This document shows, in pieces, positions 1-64,000 of a DNA stretch of 64,000 bases (position 1 is its first letter; each line of letters starts with the position of its first letter). The stretch lies in contig JAPLKS010000022.1 of assembly GCA_026387915.1 (NCBI GenBank), positions 62,001 through 126,000 on the forward strand, given 5' to 3'. The notes beneath the pieces were generated by a model. It saw only the letters and a program-made list of their open reading frames with translations, did no database searches and was not told the origin of the DNA. This DNA is from Gemmatimonadota bacterium (GTDB lineage: Bacteria > Gemmatimonadota > Gemmatimonadetes > Gemmatimonadales > Gemmatimonadaceae). Made by a program: the position numbers and the translations under genes.

Positions 1-99
1 GACCAACTCGAACTCTTTGCCGCCAAGCAAATGCGCGATGCGTGGCGCACGCGGGCAGAAGTGCTCAAACACCTCGAGTCAAAGGACGTGATCCGCTAG
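1..99 (+). CDS. C-terminal end of an unidentified protein (cut by window edge)
   Basis: The first frame is open from base 1 and ends with TAG at 97-99, giving 32 residues rich in charged helix-forming positions (AKQMRDAWRTRAEVLKHLES in the middle). No start is visible because the gene begins upstream of the window. The piece is too short for a family call. It converges on the minus-strand esterase that ends at 213, and the gap holds a hairpin-forming tandem repeat. Confidence 0.5.
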   Translation, partial: DQLELFAAKQMRDAWRTRAEVLKHLESKDVIR

Positions 100-141
100 G
101 GATAGCGCAAGAACGAATCACCGTCGGGACCGGCTCCGCTG

Positions 142-191
142 CGATCACACGCTGCGCACGCTGCGCACGCTGCGCACGCTGCGTGTGATCG
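142..191. repeat. 9-bp tandem repeat (4 copies) inside an 11-bp inverted repeat
   Basis: Four exact head-to-tail copies of CACGCTGCG occupy 148-183. They are bracketed by perfect inverted arms, CGATCACACGC at 142-152 and GCGTGTGATCG at 181-191. The element lies between two convergent genes (ends at 99 and 213), so it could act as a two-way terminator or transcript-end hairpin, although neither side has a T-tract. The tandem copies fill the loop. Confidence 0.75.
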
Positions 192-212
192 TCAACGCGA
201 CGCTTCAGTTTC

Positions 213-1214
213 CTATGGCACCACGCTGTACAAGAACCGGAGCCCTCGCACCACCGCCGTTCCGTATGAATCGCCGTGCCCCAAGCCGGGGTTGATGTCG
301 CTCTGTAAGCGAAGCCCGGGGTAATGTCGCGACGTGAGCGCCGATGCCAAGCGCATCTGGCCACTCACAATGCGCCCAACGCCCTCAAGAAACGGATCGC
401 TCATCTCAAGACTCCCGGACGCCAAGTAGATCCCAACTTTGAGATCTTTGTGCGAGGCAGCCCATCGCGCTTCCTGCCGGTCCATTTCGCCATCGCCGTA
501 CGCCATGGCCGGACTCGAGATGATGTACTTGGTAAAACGCGAGCCCGGCTGAAAAATTACATACGACGCAAAGAAGCCACCGGCTGATACGCCGACCAGC
601 CCGAGCTGTGTGGTGTCTACCGGAAAACGCTTTTGGAGCCCAGCAACAAGTTCGTTATTGATCGCCGCCAGAAACTTCTGTGCGCCACCCGTGCAGGGAC
701 CAGACCACGCCGCTTTCATTTTTTCGCACGTCTGTTGCACCACCTCACCGAACGGATCCTTCATCTGCCAGTCCGGCGGCGAAAACTCGTAGACGCGACG
801 GCGCGTAAATACTTCCTCACCCAACGCGAGCGGTGCCCCGATGCTGGCAATCATCAAGTCGCCAATCGCGCCCTGATTTCGGAGCGAACGCACTGCGTCG
901 AGCGTCGCGTTGAATGCATCGTTCCCGTCCGTCACCACTAACAACGGAAGCGTCTTCCCGCCCTCGGCTTTGAAGGTGGGCGGCACCCACACCGACACCT
1001 CGTAGCGCACGCCCATGGAGGGCGAATCAAAGACAAATGCTGAGACGCCCGGCACCACATAGGGAACCGACTGCAGCGATTGCGCGGCTACTGGCGTGAC
1101 GGTCGTCGCGAGTACAAACACCGCGAGTGCGGAGACCCGATAAAACAGACGCATTCGTAAAATGGGCTTGAGGAATGAACGGGAACGACGCAGCGATAAC
1201 CGCTTCACCAGCAT
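213..1214 (-). CDS. Secreted alpha/beta-hydrolase esterase (siderophore/feruloyl esterase-like)
   Basis: A 333-residue protein with a basic N-terminus, a hydrophobic stretch and an Ala-Gln (VAAQS) signal-peptidase-like site near residue 45. The mature part starts with a beta-rich esterase N-domain (SVWVPP, LLVVTDGND). It carries the nucleophile elbow GVSAGG with Ser about residue 210 and a late His in GLGHGD about residue 313, as in the esterase D/BesA-type alpha/beta hydrolases. The ATG at 1214 overlaps the TAA of the upstream gene as TAATG, which suggests translational coupling. An internal ATG at 1154 would give a more typical signal peptide, so the start is open. The substrate is unknown; periplasmic or secreted ester hydrolysis is an inference. 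Confidence 0.8.
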   Translation of the reverse strand: MLVKRLSLRRSRSFLKPILRMRLFYRVSALAVFVLATTVTPVAAQSLQSVPYVVPGVSAFVFDSPSMGVRYEVSVWVPPTFKAEGGKTLPLLVVTDGNDAFNATLDAVRSLRNQGAIGDLMIASIGAPLALGEEVFTRRRVYEFSPPDWQMKDPFGEVVQQTCEKMKAAWSGPCTGGAQKFLAAINNELVAGLQKRFPVDTTQLGLVGVSAGGFFASYVIFQPGSRFTKYIISSPAMAYGDGEMDRQEARWAASHKDLKVGIYLASGSLEMSDPFLEGVGRIVSGQMRLASALTSRHYPGLRLQSDINPGLGHGDSYGTAVVRGLRFLYSVVP

Positions 1215-2767
1215 TACGGCTTCGCCGGCTTGATGCGTGTGAAGACGATCGGCTTCACACTCGCCTCGATGGGAACTGACACCGACGTGACGCCTCCCTT
1301 TTCATCCAGCGCAAAGGTGACGCGTCCGCTCAGCATAGCCTTCGGTGCAACCGCGAACACATCGTAGTGCACATGCTCAAGCGGCACTTTGATGTCATCA
1401 AGCGCCATGTCGAGCCCTTTCGCGCCAGCGTGAATCTCCAGAACGCCGTAGCCGGGGTGCTCATATCGACCCGCAAAGTCCGCCAACGCGCGCGACGGGG
1501 TCGTGCCAGCCACGCGTGTCTTGATGTCTGCCGCTCGCATGGCCTTCATCGCAGAGTCGGCCATCTTCGTCTGCTTGCGAGCCGTCCCAGTCCAGTCGAG
1601 CGGGGGGAGACCCAACATCCGATCTACCAGATACAGCGCGAGCGCGTTCGGCAGTGGATTCCCGCCACCATCAGTGTTTCCAGTGTTCGAGAGAATCACA
1701 AAACCAATCTTGTCGTTCGGCAGCCACCCCATCTGCGAAATGAATCCATCAATACCGCCGCCGTGAATCACCACCTTGTGGCCACGGTAGCCCACCACGC
1801 CGAGTCCGAGCGCGTACGTGTCCGGCCCGAGTTCCGGCACACCGGCAAACAGCCATGCGCCGGGCACCACCGCGCGCGACGTCTGCATCACCGAGTCCTG
1901 CTTCGCCGAAACGAGTTGCTTCCCTTCCCAAGCGCCGAAGTGCATCCGGAAGGATACGTACTTGAGCATGTCGTCCACGCTCGCATTGATCGATCCCGCC
2001 GGACCAACGGCGTCAATCTGACGGAATGGAATGCGCGCCACTTTGCCGTCGGTATAGTCGTAGGGATAGCTGAAATCATCCGCCTTCGTCATCTCGGAAA
2101 CCGACGTGGTCGAGCGCGTCATCCCAAGCGGCGCAAAGAGGCGCCCACGCACCTGCTCCTCCCAGCTTTTTCCGGTAATGCGTTCGCTGAGCACGCCGGC
2201 ACTCAAGAACATGAGGTTGTTGTACTGCCACACATTGCGGAATGACGTATTCGGCTCCAAATACTTGAGCCGCTGAAAGATCTGATTGCGCGTAAAGGCA
2301 CGTCCGTACCACACCGCATCGTGCCGCGGCAGTCCGGAGACGTGCGACACCAAGTCCATTGGCGTCATGTTGCGGCTCGCGTAGTCATCATACAGCTCAA
2401 AATCCGGCAACCAAGTGCGCACCGGTTTATTCCAGTCGAGCTTGCCTTCGTCCACCAGCATCGCGAGGAGCGTCGTGGTGAAGGACTTGGAGTTGGAACC
2501 AATGGCAAAGAGCGTGCGCGAGGTTACCGGCTTCGCGGCCTCCACATCGCGGAAGCCATAGCCCTTGGCCATCACAATCTGGCCGTCTTTGATAATGCCC
2601 ACGCCCAGCCCAGGCACGTGGAAGTCGGCCATCATCGTTTCGATGACCTGGTCTACGCCTCTGAGGTCGGGAGCGGCAGCCTTGGACTGCGCCGAAATCG
2701 GCGAGACCCATAGCGCGCCCTGAACAACCAATCCAACAGCAACGGACAGTACGCGGGTACTGCGCAT
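1214..2767 (-). CDS. Secreted serine hydrolase, class C beta-lactamase/PBP fold
   Basis: Start chosen at ATG 2767 because AGGAG lies seven bases upstream and the protein then opens with a clean signal peptide ending in PISAQS. The class C/transpeptidase triad is visible: SNSK (SxxK) about residue 91, YNN (YxN) about residue 180 and HGG (HxG) in VIHGGGIDGF. The last about 110 residues form a separate beta-rich tail of the kind often attached to such hydrolases. Length is about 517 residues. The family covers esterases, D-amino peptidases and beta-lactamases, and the sequence does not decide among them. Its stop overlaps the start of the esterase at 1214, so the two form a two-gene operon. Confidence 0.85.
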   Translation of the reverse strand: MRSTRVLSVAVGLVVQGALWVSPISAQSKAAAPDLRGVDQVIETMMADFHVPGLGVGIIKDGQIVMAKGYGFRDVEAAKPVTSRTLFAIGSNSKSFTTTLLAMLVDEGKLDWNKPVRTWLPDFELYDDYASRNMTPMDLVSHVSGLPRHDAVWYGRAFTRNQIFQRLKYLEPNTSFRNVWQYNNLMFLSAGVLSERITGKSWEEQVRGRLFAPLGMTRSTTSVSEMTKADDFSYPYDYTDGKVARIPFRQIDAVGPAGSINASVDDMLKYVSFRMHFGAWEGKQLVSAKQDSVMQTSRAVVPGAWLFAGVPELGPDTYALGLGVVGYRGHKVVIHGGGIDGFISQMGWLPNDKIGFVILSNTGNTDGGGNPLPNALALYLVDRMLGLPPLDWTGTARKQTKMADSAMKAMRAADIKTRVAGTTPSRALADFAGRYEHPGYGVLEIHAGAKGLDMALDDIKVPLEHVHYDVFAVAPKAMLSGRVTFALDEKGGVTSVSVPIEASVKPIVFTRIKPAKP

Positions 2768-2957
2768 GCGCAAACTCCTGTAGTGAACATGACTATTGGG
2801 GGGTTGGACGCTGGGAATTGTGGCGCCCGCCCTCACGACACGCTAGCCCTGTCGGCGCGGCGCGTGATTGCTGGGTACACCCCACAGAGACTAGCGAAGA
2901 ACGGCTCCAACCATCACAATTGCTCCAGCCGCCGCGACCAGTAACCACACCGCCGGA

Positions 2958-3377
2958 GTGCTTTTGACAATCTGGATCTTCGACGTGATGTGGACCCTGA
3001 TGCTGTTCGGCGTGGCACTCTTCACCGGCTGCTGCATCGTCTTCAATCCCGCGATTCGCGGCATTCGCACGATGGGCATTCTCTCGTCCTATGCAGTGGG
3101 CATTTGGATGCTGATCGTGCTCCCAGCGAAAATCGCGATTGGCACCTGGTGCGTCTTTGCGTCAGCGGGTGGCGTGATCGCCTTTGCGTACGAACTGTGG
3201 GCGCGCCGTCGTTATGCCGCGGCCGGACGTAAACCACGGCCGTTGATATTGTTGCAAGGCTTCATCCTCTGGCCTGGGATGATCCCTGATGCCATTGAGG
3301 GCGTGCTCGTGGACACCGGTATCCTCGAGCCAAGCGGGCCGAGGGAAGCAAACGGCTCCACGGAAACGAAAGCTTAA
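2958..3377 (+). CDS. Small integral membrane protein, function unknown
   Basis: About 139 residues. Hydrophobic segments occur near residues 1-30 (IWIFDVMWTLMLFGVALFTGC) and 42-78, and a further amphipathic hydrophobic patch lies near 96-120. A short charged C-tail follows. No family is recognised. The start is uncertain: GTG 2958 abuts the GGAG, TTG 2964 sits at a better distance from it, and ATG 2988 is also in frame. It stands alone, divergent from the hydrolase at 1214-2767. Confidence 0.55.
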   Translation: MLLTIWIFDVMWTLMLFGVALFTGCCIVFNPAIRGIRTMGILSSYAVGIWMLIVLPAKIAIGTWCVFASAGGVIAFAYELWARRRYAAAGRKPRPLILLQGFILWPGMIPDAIEGVLVDTGILEPSGPREANGSTETKA

Positions 3378-3493
3378 GCGCCGCTGTTGTTCGAAACCGG
3401 CAAGCACACGACGCCTCGTTTACCGGGCGCAGCGCCACGCACGGCTTCCTCACCCATCATTGTAACGATCGCGTTCTTCCCCCGGAGAGCATT

Positions 3494-4048
3494 GTGCCAA
3501 AACGAATGCAGGTGCAGGGCGTGCATCACATCACGCTCGTCGGTTCCACGCGCCAGAGCGCCATCGATTTCTGGCAAGGCGTGCTCGGCATGCCGTTCAT
3601 TCTCGAGCAGCCAAACCTCGGCAAGGGCGACGAGAATCACCTGTACTTTGATCCCGGCGACGGCCGATTGATCACCGTCTTTACCAGCGAGAGCACACCG
3701 GATGCCCGCCGGCATGCGCCACGCGAGGTGGGGTGCGTGGAGCACATCGCGTTCAACGTTTCACGCGCGACGTTCCTGCAGGCGCCCGCGCGGCTCACCG
3801 AGCATGGTATTGAGTTCATTCAGCGCGATCGGGGCTTCATGGACTCGATCTACCTGCGCGATCCTAATGGTCTCAAGGTGGAACTGGCCTGCTACAAGTT
3901 CGAGACGCCCGAAGGCTTTCGCGCCGCAGATGTGCTCATGACGGCGCAACGCCTTCGCGTGGAACGCGAACATCATCACATCACCGAGGAGCATCTCGCC
4001 GACGCGATCGAACTCCTCATGGCCCAACGCGACCGCCTGCCAGGCTAG
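3494..4048 (+). CDS. VOC-superfamily protein (glyoxalase/extradiol dioxygenase fold)
   Basis: GTG start with GGAGAG just upstream; an in-frame ATG at 3506 is the alternative. The 184-residue protein has two beta-alpha-beta-beta-beta modules. The likely metal ligands are the His of GVHHITLVG (N-module), the His or Glu of VEHIAFNV (about residue 80) and the Glu of GLKVELACY (about residue 130), which follows the typical YLRDPNG turn. This is the pattern of metal-dependent VOC enzymes such as dioxygenases and glyoxalases. The C-terminal 40 residues are an alpha-helical extension. The substrate cannot be inferred. A short gap separates it from the membrane gene at 4117. Confidence 0.8.
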   Translation: MPKRMQVQGVHHITLVGSTRQSAIDFWQGVLGMPFILEQPNLGKGDENHLYFDPGDGRLITVFTSESTPDARRHAPREVGCVEHIAFNVSRATFLQAPARLTEHGIEFIQRDRGFMDSIYLRDPNGLKVELACYKFETPEGFRAADVLMTAQRLRVEREHHHITEEHLADAIELLMAQRDRLPG

Positions 4049-4116
4049 TTCGCGCACTGTCTGTAGTGATTGAGGAAATCCGAAAGCACCCCCCACTTTC
4101 TCAGGAGATCCGTACG

Positions 4117-4629
4117 ATGATCGAACTCATGATCTTGCGCGTCATCCATATTGTCGGCGCCGTGGTGTGGGCCGGCACAGGCGTGTTCGTCAGCTTCTTC
4201 CTTCTCCCCGCCATGGGGATGGCGGGCCCGGCCGGAGCGCCCGTAATGGGCGCCCTCATCAAGCGTCGACTGTTTGTCATTATTCCCAGCATCGCAACCA
4301 TCACGATGCTCGTCGGCGTGCGCATGCTCTGGTTGGCATCCGCTGGATTTTCGTCGGCCTATTTCATGAGCAACGGAGGTCGCACGTACCTGTTCGGCGC
4401 CCTCGCGTCATTGACGGCATTTACCATCTTCATGACCGTCAATCACCAGGCCATCGGCAAGATGGGGCTGCTGCAACAGCAGCTCGCGCAAACCCCGGAG
4501 GCCGACCGCGGGCCGTTGATGGCGCAACTCAATGCCGTGCGCGCCCGAGCCACGGTGGGAGCGCGGGCGAGTGCCCTCCTCTTGATCGCCACCGCGATGG
4601 CGATGGCTATCGCCCGTTACATCCCGTAA
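4117..4629 (+). CDS. Four-helix integral membrane protein, CopD/DUF2269-like
   Basis: Start at ATG 4117 because CAGGAG lies about 11 bases upstream; an in-frame GTG-led extension from 4066 has no such signal. The 170 residues contain four hydrophobic helices: LRVIHIVGAVVWAGTGVFVS, LFVIIPSIATITMLVGVRM, YLFGALASLTAFTIFMTV, and ASALLLIATAMAMAIA. The opening His-Ile-x-x-x-x-x-x-Trp arrangement resembles the CopD/DUF2269 families, which may bind heme or copper. That resemblance is by eye only. The transport or redox role is not established. Confidence 0.65.
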   Translation: MIELMILRVIHIVGAVVWAGTGVFVSFFLLPAMGMAGPAGAPVMGALIKRRLFVIIPSIATITMLVGVRMLWLASAGFSSAYFMSNGGRTYLFGALASLTAFTIFMTVNHQAIGKMGLLQQQLAQTPEADRGPLMAQLNAVRARATVGARASALLLIATAMAMAIARYIP

Positions 4630-4681
4630 GGCGAGACGGGCGGGCGCGTGGTGTGAGTGGTCAGTTGGTGACGAATCGCGG

Positions 4682-5464
4682 TTAGCGCTTCGTCACCAAC
4701 CGCTCGATCGCGCGCAGCCCGTCATCTCCCACATCGAGACTGAACGCATTCACGTAGAGCGCGATGTGCTGCGCGCACACCGCATCGCTCATTTCCTGCG
4801 CGTGCGCCCGCACATAGTCGCGGCTCGCCTCGGGATGATCGAACGCATACTGCACCGACGCCCGAATCGCGCGCTCAACGGCGGCAACCGTCTCATCGTC
4901 GAGATCGGATCGCGCGCAAATGCCCGCGAGTGGCACGGGCAACCCCGTCTCCTGCTTCCACCAATCACCCAAGTCCACAGCCTTTGACAATCCGTGTTCG
5001 GCGTACGTAAACCGGCTCTCGTGAATGATGAGCCCTGCGTTGACGTCACCGTCGGCCACCGCCTTGAGGATGCGGTCATAGCGCAGTTCAACGACTTCGC
5101 CGAGCGTAGGCGCCGCGAGCTGTAACAAACGAAAAGCGGTCGTCTCACGCCCCGGAATCGCCACGCGGCCGCGCACCGCATCGGCCAGCGACATCGGCGT
5201 GCGCGTGACCACCAGCGGCCCCACGCCTTCGCCGAGTGCGGCACCGCTGCGGAGGAGGCGATACCGCGTCCCCACACCAGCAAAGGCGCCAACGCTCAAC
5301 TTGGTCAGTGCGAACGCGCCGTCATGTGCGCGCCGGTTCAGTTCCTCGATGTCGAGGAGTACGGGCGTCACGCGGAACGGCAGGTCAATGAGTCCGTGCG
5401 TCAACGCGTGAAACGCAAAAGTGTCGTTGGGGCAGGGCGAGTAGCCAAAGGTTAGCTCACGCAT
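4682..5464 (-). CDS. mqnD: 1,4-dihydroxy-6-naphthoate synthase
   Basis: MqnD converts cyclic dehypoxanthinyl futalosine to 1,4-dihydroxy-6-naphthoate in the futalosine route to menaquinone. The protein opens with the family hallmark FGYSPCPNDTFAFHAL and continues with LDIEELNRRA, ALTKLSVGAF and GPLVV. These belong to the periplasmic-binding-protein-like fold that holds the substrate between two lobes. Length is 260 residues, normal for the family. ATG 5464 is preferred; the GTG at 5473 is in frame but adds only three residues. The start overlaps the end of mqnB by eight bases, so the two are co-translated. Confidence 0.93.
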   Translation of the reverse strand: MRELTFGYSPCPNDTFAFHALTHGLIDLPFRVTPVLLDIEELNRRAHDGAFALTKLSVGAFAGVGTRYRLLRSGAALGEGVGPLVVTRTPMSLADAVRGRVAIPGRETTAFRLLQLAAPTLGEVVELRYDRILKAVADGDVNAGLIIHESRFTYAEHGLSKAVDLGDWWKQETGLPVPLAGICARSDLDDETVAAVERAIRASVQYAFDHPEASRDYVRAHAQEMSDAVCAQHIALYVNAFSLDVGDDGLRAIERLVTKR

Positions 5465-6050
5465 GGTCGCCACCTGCCACCGCGCGCATTAATGCTGCCA
5501 CGAGCGCCGGCGTTGCACGCGTGATCGCCGCGAACGCGTCATCAAAGTGCCAGCGCGCACGGTCAGACTCTTCGACTTCATTGGAGATGGCGCGCACCTC
5601 AATGGCGGGTACTCCGGCATGCTGTGCTGCGCGGAGCACGCCAAAGCCCTCCATCGCCTCCACGTCGCACCCGATGCCGCCGCCAATACGGGCACTCGTT
5701 CCAATCACGAGCGAACGCGCGGCTGGTAAGACGTGCTGCGCCGCGGCAATAAGCGCTGGCGCGGTGTCCACGGTGTTCGGCGCCCAGTCCGCGGTCACGC
5801 CGAGGTCGCAGTAATGTGACGCCGTGCCAATAATCATCGTGGTGGGCGCAATGCCGCTCGCGCGCCGAGCGCCAGCGATTCCCACGTGCAGAATGGCAGA
5901 CGGCCGAAGCCGTGCGATTTCCGCCGCGGTCGCAGCGGCGGATTCCACCGGCCCGACCCCACACAAGAGCGTGCGCCAACCTTGCGGCGTTGCACATTCG
6001 CGCGCGGTGGCGCACACGACTAAAACGGATGGTGATTCGGCCATATGCAA
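5457..6050 (-). CDS. mqnB: Futalosine hydrolase
   Basis: MqnB removes hypoxanthine from futalosine, the step before cyclisation in the futalosine menaquinone pathway. The 197 residues show the nucleoside phosphorylase/hydrolase fold: GVGPVESA (phosphate or ribose loop), HVGIAGA, then DVEAMEGFG and ISNEVEESDR. The last two carry the Glu that contacts ribose and the acidic base-binding residue. It is directly upstream of and overlapping mqnD. The remaining genes mqnA, mqnC and mqnE are not in this window. The pair implies menaquinone-based respiration without the classical men pathway. Confidence 0.92.
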   Translation of the reverse strand: MHMAESPSVLVVCATARECATPQGWRTLLCGVGPVESAAATAAEIARLRPSAILHVGIAGARRASGIAPTTMIIGTASHYCDLGVTADWAPNTVDTAPALIAAAQHVLPAARSLVIGTSARIGGGIGCDVEAMEGFGVLRAAQHAGVPAIEVRAISNEVEESDRARWHFDDAFAAITRATPALVAALMRAVAGGDHA

Positions 6051-6227
6051 GAAGTCTAGAGACGGTGCCGCTCGCTCACAATCGCGACCTTTTCATCTTG
6101 GCGAGACATACCCAGGCAGACCGGTTCCCAGCCTGCGAAACTGGCGCCAGCACGCGTGCGGCGGCATCGTTACCACCGACGACAGCGGACATCACCATCG
6201 CCCATCATTTCTTCTCGGAGAATTGCC

Positions 6228-7400
6228 GTGCGCATCAGCCGTACCGTACCGATATGGCTTGGTGGCACGATGCTGCCGTTGATGTTCGGCTGCGCTCCCT
6301 GGCGCGCGCCCGCAGCATCCGCAACGGCGGCAACGGCGGCAACGGCGGTGGAGCCGTTCCGCACCGATCTCGCCGTGAGTGGCGAGGGCGCTCCGCACTA
6401 TCGCATTCCCGCCTTGATTGTGACCACGGCAGGCACGGTGCTCGCGGCCTACGACGCACGCCCCACACTCAACGACCTGCCAAGCAACATCTCACTCGTA
6501 CTGCGCCGCTCCACCGACAACGGCCGGACGTGGGGTGTGCCCATCATTGTGCGGCGCGACACGGCACCAAACGGCTACGGCGATCCGTCACTACTTGTTG
6601 ATGACAGTACGAAACGCATTTTCCTCTTTCACGCGGCCGGTGTGCTCCAAGGCTTCTTCGGCTCCCACACCGGCAACGACGAAGCCAATCCAAACATCTT
6701 GCAGGCCGACGTTTCGTTCTCCGATGACGACGGTCTGACGTGGCGCCACCGTCGCATTACCAATCAGATCAAGCGGCCGGCATGGGGCGGCCTCTTCGCT
6801 TCATCTGGCGCGGGCATTCAACTGAAGCGCGGTGCACACGCTGGCCGACTCGTGCAGCAGTACGTCATTCGCATCAACGGTGCCGTCTGGGCCGCCAGCG
6901 CTTTCAGCGACGATCACGGTGACAGCTGGCGAATGGGCACTCCCATCGGCCCGGGCGCAGATGAAAACAAAGCCGTCGAACTCGCCGACGGCCGTCTGAT
7001 GCTCAACAGCCGCGCCAAGCCCGTGCGCAAAATCGCTTGGTCCAACGACGGCGGCGAATCGTGGAGTGGCTGGCGCGATGAACCACAGCTGACCGATCCG
7101 GCAAACAACGGCGCCATCATCCGCTACGCCCCGGACGGAGCGCCGACCGCGCGGGAGAGCCACTGGCTGCTGTTTAGCAACACCGAGCATCCCAGCGAAC
7201 GACGTAATCTGGTGCTGAAGCTGTCGTGTGATGATGGCTCCACTTGGCCGGTGCGGACCGTCGTGGACGCTGGCCCCGCAGCCTACTCAACCATCGCGAT
7301 CCTCAGGGACGGCGCACTCGGCGTCCTCTACGAACGAGGCGACTACGCCACCATCACCTTCGTACACCAACCGCTCCCGCGGTCTTGCCCCACCCCGTAG
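6228..7400 (+). CDS. Exported exo-alpha-sialidase-type protein (Asp-box beta-propeller)
   Basis: Start at GTG 6228, which has TCGGAG upstream and gives a short export signal ending near LMFGC (a possible but imperfect lipobox). The mature protein has the N-terminal arginine motif YRIPAL (the FRIP motif of sialidases) about residue 57. It has at least five Asp boxes of the form S-x-D-x-G-x-x-W: STDNGRTW, SDDDGLTW, SDDHGDSW, SNDGGESW and SCDDGSTW. AAYDARP supplies a likely catalytic Asp region. Length about 390 fits a single six-bladed propeller. It is probably an extracytoplasmic glycosidase; sialic acid specificity is inferred from the family only. A 9-bp tandem repeat lies just after the signal. 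Confidence 0.85.
   Translation: MRISRTVPIWLGGTMLPLMFGCAPWRAPAASATAATAATAVEPFRTDLAVSGEGAPHYRIPALIVTTAGTVLAAYDARPTLNDLPSNISLVLRRSTDNGRTWGVPIIVRRDTAPNGYGDPSLLVDDSTKRIFLFHAAGVLQGFFGSHTGNDEANPNILQADVSFSDDDGLTWRHRRITNQIKRPAWGGLFASSGAGIQLKRGAHAGRLVQQYVIRINGAVWAASAFSDDHGDSWRMGTPIGPGADENKAVELADGRLMLNSRAKPVRKIAWSNDGGESWSGWRDEPQLTDPANNGAIIRYAPDGAPTARESHWLLFSNTEHPSERRNLVLKLSCDDGSTWPVRTVVDAGPAAYSTIAILRDGALGVLYERGDYATITFVHQPLPRSCPTP
6321..6347 (+). repeat. 9-bp tandem repeat GCAACGGCG x3 within the sialidase gene
   Basis: Three exact copies of GCAACGGCG encode an Ala-Thr-Ala linker between the export signal and the propeller of the gene at 6228-7400. The unit is three codons, so copy-number change would keep the frame. 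Confidence 0.8.
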
Positions 7401-7446
7401 CGGTCAGAAGAGGCGTGACACGACCTGACTTGCTACATTTCACTCC

Positions 7447-7728
7447 TTGTCACGCGCCTTCCTCCGCGACGATCCCCCGGATCTCCGCCCGCAACTCAAT
7501 CACCGCCTCCCGCCCCGCGATGACCCGGGCTATGACGCGGCCGCCGCGCGCGCCCTGCTCGATGGCGCGCGGGTCAGTGAAGTGCTCGCAGCGGAGGAAG
7601 CCACTGGGCTGCGCTGGGGGGAATCGCGTTTGCGCCCGCACGTCGAGCGCATCCTTGAGGAAGCCCGCGCGACACGCGATGACCGACTCGAACAAGTGGC
7701 GGAGCGCTTTCTTCGGCAGCCGGTGTAA
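7447..7728 (+). CDS. Small hypothetical protein, mostly helical
   Basis: A TTG-started frame of 93 residues ends eight bases before the next gene. The second half is an amphipathic, highly charged helix (LRPHVERILEEARATRDD) and contains no membrane segment. No family is recognised. Two competing frames are open over the same stretch, and there is no strong ribosome site, so this is a tentative call. Its tight spacing to the gene at 7736 is the main argument for it. Confidence 0.4.
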   Translation: MSRAFLRDDPPDLRPQLNHRLPPRDDPGYDAAAARALLDGARVSEVLAAEEATGLRWGESRLRPHVERILEEARATRDDRLEQVAERFLRQPV

Positions 7729-7735
7729 CGCAGCC

Positions 7736-8137
7736 GTGCGCCCCGCACTCCGATCGCTCAGCGTGTTTGTGCTCTCTGCGACGCTGCTGCCCGGCATGTT
7801 CGCATCAGTTGAACTAGACTGCCACAATGAGGCAGAAATCAGCTGCACCGATGAGAGCTGCCGAGTCGCGGACCAGTTCACACCAATGCAAATAGGCTAC
7901 ACCGCGCGTCAGCTTCGAATTTGCGCGTACTCCGGCTGCTGGGTCGGCAAGCCAGTGAGCACGACCTCGGGCTCACACCTGCACGTCTCCGCGCACGCCA
8001 TGCGTTGGGAAGGCGCCGGTACTAATCCCACCGACGCGCTCCTGAGCATCGACCTGAATGGCACGGTCGGCGTCCTACGCGTTGCGAGCTTTGCCCTTCC
8101 CATTCGGTGCAAGGTCACGCGTACGGGGCATCATTGA
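7736..8137 (+). CDS. Small secreted six-cysteine protein, function unknown
   Basis: From GTG 7736 the frame gives 133 residues with a textbook signal peptide (LRSLSVFVLSATLLPGMFAS). The mature part has six cysteines (DCHNE, SCTDESC, ICAYSGC, RCKV), enough for three disulfides. Three of them cluster within 15 residues of the predicted cleavage site. No known family is recognised. The last seven bases overlap the convergent hydrolase gene ending at 8131. The even number of Cys after a signal supports a real exported protein. Confidence 0.55.
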   Translation: MRPALRSLSVFVLSATLLPGMFASVELDCHNEAEISCTDESCRVADQFTPMQIGYTARQLRICAYSGCWVGKPVSTTSGSHLHVSAHAMRWEGAGTNPTDALLSIDLNGTVGVLRVASFALPIRCKVTRTGHH

Positions 8138-9573
8138 ACCACGCGCACGAATCGGATTTTTGACACGCGGTTGCCGTCGAGCTGGAATCCCGCTGACTTC
8201 CCGCGCACGGGGGCGTCAAACTGCACCAGCAACCCCGCGCCATCCGTATACCGATACGCTACGTCGGTAGCCGGTAGCGTCGTCGGACGATTGCGAGGCC
8301 GGCGGATCTGCAAGGATGCCCCGTCCGCCACGACCTCCCATACGGCATCATTCAGCTCCACGCTCGTGTATCGGCCGACGATCGCCGCCTGTTCCGCCGG
8401 GCGCGGCGCGCCGGCTGTTCTTGCATTCGCGGCACCCGCCCCTGCCCCGCGCGCCGTCACAGCCACGGGGCCAAGCGCATCGCGCAACACGATGTCGGCC
8501 ATGCGCAGCGAAAGCGCACCGGTGTTCGCCGTACTCGCGTTACACAACATGGCGACGCTGGTGTGCTGCTCCGGAAATCGATACAGTGCCGCGCGATACC
8601 CGCCCGTGGCGCCGGTGTGTTGCACGAGCTTGAGGCCACGATAGCTCTCGACCGTGAGGCCAAAGGCATAATCATTGGCCGTACCGCTCGTGAGCGGCTC
8701 CGTCGTTTGCATCAGGTCAACAAAGGCGCGGCCACCCACCTTGGCATCATAGAAGTTCTCGTCCCAGCGCTGCAGGTCGGCGAGCGTGGTCACAATACCG
8801 CCCTGCCCCACAAGGTCGTTGTTCCAGATATCCACGCGCCACCCACCGCCATTCGGCGAATACGCTGCGGCGCGGCGCGGAATGATCTCGTTGTGATCGT
8901 CAAGAAACAGCGTCTCGCGCATACCCAGCGGACGAAAGAACGCCGAGTCGGCAAAGCGGCGCAGTGACTGCCCTGTCACACGCTGCACCAATACGCCCAA
9001 CGTGAGATAGCCCGTGTTGCTGTACCGATATTCACTGCCAGGCACAAAGTTGAGCCCCTTCTGGCGCGCGGCCAGCGCGAACATGTCGTCCACACCGTAA
9101 CCGTCATCATTCCGCATTCCCGCCAAACTGACCAATTCCCAAAAATCGCGAAGCCCACTCGTGTGATGCACCAAATGGCGAACCTTCACCGCCGGCGTGT
9201 ACTCTGGAAACTCAGGAATGTATTTGCGTACATCATCCTCGAGCGAAATGCGCCCCGCCTGCACGAGCAGTGCAATACTCGCTGCCGTGAACTGCTTCGA
9301 CACCGACCCTACCGTGAATCGCGTACTCGGCGTAATCGCCACGTCGTACGTGAGGTTGGCAAACCCGTACCCGCGCGAAAACGTCATCGCGCCATTCTGA
9401 TAGACCGCCACACCGCACCCTGGCGATCCAGAGTGCGCATACGTCGAGAACAAGGTGTCGATGGCAGCCGCGGAGCGTGAAGGCAGTGTCGCCTGACTAA
9501 CGGCCGGCGCGGGAACGAGCAGCGTAGTGACTATGACGCCGCACACGACGAACTCATGGAAGGCTGGGCGCAC
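8131..9573 (-). CDS. Secreted serine hydrolase, class C beta-lactamase/PBP fold (second copy)
   Basis: Start at GTG 9573, preceded by GAGGAG at an ideal distance. A signal peptide ends near PAVSQA. The catalytic motifs of the family are complete: SVSK (SxxK) in VGSVSKQFTAAS about residue 88, YSN (YxN) in YRYSNTGY about residue 190, and HTG (HxG) in VQHTGATGGY about residue 320. After residue 390 there is an Ala/Gly-rich linker and a small beta-rich C-terminal domain. About 480 residues. It is a paralogue of the protein at 1214-2767 but not a recent duplicate. Substrate unknown. Confidence 0.85.
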   Translation of the reverse strand: MRPAFHEFVVCGVIVTTLLVPAPAVSQATLPSRSAAAIDTLFSTYAHSGSPGCGVAVYQNGAMTFSRGYGFANLTYDVAITPSTRFTVGSVSKQFTAASIALLVQAGRISLEDDVRKYIPEFPEYTPAVKVRHLVHHTSGLRDFWELVSLAGMRNDDGYGVDDMFALAARQKGLNFVPGSEYRYSNTGYLTLGVLVQRVTGQSLRRFADSAFFRPLGMRETLFLDDHNEIIPRRAAAYSPNGGGWRVDIWNNDLVGQGGIVTTLADLQRWDENFYDAKVGGRAFVDLMQTTEPLTSGTANDYAFGLTVESYRGLKLVQHTGATGGYRAALYRFPEQHTSVAMLCNASTANTGALSLRMADIVLRDALGPVAVTARGAGAGAANARTAGAPRPAEQAAIVGRYTSVELNDAVWEVVADGASLQIRRPRNRPTTLPATDVAYRYTDGAGLLVQFDAPVRGKSAGFQLDGNRVSKIRFVRVVQ

Positions 9574-9792
9574 GTCAAACTCCTCAAGCAACGGTCAATG
9601 GAAATGCAGGGATGGACGGCGGAACGTGACAGAGTATGGCGCCACTCCGGGCCGAACGCCATATCCGTACGGCAGGCGCTAAGCATTGCCGACGAGCGGT
9701 TGGCCATGTTTCGGTAGCGGGTCAGAGCGCGTACCTTCACACCGTCCTACTGACGGTGATACATCTCGGCGTGACTGGAGGGTCTGTCATAT

Positions 9793-10167
9793 ATGCAACT
9801 GCGTCGCACTCTGTACCTCGCCACCGTAGCGTCTTTCGTGTGGAACCTCGCACTGGTGGTCGGCGTAGTCCTCGACGCTTCATACGCGTACCGCCGAGCG
9901 GCAGGCGGACAGTTTTCTGGCTTTCCGCTGGCCGTTCGCATCACCTATGTGGTGATCACGGTCGTTGTGACGTACCAACTGCGAACGTTTCATAGACTTT
10001 TCCGCGGCGATCGCATCTCGCCAGCATGGTTACCGCGCGCATTCTTCTTTCTGAGTCTCGCCAGCGTTCTCGTGAATGCCATATCGCCTAGCTCGGCGGA
10101 ACGGTTCAACGCCATTCCCGCCGCCATTATCGCGTACGCCTTCTGGCGTCTCAGACCGACCGCATAG
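9793..10167 (+). CDS. Small four-helix membrane protein, function unknown
   Basis: ATG 9793 with TGGAGG about 11 bases upstream. The 124 residues form four hydrophobic segments (about 7-30, 46-62, 82-98 and 108-120) separated by Arg-rich loops such as RLFRGDR. No known family is recognised. It is divergent from the hydrolase at 8131-9573, with about 220 bases between them that hold no other feature I can support. Confidence 0.6.
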   Translation: MQLRRTLYLATVASFVWNLALVVGVVLDASYAYRRAAGGQFSGFPLAVRITYVVITVVVTYQLRTFHRLFRGDRISPAWLPRAFFFLSLASVLVNAISPSSAERFNAIPAAIIAYAFWRLRPTA

Positions 10168-10200
10168 CCAAACTCACGCGCGCTTTCCGTAGGGCGTGCG

Positions 10201-12087
10201 CTAGCGCAGCTCCTGCATTGGCAGGCCGATGTATGACAGCGCCCGCGCACCGCGCTGCACCGTCCATGTGGGGGCCGCGTGCGCAGGAATCATCGCAAAC
10301 ATTGGGCGGTCTGCCCCGCTCAGCGCGAGTCGAATACGATGCCCCGCTTTGAGCCGTACCGACGTGGCAAACAACTCAAATGGTATGTCTGCCACTGTTC
10401 CCGGTACCAACGGCGCCGCACTTGCCGCGTCGTACGGATGATACGGGCCAAAGAGACGGTACGGCGGCGCATCCGCCGACACTCGACGATGCCGCGCTCG
10501 AAGCATCCCCTCGGTGAGATAGGTGACCTTTCCGTCCGGCGCCACATCCTCCAGATACGCAAAGAACGCACCGTCATCGTGCGTTGAAGCCACCTTCAGC
10601 CAGACCACCGGCACACCCGTGATCTCCACGTCGTTGGCAAGCGGAACGCTGGTGTATGTCAACAGTTTGGCGTCAGACTCCGCACGATCGTCATAAATCA
10701 CATCGCCACCCCCGAGTTGCGTGTGCCAGCGCGTGGCATCCCCGGTCGTGGCAGTGGTGTCCACGGTGTAGCGGTCGCTCGCGTCAGCAACGGTGGGAGC
10801 GCGTGGCGACAACGTATGCGCCGAGTCGAGATACCAACGCGTGGTAGTAATCCCCGCCGGCGGCCACTGCGTGGTGGTGCGCCAGCGTCCGTCGTTCATC
10901 GTGTAGTAGCGAATCTCGTGTGTCGGGGTGACCGCGGTGCCTTTGAGAAATCCATCGAAAAACGCGAGCAGCTGTTGCTGTTGCTCACGCGACGACGGAA
11001 CCGTTGCTGTGGTGTCTGGCAGAAATGGATCAATGTGATGACCACCGCCGTGGCTCCACGGTCCAATCTCCAACTGTTGCGGCGTCTTCAGCGAAAAGAA
11101 ACGACTGAGCGCCACATTGACGGTGCCAGCATCGAGCCACCCGACGCGCACGAGCATCGGGGTCGCCAACGACTCGACCGCGCCACGCATTCCGTAGGGC
11201 GACACATCACCAAAGGTGCGGTGCGACGACGGAAAGCTGTCGCGCGGGTTCACGAGCTTTCGCATTTCGGTGAGCACGTCGTAATTGTGGCGCGCGGCCA
11301 CAATAGCCTTGAGCTCACGGCCGTCGGCATCGCCGTCGACGGGCTTAATGCCGCTCACGAAGAGCCGCAACATAAAGCAGGCAAAACCCGAGGCACCGTC
11401 AGCGGCGCAATAGTTATTGGCATCGAGTGCGTTGTTCGCACCGCCCCACTCTTGCAAGAACGCCTCAGCCAGCACGCCGCCGGGCATCGCGAGGTCGAGT
11501 GCCGGGTCGTAGTCGTCATACAACGGTGCGACCGCCTTCACTGCCGAACGGCCCGTGGCGGCGAGCATCTCTGCGGTATTCCCCGCGTACGACACACCCC
11601 AGCCGCCTACGCGCCCGTTGGACCACGGCTGCCGCACGATGTGATCCACGATCTCGCCGTAGTCCGCGAGTTCCTCCGGCGACCATTCGCTCGTGCGCGT
11701 CCCCGACGACGCTCCGCTCCCTCGCGCGTCCACCAGTACGACCGCGTATCCCGCGTCGAGAATCGCCGCCACACTTGGCCGGAGCGAACTGTATTGACCG
11801 ATGGACGTCGAGGCGCGCGAGAGAATCCCCGGCAGCGTTGCCCGCACGTACCGCGTGGACTGAATCAACGTTGGAACCTTCTGCCCCACTGCGAGTGAGG
11901 CGGGATACCAAATGTCGACCGCGATCCGCGTGCCGTCGCGCATCGTCACATACCGCGACTCATTGCGCTTCATCCCCGCCGGTACCCGCGCATCGCCCAC
12001 GTCCTTGGCCGTGTACGCCAGCACCGTGACGACACCACTGAGAAGCACCACGAGCGCAATGCCGATCAGCGCGATTCGCTTCAACAC
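10201..12087 (-). CDS. CocE/NonD-family (X-Pro dipeptidyl peptidase-type) hydrolase
   Basis: Start at GTG 12087, which has GGAGAG five bases upstream and begins a membrane or export segment (RIALIGIALVVLLSGVVTVLA). The alpha/beta-hydrolase core follows: an N-terminal MRDGTRIAVDIWYPA strand pair, the oxyanion or cap region DARGSGASSG, nucleophile Ser in GWGVSYAGN (about residue 163), Asp in GWLDAGT (about 319), and His in GPWSHGGGHH (about 342). A jelly-roll C-domain fills the last about 230 residues. This is the architecture of cocaine esterase and related S15 enzymes, which act on ester or amide bonds. It lies 19 bases downstream of the TetR gene, so it is probably in one operon under that repressor. 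Confidence 0.87.
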   Translation of the reverse strand: MLKRIALIGIALVVLLSGVVTVLAYTAKDVGDARVPAGMKRNESRYVTMRDGTRIAVDIWYPASLAVGQKVPTLIQSTRYVRATLPGILSRASTSIGQYSSLRPSVAAILDAGYAVVLVDARGSGASSGTRTSEWSPEELADYGEIVDHIVRQPWSNGRVGGWGVSYAGNTAEMLAATGRSAVKAVAPLYDDYDPALDLAMPGGVLAEAFLQEWGGANNALDANNYCAADGASGFACFMLRLFVSGIKPVDGDADGRELKAIVAARHNYDVLTEMRKLVNPRDSFPSSHRTFGDVSPYGMRGAVESLATPMLVRVGWLDAGTVNVALSRFFSLKTPQQLEIGPWSHGGGHHIDPFLPDTTATVPSSREQQQQLLAFFDGFLKGTAVTPTHEIRYYTMNDGRWRTTTQWPPAGITTTRWYLDSAHTLSPRAPTVADASDRYTVDTTATTGDATRWHTQLGGGDVIYDDRAESDAKLLTYTSVPLANDVEITGVPVVWLKVASTHDDGAFFAYLEDVAPDGKVTYLTEGMLRARHRRVSADAPPYRLFGPYHPYDAASAAPLVPGTVADIPFELFATSVRLKAGHRIRLALSGADRPMFAMIPAHAAPTWTVQRGARALSYIGLPMQELR

Positions 12088-12106
12088 GAGACTCTCCGAG
12101 AGTGGG

Positions 12107-12844
12107 TCAGGCAGGACGGCGTGTCGCCGCTCCGGTAAAGCGGAGCAGACCACGACTCGCACGATGACGCACACGCGGCGGGTTCGTCCCCAAGAGCGCG
12201 CGGTACCACAGCGTGGACAAAAACTCGGCGATCGCTTCGTCCGTCGGCGCGGTCGCGGCAATCAGGGGACGTAACTGCTTCACGCGCGCCACAAACAACT
12301 TGCGCACCATCTCATCCATCATCGCTCCGAGCGCGTGCACCGCGAGCAGGAGCGTCGCTTCGTCGGTGCCCGACGCCGGAAACCGCCGACGCAGATTCTG
12401 CGTCACATGCAAGAACCATTCATGGCTCAGCCGTTCGTGGAGCGCCATGAACTCCGGCACCTGATCGCCAAGCTGCAGCAGGCAACGCATGAGCCCCGCA
12501 TTGGCGCGCGCCGAGGAGACCCACGCAAGATTGGCCGCGTAGAGCGCCTCAAAGAGCGGACGGGGCGGCGCGGCGGTGCGGCCCGTATGAAAAGTGGACT
12601 GCAGAAACCCCGTGAGCACTTCGATGGTAATGTGCTCGGTGTTGCGGAAATACTGATAAAACGTGGCCGGTGAGGTCTGCGCCCGTTCACAAATGTCACG
12701 CACGCGCAGGCGCAGATACCCGCGCGCCTCAAGCGCCTGCACAGCCGCCAACGTCAGGCGGTCGCGCGTCCGTTCACCTTTGCGCTTATCGGCGCCCGCC
12801 GCCCGCTGCTGGCGACGAAGGATCGTCGCGTACGAAAGCGTCAT
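12107..12844 (-). CDS. TetR/AcrR-family transcriptional repressor
   Basis: From ATG 12844 the 245-residue protein has an N-terminal helix-turn-helix with the family signature (RLTLAAVQALEARGY, VRDICERAQTSPATFYQYFRN, about residues 26-68). A larger all-helical ligand domain follows. It faces the maoC operon across a gap of about 140 bases that contains a perfect inverted repeat (12895-12920), the expected operator. The next gene in its own direction is the CocE hydrolase. The effector is unknown; a CoA thioester or free acid would fit the neighbours but is inference. Confidence 0.88.
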   Translation of the reverse strand: MTLSYATILRRQQRAAGADKRKGERTRDRLTLAAVQALEARGYLRLRVRDICERAQTSPATFYQYFRNTEHITIEVLTGFLQSTFHTGRTAAPPRPLFEALYAANLAWVSSARANAGLMRCLLQLGDQVPEFMALHERLSHEWFLHVTQNLRRRFPASGTDEATLLLAVHALGAMMDEMVRKLFVARVKQLRPLIAATAPTDEAIAEFLSTLWYRALLGTNPPRVRHRASRGLLRFTGAATRRPA

Positions 12845-12894
12845 AACACGCACGATAACGCCGCCGCCCGTCACTCTGCCACCCCTCGTTTGCG

Positions 12895-12920
12895 GAAAAC
12901 TGACATTGGTGTCAGTTTTC
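12895..12920. promoter_or_regulatory. Perfect palindrome, probable TetR operator between divergent operons
   Basis: Arms GAAAACTGACA (12895-12905) and TGTCAGTTTTC (12910-12920) are exact reverse complements around a four-base centre TTGG. The site is 51 bases upstream of the tetR ATG and 63 bases upstream of the maoC ATG. It is well placed to control both transcripts. A paired TGACA/TGTCA core is typical of TetR dimer sites. Confidence 0.8.
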
Positions 12921-12983
12921 TCAGAGACGCCGCTCCCGCGGATTCCGCCGTCACGACCTACCGCCCCGCTGAGGCCACTGCTT

Positions 12984-13475
12984 ATGCCGCCCGAAACGCC
13001 CGCCCCGCGCTCCATTCAGTCCTTCGAAGCGGGCCGCGACCTCGGCACCTCCGCTTGGGTGACCGTCACGCAAGCCATGATTAGCAGCTTCGGTGATGTC
13101 ACCCAGGACCGCGATCCCATGCACGTCGACCCTGCGTGGGCCGCCAAAGGGCCGTTCGGCAACACCATCGCCTTCGGCTTCCTCACGCTGTCGCTGCTCA
13201 CGCACATGATGCACAACGCGATGGGCACCGACTCGAGCCACTACGATCCCACGCAAGGCTACTATCTGAACTACGGTTTCGACCGCGTACGCTTCATTAC
13301 GCCCGTGCTGGTAGGCACACGCATTCGCGGCCATTTCCGGGTGGTCGAACTGCGGGCCGACGCCGGGAATCGCAACATCGTCAAGTTTGCCGCGACCGTC
13401 GAAATCGAAGGGAACGACCGCCCCGCCCTCGTCGCCGAATGGCTCAGCGTTGCCGTACCCGCCGCAACGGCGTAA
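12984..13475 (+). CDS. MaoC-type hot-dog dehydratase ((R)-enoyl-CoA hydratase)
   Basis: ATG 12984 with a TGAGG ribosome site. The 163 residues carry the hydratase-2 active-site block: FGDVTQDRDPMHVDPAWAA, with the catalytic Asp and His of DxxHxD about residues 44-49, followed by the hot-dog helix FGNTIAFGFLTLSLL. The family hydrates trans-2-enoyl-CoA to (R)-3-hydroxyacyl-CoA. It is the first gene of a transcript that continues into an MFS carrier and an acyl-CoA ligase, which suggests degradation of an acyl-CoA intermediate. Longer upstream frames without ribosome sites were not chosen. Confidence 0.87.
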   Translation: MPPETPAPRSIQSFEAGRDLGTSAWVTVTQAMISSFGDVTQDRDPMHVDPAWAAKGPFGNTIAFGFLTLSLLTHMMHNAMGTDSSHYDPTQGYYLNYGFDRVRFITPVLVGTRIRGHFRVVELRADAGNRNIVKFAATVEIEGNDRPALVAEWLSVAVPAATA

Positions 13476-13482
13476 GCCACCC

Positions 13483-14808
13483 ATGGCAAAGCCACTTCCC
13501 AAGCCCGCCATACTCGGCTTCGCGCTCGGCTCGCTGGGCTCCGGTGTGTACTCCACGGTCCCCACCGTACTGCTGCTCTTCTACTGCACGGAGGTGTTGC
13601 ACATCCCGCCGGCCTTCGCCGCCACGATTGTGTTCATCCCCAAGGCGTGGGCCATTGTGTGGGATCCGCTCGTCGGCGCCTGGAGTGATCGCAGTCGGTC
13701 GCCCCGCGGCCGGCGCGCGCCCTTCATTCTGGCAGGTACAGTTGGCATCTCGCTCACCTTCGCCCTGCTCTTCAATGCGCCGGGCACCTCGACGATGGCC
13801 GCGGGCGGATACGTCATGCTCGTCTATTTCGTCATGGCGTCATCGTACTCGGTGTTCGCCGTGCCATATGTGGCCGTGCCGGCTGAGATCACGGACATCG
13901 CGGCCGAACGCGAACAGTTGATGGCGTGGCGCATGACCACGGCTATGGTGGGCGTGCTGGTCGGCGCCGGCGTGGCGCCGATGCTCGTCTCCGCCGCCGG
14001 CGGTGGACGCGGTGGCTACAGCGTGATGGCGTTGATCATCGCGGCCTTCTGCGCCACAGCAATGCTTATCACGTACTTCACCGTACGTCGGTATCACACC
14101 AACGACCGTGGTCATTCGCGCCCTGCCGCAGACCTGCGCGCCGGACTCCGTCGCGTGGCAGCCAACGCTGACTACGTACGGCTCTGGATTGCCTACTTGC
14201 TCGCGATGAGTGGCACGGCCGTTTTCACCGCGATGGTGCCCTACTACGTGACCCATGTGCTCGCACGGCGCGAAGCCGATACCGGCACCGCACTGTTTGC
14301 CCTGCTCATTGGCACCATTCTCTCCATCCCGCTCTGGACCAAAGCCATGAAGCGCTGGGGCGGATGGCACGCGCTTACCGGAGCCTTTGCCGCGTACGCG
14401 GTCGTGGCGGCTGTATTCGCTGTAATGCCGAGCGGACTTTCGTTCGGCGCCGTGGTGGCAGCGATGTTTGTGCTCGGTGCTCCGTTCGGCGGCATTCAAT
14501 TGTTGCCGTTTACTCTCCTCGCGCACATTGCGCATGCTGAAGCGGCAGCCGGCGATCGACAGGAAGGGCTCTACACCGGCGTCTGGACAGCGGGCGAGAA
14601 ACTCGCGCTCGCCATTGGCCCCGCCGTCGCGGGCGGCGGACTCGCACTCACAGGCTACGTTTCAGGTGCGGCGCAGCAGACCGAAGCGGCGCGCCACGGG
14701 CTCCAATTATTGATGGCGCTGGTGCCAGCCGTCTTTTTGGCGCCGGCCATGGTCATGCTGCTGCGACGCCGCGGGGCGAAGCACACGGAGCACGCGCATC
14801 ATGTCTGA
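13483..14808 (+). CDS. MFS/GPH-family cation symporter
   Basis: 441 residues, ATG seven bases after the maoC stop. About twelve hydrophobic helices are visible. The first cytoplasmic loop has the glycoside-pentoside-hexuronide (MelB-like) signature DPLVGAWSDRSRSPRGRRAP (about 61-80). It is likely an inner-membrane symporter for a small organic solute that is then activated by the CoA ligase immediately downstream. The substrate is not readable from sequence. The gene ends in an eight-base overlap with the ligase start. Confidence 0.87.
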   Translation: MAKPLPKPAILGFALGSLGSGVYSTVPTVLLLFYCTEVLHIPPAFAATIVFIPKAWAIVWDPLVGAWSDRSRSPRGRRAPFILAGTVGISLTFALLFNAPGTSTMAAGGYVMLVYFVMASSYSVFAVPYVAVPAEITDIAAEREQLMAWRMTTAMVGVLVGAGVAPMLVSAAGGGRGGYSVMALIIAAFCATAMLITYFTVRRYHTNDRGHSRPAADLRAGLRRVAANADYVRLWIAYLLAMSGTAVFTAMVPYYVTHVLARREADTGTALFALLIGTILSIPLWTKAMKRWGGWHALTGAFAAYAVVAAVFAVMPSGLSFGAVVAAMFVLGAPFGGIQLLPFTLLAHIAHAEAAAGDRQEGLYTGVWTAGEKLALAIGPAVAGGGLALTGYVSGAAQQTEAARHGLQLLMALVPAVFLAPAMVMLLRRRGAKHTEHAHHV

Positions 14809-16393
14809 TATGGTGTTGCGCCCAACACCGGTAGCGCACCGCGTCAGCGACTTTGTCACCTGGTACGCCGAGCGAACACCGCAGGCGGAAGCATCGGTGC
14901 ACGAGGCAGATCGACTGACCTACGCAGCGCTCGCCGCGCGCGTCGACGCCGTCGCGCGCGCCCTGCTTGCTGTCGGCGTAAAGAAGGGCGATCGCGTCGC
15001 CACACTCGCTCCGCCGCACCCCGATTACCTCATCACCTTTCTGGCGAGCGCATCCATTGGCGCGATCTGGATGGGGCTCAACCCACGGTATCGCACCGAC
15101 GAGCTCACGTACGTTGTGGCTGACGCCGAGCCAAGCGTGCTCTTTGCGCGCACCTCGTTCGGCGACCGGCAGTACGACGCCGAGATTGCCGCGATGCGCG
15201 CAGCGGCGCCGTCCGTTCGACAGGTGGTAGCGCTGGATGACACGGGAGCCGCTGGCACAGAATCCATCGCGGCATTTCTCGCACGTGGCAGCACAGTGCC
15301 TGACGACCGCCTCGCCACCGCGCGTGCGGACTGCGGCGGACGCGACGCCTGCCTGCTCGTGTATACCTCGGGAAGCACCGGACGCCCCAAGGGAGCACTG
15401 CTCGCCCACGATTCCATTGTGCAGTTCTCCAATGGGCAGAACCGCGCCTGGCCCATCAACGACCAACGATTCCTGAACTACTTCCCGATCAATCACGTCG
15501 GGTGCGTCGTTGATATGTCTGTGCCCACCCTCGCCGCCGGTGGCTGCCTCATCTTTATGGAGCAGTTCACTCCTGACGCTGCGCTCGCCCTGATGGTGCG
15601 CGAACGCGTCTCGGCGTGGGCCTCCGTGCCCACGGTCTTTCAAATGCAGCTCGAGCTCCCGGATTTTGCGAGCTACGATCTCTCGGCGGTGCGCCTCATT
15701 ATTTGGGAAGGGGCGGCAATGCCCGTGGAGGTGATTCGTCGCCTGCGTACGATCGTGCCATTGATGGCCACGAACTACGGCATGACCGAAACCACGAGCG
15801 CCATCACCATTGTCTATCCCACAGAAGACGAAGATGTGCTCGCCAACTCCGTAGGCAGCGCATTCGAAGGCGTGCAACTGCGACTCGCCGACGAACATGG
15901 CAAAGCCGTAGCGGACGGCGCGCCCGGCGAAGTGCAGACACACTCCATCTACAACACACTCGGCTACTGGCGGCGCCCCGACGCAACGGCGGCCGCCTTC
16001 ACCGCCGATGGCTGGTTTCGCACCGGCGACCTCGCCGTGCAGCGTCCCGACGGTCGTTATCGCATTGTCGGCCGCATCAAGGAGATGTACAAGTCCGGCG
16101 GCTACAACGTCTATCCGCGCGAAGTCGAGGACTGCATCCAGTCGCACCCCGACGTCGTGATGGCGGCCGTGGTCGGCTGCCCAGACCCACTCTGGCAGGA
16201 GGTAGGCGTCGCCTTCGTGGTTGGACGAGGCGCGCTCACCGCGGATGCACTCGAGAAGCACTGCCGCGAACATCTCGCCAACTATAAGATTCCAAAGCGA
16301 TTCGTGCTCTGCAGCGAACTCCCGCTCTTGCCCATCGGCAAGGTAGACAAGGTTGAGTTAGCTCGGCGCGCGCAGCAGGACGCCACCGCGTAG
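14801..16393 (+). CDS. Acyl-CoA synthetase (AMP-forming, FadD-like)
   Basis: 530-residue adenylate-forming ligase. The phosphate loop [11 protein letters not shown] is at residues 188-198, YGMTETTS about 325, the hinge or ATP motif GWFRTGDLA about 405, the [16 protein letters not shown] block about 425, and the catalytic C-terminal Lys in LPIGKVDK about 515. These conserved motifs predict an active enzyme joining a carboxylic acid to CoA via an acyl-adenylate. The start overlaps the MFS gene. Together with MaoC and the transporter it forms an uptake-activate-hydrate module; chain length or aromatic preference is unknown. Confidence 0.9.
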
Positions 16394-16442
16394 CAGAAAA
16401 ACTGATCGACATTCCCGCCCCACCCATCACACGGAACCGCTC

Positions 16443-16895
16443 ATGCGTCTCACCGTCAACGGCACCGCTCGCACGTACGATGGCGATCCCACCCAGCCAC
16501 TCCTCTGGTATCTGCGTGATGAGCTGACACTCACGGGCACCAAGTTCGGATGCGGGATTGCCGCGTGCGGCTCCTGCACGGTGCACGTAGACGGCGAAGC
16601 CATTCAGTCGTGCGTGACACCGATGAGCGCCCTCGCCGACAAAAAAGTGACGACCATCGAAGGCCTCAGCGCTAAGGGTGATCACCCCGTGCAGACGGCG
16701 TGGGCCGAGGCCAACGTGCCGCAATGCGGCTACTGCCAATCCGGTCAGATGATGGCCGCGTCCGCGTTACTTGCCAAAACAGCCCATCCCACCGACGCAG
16801 ATATCGACCGCGCCATGTCGCTCGTCATCTGCCGCTGCGGCACCTATGATCGTATCAAGTCCGCGATCATCGCCGCCTCCAAGGGAGGGCGCTAG
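16443..16895 (+). CDS. Molybdenum hydroxylase small subunit, [2Fe-2S]2 (IorA-like)
   Basis: 150 residues. The plant-type cluster ligands are Cys37, Cys42, Cys45 and Cys57 ([10 protein letters not shown]...SC). The second, alpha-helical cluster is held by Cys95, Cys98, Cys130 and Cys132 (QCGYCQSGQ...ICRCGTY). This is the electron-transfer subunit of xanthine-oxidase-family enzymes such as isoquinoline 1-oxidoreductase. It is followed two bases later by its molybdenum subunit. There is no FAD subunit, so electrons probably pass to a membrane or periplasmic acceptor, as known for IorAB-type enzymes. Confidence 0.9.
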
Positions 16896-16897
16896 CC

Positions 16898-19159
16898 ATG
16901 ACAACGCCAACCAGTATGGAACGCCGCGCTTTTCTCCAGCGCTTGGCGACCGGCGGCCTTGTGCTTGCCGTGGGCGTGAACGGCGTGCGTCACCTCGAGG
17001 CGATGACTGCATTCTTCACACTTGATCCGCTGCAACCGTCGGTACATCTCAGCATCGGCGAGGATGGCCTCGTCACCGTGGTCTGCCACCGTTCTGAAAT
17101 GGGCCAAGGGGTGCGCACCGCACTCTGCATGGTGATGGCTGACGAACTCGAAGCAGACTGGACCACCATTCGCATTGAACAGGCGATCGGCGACAAAAAG
17201 TACGGCGATCAGAACACCGACGGCTCCACCAGCATTCGCGCGGGCTCGTACGACCGCTTCCGGCTTGCCGGCGCTGCCGCGCGCGCGATGCTCGAACAGG
17301 CAGCCGCTACAGAGTGGGGCGTGCCGTTGGCCGAGGTCACCGCACGCAATGGTGCGGTGGTACACGACGGCAGCAAACGCTCGCTCCCCTTTGGCAAACT
17401 CGTGGCGCGCGCACGGACACTCCCGGTGCCCACCAAGCCCAAGCTCAAGGACGAATCGCAGTTCCGTTTCATCGGCAAAGAAGTCGCCGGGCTCGACCTA
17501 CACGACATTCTCACTGGCAAGGCCATCTTCGGGCAGGACGCGAAGATGAAGGGAATGAAAATCGCCGTCGTGTTGCGTCCGCCGGTGTACGGCTCCAAGG
17601 TTGCCACGCTCGACGCATCGGCCGCACTGAAGGTGAAAGGGGTGGAGCGTGTGATCACGCTGGCCACCACGCCCGTGCCGTCCGGCTTTCAGCCGCTAGG
17701 CGGCGTGGCCGTTGTGGCCACGAGCACATGGGCCGCGCTGCAGGGACGGCGCGCGCTCAAAGTCACATGGACGGCGAGCCCCAACGACGGCTACGATTCC
17801 GACAAGTACCGCGCCGAACTGCAAAAATCCGCACGCGCGCCCGGACGCGTCATTCGTCGACAAGGAGATGCAGCGGCCGCACTCGCGAACTCCACACGCA
17901 AGGTGACCGCCGAGTATTACGCGCCGCATCTGGCGCAAGCGCCCATGGAGCCGCCGGCCGCCGTGGCGATGGTCACGGCTACTGGATGTGAATGCTGGGT
18001 CTGCACTCAGAATCCGCAAGAAGTGCGCGACTCGGTGGCAACCGCACTCAAACTTCCAAAAGAAAAAGTCATCTGTCACGTCACCATGCTCGGCGGCGGC
18101 TTCGGACGAAAATCCAAACCCGATTACGCGGTGGAAGCGGCACTGCTCTCCAAAGAAATGCACGCGCCGGTGAAAGTCATCTGGACGCGCGAAGACGACA
18201 TCCAGAACGGCTATCCGCATACGGTGGCGTTCCAACATTTTGAAGGGGCGCTCGACGCGTCGGGCAAGGTCACGGCATTGCTGCACCGCGTGGCCTCGCC
18301 GTCGATCAACAGCACCTTCGCCCCTGGCGTCACCGACCTGAGTGACGGCGAGGCCACCGCCGGACTCCTCGATTCTCCGTACGCGATCCCCAACTATCAG
18401 GCCGAGTCGTGCAAAGCCATTCCGCATGTGCGCATTGGCTGGTTTCGCTCGGTCAATAACATTCCGCACGCTTTTGCGATTTCGTCCTTCCTCGACGAAC
18501 TCGCCCACGCCGCCGGGCGCGATCCGCGTGACTTTCTGCTCGAACTACTCGGCCCCGACCGAATTGTGGATATGAAGCAGGTGGGTGCCGTGAATCCGGT
18601 GGACAACTACGGCGGCACCTGGGAAGAGCACCCGCTCGACATTGCGCGGTATCGCAAAGTGCTCGAACTAGCCACCGCCAAGGCCGGCTGGGGCAAGCAA
18701 CTGCCCAAGGGCGAAGGGCTCGGCCTCGCCGTGCACCGCAGCTTCCTCTCGTACGTGGCCGTGGTGGTGCATGCGAAAGTCAGCGCCAAGGGTGAGATCG
18801 TGATCCCACGCGTGGACATCGCCATGGATTGCGGCTTCATGGTGCACCCCGAGCGCATTCGCTCGCAGGCCGAGGGCGCCGTGGTCATGGGGCTGAGCAA
18901 CGCCATCACGAGTGAACTCTCGTACAAGAATGGGCGCGTGGCGCAGTCGAACTTCAACGATTACCGGGTGCTGCGCATGAGCGCCGCGCCGCGCGAAACG
19001 CATGTGCATCTGGCGCCGAGTGGCGGTGCGCCGGGCGGTGTCGGTGAGCCGGGGGTGCCGCCAGTCGCACCAGCGCTCGCCAATGCGATTTTCGCGGCGA
19101 CCGGCAAACGTATTCGCTCGCTTCCGCTCGGCAAAGAACTGACCAAGAACAACGGGTGA
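16898..19159 (+). CDS. Molybdenum hydroxylase large subunit, TAT-exported (IorB-like)
   Basis: 753 residues with a twin-arginine signal (ERRAFLQR followed by a hydrophobic stretch), so the cofactor-loaded complex is probably exported folded with its small subunit. Xanthine-dehydrogenase-family motifs include MLGGGFGRKS (about 398) at the molybdopterin site and the GVGEPGVPPVAP block (about 712) with the catalytic Glu. Isoquinoline-1-oxidoreductase-type enzymes hydroxylate N-heterocycles or aldehydes. The substrate here is unknown. It is downstream of the CoA ligase and only four bases upstream of a peptidase. Confidence 0.9.
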   Translation: MTTPTSMERRAFLQRLATGGLVLAVGVNGVRHLEAMTAFFTLDPLQPSVHLSIGEDGLVTVVCHRSEMGQGVRTALCMVMADELEADWTTIRIEQAIGDKKYGDQNTDGSTSIRAGSYDRFRLAGAAARAMLEQAAATEWGVPLAEVTARNGAVVHDGSKRSLPFGKLVARARTLPVPTKPKLKDESQFRFIGKEVAGLDLHDILTGKAIFGQDAKMKGMKIAVVLRPPVYGSKVATLDASAALKVKGVERVITLATTPVPSGFQPLGGVAVVATSTWAALQGRRALKVTWTASPNDGYDSDKYRAELQKSARAPGRVIRRQGDAAAALANSTRKVTAEYYAPHLAQAPMEPPAAVAMVTATGCECWVCTQNPQEVRDSVATALKLPKEKVICHVTMLGGGFGRKSKPDYAVEAALLSKEMHAPVKVIWTREDDIQNGYPHTVAFQHFEGALDASGKVTALLHRVASPSINSTFAPGVTDLSDGEATAGLLDSPYAIPNYQAESCKAIPHVRIGWFRSVNNIPHAFAISSFLDELAHAAGRDPRDFLLELLGPDRIVDMKQVGAVNPVDNYGGTWEEHPLDIARYRKVLELATAKAGWGKQLPKGEGLGLAVHRSFLSYVAVVVHAKVSAKGEIVIPRVDIAMDCGFMVHPERIRSQAEGAVVMGLSNAITSELSYKNGRVAQSNFNDYRVLRMSAAPRETHVHLAPSGGAPGGVGEPGVPPVAPALANAIFAATGKRIRSLPLGKELTKNNG

Positions 19160-19163
19160 ACCC

Positions 19164-21515
19164 ATGAAGGCGCTCCTCCTGATTCCGCTCGTCGCGTCCG
19201 TCGCGTCCGTCGCACTGGCGCAGCGACCAACGGTTACCACCGCAACGTACGCCAAGGCGGAGCAGCGATTCTCCAAGAATGCCGATGCGATGGTCCTCGG
19301 TGATCGCATCGCGCCTAACTGGATCGCGGGAAGCGATCGCTTTTGGTATCGCGTCACCACGTCACGTGGCGCCGCGTTTATGTATGTGGATCCCGCACGG
19401 AAGATTCGCCGTGTGGCCTTTGATCACGCACAGCTATCAGTCGCACTCGGTCGCGCGGCCGACACGACGCTGGTGGCCGACTCATTGCCTTTTCAAACAT
19501 TGGAGTGGCAGGAAGAGGGCGCACTGACGCGCGTGCAGGTGATGCTGCGAGGAAAGAGTTGGCGCTGCAACATCAGCGCGGCGTACGAGTGCGCGAGTGT
19601 CACGCCCCCCAAGATTGATCCATCTGAACTGCGTTCGCCGGACGGCCGTTGGGCGCTGTCGTTGAAAGAGCATAATCTCTGGCTCCGCAATACCGCGACT
19701 GACGAAAGCAAAGCGCTCACCACCGACGGCACCGCACGCTATGGCTATGCGCGCGATCCCGAAGCCAACACCACTTTTATCACCATGCAACGGGCTGGCA
19801 TGCCTGTGGTACCGGTCGCCAGTTGGTCATCCGATTCCAAGCGCATCGTCGCGCAGCGCATTGATCAGCGCCGAGTGCCACTGTCGTACCTGCTGCAGTC
19901 GTCGCCCGACAGCGGCGTCCGGGCAAAACTCTGGACGTTCGCCTTTCCCTTCCCTGGTGACTCCGTCGCGCAGGGCACCTGGCAGCTCTTCGACGCCGCG
20001 TCAGGACAGCGCATCAGCACCGATGCGCACCCAATGCCGACACCGTATGGTTCGTCGCTCACGTTTCAGGAAGCGTGGTGGAGCGATTCGGCCGGTACGC
20101 AGCTGTACTACATCGAGCATGAACGCGGCGGCAAAGCCTGGTGGCTCAAGGCGATAGACGTGGCTTCTGGCACCACGCGCACGGTGGCCGAAGAGCGCGG
20201 CCCCACGCTTGTGGAAGCAACGCTCGAACTTGGCACACGTCCTGAAATACACGTGACACACGATGGCCGCGAGATCATCTGGCCTTCGGAGCGAGATGGC
20301 TGGCAGCATCTGTACTTGCTCGACGCCGCGACCGGCCGCGTCAAATCGCAAATCACGTCGGGGCCGTGGGTCGTGCGGCGTATTGTTCGGGTGGATGACG
20401 CGACGCGACGCATCTGGTTCCTCGGCACCGGGCGCGAAGCCGGCCGAGATCCGTACCTCACCCATTTGTACGTCGTCGGTTTTGATGGGCGCGGGCTCAC
20501 GCTCCTGTCGCCGGAAGATGCCCACCACGAAATCACGCTCGGGGCCAAAGGCGACTGGGTGATTGATCGGTACAGTCGCGCGGATGTCGCACCGGTCACG
20601 GTGGTGCGATCGCTCGACGGCAAGAGCGTGTTGCCACTCGAGCGCGCGGATGTGTCGCGCCTCCTGGCCACCGGCTGGCGCTGGCCCGAACGGTTTTCAA
20701 CAAAAGCCGCGGACGGGGTGACCGATCTGTTCGGCCTCCTCTACAAGCCCGCCGATTTTGATTCGACCAAACGATACCCGGTGATTGAAGAGATTTACCC
20801 CGGGCCGCAAACAATCGAAGTCCCCAAGGCCTTCGTTGCCGGTGGGGATATCAACGCGTTGGTCGAACTCGGCATGATCGGCTTTCGGGTGGATGGCCGC
20901 GGGACGCCGTTCCGCTCGAAAGCCTTCCATAATTATTCGTACGGCCACCTCGAAAACGGCGGTGGACTTGAGGATCACGTTGCGGCGCTACGTGAGATTG
21001 CAAAAAGCCGAGCGTATGTAGACCTCGATCGCGTTGGGATCTATGGCCATTCCGGCGGCGGCTTCGCCTCCGCGCGCGCGATGTTTCTGTATCCCGACCT
21101 GTACAAGGTGGCGGTTTCGTCCGCCGGCAATCATGACCAGCGCGGCTACCTCTCGCTCTGGGGCGAGACCTACCAGGGGATGCCGCAGGGCGACAACTAT
21201 GCGGCGCAGGCCAATCCGTCGATTGCCAAGAACCTCAAGGGCAAGTTGATGCTCGTGTATGGCGACATGGACGACAACGTGGCGCCCGCGCTCACCCTGC
21301 AGGTGATGAACGCGCTGACCAAGGCCAATAAATCTTTTGATATGATGGTGGTGCCCAATGGATCGCACGGCATGGTGTACAACATGTATTTCCGCCGGCG
21401 GCGCTGGGATTACTTCGTGGAGCACTTGATCGGCGCCACGCCCCCGCGCGACTACCTCATTACCACCGCGCCTGAGCTTCCGCCGGCGATCGTGGGGACG
21501 GGAACGCTGCCGTAA
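19164..21515 (+). CDS. Secreted S9-family prolyl oligopeptidase (DPP IV-like)
   Basis: 783 residues, signal peptide ending VALAQR. The N-terminal about 500 residues form the beta-propeller (SPDGRWALSLKEHNLWLRN, WSDSKRIV). The C-terminal alpha/beta-hydrolase has nucleophile Ser in YGHSGGG (about 628), Asp in GDMDDNV (about 700) and His in NGSHGM (about 734). The family removes dipeptides or cleaves after Pro in short peptides. It starts four bases after the molybdenum subunit, so they are co-transcribed, although a functional link is not obvious. Confidence 0.9.
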   Translation: MKALLLIPLVASVASVALAQRPTVTTATYAKAEQRFSKNADAMVLGDRIAPNWIAGSDRFWYRVTTSRGAAFMYVDPARKIRRVAFDHAQLSVALGRAADTTLVADSLPFQTLEWQEEGALTRVQVMLRGKSWRCNISAAYECASVTPPKIDPSELRSPDGRWALSLKEHNLWLRNTATDESKALTTDGTARYGYARDPEANTTFITMQRAGMPVVPVASWSSDSKRIVAQRIDQRRVPLSYLLQSSPDSGVRAKLWTFAFPFPGDSVAQGTWQLFDAASGQRISTDAHPMPTPYGSSLTFQEAWWSDSAGTQLYYIEHERGGKAWWLKAIDVASGTTRTVAEERGPTLVEATLELGTRPEIHVTHDGREIIWPSERDGWQHLYLLDAATGRVKSQITSGPWVVRRIVRVDDATRRIWFLGTGREAGRDPYLTHLYVVGFDGRGLTLLSPEDAHHEITLGAKGDWVIDRYSRADVAPVTVVRSLDGKSVLPLERADVSRLLATGWRWPERFSTKAADGVTDLFGLLYKPADFDSTKRYPVIEEIYPGPQTIEVPKAFVAGGDINALVELGMIGFRVDGRGTPFRSKAFHNYSYGHLENGGGLEDHVAALREIAKSRAYVDLDRVGIYGHSGGGFASARAMFLYPDLYKVAVSSAGNHDQRGYLSLWGETYQGMPQGDNYAAQANPSIAKNLKGKLMLVYGDMDDNVAPALTLQVMNALTKANKSFDMMVVPNGSHGMVYNMYFRRRRWDYFVEHLIGATPPRDYLITTAPELPPAIVGTGTLP

Positions 21516-21657
21516 TACGGATTGAAGTGGCGCGCTCTAGTATTGCTCGCGCGGGGTTGAGGGTCCGACTCGACGGCGAACATAGGCGGCGAAGCAGAAA
21601 AAGTGGCCTGTCCCAATAAAGGGACGCTGCATTTGACGTTTTAACTGAAGTTGGAAG

Positions 21658-21692
21658 AAGGCGGCTCCTGACAAGGGGGTCGCCTTATTCTT
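21658..21692 (+). terminator. Probable intrinsic terminator after the S9 peptidase
   Basis: Left arm AAGGCGGCTCC (21658-21668) pairs with GGGGTCGCCTT (21676-21686) over 11 bp including two G-T pairs, with loop TGACAAG. It is followed by ATTCTTCTCC. It probably ends the long maoC-to-peptidase transcript before the SusCD promoter. Confidence 0.6.
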
Positions 21693-21736
21693 CTCCGGCG
21701 GAAGCTATGGTAAGATGTTGCCATGTAATGATTTAC

Positions 21737-21765
21737 GATGACACTGGTCAGTGACCAATGTCATC
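21737..21765. promoter_or_regulatory. 29-bp near-perfect palindrome upstream of susC, candidate operator
   Basis: The top strand from 21737 runs GATGACACTGGTCA then G then TGACCAATGTCATC. Apart from the central base, only one pair of positions breaks the symmetry (C/A at 21742 and 21760). It lies about 180 bases upstream of the susC start. Half of it contains TGACATTGGT on the minus strand, the same 10-mer as the TetR/maoC operator at 12901-12910. Confidence 0.65.
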
Positions 21766-21847
21766 ATTTCTGCATTGCTTGGTATACCAGTCGACCACAC
21801 CCTCAGCACCCATCACACCCAAAGAAATCGCGAGCGAACATTCGAAC

Positions 21848-21877
21848 TGGACTGCCGCAGGAATGCTTCTATATATA
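21848..21877 (+). promoter_or_regulatory. Possible sigma-70-type promoter for susCD
   Basis: TGGACT at 21848-21853 (four of six matches to TTGACA) is followed after 16 bases by TATATA at 21870-21875 in a locally AT-rich run. It would place transcription about 60 bases upstream of ATG 21946. The match is modest and the spacing could also be 18 with the next TATATA register. Confidence 0.35.
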
Positions 21878-21945
21878 AGGTTGTGAAATAGCGTTGTGTT
21901 TGTGTTGTTACAGGACTCACGGTACACCAACCCGGTACCCCCTTT

Positions 21946-24900
21946 ATGAAGAAACGAGTTCTCCTGCTGCTAATGGGAACATTCCTTTTTGCTGCGCAAG
22001 CGTTCGCGCAGCAAAAAGCCATTACCGGCAAAATCACCAACGAGCAGGGATTCCCGCTCGGTGGTGTCCAAGTGGTCATCAAAGGCACCACCACTGGTGC
22101 GGTGAGTAACACCGACGGTGGCTACTCGGTGCGTGCAACGGTCGGTCAGCTGTTGCAGTTCCGCCTGATCGGTATGCAGATGGTGGAGCGCACGATCGGC
22201 GCCGAGAGCGTGATCAACGTGCAGTTGATGCGCGCGACCGCGAAGCTCGACGCGATGGTCGTCACCGCGCTGGGCCAGACGGCACAGCAACGGTCGCTCG
22301 GCACCTCGCAGCAGCAGGTCGAAGGGGCGGCGATTGCGCAGACTCAGCGCGAAAACTTCATCAACGCCATTCAGGGCCGCGTGGCCGGCGTGGACGTCAC
22401 GAGCAGCTCCGGCGTTCCGGGCGCGTCGTCGTCCATCACCATCCGTGGCATCAGCTCCATCAGCAGCAGCAACCAGCCGCTGATGATTGTTGACGGCCTC
22501 CCGCTCGACAACAAGACGACGAACACGAACTCCCTCGCGTCCGACGCGCCGGGTTCGCTGACCGCCTTCAACAACCGCGGCATCGACTTCACGAACCGCG
22601 CGGGCGACATCAATCCCGAAGACATCGAAACGATGGTCATCCTGAAGGGACCGGAAGCCTCGGCTCTTTACGGCATCGACGCGGCCAACGGCGCCATTGT
22701 CATCACGACGAAGCGCGGCAAGGCAGGCACCGGCGGGTTTGAGTACAGCAACAACTTCCGCGTCGAAAGCACGAACGCTCGGCCGGCCGTGCAACATCAG
22801 TACGGCCCGACGTCGATCAACGGCAGCACGCTCGGCTCGTTCCAGTACTTTGGCGCGCCGTACGCTGCGAACACGACGTTCTATGACAACATCGATGGCT
22901 TCTTCCGTACGGCGGTCAGCCAGCGCCACAACTTGGCGTTCAGTGGCGCGGCGCCGGACGATAAGGTCAACTATCGTGTTGGCGTGTCGATTGACAAGCA
23001 GCTCGGTGTGATCCCGAACGCGGACTATACGCGTTTCAATATCACGGGCGCGTCGGCGGCGCAGGTCAACCGCTGGCTCAAGACAGACTTGTCATTTGCG
23101 TTTGCGAACGTGAATAACAACCAGCCGTACAAAGGTGACGCTGGCCCGCTCCTAGGGCTGCTCCTCTGGCCCGCGACGGACCAGGCATCGAGCTACCTCA
23201 CCCCAGCTGGTGGCCGCCGCCGCATCACGGCCCTCACGCAGACGGGTGAAATCGACAACCCGTACTTCAACGTCAACAAGAACAACAATAACTCGATCAA
23301 CAACCGCATGTTGCTCAACTTGGGCTTCGTGCTAACGCCGCTCTCGTGGGCGGACTTGAAGACCAACATCGGGTATGACGGCTACACCAACGCGAGCACC
23401 ATTATCCGCAACCCGGAAAGTGTGCTCGGCTTTACGTACAACGGTGTGCTCGACCTGAATACCGACGTCACGCGCAACATCAACATTCAGACGTTGTTCA
23501 ACGTCCATCCGCGCGCATTGACGAAAGATCTTTCGATTAGCGGTTTTGTTGGCCAGTCCATGCAGGATGCCAAGTCCGAAATCGACGGCATCGAAGGGTT
23601 GAACTTCTTGGACCCGAACTTCGTGTCGATCAACAACACGAGCTCGCGCTCGAGCCGTACGACGATCAGCCAGCGCCGCCTCGTGAGCGCATTCGGCAGC
23701 GCGTCGCTCGATTTCCGGAAGTACCTGTACCTGAACGTCACGGGCCGTAATGACTGGACGTCGACGATTCCGCTGGCGCACAACTCGTTCTTCTATCCGT
23801 CGGTGTCGTCCAGCTTCATCTTCTCCGACGCCTTCCCGTCCGTTGCCAAGTACGTGACCGGCAAGGTGCGTGCGGGCTTCGCCGAGGTGGGCCGCGATGC
23901 CCGTCCGTACGCGTTCGCGCCGTCGCTCGAGTACAAGACGACATCGGGTGGCGGCTACGGCTCCACGTTCTACGGCCCGAACATCGATCTCAAGCCGGAG
24001 TTCGCGAAGTCATACGAGTTCGGAACGGAACTCAGCTTCTTCGACGACCGCCTTGGTCTCGATGTGACGTACTACAAGAAGCAGACGCAGGACCAGATCG
24101 TGAACGACATCCGCGGCTCGTACGGCACCGGGTTCATTCTGTTCAACCTGAACGGCGCCTCCACCGAGAACCACGGCATCGAGATCACGCTACGCGGTAC
24201 GCCGATCATCAAGCGCGACTTCACGTGGGATGTGCAGGCCAACTTCACGATGGCTCGCGGCAAGGTCGTCTCGCTTCCGCACGCGCTTCCCGAATCGTAT
24301 GTGTCGGACACCTGGCTCTACGGCAATGTGCGCAACGGCACGATGCCTGGGCTCTCGACGATGTCGCTCACGGGCTTCTTCTACCTCCGCGACACCTCGA
24401 GCACCAACGGGCACAAGGGCGAACTGCTCATTGACCCGACCTCGGGACTCCCGCTGCGGTCGAGCGTGTTCATCGCGGGCGGCTATGATCGCCAACCCGA
24501 TTACACGATCGGTCTCTCGAACACCTTCAAGTACAAGCGCTTCACGCTCGACTTCCTGCTCGACATCCGGAAGGGCGGTGACATCTTCAACGCCACGGAG
24601 CATTATCTCACGGTTCGTGGTCTCGCCACGAGCACGACCGACCGTGAGAAGCCCCGCGTCATCCCGGGTGTTGTCCGCGACGGCAAGGAAAACACGGCCA
24701 CCCCGACGATCAACAACATCGTTGTGGTTCCGGCGGTGCAGACGGGCTACTACACGAACATGAGCGAAGAGCTCTTCATCGAGAAGAACATCAACTGGCT
24801 GCGCCTCCGCGACATCACGTTGCGCTACAACATCCCGGATAACTGGATGCACACGCGGAACGCCAGCGTCTTCATCACGGGGACGGACCTGTTCCTTCTC

Positions 24901-25035
24901 ACCAACTACACCGGACTCGACCCGATCGTGAACGGCAATACCGCCGCCGTCGGTGGATCGGGTGGCACGGGCATCGACTTCGGAAACTTCCCGATCCCGC
25001 GCGGTGTGAGCTTTGGCCTCAAGGTGGGCTTCTAA
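21946..25035 (+). CDS. SusC/RagA-family TonB-linked outer-membrane receptor
   Basis: 1029 residues. The signal peptide ends AFAQQ. A CarboxypepD-regulatory-like beta-sandwich follows (ITGKITNEQGFPLGGVQVVIKG, about 24-100), then the TonB plug with the SusC hallmark (TIRGISSISSSNQPLMIVDGLPL, MVILKGPEASALYG, NGAIVITTKRGK). The rest is a 22-strand barrel ending in GVSFGLKVGF. It works with the adjacent SusD lipoprotein as a lidded importer for glycans or peptides driven by TonB-ExbBD. The short extension and missing ribosome site before ATG are noted. It is first in a three-gene operon. Confidence 0.93.
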   Translation: MKKRVLLLLMGTFLFAAQAFAQQKAITGKITNEQGFPLGGVQVVIKGTTTGAVSNTDGGYSVRATVGQLLQFRLIGMQMVERTIGAESVINVQLMRATAKLDAMVVTALGQTAQQRSLGTSQQQVEGAAIAQTQRENFINAIQGRVAGVDVTSSSGVPGASSSITIRGISSISSSNQPLMIVDGLPLDNKTTNTNSLASDAPGSLTAFNNRGIDFTNRAGDINPEDIETMVILKGPEASALYGIDAANGAIVITTKRGKAGTGGFEYSNNFRVESTNARPAVQHQYGPTSINGSTLGSFQYFGAPYAANTTFYDNIDGFFRTAVSQRHNLAFSGAAPDDKVNYRVGVSIDKQLGVIPNADYTRFNITGASAAQVNRWLKTDLSFAFANVNNNQPYKGDAGPLLGLLLWPATDQASSYLTPAGGRRRITALTQTGEIDNPYFNVNKNNNNSINNRMLLNLGFVLTPLSWADLKTNIGYDGYTNASTIIRNPESVLGFTYNGVLDLNTDVTRNINIQTLFNVHPRALTKDLSISGFVGQSMQDAKSEIDGIEGLNFLDPNFVSINNTSSRSSRTTISQRRLVSAFGSASLDFRKYLYLNVTGRNDWTSTIPLAHNSFFYPSVSSSFIFSDAFPSVAKYVTGKVRAGFAEVGRDARPYAFAPSLEYKTTSGGGYGSTFYGPNIDLKPEFAKSYEFGTELSFFDDRLGLDVTYYKKQTQDQIVNDIRGSYGTGFILFNLNGASTENHGIEITLRGTPIIKRDFTWDVQANFTMARGKVVSLPHALPESYVSDTWLYGNVRNGTMPGLSTMSLTGFFYLRDTSSTNGHKGELLIDPTSGLPLRSSVFIAGGYDRQPDYTIGLSNTFKYKRFTLDFLLDIRKGGDIFNATEHYLTVRGLATSTTDREKPRVIPGVVRDGKENTATPTINNIVVVPAVQTGYYTNMSEELFIEKNINWLRLRDITLRYNIPDNWMHTRNASVFITGTDLFLLTNYTGLDPIVNGNTAAVGGSGGTGIDFGNFPIPRGVSFGLKVGF

Positions 25036-25037
25036 CC

Positions 25038-26651
25038 ATGAAACAGATCATGAAATCCAAAGCGCCCATGAAGGTCGTGCGCGTTGCGCTGCTCGCGGGG
25101 ATGCTGGCCTTCACCCCGAGCTGCCGCCAGTTCCTCGATGTGAACACGAATCCCAATGCGCCCCAGACGGTCACCGCAAATCTGTATCTGCCCGCGATGA
25201 TCCACTGGATGTTTACGGCGCCGCAGTATGACGGCCGCTTCATCGGCCGCCTGACGCAGGAGTGGATGCTCGCAAACGGCCAGACGGCCCTGAGCACCTG
25301 GGACCGCATGGGCTATGACCCGGGCAGCGACAACGGCGCCGAACAGTGGCGTGACGTGTACTGGTCGCTCGGGCAGAACCTCGTGGACATGATGTCGAAG
25401 GCCGAAGCAGAACAGCGCTGGGACTTGCTCGGCGTCGGCCAGATCATGAAGGCGTGGGGCTGGCAGGTGCTCACCGACATGCACGGCGAGATCATCGTGA
25501 AGCAGGCGATCGATCCGTCGCGCTTCTCGTTCGACTACGACACGCAAGAGTATGCGTACACGGAAGTTCAGCGGCTCCTCGGGCTAGCCATCACCAACCT
25601 CTCGAAGACCGACGGCGCCGTGGACGCGACGTATCTCGCGCGTACCGACAAGATCTACAACGGCGACCGCACGAAGTGGCTGAAGCTCGCGAACGCCATG
25701 ATGGCGCTCAACCTCAACCACTACTCGAACAAGTCGTCCTACAAGCCGGCCGACATCATTGCCTACGTCGACAAGTCATTTGCCAGCAACGCCGACGAGC
25801 CGTTGATGTTCTATACCAACGTCGATCCGGCCTTCGCGGACCGAAATTTCCTCGGCGTCTCGCGCGGCAATTTCAACAGCTACCGTCAGACGCTGTTCGT
25901 GCTCGGCTTGATGAACGGCACCCAGTTTGGCGGCACGGTGGATCCGCGTATGAGCCGCATGCTGTCGCCGTCGCCTGACGGTCAGTACCGCGGCGTGGAC
26001 GTGAACGTGATCGGGTTTGGCGCTATGACCACGGCGCAGCAGCCGATGAATTTCTTCGGCTACACCGGCTCGACCGGTGTCTCGGGCACGCCCAGTCGCT
26101 ACATCTTCGACGACAAGACGAAGGTGCCGCTGATGACGTATGCACAGATGCAGTTCATCAAGGCCGAGGCGGCGTACCGTGGTGGCGACAAGGCCACCGC
26201 GCTCACCGCCTACAAGAACGCCATCTCGGCGCACCTCGACTTTGTGAACGCCCGCAACAGCGACAACGGCCAGACGCCGACGCAGATCACCGCGGCGGAA
26301 AAGGCTGCGTTCCTCGCCGACCCGAACATTGTGCCGGCAACCGCTGCGGGCTTGACGCTCACGCACATCATGAGCCAGAAGTACATCGCGCAGTGGGGTT
26401 GGGGACACAACGAAATCTTTATGGATATGCGCCGCTACCACTGGACCGACATCGATCCAGCCAGCGGGAAGCAGGTGTTCCCAGGCTTCACCCCGCCGAC
26501 GAATCTGCATCCTGACAACGGTGGCAAGGTCGTGCAGCGCATCCGTCCGCGATACAACTCCGAATACGTGTGGAACGTCCCCTCGCTGTCCGCCATTGGC
26601 GGACTCGCGCTGGACTACCACACGAAGCCGATTTGGATCACTCAACCGTAA
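25038..26651 (+). CDS. SusD/RagB-family outer-membrane lipoprotein
   Basis: 537 residues, starting two bases after susC. A lipobox-like TPSC (Cys about residue 29) follows a hydrophobic stretch, and the mature protein opens with the family-typical CRQFLDVNTNPNAPQ. Helical TPR-like repeats bearing the capping domain fill the rest; a late KYIAQWGWGHNEIFMDMRRY block matches the conserved SusD C-terminal region. SusD lids the SusC barrel on the cell surface and binds ligand. The predicted ligand is open, since no polysaccharide-degrading enzymes flank the pair. Confidence 0.92.
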   Translation: MKQIMKSKAPMKVVRVALLAGMLAFTPSCRQFLDVNTNPNAPQTVTANLYLPAMIHWMFTAPQYDGRFIGRLTQEWMLANGQTALSTWDRMGYDPGSDNGAEQWRDVYWSLGQNLVDMMSKAEAEQRWDLLGVGQIMKAWGWQVLTDMHGEIIVKQAIDPSRFSFDYDTQEYAYTEVQRLLGLAITNLSKTDGAVDATYLARTDKIYNGDRTKWLKLANAMMALNLNHYSNKSSYKPADIIAYVDKSFASNADEPLMFYTNVDPAFADRNFLGVSRGNFNSYRQTLFVLGLMNGTQFGGTVDPRMSRMLSPSPDGQYRGVDVNVIGFGAMTTAQQPMNFFGYTGSTGVSGTPSRYIFDDKTKVPLMTYAQMQFIKAEAAYRGGDKATALTAYKNAISAHLDFVNARNSDNGQTPTQITAAEKAAFLADPNIVPATAAGLTLTHIMSQKYIAQWGWGHNEIFMDMRRYHWTDIDPASGKQVFPGFTPPTNLHPDNGGKVVQRIRPRYNSEYVWNVPSLSAIGGLALDYHTKPIWITQP

Positions 26652-26658
26652 CCCGGCC

Positions 26659-27435
26659 ATGAACAAGCATACTTCCCTCGCAGTGCTGCTCTGTGCCGCG
26701 GTGTTGACGGCCTGCGGTACCAAGCAGTTTCAGGACATCACGTCGCCGCCCGCCCAGTCGAAGATTCGCTTCTTCAACTTCGGCGTGAACGCGCCCGGCG
26801 TGAACTTTTATGCCAACACGACGAAGATGACGGCTATCAGCTCGACATCGGGCGTCGAATCCACCACCGGCGTCGTGTACGGTGCCGGTGGCGTCTCGTC
26901 CACCGGCTACTACACGGCGATCGCGCCGGGATCGTACACGTTTTCCGGCAATATCGCCGCCGCGACCGACAAGGATCTTGCGATCTCCAAGGTCACGTCG
27001 TCGCTCACTGCAGGCAGCGCGTACTCGTTCTACATGAGCGGGTTCTACGACGCCACGGCGAAGAGCGTCGAGGGGTTTGTTGTCGCGGACAACTACCCGG
27101 CGACCATTGACTGGACGCAGTCGTATGTGCGGTTCGTGAATGCCGTGTCGAACGCCAATCCGATGGTCCTGTACGCCAAGAATCAGACGACCACCACGGA
27201 AAGTGCCGTGGGTGCCGCCACGGCGTACAAGGCTGCTGGCGCGTTCGTGGCCATTCCGTCCGGCGTCTATGACTTGACCGCGCGCTTTGCGGATCAGACG
27301 ACGGCGTTCCCGGCCCGAATCGGTGTGTCGTTTGTCGCCGGCAAGGTCTACACGGTCTCCGCGCTTGGTGACATCACGGTGCAGTCGACGACGCTCACGA
27401 ACAGAGCCCGCCTCGACAACACGGCCAACCGGTAG
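26659..27435 (+). CDS. DUF4397-type lipoprotein, third gene of the SusCD operon
   Basis: 258 residues from ATG 26659, seven bases after susD. The lipoprotein signal ends LTAC (Cys about 19). The mature part has two similar beta-rich modules, IRFFNFGVNAPGVNFYAN... and VRFVNAVSNANPMVLYAKN..., each followed by a YTxxxG-type beta-sandwich (SYTFSGN; VYDLTAR). This matches the DUF4397 fold, often found in surface proteins. The role is unknown. Its place suggests an accessory surface lipoprotein that helps the SusCD pair capture substrate. A strong terminator follows. Confidence 0.82.
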   Translation: MNKHTSLAVLLCAAVLTACGTKQFQDITSPPAQSKIRFFNFGVNAPGVNFYANTTKMTAISSTSGVESTTGVVYGAGGVSSTGYYTAIAPGSYTFSGNIAAATDKDLAISKVTSSLTAGSAYSFYMSGFYDATAKSVEGFVVADNYPATIDWTQSYVRFVNAVSNANPMVLYAKNQTTTTESAVGAATAYKAAGAFVAIPSGVYDLTARFADQTTAFPARIGVSFVAGKVYTVSALGDITVQSTTLTNRARLDNTANR

Positions 27436-27453
27436 TTCGCTCGGTAGGTCGCT

Positions 27454-27480
27454 GGGTACCACTGGTACCACTGGTACCAC
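27454..27480 (+). repeat. Short tandem repeat, TGGTACCAC-type, three copies
   Basis: GGGTACCAC, TGGTACCAC and TGGTACCAC follow head to tail, each unit containing the palindrome GGTACC. The repeat lies between the DUF4397 stop and its terminator, in the 3' untranslated part of the transcript. Confidence 0.75.
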
Positions 27481-27485
27481 AGTTC

Positions 27486-27519
27486 AAAAAAGCCCTCGGC
27501 AGTTGCCGAGGGCTTTTTT
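27486..27519 (+). terminator. Strong intrinsic terminator of the susC-susD-DUF4397 operon
   Basis: Sixteen-base arms AAAAAAGCCCTCGGCA (27486-27501) and TGCCGAGGGCTTTTTT (27504-27519) form a near-continuous hairpin that ends in six T. The A-tract on the other arm makes it usable in both directions. Confidence 0.95.
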
Positions 27520-27609
27520 GTTGGCCGCGCCGCCTAACCGTCGCGACAAGAAGATCGTACTTTCCAGACGAGGACTCGGGTCATCTCATTCGAACAGGTC
27601 GGGGTCATC

Positions 27610-28149
27610 ATGAAAGTGCTCAGGCATTTCCTCGCACTCTTGGTTGTGATCGGCAATCAACATCCGCTGATCGCGCAAAGCACACCCGTGGCACCATCGC
27701 GACCGCAGATCATCGCTGCGGCTCGCGAAATTCTCGAACAGGCGCACTACACCTCACTCGTCACCATCGGCCCCGACGGCCAGCCGCAAGCGCGCATCGT
27801 CGACCCCTTTGTGCCGGATTCAGCGTTTACTATCTGGATTGCCACCAATCCGCTGACGCGCAAAGTGCAGGACATTCAACGGGACGCGCGCGTCACCTTG
27901 CTGTACTTCAATGCCGCCGCGTTCGAATACGTCACCGTGTATGGCACAGCAGTGCTCGATACGACGGCGGCGCAGAAGGCGATGCACTGGAAAACCGAAT
28001 GGGCGACACTGTACAAAAACCAGAATCGCGGGGACGATTACGCGCTGATTCGCATCCGTCCGTCGCGGCTCGAGGTGGTCAGCGTGCGACGCGGGATTAA
28101 CAATGATCCCAAAACGTGGCGCCCGGTGACGATTGATCTCCCTCGGTAG
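27610..28149 (+). CDS. Exported pyridoxamine-5'-phosphate-oxidase-fold protein
   Basis: 179 residues with a signal peptide (HFLALLVVIGNQHPLIAQS) in front of a split-barrel flavin-binding domain of general-stress-protein type: YTSLVTIGPDGQPQARIVDPF, FTIWIATNPLTRKVQDIQRDARVTLLYF, VTVYGTAVL. The family usually sits in the cytoplasm and binds FMN, F420 or heme. Export is therefore unusual and is flagged. About 90 bases separate it from the terminator upstream, and it stands 79 bases before the cyclophilin gene. Confidence 0.82.
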   Translation: MKVLRHFLALLVVIGNQHPLIAQSTPVAPSRPQIIAAAREILEQAHYTSLVTIGPDGQPQARIVDPFVPDSAFTIWIATNPLTRKVQDIQRDARVTLLYFNAAAFEYVTVYGTAVLDTTAAQKAMHWKTEWATLYKNQNRGDDYALIRIRPSRLEVVSVRRGINNDPKTWRPVTIDLPR

Positions 28150-28228
28150 TGCGCGACGCACGACGATGCTTTCGTGTGCGGAAAGTCCGCCGCGCGTATC
28201 CATTCGGACCACTCCTTGCCCCACCGTC

Positions 28229-28969
28229 ATGTCTCGCCGCACTTCTATTCTGCCGTTGCTGATTGGCGCCACGCTCCTCGTGTTGGACGCGTGTGTGTCG
28301 ATCGCCCCATCGGTCGGCACGGTGGCGGCCGATGTCGGCACCACCGCCACGCGCCGCGCGCTGTTACTCGATCCCGCGAATGCCGCGTGGCGTGCAGCCG
28401 CACCACCCGTGTCGCGGCTGCGTTTTGAAACCACTAAGGGCGTTTTCGTCCTTGAACTGGTGCGCAGTTGGGGCCCGATCGGTGCGGACCGGTTCTACAA
28501 CCTCGCACGGCTCGGGTATTACGACGACACGCGGGTGCACCGCATGCGCACCGGCTACATCGCGCAGTGGGGATTGCACGGCGACTCAGCCGTCAACGCC
28601 GCCTGGAAGGGACGCTATCTGCATGATGACGCACCCCGCTCCAATAATCGCCGCGGCACCTTTGCTTTTTCGTACGAGGGGCCCGGCCATGATAACACCC
28701 GCAATACGCAGCTCTTTGTGAATCTGGCCGACAACGTCCGCAACGACGCCGAACCATTCACGGTGCTGGGCACGGTCGTCGAAGGGCTCGCCGTGCTGGA
28801 CAGTCTGTACGGCGGATACGGCGAGAACTCGGGGAGCGGCGTCCGGCAGGGCAAACAGGGGCCGCTTGAGAGGGGCGGCAACGCCTTTATGGACCGCGAG
28901 TACCCGAAGCTCGACCGAATTTTGCGAGTGACGGTGACGGTTCCGCCGCCGCCCCGCCCTGGAGACTGA
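28229..28969 (+). CDS. Cyclophilin-type peptidyl-prolyl isomerase, lipoprotein
   Basis: From ATG 28229 there are 246 residues with a lipoprotein-like signal ending LDAC. The cyclophilin domain begins at RFETTKGVFVLELV. The catalytic Arg lies in VHRMRTGYIAQWGLHGD (equivalent of FHR..pgFmiQgGD), and the second conserved block is NTQLFVNLADN. About 55 residues separate the lipid anchor and the domain. It is a likely periplasmic foldase anchored to a membrane. Confidence 0.88.
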   Translation: MSRRTSILPLLIGATLLVLDACVSIAPSVGTVAADVGTTATRRALLLDPANAAWRAAAPPVSRLRFETTKGVFVLELVRSWGPIGADRFYNLARLGYYDDTRVHRMRTGYIAQWGLHGDSAVNAAWKGRYLHDDAPRSNNRRGTFAFSYEGPGHDNTRNTQLFVNLADNVRNDAEPFTVLGTVVEGLAVLDSLYGGYGENSGSGVRQGKQGPLERGGNAFMDREYPKLDRILRVTVTVPPPPRPGD

Positions 28970-29084
28970 CCGGTCCCACCGTCCGGTCTGCCTAGGCCCG
29001 TAAACCCACCATTCGAGCCCTGCCTCCATTAGCATTAACACAGTTCCCCGCTGGTCCCTTTTCGTCCATTTCGGAGTTTCTGTG

Positions 29085-29882
29085 ATGCGGCGCGCGCTCC
29101 CCCTTCTGCTCCTCTCCTCAGTCGTTATCGGCTGCGTTTCTAAAACACCAGAGCCGGCTAAGGTGCCGCTCGATCAGGCACCCGTCGCGGCAGCCGCGGC
29201 TGGCGGTGATGATCTCTCGGGACCCGTCCTCGAGGTGCTCAATGCCTCGCCATACGTCTACCTGCGCATCAAGACTGCCAAAGGCGACGCCTGGGCTGCG
29301 GTTCCCGAAATGAAGATCGAAAAAGGCGCGACCGTGACGGTCTCGAACCCGATGCTGATGTCGAAGTTCGAATCCAAGTCACTCAAGCGCACCTTTGACG
29401 AGGTCTACTTCGGCACGATCGCTCCGGCTGGTGGAGCCCCCGCCGCTGCTGGCGCCCCTGCTCCCGCTGGCGCCCCTGCTCCCGCTGGTGCCGCTGGTGC
29501 CGCTGGTGAAAACCCGCACGCGACCGCTGGGCAGACCAGCGCCGCAGTCACGGCTGGCTCGGTTCCGAAGGCCTCCGGCGCAGACGCTCGGACGGTGAGC
29601 GAAACGTGGGCCCAAAAGGCGAGCCTCGCAGGAAAGTCCGTCACCATTCGCGGCATTGTGGTGAAGGTCAACATCGGCGTGATGGGAAAGAATTGGATTC
29701 ACCTGCAGGACGGCAGCGGCGATGCCAAGCTTGGGACCAATGACATCACCGTGACCTCCGCCAGCGCGGCATCCAATGGCGAGACGATCACCGTGACCGG
29801 CACCGTGCGCACGAATAAAGATTTTGGCGCGGGCTACGTCTACGCGATCATCGTTGAGGATGCGAAGATCACGAAGAAGTAA
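29085..29882 (+). CDS. Lipoprotein with Ala/Pro-rich linker and OB-fold domain
   Basis: ATG 29085 (GTG 29082 also possible) with CGGAG upstream. 265 residues: lipobox VIGC about 19, a conserved N-terminal beta domain (LEVLNASPYVYLRIKTAKGDAWAAVPE, about 46-72), then an Ala/Pro/Gly repeat (about 115-145). The C-terminal OB-fold-like region follows (SVTIRGIVVKVNIGVMGKNWIHLQDG, ITVTGTVRTNKDFGAGYVYAIIVEDAKI). The C-domain resembles NrfJ or tRNA_anti-like OB domains of secreted proteins. The function is not known. A long GC hairpin follows the stop. Confidence 0.72.
   Translation: MRRALPLLLLSSVVIGCVSKTPEPAKVPLDQAPVAAAAAGGDDLSGPVLEVLNASPYVYLRIKTAKGDAWAAVPEMKIEKGATVTVSNPMLMSKFESKSLKRTFDEVYFGTIAPAGGAPAAAGAPAPAGAPAPAGAAGAAGENPHATAGQTSAAVTAGSVPKASGADARTVSETWAQKASLAGKSVTIRGIVVKVNIGVMGKNWIHLQDGSGDAKLGTNDITVTSASAASNGETITVTGTVRTNKDFGAGYVYAIIVEDAKITKK
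29448..29508 (+). repeat. In-frame tandem repeat in the OB-fold lipoprotein gene
   Basis: Two exact 18-base copies of GCTGGCGCCCCTGCTCCC (29448-29483) are followed by GCTGGTGCC copies of nine bases to 29508. They encode the Ala/Pro/Gly linker. Units are multiples of nine, so the frame is kept when copy number changes. Confidence 0.75.
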
Positions 29883-29901
29883 ACGCACTCGTCGCAACGC
29901 A

Positions 29902-29940
29902 AATGGGGTGGTGCCGCTCACGCGGCACCACCCCATTTTC
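29902..29940. terminator. Bidirectional intrinsic terminator
   Basis: Exact 17-base arms AAATGGGGTGGTGCCGC (29902-29918) and GCGGCACCACCCCATTT (29923-29939) with loop TCAC, ending in TTTT on the plus strand and a matching AAA on the other side. It sits between two convergent genes (ends at 29882 and 29963). Confidence 0.92.
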
Positions 29941-29962
29941 CGTTCCCACCGTCAGTGGTGAC

Positions 29963-31912
29963 TTAGCGCGGATTGACGATCGGCAATTCCACAAAGCTTG
30001 CCTGCCCCGGCGCATGATAGATGCGCTGCGTGGCCTTGCGATAGTCCTCGGGCTTGGCGTTGAAGATGTTCGGCACAAACGTCTGCGGATTGCGATCATA
30101 GAGCGGGAACCACGCCGACTGCACCTGTACCATGATGCGATGGCCGGGGAGGAACACGTGATTCGTGGTCGGCAGCGCAAAGCGATACACGAGCGGCGTG
30201 TTGGCGGTAATCGCCTTGGGTGTCTCAAAACTTTCGCGATAGCGCCCGCGGAAAATGTCCATGGCCACCGCGAACTGGAATCCGCCCATCGCGGGCTGCA
30301 CGGGTACTTCGTCCGGATACACATCGATGAGTTTCACGACCCAATCCGCATCGGTACCGCTGGTGGACGCCACGAGATTGGCCATCGCTTGGCCGCTGAT
30401 CTTCACCGGTGCGATCAGTACATCGGTCGTAAACGTGAGCACATCCGTGCGTCCTGACATTTCACGCTGATCATCGGCGAGCCAGTCGGCCCATCGATTC
30501 GCCGTGTCATAACCCGAGGAGCGCGTGGGGCGCGCACGGAACGGCACCGGCTTGGCGGGATCGGAAATGTATTCGTCAAATCCCGCTGCCGTCGGTGGGG
30601 CAAAATTCAACCTCGACCCAGCCTGCATATACAGTGGCGTGGGGCGCACCGGGCATCCACTCGCGCACCCTGACGGCCAGGATTGCAAACGGCGCCACGT
30701 ATTGGTCCCACTCTCAAACGCGGTGACCGGTGCGACGTCGGCCGGCGGCGCATCGTCCTTGAGATAATGGTCGAGAAACGGACGCAACACCTCGCGCTGA
30801 AACGTTTGCGACGTATTGCTCTCCCAACGAATGGCGCCCAACGAACTGCCGTCGGCGATTTCGCCGCCGTGATGCCAGGGACCCATCACGAGAAAGACTT
30901 TGTCGTTGCTGGTGTCTTTGGGCTTGAGCGCCTTGTACACCGCAATCGCACCGTAGCTGTCTTCGGCGTCCCACAGGCTATGCACAATCATCACTGGAAT
31001 CTTGAGCGGTTGCGCCGCGAGGATTCTATCCATCGCCTGGTCCTGCCAAAACGCATCGTACGAGGGGTGCGCGAGTACTTTGCGCCAGAACCCGATCTGC
31101 TCCATGCCGCGCTGCCGCGCCATGTCGCCGGCGGAACCAGCGCGCATGAAGGCGTCGTATTCGTCGTAGTTCGTGGTCCACCACCGTTCGGAGTTATCGC
31201 GCGTGCCCACCTGCTCATACATGTACGCGAGGTTGTACTGCCGGAACGCGCCATTATGGAACCAGTCGTCGCCCATCCACCCATCCACCATCGGATTCAT
31301 TGGCACGCTCACCTTGAGCGCAGGGTGCGGATTCACGAGCGCCATCAGCGGCAGAAAGCCGTCGTACGAAATACCAAGAATGCCAACCTTGCCGTTGGAC
31401 TCCGGAATATTCTTCACGAGCCAGTCGACGGTGTCGTAGGTATCGGTGGCGTGGTCGACGTTCGTGGGGTTCAGCGGCCCACGCAACGGGCGGTTCATCA
31501 CGTAGTCGCCTTCGGAGCCGTACTTGCCGCGCACGTCTTGCACCACGCGGATGTAGCCGCCACCAATGATCACGTCGAGAGCGTTATCGTAGCCGTCGAT
31601 GGCCGTACCGAGGTGGGCGCTCGGTGAATAGGTGGTGAGTGCGGTGGCGTTGTACGGGGTGCGCGTGAGCAGAATGGGAGTGTGCGCGGCGCCCTTCGGC
31701 ACGAGAATCACGGTGTGCAACTTTACGCCGTCGCGCATCGGGATCATCACATCGCGCCGGACGTGGTCGAAGCCTGCGAAGGTTGGCGTGAGCTTGGCCG
31801 GTGTTTCGGCGGGAAGCGTCGGGACCTGCGCGTGGAGCCCAACCGTGCCCGACACTGCGAGCAGTAAGCCGAGCACCGTGGCGGGAATCCGGCGGGCGAT
31901 CGTGGAGAACAT
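29963..31912 (-). CDS. CocE/NonD-family alpha-amino-acid ester hydrolase-like protein
   Basis: Start at ATG 31912, with GGAG seven bases upstream and a signal peptide ending VGLHAQ; a longer frame to 31963 lacks this. 649 residues. Alpha/beta-hydrolase with MRDGVKLHTVILVPKG at the front, DVRGKYGSEGD, nucleophile Ser in GISYDGF (about 179), Asp in SLWDAEDSYG (about 312) and His in GPWHHGG (about 344). A C-terminal jelly-roll follows (about residues 400-640). The SYDG motif is the alpha-amino-acid ester hydrolase form. It is a paralogue of the gene at 10201-12087. Probably periplasmic; substrate unknown. Confidence 0.88.
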   Translation of the reverse strand: MFSTIARRIPATVLGLLLAVSGTVGLHAQVPTLPAETPAKLTPTFAGFDHVRRDVMIPMRDGVKLHTVILVPKGAAHTPILLTRTPYNATALTTYSPSAHLGTAIDGYDNALDVIIGGGYIRVVQDVRGKYGSEGDYVMNRPLRGPLNPTNVDHATDTYDTVDWLVKNIPESNGKVGILGISYDGFLPLMALVNPHPALKVSVPMNPMVDGWMGDDWFHNGAFRQYNLAYMYEQVGTRDNSERWWTTNYDEYDAFMRAGSAGDMARQRGMEQIGFWRKVLAHPSYDAFWQDQAMDRILAAQPLKIPVMIVHSLWDAEDSYGAIAVYKALKPKDTSNDKVFLVMGPWHHGGEIADGSSLGAIRWESNTSQTFQREVLRPFLDHYLKDDAPPADVAPVTAFESGTNTWRRLQSWPSGCASGCPVRPTPLYMQAGSRLNFAPPTAAGFDEYISDPAKPVPFRARPTRSSGYDTANRWADWLADDQREMSGRTDVLTFTTDVLIAPVKISGQAMANLVASTSGTDADWVVKLIDVYPDEVPVQPAMGGFQFAVAMDIFRGRYRESFETPKAITANTPLVYRFALPTTNHVFLPGHRIMVQVQSAWFPLYDRNPQTFVPNIFNAKPEDYRKATQRIYHAPGQASFVELPIVNPR

Positions 31913-32127
31913 GGGCGACTCCGGAGCGGTGGCGATCATCGACTGGCGGTGAATGGGACTCATTCACGCGCGGGCGTGGCGGAGCAGACGATACATGAAC
32001 CTGCCAGACAAGCCGGTAACGCGCCAGCTATCGTCGATGAAGTTGGAAACTCCTCGAGAGCGTTCAGAGCCGTCGCGCGCCACCAGCAGCGCGTAGCCGG
32101 TACGTGGGATACGACCTATCTTGCGCC

Positions 32128-33060
32128 ATGATCTCAACCGCCCGTCTGCTCGCGGCCGCCTCGGCCGGCTTCGCGTTCGTCGCGTCCGCTTCGCTGCATG
32201 CCCAGGCGGTCACCCCCGCCCTGCTCGAGGCGCGCGAGGTGCCGCGCGCCGACACCACCGTCGCGCTACGCGTCGGCGGGCGCGAGCTGATGGCCGAACT
32301 TCGGGTGCCTGCGGGACCGGGACCGCACCCGATTGCGATCATCATTCACGGCGGTTGCTGGGTCACCAAGTTCGCCGACGCGCGCTACATGCGGCCGATG
32401 GCCGAAGCTGTGCGGCAGGCGGGCATCGCGACGTTCAATATCTCATACCGCCGAGCGGACGAAGTTGGCGGTGCTTGGCCGGGAACGTTTCTCGACGTGG
32501 CGGCCGCCGCCGCGATGGTGCGCGAACTGGTGCCGCGCTATCACCTCGACCTCACGCGCCTCGTCACCACCGGTCACTCGGCGGGCGCGCATCTCGCACT
32601 CTGGCTCGCGGCGCAGTCGAAGCTTCCGGCGACGAGTGCGGTGCGCGCGGCCGGTGTCCCGCTTCCGATCAAGGCGGTCGTCGCGCTCGACGGGCCCGGC
32701 GATCTCGCCGGCGCGAACGTGGCGATCACCTCGATCTGCGGCGGCCCGGTGCTCGAACAGCTGCTATCGAGTAAGCCGGACGAGAACGTCGAGCGCTGGC
32801 GCGATGCGTCACCCTCGTCGTGGCTCCCGCTCGGCGTGCCGCAGACCATGCTTCGCGGCGGACTCGACGCGCGGGTGGCGCCGCTCGGCTCGCCGACGGG
32901 CACGATGACCAACTACGCACGGCGTGCTACCGCCGCGGGGGATCTCGTCACCGTCGCGACGGCCGACACGACGAGCCATTTCGCGATGCTCGATCCGCAG
33001 AATCCCGCATTCGTCGTCGTGTTGCAGGCGCTCCGATCCGCCGTCGCGCCACGGCGCTGA
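32128..33060 (+). CDS. Secreted alpha/beta hydrolase (esterase/lipase, HGGxW type)
   Basis: 310 residues from ATG 32128 with signal peptide ending SLHAQ. The oxyanion motif IIHGGCW is about residue 73, nucleophile Ser in TTGHSAGAHLA about 150, and the late His in TSHFAML about 283. This is the hormone-sensitive-lipase-like/kynurenine-formamidase-like branch of the fold. It is divergent from the CocE-family gene at 29963-31912. The gap between them (31913-32127) shows no further supported element. Confidence 0.83.
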   Translation: MISTARLLAAASAGFAFVASASLHAQAVTPALLEAREVPRADTTVALRVGGRELMAELRVPAGPGPHPIAIIIHGGCWVTKFADARYMRPMAEAVRQAGIATFNISYRRADEVGGAWPGTFLDVAAAAAMVRELVPRYHLDLTRLVTTGHSAGAHLALWLAAQSKLPATSAVRAAGVPLPIKAVVALDGPGDLAGANVAITSICGGPVLEQLLSSKPDENVERWRDASPSSWLPLGVPQTMLRGGLDARVAPLGSPTGTMTNYARRATAAGDLVTVATADTTSHFAMLDPQNPAFVVVLQALRSAVAPRR

Positions 33061-33063
33061 CCG

Positions 33064-33357
33064 CTACCGCTCGCGAAGCGCGGTTCCTTTCTCGGTCGCG
33101 AGTGGCGCTGACGTCGGCGCGAATGTTTGCACCGCTACCTTCGTCACGTAGAGCGCCGTCGGCACCCCCACCCCCACGCCGATCAGGCTGAGGTTGGCGG
33201 CGAGGACCGCACCCGTCCAGCGATTCACGAGCGCGCGACTCTTGGTGGTCATGACCGCGGCCGCGGCCGTCGTGTCGACGGCAATGAGGGCGATCGTGCA
33301 CGTCCAAAAGACGAGCGGTCCGACCCGATCAAGCCACGCGACAAACGCATCGAGCAT
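33064..33357 (-). CDS. Small two-helix membrane protein, function unknown
   Basis: 97 residues from ATG 33357 with a good ribosome site (CGGAGAAATCGC before ATG). Two hydrophobic segments are visible, about residues 14-36 (LVFWTCTIALIAVDTTAAAAVM) and 48-72 (GAVLAANLSLIGVGVGVPTALYV). No known family is recognised. It converges on the hydrolase ending at 33060, only three bases away. Confidence 0.6.
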   Translation of the reverse strand: MLDAFVAWLDRVGPLVFWTCTIALIAVDTTAAAAVMTTKSRALVNRWTGAVLAANLSLIGVGVGVPTALYVTKVAVQTFAPTSAPLATEKGTALRER

Positions 33358-33524
33358 GCGATTTCTCCGGTAGACGGCAGATGGCAGGCTGGGGCGCTCC
33401 CATTACCACCGGATGTAACCTTTTTTGGGTCCCGTGTCCACCACCTGCCGGACGTCAACGTCCCCTCTCCCAGCACCGTAGATTCTCATTGACCCGTACT
33501 CTCCACCCGTACCAGGACGCCAGG

Positions 33525-36500
33525 ATGAGCCCCGCTCTTCGCCGTCTCCCAGCGGCTGCCCTACTGTTGGCCGCCGCCCTCTTCCCCGCCGCCGCATCCG
33601 CTCAAGGGCGCGGTGCCGCCCGCGACTCCGTGCAGATCAATCGCTCGGCGAACCCCGTGCTGCAGAACTTCAAGTTCCGCTCCATCGGACCGGCCGTCAT
33701 GGGCGGCCGCATCGACGACATCGCCGTGTCGGAGAGCAACCCGAACATCATCTACCTTGGCTACGCCGTGGGCGGCGTCTTCAAGTCGGAGAACAACGGC
33801 ACCACGTGGGCGCCGGTGTTCGAAGAGCAGAGCGTGGCGTCGATTGGCGACATTGCCGTGCATCCGCGCGACCCGAATGTTGTCTACGTCGGCACCGGTG
33901 AACCAAACAACCGGCAGACCTCGTCATTCGGTGACGGCATCTACAAGACCACCGACGGTGGCAAGACGTGGCAGAACATCGGCCTCAAAGAAACACAGAC
34001 AATCGCGCGCATTGTGATTGACCCGCGCAATCCTGAGGTCGTGTACGTCGCCTCACCGGGCCATCTCTTTGGCCCCAACGCTGAACGCGGCATCTACAAG
34101 TCGACCGACGGCGGCAAGACGTGGAATAAGATCCAGTACATCGACGAAAATACCGGCTTCACTGATATTCAGATGAGCCCGAGCAACTCAAGCGTGCTCG
34201 TCGCCGCCAGCTATCAGCGTCGCCGGAGCGGCTGCTGCTTCAACGGTGGCGGGGCCGGCAGTGCGCTTTGGCGTAGCGAGAACGCGGGACGCTCCTGGAC
34301 GAAGATCACGGACAAGGGGCTGCCGACTGGCACGTATGGCCGCATTGCCGTGGACATCGCGAAGTCGAACTCGAGCGTCTGGTATGCGCAGATCGAAGCG
34401 GGGAGCACCGGTGACGCGCCGGCGGTCGTACCGGCGGCCGTTGCCGCTGGCGCGGCTGGTGCCGCCGCGGGTGGTGGCGGTGGTGGCGGGCGCGGCGGAT
34501 TCGACTGGTGCAACAATGGTGCGCCGGCTGGGCTCGGTGGCCGAGGCGGAGAAGCCGATACCACGAAGCCACCAGCGCTTGATGCGGCCAAGGGCGGCAT
34601 CTTCCGCTCCGACAACGCAGGTCGTAGCTGGCACCTCGTGACCAACTGCAACGCGCGACCGATGTACTTCAGTCAGCTGCGCATCGATCCGCAGAACGAA
34701 AACACGATCTATGTCGCGGGACTGCCCGTGGCCAAGTCACTCGACGGCGGCAAGACCTTTACCGTCCTCGACGCGGCAGGCGGCACGGGCACGGCAGGCC
34801 ACGTGGACCAGCACGCGATTTGGATTAATCCCAAGAACTCGAATCACGTCATGATCGGCAACGATGGCGGACTCGACATCAGCTACGATCAGGGACGCAA
34901 CTGGCAGTTCGTGAATACGATGGCCGCCGGCCTCGCCTATGCGGTGAGCGCCGACATGCGGCATCCGTATCACGTGCAGTTCGGCTTGCAGGACAACAAC
35001 GCGTGGGGCGGGCCGAGCAGCAAGCGCGGCAGCGTCGGCATTATGAACTCCGACTGGTATCCGCTCGCCGGTGGCGACGGCTTCTGGACGCAAGCCGATC
35101 CGAACGATCACCACATCGTGTACGCCGAATCGCAGGACGGCAACACGACGCGCTTTGATCTGTCGACGGGGCAGCAGAAGAGCATTCGTCCGGCGCCGAT
35201 GGCCGCAGTCGCCGGTGCCGCAGCGGCGGGTGGCCGTGGTGCTGGTGGTGCCGGGCGTGGTGGTCGAGGCGCAGGTGCAGCAGCTGCGGGCGCCGCGGCG
35301 GCGGCTCCGGTTGCAGCAGCGGCTCCGGCCGCCTGTGTGGATGGCCGCGTTGGTGGCGGTGGTGGCGGTGGTGGTGGTCGCGCCGGTGGCGCGGGGAACG
35401 TGGTTAACTCGCAGCCGGGTGACAGCTACCGCTTCAACTGGAACACACCGTTCCTGCTCTCGCCGCACAGCGGCAGCATCGTCTGGCTCGGCGGCAATCG
35501 TCTGTTCAAGTCCGTCGATCGCGGCGACCATTGGGTGGCCAGCGCCGACCTCACCAAGCAGATCGATCGCTGCAAAATTGCGCTGATGGGTGCGGCGGGC
35601 ACGCAGCAACAGCTCTCGAAGAACGACGGCGTGGTGTCGTACAGCACGATCGTCTCGGTGAGCGAATCGCCTGTGATTCCGGGCATCGTGTGGGCCGGCA
35701 CGGATGACGGGCTGCTCCAGGTGAGCCGCGATGGTGGCGTGACCTTCACCGAAGTCGGCAAGAACATTGCTGGACTGCCGGCAAATCACGACTACTTTTT
35801 CTCGCGCGTCGACGCGTCGCACTTTGATGCCGGCACCGCCTACATCGCGGTTGACGGGCACCGCAGCGACGATCTCAAGCCGTACGTGTACGTCACCAAG
35901 GACTTCGGAAAGACGTTCACGGCGATCACCAACGGACTCCCCGCCTCCGGCAATGTGCAGGTGGTGCGCGAAGACCCGAAGAATCGCGACCTGCTGTACG
36001 TGGGCATGGAGTATGGGCTGTATGCCTCGCTCGACGCCGGCGCACACTGGGAAAAGTTCATGAATAACTATCCCACGGTGCGCACGGATGACATTCTCGT
36101 GCACCCGCGCGATAACGACCTGATTATTGCCACGCACGGCCGCAGCATCTTCATTGCCGACGACATCACGCCGCTCCAGCAGCTGACGGCCGCGGTCAAG
36201 GAATCGGATGCGTTCTTGTTCGACGTGCGTCCGGCGATCAATTACCTCAACGATCGTCAGCTGCAGCAGCACTCGGGCGGCCAGCAGTTGTTTGTCGGCG
36301 ACAACGCGCCGCGCGGCACGTCCATTAGCTATTGGCTGAAGTCCGCGGCGACGGGCGATGTGAAAATCTCGGTGACCGACGCCGCGGGCCGCACGCTCTG
36401 CACGAGCGATGGCCCCAAGAGCGCGGGCATCAACCGCGTGCAGTGGGCGTTGATTTCTCCGCTGCTCAACGCCGCTGGCCGTGGCGCGGGCGCGGCTGGT

Positions 36501-36719
36501 GGTGGCGGCGGTGGTGGTGGTCGCGGCAACGCTGGTCCGCCGAACAACAGCTGCTCGGGCGGCGGCGCTGGACGCGGAGCCGGTGGTGGAGGTGGCGGCT
36601 TTGGTGGTGGTGGTGGCGCACTCGAAGCGGGGATGTACAACGTCTCGCTCACCGTCAACGGCAAGACGATCATCAAGCCGGTGAAGGTGCTCGAAGACGT
36701 GTGGATGAACGAACGCTGA
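33525..36719 (+). CDS. Secreted VPS10/sortilin-type Asp-box propeller protein
   Basis: 1064 residues from ATG 33525. The signal peptide ends AAASAQ. The protein is a chain of beta-propeller blades, each with an Asp-box-like turn: KTTDGGKTW, KSTDGGKTW, RSENAGRSW, RSDNAGRSW, SYDQGRNW, SRDGGVTF, TKDFGKTF and SLDAGAHW. The C-terminal part is a beta-sandwich (VKISVTDAAGRTL). Three long Gly/Ala-rich inserts (about residues 305-330, 565-625 and 990-1045) interrupt loops between blades. It is likely an exported glycoside hydrolase-like or peptide-binding protein. The activity is not proved by motifs. A 17-bp hairpin separates it from the amidase downstream. Confidence 0.87.
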   Translation: MSPALRRLPAAALLLAAALFPAAASAQGRGAARDSVQINRSANPVLQNFKFRSIGPAVMGGRIDDIAVSESNPNIIYLGYAVGGVFKSENNGTTWAPVFEEQSVASIGDIAVHPRDPNVVYVGTGEPNNRQTSSFGDGIYKTTDGGKTWQNIGLKETQTIARIVIDPRNPEVVYVASPGHLFGPNAERGIYKSTDGGKTWNKIQYIDENTGFTDIQMSPSNSSVLVAASYQRRRSGCCFNGGGAGSALWRSENAGRSWTKITDKGLPTGTYGRIAVDIAKSNSSVWYAQIEAGSTGDAPAVVPAAVAAGAAGAAAGGGGGGGRGGFDWCNNGAPAGLGGRGGEADTTKPPALDAAKGGIFRSDNAGRSWHLVTNCNARPMYFSQLRIDPQNENTIYVAGLPVAKSLDGGKTFTVLDAAGGTGTAGHVDQHAIWINPKNSNHVMIGNDGGLDISYDQGRNWQFVNTMAAGLAYAVSADMRHPYHVQFGLQDNNAWGGPSSKRGSVGIMNSDWYPLAGGDGFWTQADPNDHHIVYAESQDGNTTRFDLSTGQQKSIRPAPMAAVAGAAAAGGRGAGGAGRGGRGAGAAAAGAAAAAPVAAAAPAACVDGRVGGGGGGGGGRAGGAGNVVNSQPGDSYRFNWNTPFLLSPHSGSIVWLGGNRLFKSVDRGDHWVASADLTKQIDRCKIALMGAAGTQQQLSKNDGVVSYSTIVSVSESPVIPGIVWAGTDDGLLQVSRDGGVTFTEVGKNIAGLPANHDYFFSRVDASHFDAGTAYIAVDGHRSDDLKPYVYVTKDFGKTFTAITNGLPASGNVQVVREDPKNRDLLYVGMEYGLYASLDAGAHWEKFMNNYPTVRTDDILVHPRDNDLIIATHGRSIFIADDITPLQQLTAAVKESDAFLFDVRPAINYLNDRQLQQHSGGQQLFVGDNAPRGTSISYWLKSAATGDVKISVTDAAGRTLCTSDGPKSAGINRVQWALISPLLNAAGRGAGAAGGGGGGGGRGNAGPPNNSCSGGGAGRGAGGGGGGFGGGGGALEAGMYNVSLTVNGKTIIKPVKVLEDVWMNER

Positions 36720-36724
36720 CGACC

Positions 36725-36763
36725 CTCGCCTCTGGGCGTGCGCACGGCACGCCCAGAGGCGAG
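36725..36763 (+). terminator. 17-bp perfect hairpin between VPS10 gene and amidase
   Basis: Arms CTCGCCTCTGGGCGTGC (36725-36741) and GCACGCCCAGAGGCGAG (36747-36763) are exact complements with a five-base loop, followed by ATTTCC. It begins five bases after the VPS10 stop and ends 40 bases before the amidase start. It could be an intrinsic terminator with a poor T-tract or an RNA-stability or attenuation hairpin. Confidence 0.7.
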
Positions 36764-36803
36764 ATTTCCACGACCGACGCCCCACTTCCCCACGAGGACA
36801 GCC

Positions 36804-38651
36804 GTGACCAATCCCGAAGAACTGCTTGACTTGATGGAACAGGACCTCCACTCGGCGGACTATGACGACGAGGCATTCGGCGGGATGGACCGTCGGCGTT
36901 TTGTGTTCATGTCGCTCGTCGCAGCGGCGGCCACCACTTTTGGCACCGAAGCCGCGCGCGCACAGGGTGGCGGCGGAGCAGCGGCGGCGGGCGGTGCCGC
37001 GGGACGTGGTCAGCAAGCGCAAGCGGCCGCGCCGCCACCACTGGGCAACGGCGAAGCGCCGGCCTTGCAGTTCCAGCCTTACCCAGGCGGCACGGGCGCG
37101 ATGATGGAAAAGCTCGCGCGCGAACGCGGCCGCGCGGCATTCGATCGTGCGGTGTTTACGGTGGAACCGTGGAAAGGCGCCGTGCCCACCAACCCCGACG
37201 ACATTGCGTATCTCCCCGCGCATCGCCTCTCGGCGCTGATCAAAGCCAGGAAGATCACGTCGGTGCAACTCACCGACATCTATTTGAACCGGCTCAAGCG
37301 ACTGAATGCCACGCTGCTCTGCGCCGTGACGATTATGGAAACGTCCGCGCGCGCCGAAGCCGCAAAGGCAGACGCCGAGCTGGCGGCCGGTAAGTATCGC
37401 GGCCCGTTGCATGGGCTCCCCTACGGCGTGAAGGATCTCTTCAATACGAAGGGCGTGCCCACCACGTGGGGCGCGAAGGATTTTGAAAACCGCATCATCG
37501 ACGAAGACGCCGAAATCGTGGTGCGCCTACGCGAGGCGGGTGCGGTGCTGATTGCGAAGCTGGCGACGGGCCTCTTTGCGCAGAACGATCAGTGGTTCCG
37601 CGGTCGCACCAATAATCCGTGGAATCTTGTGCAGGGCTCGAGCGGTTCGTCCGCAGGCCCGGCTTCGGCATCGGCGTCGGGTTGTGTGGCCTTCGCGATT
37701 GGCACGGAGACGCAGGGATCGATCGTGTCACCGGCGATTCGTTGCGGTGTGAGCGCTCTGCGCCCGACCTTCGGTCGCGTGAGCCGGAGCGGTGGTATGG
37801 TGCTAGCGTGGAGCCAGGATCGCGTGGGGCCTATCTGCCGGACGATCGAAGACTGCGCGATGGTGTTCAACGCCGTGCACGGTGTAGATGAAAAAGATCC
37901 CTCGACGGTGACGACGCCATTCCACTACAACCGCGCGCTAAAGCTGTCGTCACTCCGCGTGGGCGTGGACGCCAATGCTCCCAAGGAATTTGTGGAGCAG
38001 CTCAAGGCCATCGGGATTGTGCCAACGGAAATCGGTGCGCGCCCCGCTATTGCGGGTGCTGGATCCGGCGGCTTGAATGTTGAATACGCTGCGGCGTTCG
38101 ATGAGTACGTGCAGCGCAAGGCCAAGGAGATTGGGCTCGATCTCAATGCGCTACCGGAACCGGGACGCGGTGGTGCGGCATTTGGTGGTGGCCGAGGAGC
38201 TGGCGTTGATACAGCGGCAGCTCGCATTGCCGCGGCAGCCGCCGCGGCGAATCCGATGGCGCCAGCAGATTGGAACCCGCGTTTCGTGGCGGGGCGCACG
38301 GTACGTGCGTTCGACTTTATTCAGAGCCAGCGTCGGCGCTACATGCTCGTGTCGCAGTGGGGCACGTTCATGAAGGATCTCGACATGTTCGTCGGCAATC
38401 CAAATGGAGACGTGGCGGCCAACGCACAGACCGGACATCCGTGCGCGGTGTTGCCCTATAAGTTCGACGTGCCGCAGGCGTTCGGCGGCGGTCGTGGTGG
38501 CGCGGCGGCACCGCCGGCCCCAGAACTCAAGCCGCAGCCGATTTGCGGCGTGATTGTCGGCAACTTGTTCAACGACGATCTGATTTTGTCCGTGGCGCAT
38601 CAGGTGCAGGAACACAACAAGTTGCACCTCAAGCGTCCAGAACTCGCCTAA
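36804..38651 (+). CDS. TAT-exported amidase-signature-family hydrolase
   Basis: Start at GTG 36804 with GAGGACAGCC upstream. 615 residues. A twin-arginine signal (MDRRRFVFMSLVAAAATT, about 28-46) is followed by a Gly/Ala-rich stretch. The amidase signature is complete: catalytic Lys in YGVKDLF (about 208), cis-Ser in GSSGSSAG (about 278) and nucleophile Ser in TETQGSIVSP (about 303). A second low-complexity Ala/Gly loop lies about residues 450-480. It is related to Asp-tRNA/Glu-tRNA amidotransferase subunit A, but export and the missing partner genes argue for an independent amide hydrolase. Confidence 0.87.
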   Translation: MTNPEELLDLMEQDLHSADYDDEAFGGMDRRRFVFMSLVAAAATTFGTEAARAQGGGGAAAAGGAAGRGQQAQAAAPPPLGNGEAPALQFQPYPGGTGAMMEKLARERGRAAFDRAVFTVEPWKGAVPTNPDDIAYLPAHRLSALIKARKITSVQLTDIYLNRLKRLNATLLCAVTIMETSARAEAAKADAELAAGKYRGPLHGLPYGVKDLFNTKGVPTTWGAKDFENRIIDEDAEIVVRLREAGAVLIAKLATGLFAQNDQWFRGRTNNPWNLVQGSSGSSAGPASASASGCVAFAIGTETQGSIVSPAIRCGVSALRPTFGRVSRSGGMVLAWSQDRVGPICRTIEDCAMVFNAVHGVDEKDPSTVTTPFHYNRALKLSSLRVGVDANAPKEFVEQLKAIGIVPTEIGARPAIAGAGSGGLNVEYAAAFDEYVQRKAKEIGLDLNALPEPGRGGAAFGGGRGAGVDTAAARIAAAAAAANPMAPADWNPRFVAGRTVRAFDFIQSQRRRYMLVSQWGTFMKDLDMFVGNPNGDVAANAQTGHPCAVLPYKFDVPQAFGGGRGGAAAPPAPELKPQPICGVIVGNLFNDDLILSVAHQVQEHNKLHLKRPELA

Positions 38652-38656
38652 GGTGG

Positions 38657-39232
38657 TCAGCGCCGCGACGTCACCACACGTCGCGGCGCGGCCCACTTGG
38701 CCATCAGCGCACCGCCAAGGAACCCGCCAAGGTGCGCTTGCCAGCTGATGCCGGGCTGGCTCGGCAACACGCCAAACACGAGTCCGCCCCAGAGCGCGGT
38801 GACTCCAATGCTCAGGACAATCGGCCAGAAGGACCGCGCAAAGACGCCGCCGAGCACCAGAAAACCTAGATAGCCAAAAATCACGCCGCTTGCGCCGATG
38901 GTCACGCTGTTCGGTGCGGCAAAGGCCCACGCCACGAGTCCGCTCGTGAGCGCCGCAACAGCGGTGACGCCAACGAAGTGCCGCACATCGCGCAGCATCA
39001 CCAACCAGCCGAGCACGAGAAAGGGGACGCTGTTTGAGGTGATGTGCTCTAGGCTACCGTGAAGAAACGGGGCGTAGAGAATGCCGGTGAGCCCGTCGGT
39101 CGTGCGCGGGTGGATGCCGTAGCCATCGAGGGCGCCGCCGAGCAGCGAGTCCACGCCAAAACTGAGCCACATTGCCGCGAGGAGCGCGCCCAAGAGGGTG
39201 GCGTGAAGTTTGAGCGTGCGAGTAATTGCCAT
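38657..39232 (-). CDS. Rhomboid-family intramembrane serine protease
   Basis: 191 residues, ATG 39232. Six hydrophobic helices are visible. The nucleophile Ser is in GASGVIFGYLG (about 113), the catalytic His in WQAHLGGFLGG (about 165), and the L1-loop or helix 2 has HGSLEHITSNSVPFL with HxxxN. The family cleaves transmembrane substrates. The C-terminal end is basic (RRVVTSRR). Its coding end overlaps an 11-bp hairpin (38661-38688) that could terminate the opposite amidase transcript. Confidence 0.87.
   Translation of the reverse strand: MAITRTLKLHATLLGALLAAMWLSFGVDSLLGGALDGYGIHPRTTDGLTGILYAPFLHGSLEHITSNSVPFLVLGWLVMLRDVRHFVGVTAVAALTSGLVAWAFAAPNSVTIGASGVIFGYLGFLVLGGVFARSFWPIVLSIGVTALWGGLVFGVLPSQPGISWQAHLGGFLGGALMAKWAAPRRVVTSRR
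38661..38688. terminator. 11-bp hairpin at the convergent ends of amidase and rhomboid genes
   Basis: CGCCGCGACGT (38661-38671) and ACGTCGCGGCG (38678-38688) pair perfectly with a six-base loop CACCAC. It lies inside the last codons of the rhomboid gene and just after the amidase stop at 38651. No T-tract follows, so this may be chance GC-rich symmetry. Confidence 0.45.
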
Positions 39233-39297
39233 GGAGTAGGAACGTAGTGCGACGGTGCCAAGAACGCACCGTCGCCTCACCCTCACCCGCCCCAGCT

Positions 39298-39570
39298 ATG
39301 CGCGGCAAGCCACCGATCACCATCTCCGACGACGCCCGCAAACGGGCCACGGCGTCCATTCGCCGGTATTTTCTCAACGATCTCGAGGTCGAGATTGGCG
39401 ATCTCAAAGCGGGGATCGTCCTCGACTTTGTGCTCTCGGAAATCGGCCCGTCGATCTACAATCAGGCGATTGCCGATGCGCGCGGGTTCATGGAGGAGCG
39501 AATTGCCGACCTCGGGGCAGTCGCGGAGCACGCGGAGTTTCCGTACTGGAAGCCGGGGCCGAAACGATAG
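39298..39570 (+). CDS. DUF2164-family small protein
   Basis: 90 residues. The sequence DDARKRATASIRRYFLNDLEVEIGDLKAGIVLDFVL followed by EIGPSIYNQAIADA is the characteristic DUF2164 pattern: helical, with a conserved GPxIYNQAI-like segment. No function is known. It starts 65 bases from the divergent rhomboid gene and is followed by the YhiN-type flavoprotein. Confidence 0.8.
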   Translation: MRGKPPITISDDARKRATASIRRYFLNDLEVEIGDLKAGIVLDFVLSEIGPSIYNQAIADARGFMEERIADLGAVAEHAEFPYWKPGPKR

Positions 39571-39693
39571 GCTGATGGCGCGCGCCGTTTATGGAACCCG
39601 CAACCATGGCCAGCACCAGTTGCCATGGTTGCTGCCCTGCCCGATCTTCCATTCATCCCACACCGCGAGCAAACCGCCGTTCCTACACCAGCC

Positions 39694-40938
39694 ATGACCA
39701 CACCGCGTCGCCGACTCGTTGTCATCGGTGCCGGCGCGGCTGGCACCATGGCCGCGATCTTCGCCGCGGCGGGGGGCGCTGAGACCGTCCTGCTGGAACG
39801 CACCAAGGACGGCGGCCGCAAGATTCTCGTGAGCGGTGGCGGTCGCTGTAACGTGCTGCCCATGCAACTCGACGAGACACGGTTCGTGACCGACTCGTCG
39901 GTGAATACGTTGCGGCGCATCGTCCGTTCGTGGCCGCTGGCGGAACAGCGCACGTTCTTTGAGAACGACGTCGGCATTCCGCTCGTGGACGAGCCCGAGT
40001 CGCGCAAGACATTCCCCGCGTCGCATCGCGCGCGCGATGTGCGCGATGGCTTGATGGCGCTCGCGGTGCGGAACGGCGTTGCGTTGCGCATGGAAACGCA
40101 GGTGCGCGATGTCGTGCCGGTCGATCAGCGTTGGCGCATTGATCTGCACGACGGCGAATCGATGACCGCCGACGCCGTGATTCTTTCCTGTGGCGGCCTG
40201 TCAGTCCCCAACACGGGAAGCGACGGCGCTGGGCTCGACATTACGCGAGCGCTCGGGCACACGATGCACGAGACATATCCCGCACTCACGCCGTTGCTCG
40301 ACCGGTCGGGTGCGTTCGCCAGTTTGTCCGGCGTGTCGCTGACCGTCACGCTCACCGCGCGCTCCGGTGCGCGCACGGCGACGGCGACCGGAGGTTTTCT
40401 CTTTACGCATCGCGGGTACAGTGGGCCGTCGGTGCTCGACATTTCGCACGTCTTTACGCGCCGCGGTGACGCGGGCGTAGCGCCTGGGCGACTCCTGGTG
40501 AAGTGGACCGCGCTCGACGACGCCCAGTGGGAGGCCGTCCTCAAGCCGCAGGGACCGCAGGGAGCGCGTACCGTGCTGGCCACGCTACGCGAGGAACTTC
40601 CCGACCGGCTCGCTATGGTATTGATGGGGATCGCCATTGTAGAGCCCATGCGCACACTCGCTGAGCTCCGGCGTGACGAACGGCTCCGGTTGATCGAGGC
40701 GCTCGTGCGTGGCGTGCTGCCGTGGAGCGGCGACGAGGGCTATCAAAAAGCTGAAGTCACAGGCGGCGGGGTGAGTCTCGCGGAAATCGATCCGCGCACA
40801 ATGGAAAGTCGTCGGCACCCTGGACTGTACCTCTGCGGTGAGTTACTGGATGCGTTCGGGCCGATTGGAGGCTACAATTTTCTCTGGGCGTGGGCGACGG
40901 GACGCGCGGCTGGCTCCGGCGCGGCTGCCCAGCGCTGA
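39694..40938 (+). CDS. BaiN/YhiN-family FAD-dependent oxidoreductase
   Basis: 414 residues from ATG 39694. The Rossmann dinucleotide motif VIGAGAAGTMAA is at about 10-20, the ERTKDGGRKILVSGGGRCN block (typical of the HI0933/YhiN family) about 37-55, a middle substrate-domain insert, and a C-terminal AEVTGGGVSLAEIDPRTMES...GLYLCGELLDAFGPIGGYNFLWAWATG FAD-site block. This large family includes the bile-acid flavoprotein BaiN; most members are of unknown role. It may be cotranscribed with DUF2164. Confidence 0.88.
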   Translation: MTTPRRRLVVIGAGAAGTMAAIFAAAGGAETVLLERTKDGGRKILVSGGGRCNVLPMQLDETRFVTDSSVNTLRRIVRSWPLAEQRTFFENDVGIPLVDEPESRKTFPASHRARDVRDGLMALAVRNGVALRMETQVRDVVPVDQRWRIDLHDGESMTADAVILSCGGLSVPNTGSDGAGLDITRALGHTMHETYPALTPLLDRSGAFASLSGVSLTVTLTARSGARTATATGGFLFTHRGYSGPSVLDISHVFTRRGDAGVAPGRLLVKWTALDDAQWEAVLKPQGPQGARTVLATLREELPDRLAMVLMGIAIVEPMRTLAELRRDERLRLIEALVRGVLPWSGDEGYQKAEVTGGGVSLAEIDPRTMESRRHPGLYLCGELLDAFGPIGGYNFLWAWATGRAAGSGAAAQR

Positions 40939-41034
40939 GTGGCATTCGCAGCGCCGCATCGACGGCGCGGCGGAGTGCTTGGCCATGATACCTGCTATTT
41001 CAATTTGAATTTTCCTCAGTTCGGAGTTTGCCCG

Positions 41035-42726
41035 ATGCGTCAGCCGTTTATTGCCGTCGCGCTTTGCCTTGCTACTGTGGCGCACGCGCAAGACCGTTCG
41101 CAGTCGCGCTCGACCATCACCTCCACGCACGGCATTGTCGCGAGCGAAAGTGTGCTCGCCTCCCAAGTGGGCGCGTCAATTCTTGAGCGCGGTGGCAACG
41201 CGGTGGATGCGGCGATCGCGACCAATGCCATGATGGGGCTCGTCGCCCCAATGAACGACGGCATCGGCGGTGATCTCTTCGCTATCTACTACGAGGCAAA
41301 AACAGGAAAACTGTACGGACTCAACGCCTCGGGCTGGGCGCCAAAAGCGCTCACCGCCGACTACTTGCTCGCCAAGGGTCTCACCACCATGCCGCAGCGC
41401 GGCATTCATGCCGCCACGGTGCCGGGCGCCGTGAACGGCTGGGCCAAACTGCTCAGTCGATTTGGGCGCCAGTCATTTGCGCAGGTGCTCGCACCGGCTA
41501 TTCGCTATGCCGAAGCGGGATTCCCCGTGGGTGAAGTCGTCAGCGTGTATTGGAAGGACAGCGAGAAAGACCTTCGCGCCGACGCGCCGACGGCGCAGAC
41601 CTACCTCCCCGCGGGTCACGTGCCGGTCGCCGGTGAGCTCTTTCGGAATCCGGATCTCGCCTGGACGTACAAAGAAATCGCACGCGGCGGAGCGGCCGCG
41701 TTTTACAAAGGCGCCATCTCCAAAAAGATGCTGGCTACCTTCGAGAGCCATGGCGGCACCATGACCGCGGCCGATCTCGCGGAGTTCGACGGCGAATGGG
41801 TGGATCCCATCTCCACGACCTACCATGGGTGGACGGTCTACGAACTGCCGCCCAACGGACAAGGCATTGCCGCACTCGAGATGCTCAATATCATGGAACA
41901 GTTTCCGCTCGCCGAGGCGGGACACAATTCGGTGAAGGCCCTGCACCTGATGATTGAAGCCAAGAAGCTCGCGTATGCCGACATGCAGCGCTACGACGCC
42001 GATCCGCGTTTTGCAAAAATTCCAGTCGCCGCCATGCGCTCCAAGGCGTACGCCGCTGAACGCGCCAAGTTGATTGATGCGGCGCATGCGACCTGCAATG
42101 TGCCGGCTGGTACGCCGCAGGGCACGGACAACGGGACGACGTATCTGAGCGTCGTGGATCGCGACGGCAACATGATTTCACTGATCCAGAGCAATTACTC
42201 AACCGTGGGCTTTGGCTCTGGCATTGCTGTGGGCGGTGCGGGATTTGTGCTCCACAATCGCGGCGGCGGCTTCACGCTCGACAAGAATAGCCCGAACGTG
42301 CTCGCGGGGCGTAAGCGTCCGCTGCACACGATCATCCCAGCATTCATGGAAAAAGATGACGTGCGTGTGGCCTTTGGCATCATGGGCGGATGGAATCAGG
42401 CGCAGGCCCACGCGCAGTTTGTATCGAATGTCGTAGACTTTGGCATGAACGTGCAGGCCGCGCTCGACGTCCCACGCTTTTCCAAGGAGACGTTCGCTGG
42501 CTGCGATGTCAACTTCGAATCACGCGTGGCCGAATCAACGCGCAACGCCCTCGCGGCGCTCGGTCATGTGATTGTGATGCGTGGCGACTATTCGTCCACT
42601 CGGATGGGCTCCGGTCAGGTGGTCATGCGCAACTATACAACGCGCATGAACTCCGGCGCGTCCGATCCACGAAAGGATGGCGCCGCCGTGCAGGAGCTCC
42701 TCGGCGCCAGCATCAAAAAGCATTAA
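41035..42726 (+). CDS. Gamma-glutamyltransferase family protein (GGT)
   Basis: 563 residues from ATG 41035 with CGGAG eight bases upstream. Signal peptide ending VAHAQ. The GGT fold is clear: GIVASESVLASQVGASILERGGNAVDAAIAT, then the autoprocessing threonine in NGTTYLSVVDRDG (about residue 367), which becomes the N-terminus of the small subunit and nucleophile. GFVLHNRGGGF follows. Periplasmic GGTs cleave glutathione and gamma-glutamyl amides. Some relatives hydrolyse other acyl amides, so the exact substrate is open. Confidence 0.87.
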   Translation: MRQPFIAVALCLATVAHAQDRSQSRSTITSTHGIVASESVLASQVGASILERGGNAVDAAIATNAMMGLVAPMNDGIGGDLFAIYYEAKTGKLYGLNASGWAPKALTADYLLAKGLTTMPQRGIHAATVPGAVNGWAKLLSRFGRQSFAQVLAPAIRYAEAGFPVGEVVSVYWKDSEKDLRADAPTAQTYLPAGHVPVAGELFRNPDLAWTYKEIARGGAAAFYKGAISKKMLATFESHGGTMTAADLAEFDGEWVDPISTTYHGWTVYELPPNGQGIAALEMLNIMEQFPLAEAGHNSVKALHLMIEAKKLAYADMQRYDADPRFAKIPVAAMRSKAYAAERAKLIDAAHATCNVPAGTPQGTDNGTTYLSVVDRDGNMISLIQSNYSTVGFGSGIAVGGAGFVLHNRGGGFTLDKNSPNVLAGRKRPLHTIIPAFMEKDDVRVAFGIMGGWNQAQAHAQFVSNVVDFGMNVQAALDVPRFSKETFAGCDVNFESRVAESTRNALAALGHVIVMRGDYSSTRMGSGQVVMRNYTTRMNSGASDPRKDGAAVQELLGASIKKH

Positions 42727-42785
42727 CAACGTCCTCCGCGGTGCGTGAGCACTACAGCACTTCTCCTTTTCGAGACCATCACCTC

Positions 42786-44483
42786 ATGAGCCGTTCGCTC
42801 AGCTTTGCCACGCGTGCCGCGTTGTCCGCTGTCACCGTGCTGTCCGCCTGCTCGGCGCCGCCGCAGACACAGCCTGCGCCCATCGCCGTCGCTGGTACAT
42901 CGATCGCCGTGTCCGTGCGCACCGACACGGTGTTCGACGTTGTGATTCGTAACGGACGCGTGCTCGATGGACAGGGCAATCCGTTTATTCTCGCCGACGT
43001 TGGCATTCGCAATGGCCGATTCACCAAGATCGGGGTGATTCCGCAGCGCGGCACACGAGAGATTGACGCGCGCGGACAGTACGTCTCGCCCGGTTGGATC
43101 GACATGATGGATCAGTCCGGCGGCGTGTTGCCGCAGAGCGGACTCGCCGAGAACAAGCTGCAAGAGGGCGTGACGACGGCCATTGGAGGCGAAGGCGGCA
43201 CCCCGGTGCCGGCGACCGGCGTCAGAGGCTACTTCGACAATCTTGAGCGGCAGGGAATCAGCATCAACTTCGGTTCGTATTTCAGCGAGACGCAGGCCCG
43301 TCAGGCGGTGATTGGTGCCTCGTCACGCGTTCCGACGACGGCCGAACTCGTGCGGATGCGCGCGATTCTGGATACGGCGATGCGCGGCGGTGCGATGGGG
43401 ATGACGACCGCGCTCATTTATCCGCCGAGTAGCTACGCGACGACGCCGGAGTTGATTGAGGTGGCCAAGGCCGTGGCGGTGTATGGCGGCACCTATGCCA
43501 GTCACATTCGCGGCGAGGGGCCCGAGGTGCTCGACGCGGTGAAAGAAGCGATTGCGATTGGCGAGGGCGCGCATTTACCGGTTGAGATATTTCACCTCAA
43601 GGTATCGTACAAGCCGGGCTGGGGCATTCTGATGGATAGCGTGCGTCAGGTCGTGGACGCGGCGCGCGCACGCAACGTCGACGTGGCGGCGGACATGTAC
43701 CTCTACACCGCCGGCGGCACAGGACTCGAAGCGACGATTCCCAGCTGGGCGTCTGACGGCGGCAATGATTCGCTGCGCGTTCGTCTTGCAAACCCTGAGA
43801 TTCGGGCGCGACTCAAGCGCGAGGTTCAAAGCGGCTCACCCGGTTGGTTCAATATCGTCGCCGCTTGCGGGGGCTGGGATAAAATCGTGCTCGTGAACGC
43901 GCGCAACGCCGCGAACGCGAAGTACGAACAGCGCAACCTCGCCGACATCGCGAAGGAACTCGGGCGCGACCCCGCCGACGTTGCGTGGGATTTTGTGGCG
44001 CAGGGACGCGGGCGCGTGATGGCGATTTACCACATGATGAGCGAGCAGGACATTGAAACGGCGTTGCGCTTTCCGTGGACGAGCATCGGGAGCGATGCCG
44101 GTGCCACGGTGTCGGTCGGCGCCATCGACCAAACAGGACTGCCGCACCCGCGTGCGTATGGCAACTTCCCACGACTCATTGCGAAGTATGTCAAAGAGCG
44201 CCACGTGCTCACATTGCCCGAGGCGATTCGCAAGATGACCGGCTGGCCCGCCACGCGCATGAAGCTCGCAAACCGCGGAACGATTGCGGTGGGCAACTGG
44301 GCGGATGTGACGATTTTCGACTACGACACCATCGAGGACCGTGCAACCTTTGAAAAACCGATGGCGTTGCCACTCGGCATTTCATACGTGCTGGTCAATG
44401 GCGTGGTCACGATCGACAAGGGCACGCACACGAACGCCAAGGCTGGGCGGGTGCTCTGGGGGCCAGGGCGGCGCAACGACTAA
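42786..44483 (+). CDS. N-acyl-D-amino-acid deacylase/D-aminoacylase-like amidohydrolase lipoprotein
   Basis: 565 residues from ATG 42786, lipobox LSAC. The amidohydrolase N-terminal beta-sandwich (VIRNGRVLDGQGNP, YVSPGWIDMMDQSGG) precedes a TIM barrel with SHIRGEG (about 240), IFHLKVS (about 269) and GSDAG (about 436). The C-terminal sandwich closes it (GTIAVGNWADVTIFDYDTI). The position where most members have HxH (GFID-x-H-x-H) reads WIDMMDQS, and the usual Cys after the N-domain region reads GGEGG. The first metal site is therefore altered. It is probably still an N-acyl-amino-acid-type hydrolase or a relative. Tandem with the GGT gene. Confidence 0.8.
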   Translation: MSRSLSFATRAALSAVTVLSACSAPPQTQPAPIAVAGTSIAVSVRTDTVFDVVIRNGRVLDGQGNPFILADVGIRNGRFTKIGVIPQRGTREIDARGQYVSPGWIDMMDQSGGVLPQSGLAENKLQEGVTTAIGGEGGTPVPATGVRGYFDNLERQGISINFGSYFSETQARQAVIGASSRVPTTAELVRMRAILDTAMRGGAMGMTTALIYPPSSYATTPELIEVAKAVAVYGGTYASHIRGEGPEVLDAVKEAIAIGEGAHLPVEIFHLKVSYKPGWGILMDSVRQVVDAARARNVDVAADMYLYTAGGTGLEATIPSWASDGGNDSLRVRLANPEIRARLKREVQSGSPGWFNIVAACGGWDKIVLVNARNAANAKYEQRNLADIAKELGRDPADVAWDFVAQGRGRVMAIYHMMSEQDIETALRFPWTSIGSDAGATVSVGAIDQTGLPHPRAYGNFPRLIAKYVKERHVLTLPEAIRKMTGWPATRMKLANRGTIAVGNWADVTIFDYDTIEDRATFEKPMALPLGISYVLVNGVVTIDKGTHTNAKAGRVLWGPGRRND

Positions 44484-44494
44484 CTGAGAGCACC

Positions 44495-44525
44495 GAACTG
44501 GCCCGTGGACTGAACGGGCCAGTTC
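44495..44525. terminator. 12-bp hairpin between convergent genes
   Basis: GAACTGGCCCGT (44495-44506) and ACGGGCCAGTTC (44514-44525) pair exactly around a seven-base loop. The hairpin is 11 bases after the amidohydrolase stop and in front of the minus-strand SDR end. No T-tract is present, so it is a weak terminator candidate. Confidence 0.55.
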
Positions 44526-44571
44526 GTGTGTTCAATGCGCATCAGGGCTGGGTCGCCAGCGCGAGCCACAG

Positions 44572-45360
44572 CTAGAGCAACGACCGCACCGCTCCACCAT
44601 CGACACAGATCGCCTGACCGGTGACGAACCCCGCGCCGTGCGAGGCCAAAAAGGCGATCACCGCCGCGAGTTCGTCGGGGCGACCGAGTCGCCGTGCGGG
44701 CGTTTCGGCTTTCCACGCATCGTAGATCGCCTCGCGCGTCGCGCCGGTGCGCTTGGTTGTGGCTTCGGCGAGCGCCTCGAGACGCTCCGTGTCGGTGTAA
44801 CCGGGGAGCACGGTATTCACCGTGACACCGTCCGCCGCCACTTCGTCCGCGAGCGTGCGATAATAGCCGGTCACCGCCGCGCGGAGCGCATTCGAGAGCA
44901 CGAGCGAGACCACCGGCCGCTTGACCGCGAACGACGTAATCCCCACCACGCGCCCCCACTTTCGCGCCTGCATACCGGGCACGAACGCACGCGTCAGCTC
45001 CACTGCACTCCGCAGCAACAGCTCCGACGCCCGCTCCCATGCGCTCCAGTCGTGCCCCATCGCGGTACCGGTGGAGGGACCGCCGGTATTCGTGATCAGT
45101 ACGTCGGCCCGTTCATAGCGGCCCATGGTCGCGTCGATGGTCGCGCGGATCCCTTCGGTGGTGCTCAAATCCGCCACAATCGGGAGGACCGCGGCCTTCG
45201 TTGGGGCGAGTCGCGCCACAGCGTGGTCGAGCGACTTGGGGTCGCGCGACACAATCGCCAGCTGCATTCCCTCTTGGGCGAACGCCTCGGCGGCGGCGAA
45301 CCCGATCCCGCGGCTCGCCCCGCACACCAGCGCCACTTTCCCCTTCAGCCCTAAATCCAC
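44572..45360 (-). CDS. Short-chain dehydrogenase/reductase, atypical active site
   Basis: Start at GTG 45360: AAGGAG lies nine bases upstream and the preceding cupin stop is one base away. 262 residues. NAD(P)-binding GASRGIG (about 14-20) and NTGG (for NNAG). The Ser region ITSFAVK is followed by SLVLSNALRAAVTG where YxxxK is expected; no Tyr-x-x-x-Lys is visible there, and later YY in VTGYYRTLA is not in the standard place. VTVNTVLPGYTDT and the C-terminal GQAICVDGG complete the fold. The family subset with LSNxxR is known in oxoacyl-ACP-reductase-like proteins; chemistry unknown. Confidence 0.83.
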   Translation of the reverse strand: MDLGLKGKVALVCGASRGIGFAAAEAFAQEGMQLAIVSRDPKSLDHAVARLAPTKAAVLPIVADLSTTEGIRATIDATMGRYERADVLITNTGGPSTGTAMGHDWSAWERASELLLRSAVELTRAFVPGMQARKWGRVVGITSFAVKRPVVSLVLSNALRAAVTGYYRTLADEVAADGVTVNTVLPGYTDTERLEALAEATTKRTGATREAIYDAWKAETPARRLGRPDELAAVIAFLASHGAGFVTGQAICVDGGAVRSLL

Positions 45361-45361
45361 G

Positions 45362-45754
45362 CTACTTCTCCTTCCGGAGATAGGCATCACTCCCGTTCAG
45401 CCAGTCTTCGCGCGGCGGGTTGAACACGTCCAGATCGAGCGTATCCTCGAGCGCCTCGGCGCGGTGGCGCAGGTTGCTCGGAATGAGCAAGACCTCGCCG
45501 GCGGCCACGTCGGTGTACACGTCGCCGGGGGCGTCCGCGTGCTCGCCGAGCCAGAAGCGCAGGCAGCCGCTCATGATGTAGGTGATCTGCTCATTATGGT
45601 GTTCGTGCCCGGGCACCACGGCCCCTTTGGTCAGGAACACTTGGGCGATCATCATACGGTCCGTGCTGAGCACCTTGCGCGAGAGCAAGGGGGAGAGCGT
45701 TTCGAGCTTTACATCGGTCCAAACGTGCTTCGTGGCGGTCGTGGCGGCAGGCAT
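45362..45754 (-). CDS. Cupin-domain protein
   Basis: 130 residues. The cupin metal motif 1 is PGHEHHNEQITYIMSG (His, His, Glu) and motif 2 is RHRAEALEDTLDL (His). Small, single-domain. Its stop is one base before the SDR start, so they form a two-gene operon. Such stand-alone cupins bind metals and act as isomerases, oxygenases or ligand sensors; which one cannot be read from sequence. Confidence 0.83.
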   Translation of the reverse strand: MPAATTATKHVWTDVKLETLSPLLSRKVLSTDRMMIAQVFLTKGAVVPGHEHHNEQITYIMSGCLRFWLGEHADAPGDVYTDVAAGEVLLIPSNLRHRAEALEDTLDLDVFNPPREDWLNGSDAYLRKEK

Positions 45755-45905
45755 GGGCGGTTCGGATTAGGTTATGGGAGCGATTGTATACACTCAAAGT
45801 ACGCTTCGCTGGGCTTTCGCGTTTGCACTCCGGAGTTTCGTTCCAAAACACTCCGAGCGGTAGAGGCGCCAAGCCACCGACCTCCTTCATCCTTTAGGAC
45901 ATCCC

Positions 45906-46826
45906 GTGAAGCTCACCGAAACGAAGTGGATCTGGCGCGACGGCACGTTCATCAAGTGGGCCGACGCCCAAGTCCACGTCCTTTGCCATTCCCTGCAGTT
46001 CGGCTCGTCCGCCTTTGAAGGCGTCCGCTGCTACGAAACGCCCAAGGGACCGGCCATTTTCCGCCTCCAAGACCACCTCACCCGCCTCGTCAATTCCTGC
46101 AAGATCTACCGCATGGAAGTGCCGTACAGCATCGAGGACATGGTCGAGGGGTGCCGCGAGCTGGTGCGCCGCAATGAGATGAAGTCGTGCTACCTGCGCC
46201 CGATGGTGCTCCGCGGCTACGGCGCCGCCGGCATGATCCCCTTTGATAGCCCGATTGAGGTCTACCTCCCCTGCTGGCCGTGGGGCGCTTATTTGGGCGA
46301 CGAAGCGATGGAAAACGGTGTGGACTGCTGCATCTCCACCTGGAACCGCATGGCGCCCAACACCATTCCCGCGGCAGCCAAGGTGGCCGGCAACTACCTC
46401 AGCGGCCAGCTCGTGAAGATGGAAGCGCTCCTCAACGGCTTCGCCGAAGGAATCGCGCTGGGCCCTGACGGCATGTTGAGCGAAGGCTCGGGGATGAACG
46501 TATTCGTGGTGAGCGGGGGCACGCTCTACACGCCGCCAGTCGACGGCACGTTGCTCCCAGGCATTACGCGCTCGAGCATCATCACTCTCGCCAAGGAAGC
46601 GGGGATTGAGGTGATTGAGCGCGCGCTGCCCCGTGAAAGTCTCTACACGGCCGACGAAGTGTTCTTTACCGGCACCGCCGCAGAGATCACGCCGGTCCGG
46701 AGCGTAGACAAGATTACGGTCGGCAAGGGGAAGCGCGGACCGATGACGTTGTTGTTGCAGACGGCGTATATGGAGACGGTCACCGGCAAGCGCGCCGACC
46801 CGCACGGCTGGCTCACGCTGGTGTAG
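45906..46826 (+). CDS. ilvE: Branched-chain amino-acid aminotransferase
   Basis: 306 residues, GTG start with TTTAGGA upstream. PLP fold IV. The catalytic Lys is in AAAKVAGNYLSGQL (about 159), with SLQFGSSAFEGVRCY at the N-terminal domain, EGSGMNVFVV and FFTGTAAEITPVRSVD at the PLP-phosphate region. Full length for ilvE. It performs the last step of Leu/Ile/Val synthesis and the first of their breakdown. About 150 bases of leader lie upstream. Confidence 0.93.
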   Translation: MKLTETKWIWRDGTFIKWADAQVHVLCHSLQFGSSAFEGVRCYETPKGPAIFRLQDHLTRLVNSCKIYRMEVPYSIEDMVEGCRELVRRNEMKSCYLRPMVLRGYGAAGMIPFDSPIEVYLPCWPWGAYLGDEAMENGVDCCISTWNRMAPNTIPAAAKVAGNYLSGQLVKMEALLNGFAEGIALGPDGMLSEGSGMNVFVVSGGTLYTPPVDGTLLPGITRSSIITLAKEAGIEVIERALPRESLYTADEVFFTGTAAEITPVRSVDKITVGKGKRGPMTLLLQTAYMETVTGKRADPHGWLTLV

Positions 46827-46865
46827 ATCGCAGCGCGGCGACGCGCGTCACCCAAGGAGGACGTT

Positions 46866-49829
46866 GTGGAGCACGAGCAACCGCAGACCCCGGGCGTCGA
46901 CGGCGAATCTTCTCGCCCCGACGCCTCGCCTACCGACGCGGCCGTCTCGCGCCGCCGCTTTCTCTCCGTCGCGGGCTCGGTAGGTGCCGCGCTGACGTTC
47001 GTCGCTCCGCGCTTTGCGCGCACGCTGCACGCCGAGTCCGCTCCTCCGCTCCCCATGCCACTCGGCACGGGGGCGGCGGTGAATGCGGCACCAATGGCAG
47101 CGGCCGATCTCGCAAGTTTTGCGAGCGGCGTGCAATGGCGCATGCTCGGCCCCTTCCGCGGCGGGCGTGTGCCCACGGCGTGTGGCGTCCCGGGCCGACC
47201 AAATGAATTTTATTTTGGCGCCGCCAATGGTGGCGTCTGGAAGTCGATCGACGCCGGCCGCGTGTGGACGCCGGTGTTCGACGGCCAGCCCGTTGCATCG
47301 ATTGGCGCCGTCACGGTGGCACCTTCGCATCCGGATACCGTATACGTGGGCACCGGCGAGAACACGCTGCGTGATTCCATGGGCTACGGCAACGGTGTGT
47401 ACAAATCCACCGATGCCGGCAAGACGTGGACGCACTGTGGTCTCGACGACACGCATCACATTGGCAAAATCGCCGTGGATCCGCGCAACGCCGACATCGC
47501 GTTCGTGGCAGCCATTGGCAATCTCTATACGGCCACGCCGCATCGCGGCGTGTATCGCACGCGCGACGGCGGCAAGACGTGGCAGAAGGTGTTGTTTAAG
47601 GACGACAACATTGGCGCGGTGGAAGTGGTGATTGATCCCACCAACTCGTCAATTGTGTACGCCGGACTTTGGAATACCCGTCGTCCACCCTGGTACACCT
47701 ACTCGCCCACCAATGGCCCAGGTGGCGGCATTTACAAGAGCACCGACGGTGGCAGTACGTGGAAGCCGCTCACGAATGGTCTGCCGAAGGAAGGCATTGG
47801 CCGTACGGGAATCGCGGTGGCACCGAGTAATCCCAAGCGCTTGTACGCAGTGGTGGATTGTCTCGTGCCCGAGCCCGGTGCCGCGCCCGGTGCCGCGCCC
47901 GCTGCCGCTCCCGGCGGCGGACGCGCTGGTGGTGGCGGTGGTGGCGGCGTTCCACAACAGGGTGGCTTCTTCCGCTCTGATGATGGCGGCGCGTCGTGGA
48001 CGCGCATCTCGAGCGATCAAGCGCTGTGGGGACGCGGGTGGTATTTCGAGAAAGTTGCCGTCGATCCCAAGAACGCCGACGTGGTGTACGTGCCGAACGT
48101 TGCCGTCAGCCGCACGATGGACGGCGGAAAAACATGGGTCGCATTGCGCGGATCACCCGGCGGCGACGACTATCATCAGGCGTGGGTCAGTCCAGATGAC
48201 AGCAACACGATGATCGTCGCGAGCGATCAAGGCGCGATCATCACGCACAACGCCAAGGCTGCCGACCCGCGCGATGTGACGTGGAGTTCATGGCTCAATC
48301 AGCCCATAGCGCAGATCTATCATGTGTCGGTGGATTATCGCTTTCCGTATTGGGTGACGGGCGCGCAGCAGGATTCCGGCGCCGTGGCCGTGCGTTCGCG
48401 CGGCAAGTTCGGACAAATCTCCATGCGCGACTGGGAACCGATTGGCGCAGGCGGTGAAAGTGGGATGACCGCCGGCGATCCGCTGCACCCGGGGCACGTG
48501 TACGGCGGTACGGGGACGTGCTTTGATCTCGAGAGCAATGCGGCGGTCGCGGGTACCACCGCGCCCGTCTCACCCGAGCCTGCGCGCGCCGACTGGACGC
48601 AGCCGCTCGTGATTTCGCACGCCGATCCGCGTGCGATGTACTACGCCAATCAATTCCTCTTCAAGAGCACCGATCGCGCGCGCAGTTGGACGCAGGTGAG
48701 TCCCGACCTCACGCGTGCGGAACCGGGCACACCGCCGAATCTCGATGCAGCGGCCGCCGCGCACGCGGACCGCAACGGCAAGCGCGGCGTGATCTACGCC
48801 GTATGCCCGTCGCCGTTGCTGGTGCCGATGGTGTGGGCCGGTACGGACGATGGGCTCATTCACGTGACCACCAACGACGGCAAGAGCTGGCAGAATGTGA
48901 CGCCACCAGCCGTTGGTGCGTGGAGCCGCGTCACGGGGATCGACGCCTCGCACTTTGATTTTGCGGTCGCGTACGCGAGCGTGAGCCGTCATCAACTCGG
49001 TGATTTTGATCCGCATATTTTCCGCACGCGTGATCAAGGCAAAACGTGGCAGCGCATCACCACCGGCCTGCCGAAAGGCGTGTACGTGCACGTCGTGAAG
49101 GAAGACCCGATGCGGCAGGGCTTGCTCTTTGCCGGCACGGAACGCGGCATTCACTTCTCGGTGGACGACGGCGACAACTGGCAGCCTTTGCAGGGGAATC
49201 TGCCGGCAACATCGATGCGCGATCTTGAGATTTACAACAACGATTTGATTGTCGCGACGCATGGCCGCGGCTTCTGGGTGGTGGACGACATCAGCGCCCT
49301 CCGTCAGCTCTCGGCGGCGGTGTTGCAGGCCGATGCGCATCTGTTCAAGCCAACCGATGCGATCAACGTGACGCAGGGGAACGACAACGGCACGCCGTTG
49401 CAGAAGGATGAGCCGCAGGCGCTCAATCCGGCGGCCGGCGCGCCGATCGATTTCTACTTGAAGGCGAACGCCACCGGACCGATCACGCTCGAGATTCTCG
49501 ACGCGAGTGGCACAGTGGTGCAGACATTGAGTGCCGAAGCGCCGGCCGCAGCGGCGACGGGGCGCGGAGGACGCGCGGGGGGCATTCCGAACACCTCCCC
49601 GCTTTGGCGACCGTCGCCGGATGCCTTCCCCACGACGGCGGGACTGCACCGCGTGTTTTGGATCCCAGTGGCCGGTGGCGGACGCGGAGGACGAGGCGGC
49701 GGCGGTGGTGGCGGTGGACGCGGCAGCAGCCCAACACCGCTCACCGGCACCTTCACGGCCAAACTAACGGTGGCTGGCAAGAGCTACACCCAGTCGTTCG
49801 CCGTAAAACCCGACCCGCGCTCGCACTAA
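46866..49829 (+). CDS. TAT-exported VPS10/sortilin-type Asp-box propeller protein
   Basis: 987 residues, GTG start with AAGGAGGAC upstream. The twin-arginine signal SRRRFLSVAGSVGAALT is at about 29-45. Repeated Asp-box-like turns include KSIDAGRVW, KSTDAGKTW, RTRDGGKTW, KSTDGGSTW, RSDDGGASW, TMDGGKTW, RTRDQGKTW and SVDDGDNW. A C-terminal beta-domain (ITLEILDASGTVVQ) follows. Gly/Ala/Pro-rich inserts lie at about 335-360 and at the end (GGGRGGRGGGGGG). It is the paralogue of 33525-36719, but with TAT rather than Sec export. Probably a surface or periplasmic glycosidase-like protein. Confidence 0.87.
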   Translation: MEHEQPQTPGVDGESSRPDASPTDAAVSRRRFLSVAGSVGAALTFVAPRFARTLHAESAPPLPMPLGTGAAVNAAPMAAADLASFASGVQWRMLGPFRGGRVPTACGVPGRPNEFYFGAANGGVWKSIDAGRVWTPVFDGQPVASIGAVTVAPSHPDTVYVGTGENTLRDSMGYGNGVYKSTDAGKTWTHCGLDDTHHIGKIAVDPRNADIAFVAAIGNLYTATPHRGVYRTRDGGKTWQKVLFKDDNIGAVEVVIDPTNSSIVYAGLWNTRRPPWYTYSPTNGPGGGIYKSTDGGSTWKPLTNGLPKEGIGRTGIAVAPSNPKRLYAVVDCLVPEPGAAPGAAPAAAPGGGRAGGGGGGGVPQQGGFFRSDDGGASWTRISSDQALWGRGWYFEKVAVDPKNADVVYVPNVAVSRTMDGGKTWVALRGSPGGDDYHQAWVSPDDSNTMIVASDQGAIITHNAKAADPRDVTWSSWLNQPIAQIYHVSVDYRFPYWVTGAQQDSGAVAVRSRGKFGQISMRDWEPIGAGGESGMTAGDPLHPGHVYGGTGTCFDLESNAAVAGTTAPVSPEPARADWTQPLVISHADPRAMYYANQFLFKSTDRARSWTQVSPDLTRAEPGTPPNLDAAAAAHADRNGKRGVIYAVCPSPLLVPMVWAGTDDGLIHVTTNDGKSWQNVTPPAVGAWSRVTGIDASHFDFAVAYASVSRHQLGDFDPHIFRTRDQGKTWQRITTGLPKGVYVHVVKEDPMRQGLLFAGTERGIHFSVDDGDNWQPLQGNLPATSMRDLEIYNNDLIVATHGRGFWVVDDISALRQLSAAVLQADAHLFKPTDAINVTQGNDNGTPLQKDEPQALNPAAGAPIDFYLKANATGPITLEILDASGTVVQTLSAEAPAAAATGRGGRAGGIPNTSPLWRPSPDAFPTTAGLHRVFWIPVAGGGRGGRGGGGGGGGRGSSPTPLTGTFTAKLTVAGKSYTQSFAVKPDPRSH

Positions 49830-49858
49830 GCACAGGCGGCAGGGCACTCAAGCGGACC

Positions 49859-49894
49859 CCGTGGCCGGCTCTCCTGATGGAGGGCCGGCCACGG
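49859..49894 (+). terminator. Long GC hairpin after the second VPS10 gene
   Basis: CCGTGGCCGGC (49859-49869) pairs with GCCGGCCACGG (49884-49894). An inner CTCC/GGAG stem and TGAT loop lie between them. It sits 29 bases downstream of the stop, before the cecR-type operon. No T-tract, but pairing is strong. A terminator or insulator is likely. Confidence 0.65.
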
Positions 49895-49937
49895 TCGCAT
49901 TTCCATCCGAGGGGTTGCCCTTGCGGCACCAGCGCAC

Positions 49938-49959
49938 TATTCATACATACGTATGAATA
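49938..49959 (+). promoter_or_regulatory. Perfect 9-bp inverted repeat spanning the tetR start codon, candidate autoregulatory operator
   Basis: TATTCATAC (49938-49946) and GTATGAATA (49951-49959) are exact complements with a four-base gap. The ATG at 49953 is inside the right arm. A possible promoter (TTGCCC at 49915, 17 bases, TATTCA at 49938) would start RNA close to the ATG, so the transcript may have almost no leader. Confidence 0.72.
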
Positions 49960-50567
49960 CACCCGCCACCGCCCCCGAACGCCTCCTCGCCGTTGCCGGT
50001 GACCTCTTTGCCCGCGCGGGCTTTGACGCGGTGTCGGTGCGCGACATCATCACGCGCGCCAAAGCCAATCTGGGCGCGGTCACCTACCACTTCGGCTCCA
50101 AAGAAGCACTCTTTCACGCGGTCATCGAACGCGTCGGCGGCAAGCTCGCCGATCGATTCGCAGAACAGGCCAGCCAGCCAGGGCCGCCGCTCGACCGCAT
50201 CTGCGGCATTGTCACAATGGTGCTTACCGATCGCGAGTTTCCCGCCGGTGCCATGATCCTGCGCGAACTCGCCGCCACCGACCGACCGCTCCCCCCGCCC
50301 CTGCTTCGTGTGATGCAGCGCAACCTCGGCACCATCGCAGGGCTCATTCGCGAAGGACAGCGCGATGGCTCCATCTGCAAAGGTGAGCCGGAACTGCTCG
50401 CCATGAGCGTCATGGCGCAGCCATTCCTCCTTCGCGTGGTGAGTCGCATTCCGCGCGATGTCGCGGGAGTCGACCGGAACGACCCGCGCACACAAAAACG
50501 TCTCGTCACACACGTCGTTTCCATCATCCGTCGCAGCCTCGCGACACAGCCCGAGCATCGGTCATGA
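49953..50567 (+). CDS. cecR: TetR/AcrR-type repressor, CecR-like (C-terminal DUF1956)
   Basis: 204 residues. The N-terminal helix-turn-helix is RLLAVAGDLFARAGFDAVSVRDIITRAKANLGAVTYHFGSKEALF (about 10-55). The ligand domain matches the CecR/DUF1956 type (CGIVTMVLTDREFPAGAMILRELAATD). The ATG lies inside the 49938-49959 palindrome, which suggests self-repression. It is the first gene of an efflux operon of the ybhGFSR kind known to be controlled by CecR in enterobacteria; that link is from gene order and family. The stop overlaps the next start (ATGA). Confidence 0.85.
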   Translation: MNTPATAPERLLAVAGDLFARAGFDAVSVRDIITRAKANLGAVTYHFGSKEALFHAVIERVGGKLADRFAEQASQPGPPLDRICGIVTMVLTDREFPAGAMILRELAATDRPLPPPLLRVMQRNLGTIAGLIREGQRDGSICKGEPELLAMSVMAQPFLLRVVSRIPRDVAGVDRNDPRTQKRLVTHVVSIIRRSLATQPEHRS

Positions 50568-51898
50568 TTCCGATTCTGCTCTTCTCCGCACTTCTGGTCA
50601 CGCAACAAGACACCGCGCGCCTGACCATCGCCACGGCCGTTGACCGTGCGATCGCCACCCACCCGTCGGTGGCCGCCGCGCGCGCGCAGCGGGACGTCGC
50701 ATCCGCCGATATCGATCAGGCGCGTGCCGCGTGGCTCCCCATGCTCAGCCTCGACGGCGCCATCAATCGGTTTGAAAAACCGATGATTGTCTATCCCCTG
50801 CACGCACTCGATCTGCGCAACCCGCCTACGTTCGACCGTGCGCTGGCACAAGCATCGGTCGGCGCCGCATACACACTGCTCGATTTCGGGGCGCGCTCCT
50901 CGCGTGTGCATGTCGCCGAGCGACAGCGCGAGGCCGCCGACGCCACGCTCGGCGCCACGGAACAACAGTTAGCCGCACGCACGGCGAACGCGTATCTCCG
51001 CGTCCTCACCACGCGCGGTATTCTCGCCGCGGAAGATCAGCGCCTCGCCGCCCTATCGGCCGAAGCGAAGCGCGCCCGCGACAGACTCGCCGCCGGAAAA
51101 TCGGCACGGCTCGACACGTTGCGGGCGGCCTCCGAACTCGCCTCCGCGAGCGCCGATCGTCTGACGAGCGCGTCGAACGTGGACATTGCCGAACACGAAC
51201 TCGCACGTCTCGTCGGCGTTGCCTATGAGACCGTGCACCAAGCGCCGCTCGCGGGCGTGCGACTCTCGCCAGCCGCGAACAACGCCGACGCCACCGTCAC
51301 GCGCGGCGCCCTGACCGCCCGCGCGAACAGCGCGAACACCGATGTGGTGGCGGCGACACGGCGCGCCGACGCCGCCCAAGCCGCCATCGGATCGGCGCGC
51401 GCAACGATGTATCCGCAAGTGCAAGCCATGAGCGCGATCGTCGATCGGAGCAATATCACGGGCCGCTACCTCGCGGAGTGGCAGATGGGCGTCGCTTTCT
51501 CGTATCCGATTTTCACGGGCGGCGCCCGCACAAGCCTGATTGGTCGCGCCGAAGCAGCGGCGCGCGTCTCAGAGGAACAAGTGCGCGCCGCCAAACTCAC
51601 CAACGCGCAGCAACTGGATGAAACCCAATCCACACTCGACGGATCGCGTGCACGGGTGACGGCCCTCGAAGCGGCTGTCGCGCAATCATCTGAGGTGGCG
51701 CGCATCACACAGTTATTGCGCGATGTTGGAGAAGGAACACAAACCGATTACTTGATTGCCGAAGCTAATCTTTTTCGTGCTCGTAGCAGTCTCGTGCAGG
51801 CCCGCCACGCCGTCATTGCGGCGCGAGTGGAACTGGCACGGGTACTGGGCGAGCTCTCACGCTCCTGGATTGCCAGCTCGCTGGAGACACTCCCATGA
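50564..51898 (+). CDS. TolC-family outer-membrane efflux protein
   Basis: 444 residues with a short hydrophobic export signal (IPILLFSALLVTQ). Two repeats of the OEP pattern are seen: ATHPSVAAARAQRDVASADIDQARAAWLPMLSLDGAIN near the N-terminus and ATRRADAAQAAIGSARATMYPQVQAM near 260. Helix-strand repeats with Ala/Arg-rich coiled-coil segments fit the trimeric tunnel. It overlaps the TetR stop by ATGA and the HlyD start by ATGA. It makes the operon a complete three-layer pump. Confidence 0.88.
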   Translation: MIPILLFSALLVTQQDTARLTIATAVDRAIATHPSVAAARAQRDVASADIDQARAAWLPMLSLDGAINRFEKPMIVYPLHALDLRNPPTFDRALAQASVGAAYTLLDFGARSSRVHVAERQREAADATLGATEQQLAARTANAYLRVLTTRGILAAEDQRLAALSAEAKRARDRLAAGKSARLDTLRAASELASASADRLTSASNVDIAEHELARLVGVAYETVHQAPLAGVRLSPAANNADATVTRGALTARANSANTDVVAATRRADAAQAAIGSARATMYPQVQAMSAIVDRSNITGRYLAEWQMGVAFSYPIFTGGARTSLIGRAEAAARVSEEQVRAAKLTNAQQLDETQSTLDGSRARVTALEAAVAQSSEVARITQLLRDVGEGTQTDYLIAEANLFRARSSLVQARHAVIAARVELARVLGELSRSWIASSLETLP

Positions 51899-52878
51899 AA
51901 CGCGCCCCGATTCTCATTGTGCTCGTCGCGGCAATCGCCGTTGGCGGGTATTTCTATCTTCGTCCGCGGGCGCAGAGCGACAGCATGGCGTCCAGCGGTA
52001 CTGTTGAGGCGACCGAAGCGTCGCTCGGCGTACAGGTCGCTGGCCGCATCGAAGCCATTCGTGCTCGCGAAGGTGACAAGGTGCGGACGGGCGACACACT
52101 CGCGGTGATCGACCGCACCGAACTCCGCGCACGGCAGGCACAGGCCGAAGCGCAACGCGATGCGGCGCGCGCCCTGCTGACCGAGTTTGAGCGCGGCTCG
52201 CGCCCTGAGGAACTGGCGCAGTCACGCGAGGCCGATAGCGCGGCCGCCGCGCGCCTCACCGACGCACAGCGCGATCTCGCGCGCGTGCAGCAACTGTTCC
52301 GCGAAGGAGCGGTGTCGCAGGAGGCGCACGACAAGGCACGCCTCGCTTTGGATGTGGCGCGCAGTCAACGAGAGCAGGTCGCGCAGCAACTGCAGCTCGT
52401 ACGCTCCGGCCCACGCAGCGAGCGGATCGCGGCGCAGCGCGCGGCGGTACAGCAGGCCGATGCCGTCGTGCGTCAGATTACCGCCCAACTGGCAAACGCC
52501 GTCGTGCTCGCGCCCTTCGATGGCGTGGTCACCGTGCGTCAACGGCAGCCTGGCGAAATCGTCGCGCCGGGCGCTCCCCTGCTCACCCTCGCGAACCTCG
52601 GCGATCGCTGGGTGCGCATTTACATCGCAGAAGACCGACTCGGCGCCGTTCAGCTCGGCGAACCGGCAACGATAACGACCGACACCTACCGCGACCGGCA
52701 GTACACGGGCGAGGTCGCCTTTATTGCGAGCGAAGCCGAGTTTACTCCGCGCAATGTGCAAACGACGGCGGAACGCGTCAAACTCGTGTATGCCGTGAAG
52801 GTGCGCATCACGGGGGACACGACCAACGCACTGAAACCCGGCATGCCCGCGGACGTTCTGCTCCGCCCCAAGCGGTAG
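51895..52878 (+). CDS. HlyD/YbhG-family periplasmic adaptor
   Basis: 327 residues, N-terminal membrane anchor (APILIVLVAAIAVGGYFYL). A biotinyl-lipoyl-like half (TEASLGVQVAGRIEAIRAREGDKVRTGDTLAVID) precedes a coiled-coil hairpin (about 70-190, many Ala/Arg/Gln) and the second lipoyl half (VVLAPFDGVVTVRQRQPGEIVAPGAPLLTLANL). A beta-barrel C-domain closes the protein (ATITTDTYRDRQYTGEVAFIASEAEFTPRNV). This is the YbhG/YhiI type of ABC-pump adaptor. It joins the TolC partner to the permeases; six bases separate it from the first ATPase. Confidence 0.88.
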   Translation: MKRAPILIVLVAAIAVGGYFYLRPRAQSDSMASSGTVEATEASLGVQVAGRIEAIRAREGDKVRTGDTLAVIDRTELRARQAQAEAQRDAARALLTEFERGSRPEELAQSREADSAAAARLTDAQRDLARVQQLFREGAVSQEAHDKARLALDVARSQREQVAQQLQLVRSGPRSERIAAQRAAVQQADAVVRQITAQLANAVVLAPFDGVVTVRQRQPGEIVAPGAPLLTLANLGDRWVRIYIAEDRLGAVQLGEPATITTDTYRDRQYTGEVAFIASEAEFTPRNVQTTAERVKLVYAVKVRITGDTTNALKPGMPADVLLRPKR

Positions 52879-52884
52879 CTGGCG

Positions 52885-53874
52885 ATGACGACTGCCCGTC
52901 GCCCTGTCGATCAATCCGCGACTGACTCGTTCGCCATTTCGGCGCACGGCCTCACGCGCGCGTTCGGCACACTGACGGCGGTGAACGGGTTGACGTTCAA
53001 CGTGGGCAAGGGTGAGTTGTTTGGGCTGGTCGGTCCTGACGGCGCTGGCAAGACAACCACACTGCGCATGCTGGCCGGTGTGCTGCCACCGACGAGCGGT
53101 GACGCGGAAGTCCGCGGCGTCAGCGTCGCGCGCGACCCGGAAGGGGTGAAGCACCACATCGCCTATATGTCGCAGCGGTTTGGGCTCTACACCGATCTCA
53201 CCGTGCGCGAAAATATTGATTTCTACGCTGATCTCTACGAGGTGCCGGCCGCGGAACGCGCCGCACGCCGCGAGCGGCTCTATCAGTTCTCCAATCTTGG
53301 CACCTTTGAGCATCGCCTTGCCGGCCAGTTGTCCGGCGGCATGAAGCAGAAGCTCGGCCTGTGCTGTGCGCTCATTCACCAGCCTGAGATTCTTCTTCTC
53401 GACGAGCCAACCTTCGGCGTGGATCCCATTTCGCGTCGCGACCTCTGGTTGATTCTCGATGAAATGGTCTCGCAGGGCGTCTCGGTGCTCGTAACCACCG
53501 CGTATATGGACGAAGCGGAGCGGTGCGACCATGTGGCCCTACTCAATCAAGGGCGCATTATTGCGCTCGATACCCCCGCGGCGCTTCAAGCGACTATGCG
53601 CGGCCAGATTGTGTCGTTGCGGGCGTCGGACAGCCGCCGCGCGGTGGAGCGAATCAAAAGTGAACCGTCCGTGCGCCGAGCCACGCTGTTTGGCGACACG
53701 ATCCACGTGGTCATGTCCGAGAGCGCGCGCGACTGGAGCGGCGTAGCAAGTGCGCTCGCCGCAGACGGGATCACCATCGCAGATGTGCATGACGTGGAAG
53801 CCTCGCTCGAGGATGTCTTTATTGAACGGGTCAAAGGCGCTGAGGCGGCCGCGGCGGCCGCGGTGGCGCCGTGA
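52885..53874 (+). CDS. ABC transporter ATPase (equivalent of YbhF N-terminal half)
   Basis: 329 residues. Walker A GPDGAGKTTT (about 50-59), with Asp in place of Asn as in YbhF N-halves. Signature LSGGMKQK (about 150), Walker B ILLLDEPTFGVD (about 171-181) and the D-loop are intact. VTTAYMDEAERCD is the H-like region (His replaced). The C-terminal domain (RGQIVSLRASDSRRAVERIKSEPS) matches the DUF4162-type tail. The next gene is a second ATPase; in E. coli the two are fused in one YbhF chain. Confidence 0.9.
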   Translation: MTTARRPVDQSATDSFAISAHGLTRAFGTLTAVNGLTFNVGKGELFGLVGPDGAGKTTTLRMLAGVLPPTSGDAEVRGVSVARDPEGVKHHIAYMSQRFGLYTDLTVRENIDFYADLYEVPAAERAARRERLYQFSNLGTFEHRLAGQLSGGMKQKLGLCCALIHQPEILLLDEPTFGVDPISRRDLWLILDEMVSQGVSVLVTTAYMDEAERCDHVALLNQGRIIALDTPAALQATMRGQIVSLRASDSRRAVERIKSEPSVRRATLFGDTIHVVMSESARDWSGVASALAADGITIADVHDVEASLEDVFIERVKGAEAAAAAAVAP

Positions 53875-54851
53875 CCACTCCTCTCGCCCCGCTCAATAAT
53901 TCGCCAACATCGGCGCGCCTCGCTGTACAGGTGCGCGATCTCACGCGCACGTTCGGCACTTTCACGGCCGTTGACCACGTCACTTTCGATGTGGCCGAAG
54001 GAGAAATCTTCGGATTCCTTGGCCCCAATGGCGCGGGGAAGACGACCACCATCAAGATGCTCACCGGGTTGCTTGCGCCGAGCGGTGGCGAAGGGCGTGT
54101 GGCCGGACTGGATGTGCGCACGGCGTCCGAGGAAATCAAAACACGCATTGGCTACATGTCGCAGCTGTTCTCGCTCTACGGCGATCTCACCGTTGAGGAG
54201 AACATTGCATTCTTTGCCGGCCTGTACGAGGTCTCCGGCGAGCGTTTGGACGCGCGCCGCGCGTGGGTGCTTGAGATGGCGGGACTCACCAAGCATCGCA
54301 CGCAAATGACCAGCGAGCTCCCACTTGGCTGGAAGCAACGGCTCGCACTTGGCTGCGCGGTGTTGCACGAACCGCCCATTCTGTTTCTGGACGAGCCGAC
54401 TTCCGGCGTGGACCCTATTTCGCGCCGCGCATTTTGGGAACTCATCTATTCACTCGCGGACCGCGGCACGACCGTGTTCGTGAGTACGCATTACATGGAA
54501 GAGGCGGAGTACTGCAATCGACTCGCGTTGATGAACCGGGGCCGGCTGATTGCCTTGGATCGTCCCGACGCGCTCCGCAATCAGATGATGGAGCCCATTC
54601 TTGAAGTAGCGACACCCGACGCCGCCGCTGCCGCACAGGCCCTGCAGCACCAACCCGGGATTATTGAGGCAGCGATGTTTGGACGCGCGTTGCACGTGGT
54701 GGTGAACGACGTGACGGCCGCGGAGTCGTTCTTGCCAACCTTTCTCGCTGCGCGTGGCCTTCAGTGCGAGCGCGTGACGCGAATCCGGCCATCCCTAGAA
54801 GATGTGTTTGTCTCGCTTGTGCGCCGCGAGGGCGGCGCGGTGATTGGCTAA
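53871..54851 (+). CDS. ABC transporter ATPase (equivalent of YbhF C-terminal half)
   Basis: 326 residues, GTG start overlapping the previous stop (GTGA). Walker A GPNGAGKTTT about 53, Walker B ILFLDEPTSGVD about 166, and H-loop VFVSTHYMEEAEYC about 202. The signature position reads LPLGWKQRLALG, not LSGGQ, which I recall as usual for the second YbhF domain. It probably pairs with the ATPase at 52885 so that a heterodimer drives the two permeases. Function: export of drugs or lipids is inferred from the family. Confidence 0.9.
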   Translation: MTTPLAPLNNSPTSARLAVQVRDLTRTFGTFTAVDHVTFDVAEGEIFGFLGPNGAGKTTTIKMLTGLLAPSGGEGRVAGLDVRTASEEIKTRIGYMSQLFSLYGDLTVEENIAFFAGLYEVSGERLDARRAWVLEMAGLTKHRTQMTSELPLGWKQRLALGCAVLHEPPILFLDEPTSGVDPISRRAFWELIYSLADRGTTVFVSTHYMEEAEYCNRLALMNRGRLIALDRPDALRNQMMEPILEVATPDAAAAAQALQHQPGIIEAAMFGRALHVVVNDVTAAESFLPTFLAARGLQCERVTRIRPSLEDVFVSLVRREGGAVIG

Positions 54852-54854
54852 CCG

Positions 54855-55976
54855 ATGCGTATCCGCCCGAGCCGCCTCTTGGCGATTGCGCGAAAAGAAG
54901 TCATTCAGTTGCGGCGCGACGTGCGCAGCCTTGCCATGGCGTTCGTGGTGCCAGCGGCAATGGTGATGTTCTTTGGGTATGTGATCAGTTTTGATGTGAG
55001 AGACATCACGTTGGCGGTACTCGATCAAGACCATTCCCAGCGGAGTCGCGAGCTGGTCGAGTCTTTTGCGGCGTCAGGACGGTTTCGGATTGTCGATCGG
55101 CTCTCGAGGAGCGAAGACGTGGCTCCGCTGCTGGATCGTGGGGCAATCCGCATGGCGCTGGTGATCCCGCCAGGCTTCGAACGAGAGTTAGGGGCAGGAG
55201 CCACCGCCCCCGTGCAGGCGATCATCGATGGCGCGGACGCCAACACCGCTGGCATTTCGGCCAACTACGCCACGGCGATCGTCATGGCGTATTCCGCCAA
55301 GATCGTCCTGCGGACAACACTCGCGGCCGCACCGGTGAGTGCTGAGGCTCGTGTGTGGTATAACGAGGCGCTCGAGAGTCCGCCGATGATCGTTCCGGGA
55401 TTAGTGGCAGTGATCATGATGATTATTGCCGCCATGTTGACGGCGCTGACCGTGGCCCGAGAATGGGAACGTGGCACCATGGAGCAACTGGCCGCCACGC
55501 CGGTGCACCCGGCTGAGGTGATTCTCGGCAAACTGTTGCCGTATTTGGTGATTGGGCTGATCGACGTCGCCGCCACGATTCTCATTGGAATGTTCGTGTT
55601 TGATGTGCCATTCCGCGGGAACCCTGCGCTTCTTGGCATTATGACCACGATGTTCCTCGTTGGTTCACTCGGGCTCGGCATTTTTATTAGCACGGTCCTG
55701 CGCTCGCAGCTCCTCGCGACGCAAGTGGCCATGCTCGCGACATTCTTGCCCTCGGTGCTGCTCTCGGGATTGATGTTCGACATCAATGCCATGCCCCTTC
55801 CCTTACGCATCATCTCGCTGGCAGTGCCGGCGCGGTTCTTCATCACCGTCATGCGCGGCATCTTCCTCAAGAATGTCGGCATCCCCGTGCTGTGGGGTCA
55901 GGGACTCGCGATGGTGGCGTATGCCATCATCGGCCTGACGCTGGCGGTTCGCGCATTCCGTAAGGAGATCGCATGA
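54855..55976 (+). CDS. ABC-2 type permease (YbhS-like)
   Basis: 373 residues, ATG three bases after the second ATPase stop. N-terminal amphipathic start (LLAIARKEVIQLRRDVRSLAMAFVVPAAMVMFFGYVI), a large extracytoplasmic domain (about 45-185), then five hydrophobic helices including IVPGLVAVIMMIIAAMLTALTVAREWERGTMEQLAATPV, the cytoplasmic coupling region, and GIFISTVLRSQLLATQVAMLATFLPSVLLSGLMF. ABC-2 topology is clear. The stop overlaps the next permease start. Confidence 0.9.
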   Translation: MRIRPSRLLAIARKEVIQLRRDVRSLAMAFVVPAAMVMFFGYVISFDVRDITLAVLDQDHSQRSRELVESFAASGRFRIVDRLSRSEDVAPLLDRGAIRMALVIPPGFERELGAGATAPVQAIIDGADANTAGISANYATAIVMAYSAKIVLRTTLAAAPVSAEARVWYNEALESPPMIVPGLVAVIMMIIAAMLTALTVAREWERGTMEQLAATPVHPAEVILGKLLPYLVIGLIDVAATILIGMFVFDVPFRGNPALLGIMTTMFLVGSLGLGIFISTVLRSQLLATQVAMLATFLPSVLLSGLMFDINAMPLPLRIISLAVPARFFITVMRGIFLKNVGIPVLWGQGLAMVAYAIIGLTLAVRAFRKEIA

Positions 55977-57112
55977 AGCGACTGAGCTTTAGTCGCCTCG
56001 GGCAGCTCCTGCGTAAGGAGATGCGGCAGTTGCTGCGAGATCCGCGGTCGCGGCGCATGCTCTTTGTGGCACCGATCTTTCAGCTGCTGATCTTTGGATA
56101 TGCGGTGAACACGGATGTTCGCCACGCGCGCACCTATTTGCTCGACGCAGACCAGAGCGCTGAGTCGCGACAGCTGGCAAGCACGCTCACCGCGAGCGGC
56201 TACTTCGACATTGTAGACCGTAGCGATCGGCCAGCGCAACTCACCCGCGCACTCGATGCCGGCGATGTGCTGCTTGGCGTGAACATTCCTCGCGGCTTTG
56301 GCGCTGACGTCTCACGCGGGCGCCCGACGTCCGTCCAGCTGCTGGTTGACGGCGCTACCGCTAACACCGCGAATGTGGCGCTTGGCTACGCGACCCAGAT
56401 CATTGGACGATACGGCAATCAGCGCGGCGCACAGATCGCCGCCCGAGCGAACGGTGGCACCATGCCCAGCGGCGTGGACTTCAAGATGCGGATGTGGTAC
56501 AACCCGAATCTCGAAAGCCGCGTGTACAATGTGCCCGCCGTTATGGGAAACATCGTCATGCTGATGGCGTTACTTCTCACATCGCTCGCCGTCGTACGGG
56601 AACGAGAGCTCGGTACGCTCGAGCAGCTCATGGTGAGCCCGCTTCAGCCCATTGAATTGATTCTCGGCAAAACGTTGCCGGCGGCGCTCATTGCGATGAT
56701 CGATGTGGTTATCATCACCGTCGTGGCACTCCTCTGGTTTCACATTCCCTTTGCCGGCAGCTATCTGGTGCTGGGCGTGGCAAGTGCGCTGTTTGTGGTC
56801 ACCGGCCTTGGTGTCGGCTTGTGGATTTCGACCGTGAGCAACACGCAACAGGAAGCATTTATGCTGATGTTCATGTTCTTCCTACCTGCCATGATGCTCG
56901 GTGGTATGATGTTCCCCGTGGAGAACATGCCGCACTGGGTGCAGGTGGCTACGCTGATCAACCCGGTGCGCCACTATCTGGTGGTAGTGCGCGGCGTATT
57001 CTTGCGCGGCGCAGGCTGGAGCATTGTGATGCCCCAGCTGATAGCGCTCAGCGCAATCGGCGCCGTCGTCCTTGGGTTCGCGACGGCGCGGTTCCGCAAA
57101 ACAGAGATGTAG
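55973..57112 (+). CDS. ABC-2 type permease (YbhR-like)
   Basis: 379 residues, ATGA overlap with the YbhS-like gene and AAGGAG upstream. Same topology: LRKEMRQLLRDPRSRRMLFVAPIFQLLIFGYAVN, a long periplasmic loop, VMGNIVMLMALLLTSLAVVRERELGTLEQLMVSPLQPIE (coupling helix), and a hydrophobic tail ending in RFRKTEM. It forms the membrane heterodimer with the previous gene. It is the last gene of the operon and converges on the molybdenum hydroxylase. Confidence 0.9.
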   Translation: MKRLSFSRLGQLLRKEMRQLLRDPRSRRMLFVAPIFQLLIFGYAVNTDVRHARTYLLDADQSAESRQLASTLTASGYFDIVDRSDRPAQLTRALDAGDVLLGVNIPRGFGADVSRGRPTSVQLLVDGATANTANVALGYATQIIGRYGNQRGAQIAARANGGTMPSGVDFKMRMWYNPNLESRVYNVPAVMGNIVMLMALLLTSLAVVRERELGTLEQLMVSPLQPIELILGKTLPAALIAMIDVVIITVVALLWFHIPFAGSYLVLGVASALFVVTGLGVGLWISTVSNTQQEAFMLMFMFFLPAMMLGGMMFPVENMPHWVQVATLINPVRHYLVVVRGVFLRGAGWSIVMPQLIALSAIGAVVLGFATARFRKTEM

Positions 57113-57115
57113 CGC

Positions 57116-57147
57116 CGTTGGCGCAGCCTATTTTGGCCGCGCCAACG
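57116..57147. terminator. Weak hairpin between convergent operons
   Basis: CGTTGGCGC (57116-57124) and GCGCCAACG (57139-57147) pair exactly with a 14-base loop holding TTTT. The right side overlaps the last codons of the molybdenum subunit on the minus strand. This could stop both transcripts, but it lacks a following T-run. Confidence 0.4.
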
Positions 57148-59302
57148 CCTCCTTCAGCCGCGCCTTGGTGATCGGCAGTTGCACCACGCGAGCGCCCACC
57201 GCGTCAAACACGGCGTTCGCCACCACAGCGCCCATCGTAATGATTGCGGGCTCACCACCGCCCATCGGCGGTTTGTCAGACGCCTCGATAATCACCGCCT
57301 CGATCTTCGGTACCCACGAGAAACGTGGGATGGCATAGGTGCCGTAGTTCTTGTCGAGCACCACGCCGTTGCTGAAGCGCACTTCTTCGGAGAGCGTGTA
57401 GCCGAGTCCCATGGTGATGCAGCCTTCAAGTTGCTGCCGCGTGCCGTCAGGGTGCACGACGAGCCCCATATCTTGCGCGCACACCACGCGCACAACCGTC
57501 ACCTCTCCCGTCTCGCGATTCACCTTTACCTCGGCAATGCTCGCCACCCACGTGCCAGCATCTGTTCCGCAGGCAATGCCGATGCCGCGTCCGCTCGGTG
57601 CGACTTTCGGCACGTAGCCGAACTTGGCCGCCGCCGCTTGGAGTACGCCTCGCATCCGTGCGTCGGTGAGGTTCTTGAGACGGAACTCGAGCGGATCAAC
57701 GCCAGCTTTCGCCGCGAGCATATCCATGTGCGACTCGCGCGCAAAGACATTCGCGTTGGCCCCAGGCGCACGCCACGGCCCAATGCCAAAGGGATGCAGG
57801 TCACCCGAGTTCCCCATCCAGCCGCCACGCACGAGAGTGCGATGATTGGGAATCTCGTATCCGTGCGCCGCGCCGCGATCGCCTGCGCCGATGACTGTGT
57901 AGTCCCACGCGACGATCTTCGAGGCACTGTCGAGCCCCGCCTTGATCTTGATGACGGCGGCCGGGTCGAAGGTGTCGTAGAAGAACTCTTCGTCGCGTTC
58001 CCAGATCACGCGCACCGGTACGCCTGCAACCATCGCGAGCCGAGCGGCTTCAATGGCCTGCGCACCCGCACTCTTACCGCCAAAACCGCCACCCACGTAC
58101 GGTGTGATCACGCGAACTTTTTCCGGCGCGAGATTCACGGCGCGCGCCAGCTGTGTCTTGAGGGGGAACGGCGTCTGCGTGCTCGCCCATACTGTGAGCT
58201 TACCATCGGCAAACTCGGCGACCGCAGAATGCGTTTCCATCGGCGCATGCGCGACGTAGCCTTTGAGATACGTCTGCTCCACCACCACTTTGGCACCCTT
58301 CAAAGCGTCGGCCACCTGCCCAGCTGAACCGGTGACATTGCCCACCGGAGCCTTGGCTTCGAGATGCGCGAAGATCGTACGGTCATTGAGGGGAGACGGG
58401 GATGCACCGTAGGTCGCCTTGATGAGACGCATCGCCTTGTCCGCTTCGTCGCGATGGGCATGCAGCACGGCCACAAGTTCTCCGGCGCGCACCACGCGCG
58501 CGCCTGGCACAGACTCGGCCGCTGTGGTGTCGATGTTGGCGAGTACTGCACCGTGCGCCGGAGGACGTACGATGCGGGCGTGCAGTGCACCTTTCGGCGC
58601 AATATCGCCGGCGTACTTAGCGCGTCCGGTAACTTTTTCAATGGCGTCTCGACGAGGCACCGATGTGCCCACGATGTTCATGGCAGAAACCGCTTCGAGC
58701 GGCGCAGGCCCTTCGAGACGACGTTCGATGCGTTTGCCCGCGGTGAGTTCGCCGTAGCTCACTCGCTTGCTCGCGTCCGTGCGTGACTGCACGATGCCGT
58801 CCTTTACCTCGAGCGACGCAGCGGGGAGTTGCAACCGGTCCGCAGCCATCGCGACAAGCGTTGCACGCGCTTCGGCGGCGGCGGCGCGAATCGCCGGCCC
58901 GAGTTGGCGAATACTGAGCGAGCCGAAGGTTCCCATATCGATGGGGCAGAGATTGGTATCGCCCAGCACAATATCTACGGCACTGATCGGCACGTTGAGT
59001 TCATCCGCCACCAACTGTGGGAAGGAGGTGCTGATCCCCTGTCCCATTTCGATCTTGCCGACGTACGTGGTCACGCGCCCATCGGCACCGATGTGCAGAA
59101 ACGCATTGAAGTCGGTGCCAGCGCGTTGCTGCGCTGCGGCCGCCGGCAGTTCAGGACGCACTGGGCCGGGACGCATCGAGAACGCAACGAGTAGACCACT
59201 GCTCGTGACCGACAAGAAATCGCGGCGATCCATCCCACTCAAGCCGTCGGCGTGCGAGGCGTCGGCGCTCAGCGTATGAGGCACGTCGTTTCGCGGCGTC
59301 AC
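57128..59302 (-). CDS. Molybdenum hydroxylase large subunit, TAT-exported (second system)
   Basis: Start taken at GTG 59302, which overlaps the small-subunit stop as GTGA; ATG 59233 is an alternative but would cut the N-terminus to MDRRDF. 724 residues. Twin-arginine-like DRRDFLSVTSSGLLVAF follows. Family blocks: GGGFGGKSAGAQAIEAARLA (about 409), GGWMGNSGDLHPFGIGPWRAPGANANVF, and the C-terminal MGGGEPAIITMGAVVANAVFDA with the catalytic Glu (about 682). Related to but clearly different from the gene at 16898-19159. Electron acceptor and substrate unknown. Confidence 0.88.
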   Translation of the reverse strand: MTPRNDVPHTLSADASHADGLSGMDRRDFLSVTSSGLLVAFSMRPGPVRPELPAAAAQQRAGTDFNAFLHIGADGRVTTYVGKIEMGQGISTSFPQLVADELNVPISAVDIVLGDTNLCPIDMGTFGSLSIRQLGPAIRAAAAEARATLVAMAADRLQLPAASLEVKDGIVQSRTDASKRVSYGELTAGKRIERRLEGPAPLEAVSAMNIVGTSVPRRDAIEKVTGRAKYAGDIAPKGALHARIVRPPAHGAVLANIDTTAAESVPGARVVRAGELVAVLHAHRDEADKAMRLIKATYGASPSPLNDRTIFAHLEAKAPVGNVTGSAGQVADALKGAKVVVEQTYLKGYVAHAPMETHSAVAEFADGKLTVWASTQTPFPLKTQLARAVNLAPEKVRVITPYVGGGFGGKSAGAQAIEAARLAMVAGVPVRVIWERDEEFFYDTFDPAAVIKIKAGLDSASKIVAWDYTVIGAGDRGAAHGYEIPNHRTLVRGGWMGNSGDLHPFGIGPWRAPGANANVFARESHMDMLAAKAGVDPLEFRLKNLTDARMRGVLQAAAAKFGYVPKVAPSGRGIGIACGTDAGTWVASIAEVKVNRETGEVTVVRVVCAQDMGLVVHPDGTRQQLEGCITMGLGYTLSEEVRFSNGVVLDKNYGTYAIPRFSWVPKIEAVIIEASDKPPMGGGEPAIITMGAVVANAVFDAVGARVVQLPITKARLKEALARPK

Positions 59303-59778
59303 TTGGCCGCTCCCGCCATCACCGCGGCGGCTTCTTCGATGGCATCTACAATGCGTAGGTGCGCACCGCAGCGACAGAGATGTCTGTCCATCCCCTCCAT
59401 GATTTGCTCGCGCGTTGGCCGCGGATTTTTCGCCAGGAGCGCGTGGGCGCCGAGGATCATCCCTGGCGTGCAGAAGCCGCACTGGAAGCCCGCGTGCTTT
59501 ACGAAAGCGGCTTGAATAGGATGCAGATGATCGCCGGTGGCGAGCCCTTCGATGGTGATGACTTTTTTTCCGTCGGCGAACGTAGCTTTGGTTGAGCACG
59601 CGCGCACGGCTTGGTCATTCACGAGTACGGTACACGATCCACAGAGCGCTTTGCCGCATCCATACTTGGTTCCGGACATTTCAAGATCGTCACGGAGCAC
59701 CCAGAGCAGCATGCGCTCGTCGTCAATGGTGACTTTGCGCACAGCGCCATTCAGCGTAAATGAAATGGTCTTCGTCAT
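59299..59778 (-). CDS. Molybdenum hydroxylase [2Fe-2S]2 small subunit (second system)
   Basis: 159 residues, ATG 59778 with GGGAGAG upstream. Cluster ligands Cys41, Cys46, Cys49, Cys61 (GCGKALCGSC...AC) and Cys100, Cys103, Cys135, Cys137 (QCGFCTPGM...LCRCG). It precedes and overlaps its large subunit in the same order as the first pair. No FAD subunit or maturation factor gene is next to it. Confidence 0.9.
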   Translation of the reverse strand: MTKTISFTLNGAVRKVTIDDERMLLWVLRDDLEMSGTKYGCGKALCGSCTVLVNDQAVRACSTKATFADGKKVITIEGLATGDHLHPIQAAFVKHAGFQCGFCTPGMILGAHALLAKNPRPTREQIMEGMDRHLCRCGAHLRIVDAIEEAAAVMAGAAK

Positions 59779-59873
59779 AGTCTCTCCCTGGGACGGTATC
59801 CCAACACAGCGATCCGACGCCTACAGGGTAAAGACCAACGGCCATATGAGCTAGAGTGAGTAACCCCCGTTTG

Positions 59874-60317
59874 CTACCGAAGTTGCTGAAAGACGCTCAG
59901 CCGGTCGGTGACCTGCCAATGTCCCGTGAGCCGATCACCGTCTACGGAATAGATGGTGATTCCCGACGTGTGTACGGGCTTCCCGGTGGCAGGAAAACCT
60001 GGGAGGTCGGCGAGAAAGGTGCCCGACCAACGCCAGGTCACGGCGATGCGGTTTCCTTCTTCGAGCATCATGTCGACGCTGAACTTCTGATCGGGAAAGG
60101 GCGCGCGACTCGTCACGAGTCGGTGCTTGAACCCATCGCGCGTCAGCGTCTGTCCGTGCCAACCATCACCGGGATCGTGGTGGATGGTGTACGACTCGGC
60201 GAGATACGTATCGACGGCGTCCGCGTTGCCGTTGTCCCACACGTCATGCAGGAATGCAGCAATCAGCGCCTTTGCCGGTGACGACGCAGTGAAAGCGGCG
60301 GAGGCGAGGTCGGTCAC
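59874..60317 (-). CDS. SnoaL-like (NTF2-fold) ester-cyclase-type protein
   Basis: 147 residues, GTG 60317 overlapping the DUF2239 stop (GTGA), with CAGGAGACCGC upstream. The pattern LIAAFLHDVWDNGNADAVDTYLAESYTIHHDPGDGWHGQTLTRDGFKH and VTWRWSGTF matches the SnoaL/NTF2-like 'predicted ester cyclase' group. Such proteins are small, stand-alone and of mostly unknown ligand. Here it is co-translated with DUF2239 from a tightly controlled promoter, so it may make or remove the signal for that protein (speculation). Confidence 0.82.
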   Translation of the reverse strand: MTDLASAAFTASSPAKALIAAFLHDVWDNGNADAVDTYLAESYTIHHDPGDGWHGQTLTRDGFKHRLVTSRAPFPDQKFSVDMMLEEGNRIAVTWRWSGTFLADLPGFPATGKPVHTSGITIYSVDGDRLTGHWQVTDRLSVFQQLR

Positions 60318-60892
60318 GCGGTCTCCTGTGCGGAGTGACTAAAGGCGAGGTGCGTCGCGTGGGTGCGCACGTCGTGCGGCCACTCCCGGATCAGCTCTCC
60401 GAACCGTGCATGATCGCCGGCGAAGAGTGCGCGGGTTGCCTCTTCGAATCCGGGGAGATCGCCGGCCATCGCCAGCATGAAGTGGTATGCCGCTTCATGT
60501 GCGTGCCGCCGCCGATCTTTTTCGCCACCCGCACGACGCGCCTCCTCTACGAGTTTGCGCAGTGTGACGGACGCGCCCCCTTGTTGGGTGCTGAGCCATT
60601 CCCAGTGACGCGGCAACAACGTGACCTCGCGCGGCACCACGCCAAGTTTGGGACGTCCCCGTCCGCGCGGCGGTTCGGCGGGCGGCGAGTAGCGCGCCGT
60701 GATCTCAGCGTCGGTGCCGCGGGTGTCCACATCAATCGAGCGGCCCGTTTGGTTGTTGAAGATGAGGAGCGGGCCGTCTGCGTTTGCATCGACGGCAGCA
60801 CGGTACGCGACGGCGATCTCCGCCAACGTGCCGGAGGCGAGGCGTCGAAATCCGCCAAAAAGCGCGTAGGGCTGGGACTGGGAACTAGGCAT
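60314..60892 (-). CDS. DUF2239 protein; AT-hook-like plus RHH-like segment, possible new regulator
   Basis: 192 residues from ATG 60892. Recognised as DUF2239 by its LPRHWEWLSTQ and AMAGDLPGFEEATRALFAGD blocks. Between residues 75 and 84 it reads PRGRGRPKLG, an AT-hook-like core (RGRPK). Residues 88-120 read as a beta strand (REVTLLPR), a first helix (HWEWLSTQQ), a GG turn, and a second helix (ASVTLRKLVEEARR), the order seen in ribbon-helix-helix DNA-binding proteins. The C-terminal 75 residues are helical with conserved Trp and His. The promoter holds two TATCCGGATA palindromes. Autoregulation is my inference, not a known function. Confidence 0.8.
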   Translation of the reverse strand: MPSSQSQPYALFGGFRRLASGTLAEIAVAYRAAVDANADGPLLIFNNQTGRSIDVDTRGTDAEITARYSPPAEPPRGRGRPKLGVVPREVTLLPRHWEWLSTQQGGASVTLRKLVEEARRAGGEKDRRRHAHEAAYHFMLAMAGDLPGFEEATRALFAGDHARFGELIREWPHDVRTHATHLAFSHSAQETA

Positions 60893-60925
60893 GTCGGAGC
60901 GGCTTCTATATGATAGGGATATCGA

Positions 60926-60954
60926 ATATTATTATCCGGATATATATCTGTCAA
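60926..60954 (-). promoter_or_regulatory. Sigma-70-type promoter of the DUF2239-SnoaL operon
   Basis: On the minus strand a perfect TTGACA (plus 60949-60954) is followed after 17 bases by TAATAT (plus 60926-60931). Transcription would begin about 60919, leaving a leader of about 25 bases before ATG 60892. The region is sharply AT-rich compared with its surroundings. Confidence 0.75.
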
Positions 60955-60968
60955 TATTATCCGGATAA
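60932..60968. promoter_or_regulatory. Twin TATCCGGATA palindromes, candidate operators
   Basis: TATCCGGATA at 60933-60942 lies inside the spacer of the promoter. TTATCCGGATAA at 60957-60968 lies just upstream of its -35 box. Centres are 25 bases apart. Both share the flanking AATATTA. The placement over and beside the -35/-10 elements fits direct repression. Confidence 0.75.
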
Positions 60969-61141
60969 ATAAGCCACCAAACAGCTGTTCGCTAAGCGAT
61001 GGCTCAAGCAGAGGCAGCCTAGCCCAACCGCTAGACTTTCAAGCCCGAAAAAGGCGCGCGTAGCTCTGCCCGTCTCTCTCACGCACTCCATATTGTTGGG
61101 GTCGCAGTAACCGCTCCAAAAAAACGCCTACCCCCCGGCTC

Positions 61142-63388
61142 CTGTCTATCGAGGCGCTTCGCGAAGCCATCGGCTCGACCTACGAACTCCAGCGCGAACT
61201 TGGCACTGGGGGAATGGCGCGCGTGTATCTGGCGCGGGACATCAAGCACGACCGGCTCGTCGCGATCAAGGTGATGCTCCCCGACCTTGCTGCCAGTGTG
61301 GGAGCAGAGCGGTTTGTGCGAGAAATCCGACTCGCCGCGCGACTGACGCATCCGCACATCCTCCCGTTGCTCGACTCCGGCGAGGCCGGCGGCATGCCGT
61401 ACTATGTTATGCCGTATGTGGATGGTGAGGACGTGCGCACGCGCCTTGATCGCAATACACGACTGGGCGTCGGCGAGGCGGTGCAGATCGCACGTGAAGT
61501 CGCCGACGCGCTGCATTATGCGCACGCCGCCGACGTGCTCCACCGCGACATCAAACCGGAAAACGTGTTGATGCTCGCCGGCCACGCGGTGGTGCTCGAT
61601 TTTGGCGTCGCGCGCGCAATCTCCGCATCGGTAAACACCGGCGACGTGAATAGCACGACCTCGGGACTGGCCGTCGGTACACCGATGTACATGAGCCCCG
61701 AACAGGCCGCCGGTGAAACGTCCTTGGACGGTCGGAGCGATGAGTACAGCTTGGCCGTGATGCTCTTTGAGATGTTGACCGGCACACCGCCGTTCGCGGG
61801 CAACACCGCGCAGGCGGTGATTGCCAAGCGATTCTTCGAGACACCCGTTCGGGTTGATACCATCCGGTCCGACGTACCGCTGCATGTGGCGCGAGCCATC
61901 GAGAAGGCGCTCTCGCGCGATCCGGCTGATCGATTCCCAACGGCGGGAGCGTTCGCCGAGCAGCTTGCCGGACAGTCGGGAGAATGGGCAGCGGCACCAC
62001 GCCCTCCAGAAAAGCCCTCGATTGCCGTCATGCCCTTTGCGAACCTCGGCGGAGAGCCCGAGAACGTCTATCTCGCCGACGGCATCACGGATGAAGTCAT
62101 CAGTGCGCTGAGCCGCCTGCGCACCCTGCAAGTGGCGGCGCGCACTTCGAGTTACGCGTTTCGCGGCAAGTCGGACGACATTGCGGCCATCGGGGCACGA
62201 CTCAAGGTCACGAGCATTCTCGAAGGCAGCGTCCAGCGCGCCGCCACTCGGATTCGCGTGAAGGCGAGGCTCGTGAGCGTCTCGACTGGCTTTCCCTCCT
62301 GGAGCGAACAGTTCGATCGTGAACTCACCGATGTGTTCGCCATTCAAGATGAAATCAGCGGGGCGATCTGCCGGACCCTTGAATCCACGCTGGTGGGTGC
62401 CGTTCCTGCGGCGCTGACGAACGCGGCCGCGACCGATGTAGAGACCTACGAGTTGTATCTCAAGGGGCGCTTCTTCTGGAACAAGCGCACCGAACACCAC
62501 CTCATCCACGCCACCGAACTGCTAGACGCGGCCACCGTTCGCGATCCACTCTACGCACCGGCCTTTGCGGGACTCGCCGACGCCTACGCGGTGCTTGGCA
62601 TTTACGGCGCCAAGCCGCCGCGCGACGTGATGCCGCTCGCCCGCCTGACGGCGCAACGCGCGCTGGCGATCGACCCGTCTCTTGCCGAAGCGCATGCCAC
62701 ACTCGGGCTCGTCGCCGCCGCGTACGATCGCGACCGCTCTGCCGCTGAAGGGGCTTTTCATCGCGCGCTGACCCTCGCGCCGACGTATGCGCCCGCACTC
62801 CAGTGGCGCGCCGTCACGCACCATGTTCCGCACGGTCGGTTCGACGACGCCATAGCCGATATCGAAAAAGCGCGCGCGCTTGACCCGCTCTCGCTGGCCA
62901 TTAATGCCACCGCCGGCGTTGTGCTCGCACTCGCCGGGCGTCTCGACGAAGCGATCGCGCGCCACACCGAAACGCTCGCCATGGAGCCGGCGTTTGCGAT
63001 GGGGCACTTTTTTCTCGCGCAGTCGCAACTGTATGCCAAGCGACCGGCGGAGGCCGCAATCAGCATTGCGCGTGCCATCGAACTTTCTGGCGGCACGCCG
63101 GAAATGTGGGCACTGCAAGCGCTGATTGCCGCAACGCGTGGCGCGTGGGCAGATGTGGGAGCGCTCCGCGATCGCCTGACCGCACTGCGCAACGAGCGAT
63201 ACGTGGCCGCCTCATTGCTCGCGCGGGTGCAGCTGGCGAGCGGACAGCCCGACGCGGCGATGGAATGGCTCAACCGCGCCGTGGACGAACACGATCCTGA
63301 ACTTATTTATCTGCGGGTGCGCAGCGAGTACGACGCCCTGCGCCAAGATCCGGCCTTCAGCCAGTTGGCGACGCTCGTCTTAGGCTGA
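61142..63388 (+). CDS. Ser/Thr protein kinase with TolB-like domain and TPR repeats (start unclear)
   Basis: The frame is open from 61064. First in-frame ATG is 61214, but the Gly-rich loop ELGTGGMARVYL begins before it, so a start at or near CTG 61142 (LSIEALREAIGSTYELQ) is needed for a full kinase. No ATG, GTG or TTG is in frame upstream. Motifs (numbered from 61142): VAIKVM Lys about 43, HRDIKPEN about 134, DFG about 153, MSPEQ about 184. Residues about 292-410 match the TolB-like N-terminal type (IAVMPFANLGGEPENVYLADGITDEV). TPRs fill about 430-749. No transmembrane segment is seen. It is divergent from DUF2239. Confidence 0.85.
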   Translation: MSIEALREAIGSTYELQRELGTGGMARVYLARDIKHDRLVAIKVMLPDLAASVGAERFVREIRLAARLTHPHILPLLDSGEAGGMPYYVMPYVDGEDVRTRLDRNTRLGVGEAVQIAREVADALHYAHAADVLHRDIKPENVLMLAGHAVVLDFGVARAISASVNTGDVNSTTSGLAVGTPMYMSPEQAAGETSLDGRSDEYSLAVMLFEMLTGTPPFAGNTAQAVIAKRFFETPVRVDTIRSDVPLHVARAIEKALSRDPADRFPTAGAFAEQLAGQSGEWAAAPRPPEKPSIAVMPFANLGGEPENVYLADGITDEVISALSRLRTLQVAARTSSYAFRGKSDDIAAIGARLKVTSILEGSVQRAATRIRVKARLVSVSTGFPSWSEQFDRELTDVFAIQDEISGAICRTLESTLVGAVPAALTNAAATDVETYELYLKGRFFWNKRTEHHLIHATELLDAATVRDPLYAPAFAGLADAYAVLGIYGAKPPRDVMPLARLTAQRALAIDPSLAEAHATLGLVAAAYDRDRSAAEGAFHRALTLAPTYAPALQWRAVTHHVPHGRFDDAIADIEKARALDPLSLAINATAGVVLALAGRLDEAIARHTETLAMEPAFAMGHFFLAQSQLYAKRPAEAAISIARAIELSGGTPEMWALQALIAATRGAWADVGALRDRLTALRNERYVAASLLARVQLASGQPDAAMEWLNRAVDEHDPELIYLRVRSEYDALRQDPAFSQLATLVLG

Positions 63389-63412
63389 GCGCGTCACCCA
63401 ACACCGCCGCTG

Positions 63413-63450
63413 CCTTTCCGTACGCGGCGTCTCGCGTACGGAAAGGTTTT
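63413..63450 (+). terminator. Intrinsic terminator after the kinase
   Basis: CCTTTCCGTACGCG (63413-63426) and CGCGTACGGAAAGG (63433-63446) pair perfectly with a six-base loop, then TTTT. It lies 24 bases after the stop and before the convergent C-terminal end of the next gene. Confidence 0.88.
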
Positions 63451-63499
63451 CATGCTCGCGCCGACTGGGCCGCGTTCATCTAGACATAGGTTCCAGTGA

Positions 63500-64000
63500 T
63501 CACGGAACGAAGGTGCATCCTTCGGCCTTGGCGCACTTGGGATCGACCGTCGGAAGCCCGAGTCGCTTGAGCTCATTGTTGAAGGCGTTGAGATCGGTCT
63601 TCCACACCTTGTCGAGATTGGTCGTGTATTTCTTGAGCTCCACGGAGAGAATGCCGAGGATCTCATTGACGTTGTTGTTCGGCCGGCCGTCGCCACGCTC
63701 GACCATCGAGAGCAGTGATGCGAGACGGTTGTTGATGCGAATCGGGAAGTTGAGCGGATCCTGCCCGCTCTGATTCTTCACCTGATACACATCTTGTTCC
63801 ACTTCACCCGCGCCTGCGGTCAACTTGTCGCCGGTTTCCTTGAGCTTGACATCCGGCGATTTCTTGAGGCGATCGGTGACCTGCCCCTTCACGTTGCGAA
63901 TGTCCACCACCGCCTGATTCGCTTCGCTCACTTTGTCGCGAATCTTGCTGGCCATCACATACTGCGCGCGCATGTCGGCGTCGCTCACATCCGTGATCAA
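63500..64000 (-). CDS. C-terminal part of a VPS10/sortilin-type glycosyl-hydrolase-like protein (cut by window edge)
   Basis: The frame is open to the window end and stops at 63500. About 167 residues are visible: helical segments (KIRDKVSEANQAVVDIRNVKGQVTDR, NVNEILGILSVELKKYTTNLDKVWKTDL) that I recall from the C-terminal domain of Asp-box VPS10-type proteins in this group, ending PKCAKAEGCTFVP. The Asp-box part would lie beyond 64000. A third member of the family in the window, alongside 33525-36719 and 46866-49829. Confidence 0.6.
   Translation of the reverse strand: MITDVSDADMRAQYVMASKIRDKVSEANQAVVDIRNVKGQVTDRLKKSPDVKLKETGDKLTAGAGEVEQDVYQVKNQSGQDPLNFPIRINNRLASLLSMVERGDGRPNNNVNEILGILSVELKKYTTNLDKVWKTDLNAFNNELKRLGLPTVDPKCAKAEGCTFVP

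Follow-up and report, generated by a model that had tools for sequence, protein, structure and literature searches.

A paired palindromic operator conserved in front of DUF2239 genes points to a candidate family of autoregulatory repressors

The DUF2239 operon and its promoter

The window analyzed here, a 64,000-nucleotide stretch of a Gemmatimonadota genome, carries an operon with a DUF2239 gene and a SnoaL-like gene, the features of which are collected in Table 1. Its first gene encodes a protein that matches PF09998 over the full length of the profile (positions 2–182 of 182; 2e-77, 259.5 bits against a gathering cut-off of 25), which makes it a member of the DUF2239 family. On the 3' side of the SnoaL-like gene, beyond a gap of 95 bp that holds no operator, lie genes for two subunits, one of the [2Fe-2S] kind and one large and molybdenum-hydroxylase-like (57128–59778, minus strand), which may or may not be part of the operon.

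Table 1. Features of the DUF2239 operon in the window, and genomes with operator pairs unlinked to DUF2239
Feature	Position or genome	Strand	Basis
DUF2239 CDS, 192 aa, proposed autorepressor	60314..60892	-	PF09998; AF2 mean pLDDT 89
N-terminal beta-beta-alpha-beta(+alpha) domain, residues 9-68	60689..60868	-	AF2 secondary structure
AT-hook-like arm RGRGRPK, residues 76-82	60647..60667	-	GRP invariant in 75 sequences, then K/R
Strand-helix-helix segment, residues 86-125, putative DNA-reading element	60518..60637	-	Invariant residues; fragment model
C-terminal helical bundle, residues 126-191	60320..60517	-	AF2, pLDDT ~98 over most
Putative operator site 1, TTATCCGGATAA, directly 5' of -35	60957..60968	.	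Conserved in orthologues
-35 element TTGACA	60949..60954	-	TTGAC kept at same place in orthologues
Putative operator site 2, ATATCCGGATAA, in spacer, abutting -10	60932..60943	.	Conserved in orthologues
-10 element TAATAT, 17-bp spacer	60926..60931	-	Sequence reading
SnoaL-like protein, 147 aa, translationally coupled second operon gene	59874..60317	-	PF07366, 1.8e-27
Unlinked pair 5' of MATE efflux pumps	G033, G453		
Unlinked pair 5' of carotenoid oxygenases	G222, G238, G303, G306		
Unlinked pair 5' of alpha/beta hydrolases	G388, G389, G460		G388 by sequence resemblance only
Unlinked pair 5' of GIY-YIG-like genes	G221, G229, G253, G260, G306		

The promoter is built as a preliminary description of this DNA had it, with TTGACA and TAATAT 17 bp apart, one palindrome 5' of the -35 element and another in the spacer, all within an AT-rich island (GC of 0.30 at 60900–60979 versus approximately 0.63 for the window). 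Both palindromes contain TATCCGGATA, at 60958–60967 and 60933–60942, and these are its only exact copies in the window, where four places with at most one mismatch were found against 0.53 expected. In the whole genome (3.58 Mb) there are four exact places, versus approximately 0.6–1.4 expected; two are those of the DUF2239 promoter, and the remaining two lie within unrelated coding sequence and were rejected as sites. The chance expectation for two copies within 30 bp of each other is approximately 3e-5 per genome. The paired palindromes at this promoter are not a product of chance. A search of the same genome with the family consensus half-site, allowing up to two mismatches, yielded no second operator-spaced pair among 30 places examined with their flanks, and the DUF2239–SnoaL operon is the only target found there.

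A paired operator at DUF2239 promoters and at unlinked genes

Comparison of 162 DUF2239 promoters revealed the paired site WTTTTAYCCGGRTAATATTGAC-n-TTTTAYCCGGRTAWAAT, scored as two YCCGGRTR cores 20–32 bp apart, in 145 cases, as opposed to 190 of 3240 shuffled controls (5.9%); in the logo, site 1 reads WTTTTAYCCGGRTAATATTGAC and site 2 reads TTTTAYCCGGRTAWAAT. Nearly all of the promoters that lack the pair in its strict form carried, where read, slightly varied sites, and a few promoters (L010, L190) had a single one. Site 1 abuts the -35 element and site 2 runs into, overlaps or abuts the -10 element, with a usual centre distance of 27–28 bp, which is the distance that a promoter spacer of 16–17 bp demands. 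The sequences thus carry, in these same 145 promoters, a mark of autoregulatory local repressors, namely a conserved operator over the gene's own core promoter, and since both sites are locked to that core promoter, repression is the favoured direction of control. At one locus (L023/L254, G068:C35), four operator-like copies rather than two precede DUF2239, in steps of approximately 27 bp.

The central CCGG is nearly invariant, even in GC-rich genomes, and flank columns -5, -4 and +9, +10 are 100% A/T, never G or C; on one side of site 2 these columns coincide with the -10 element, so that their constancy there partly reflects conservation of the promoter and not of the operator. The palindromes do lie over core promoter elements, where AT-richness is usual, and could on that ground be taken for a chance or purely structural trait of such promoters. 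We give this explanation next to no probability, as it is already contradicted by the comparative data: the CCGG core stays nearly invariant where genomes are rich in GC, and none of the searched genomes without DUF2239 has the pair.

The architecture is widespread. Within the same order, 21 of 101 genomes have DUF2239, all 21 with at least one recognisable upstream site and most with the pair, and a scan of species genomes added 80 further DUF2239 loci, nearly all organized in the same way; at least 573 encoded relatives were counted in one such scan. The pair spans at least seven named phyla, its carriers including Pseudomonadota (alpha-, beta- and gammaproteobacteria), Verrucomicrobiota, Armatimonadota, Acidobacteriota, a Desulfovibrio and Deinococcota, and it accompanies DUF2239 on Deinococcus plasmids and on one 51-kb Paenibacillus plasmid. 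The proposal that related genomes would show the palindromes upstream of DUF2239 is thus borne out, in front of nearly all orthologues and across phyla. In operons in which DUF2239 comes second, behind a GIY-YIG-like gene (L018, L025), the pair lies at the operon promoter. Two phage records containing DUF2239 (H25, H26) resemble bacterial contigs, and a locus labelled Frankia sp. RB7 (L091) has a Bradyrhizobium-like DUF2239/GST/MATE arrangement and is probably mislabelled.

In a survey of 109 loci, the usual neighbours of DUF2239 were MATE pumps, GIY-YIG-like proteins, carotenoid oxygenases, hydrolases and GSTs. The SnoaL-like protein had been suggested earlier to be co-translated with DUF2239 and to supply or sense a ligand. 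Its ORF does overlap the DUF2239 stop by 4 nt, but SnoaL adjoins DUF2239 in only two of the 109 loci, those of the window's genome and of one congener, and is therefore neither a conserved partner nor a general ligand supplier.

Fourteen pairs were found that are not linked to DUF2239; every one of the 14 lies in a genome with DUF2239 elsewhere and precedes a gene of a family that adjoins DUF2239 in other genomes (Table 1). In G303 and G306 (loci L164 and L166), a remnant of DUF2239 stands between the intact pair and the carotenoid oxygenase, an intact DUF2239 being present elsewhere. The preliminary description had the self-regulation and missed these distant targets. Single half-sites away from DUF2239 in 16 genomes were rejected, as they fell within coding sequence where read. 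Efflux, hydrolysis and carotenoid cleavage, with GST, SnoaL and DUF1330, make up the list of targets, and this suggests that the system answers to a small compound that is probably toxic or hydrophobic. A protein of approximately 110 aa, annotated by PGAP as 'GIY-YIG nuclease family' and without a match in Pfam, is met repeatedly among the genes of the DUF2239 regulon, in all orientations (L244, L245, L018, L025, L167, L176), and also occurs with an operator of its own.

Candidate reader of the sites

Among 451 genomes, the strict pair was present in 108 of the 174 with DUF2239 and in none of the 277 without it (7/21, 78/102 and 23/51 versus 0/80, 0/98 and 0/99 in the three genome sets), and the reversed-pattern control gave no pairs in these scans. 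The pooled Fisher value, 3e-58, is not a true probability, since the genomes are related. In Acinetobacter, whose DUF2239 is approximately 40% identical, the proposed reading segment is changed to TLQKKHW..SASASAVIRK and the promoter carries TTTTACCCTGATAA twice in place of the usual operator; TTTACCCTGATAA occurs only at two DUF2239-promoter places in the 3.66-Mb record. This co-change of protein and operator concerns one lineage. The record itself (L247, NZ_CP077849.1), filed as an Acinetobacter baumannii 'plasmid', is evidently a chromosome.

We considered whether a separate, unlinked transcription factor could bind the paired palindromes, DUF2239 being merely a co-regulated effector. DUF2239 has no recognised DNA-binding fold and its binding is a prediction, and the same pair also stands before other genes, as such a factor would allow. 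It should, however, leave operators in DUF2239-free genomes, where none of 277 has a pair; no regulator gene recurs constantly next to DUF2239 in the 109 loci surveyed; and the pair goes along with DUF2239 from phylum to phylum and onto a plasmid, and changed together with it in Acinetobacter. We regard a separate factor as quite unlikely. A more specific candidate is the MarR-like protein of some DUF2239/GIY-YIG operons, which has an HTH (MarR_2/IclR, 5e-5) and is itself preceded, in some genomes, by a copy of the pair. Only 5 of the 109 loci have it next to DUF2239, and it was rejected as the true regulator on that count; most operator-bearing DUF2239 operons have no MarR-like gene nearby, and in L169 the protein looks degenerate, DUF2239 being intact elsewhere. 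That it reads the palindromes is thus very improbable. Co-occurrence, the unlinked targets and the co-divergence in Acinetobacter point to DUF2239 itself as the binder.

The protein has features that would suit this role. In an alignment of 75 sequences, G79, R80, P81, L83, G84, V85, E89, T91, L92, L93 and P94 are invariant, as are G105, G106, S108 and R112. The window protein has the stretch PRGRGRPKLG (residues 75–84), and its RGRPK core, singled out earlier as AT-hook-like, is conserved in the family: the invariant G79-R80-P81 is followed by K or R at position 82, and R76 is found in at least 90% of the sequences. The A/T-only operator flanks are the expected signature of minor-groove contact and fit an AT-hook-like arm.

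In the AF2 model of the full protein (strands 9–13, 16–21 and 42–46, helices 23–35 and 61–68 in its first part), an N-terminal alpha/beta domain, which we propose to be a sensor or dimer domain, is followed by a flexible linker with the arm, by helices 94–102 and 106–143, with no strand before them, and by a helical bundle. The isolated fragment was modelled as a single chain with a short strand (89–91) and helices 94–101 and 106–128, at a pLDDT of 76. The strands of ribbon-helix-helix (RHH) proteins pair only between subunits, and a single-chain model therefore cannot settle whether DUF2239 has this fold. A Pfam scan of 75 members gave no RHH match, and hhalign comparisons with RHH_1 and BrnA, repeated with 29 divergent members, were not significant, which does not exclude RHH; the register against RHH_1 was globally correct. 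Neither an hmmsearch of the PDB nor Foldseek/VIA revealed a homologue among solved structures, and sequence, profile and fold comparisons alike gave no match to a known DNA-binding family. The best VIA row, to Cas9 helices (Z 7.1), lies within the noise range that the tool states for helical models and was discarded. As no search gave an RHH relative, DUF2239 is not filed as an RHH member. The RHH-like segment of the preliminary description is thus compatible with the predicted strand-helix-helix and was linked to RHH by no sequence, profile or fold search; the models leave the RHH fold plausible, and DUF2239 may work like an RHH protein.

DUF2239 might also bind the operator and activate, or have another fold, for instance a new helix-hairpin joined to an AT-hook. 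The failure of fold and profile searches to group it with RHH proteins agrees with this, as do the invariant L92-L93-P94 and W97/W99, which are unusual for RHH. The predicted strand-helix-helix and the RHH_1 register, correct if insignificant, weigh on the other side, as do sites over -35 and -10, which favour repression. We judge activation or a non-RHH fold possible, and somewhat improbable.

Proposed repression circuit and its relation to known systems

DUF2239 very probably represses its own operon by sequence-specific binding to DNA, and the comparative sequence evidence thereby lends strong support to the earlier suggestion of an unrecognised, self-regulating DNA-binding family. As operators are shared between DUF2239 and pump or detoxification genes, it is most likely the repressor of both. 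Some observations count against this reading: a divergent second DUF2239 paralogue (L206, G209:C4), with its segment altered to GNLSAALRKL, has no operator 5' of it, a few promoters have one site, and DUF2239 gave no match to any known DNA-binding family. We propose that each palindrome TTTTAYCCGGRTAA would bind one DUF2239 dimer, whose conserved, RHH-like strand-helix-helix segments would read the CCGG core from the major groove, with the GRP[K/R] arm of each subunit inserted, in AT-hook fashion, into the A/T-only minor groove on both sides. Occupied sites 1 and 2, at -35 and -10, would block RNA polymerase. Repression would be lifted by a ligand, for which the N-terminal or C-terminal domain is the probable sensor, and the co-transcribed or divergent gene would then come on, in some genomes in trans as well: SnoaL here, and a MATE pump, carotenoid oxygenase, alpha/beta hydrolase, GIY-YIG-like protein or GST elsewhere.

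Viewed more broadly, we think it likely that DUF2239 constitutes a new cross-phylum family of ligand-responsive repressors that combine an AT-hook arm with a reading domain, RHH-like or new, and act through one unchanged operator, in cis and in trans, on genes for MATE efflux, carotenoid cleavage, hydrolases and GIY-YIG-like proteins. If so, a domain family that has had no known function would acquire one. The exact candidate operator and the list of target genes offer a route to the inducing ligand, and such a regulator, its operator being the same in Deinococcus, in Burkholderia and on a Paenibacillus plasmid, would also be a candidate for use as a portable genetic switch. A literature search with the DUF2239 name, the COG and the operator strings, in which few subscription journals were covered, returned nothing relevant.

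DUF2239 resembles RHH repressors (MetJ/Arc/CopG and the BrnA- and ParD-type antitoxins) in its small size and in the short palindromic operators in its own promoter, and, going by the fragment model, in a predicted strand-helix-helix with the G-x-S that opens the second helix. It differs from them in giving no significant profile, sequence or fold match, in having no toxin partner, and in the long second helix that runs into a C-terminal bundle and the additional N-terminal alpha/beta domain. With AT-hook proteins (HMGA, CarD-type) it shares the GRP core with flanking R/K and the A/T-only target positions; unlike them, it has one hook per chain, joined to a putative sequence-specific domain that would read CCGG. 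Regulators of the AcrR/TetR and MarR/MexR types are autoregulated local repressors of efflux pumps. Like them, DUF2239 adjoins a pump or detoxification gene or is transcribed divergently from one, with an operator over the core promoter and proposed autoregulation, but it lacks an HTH family match, and its cis targets vary by lineage whereas the operator is constant across phyla. The circuit of a local autorepressor and a pump is familiar, and the protein family, its operator and the breadth of both appear to be new.
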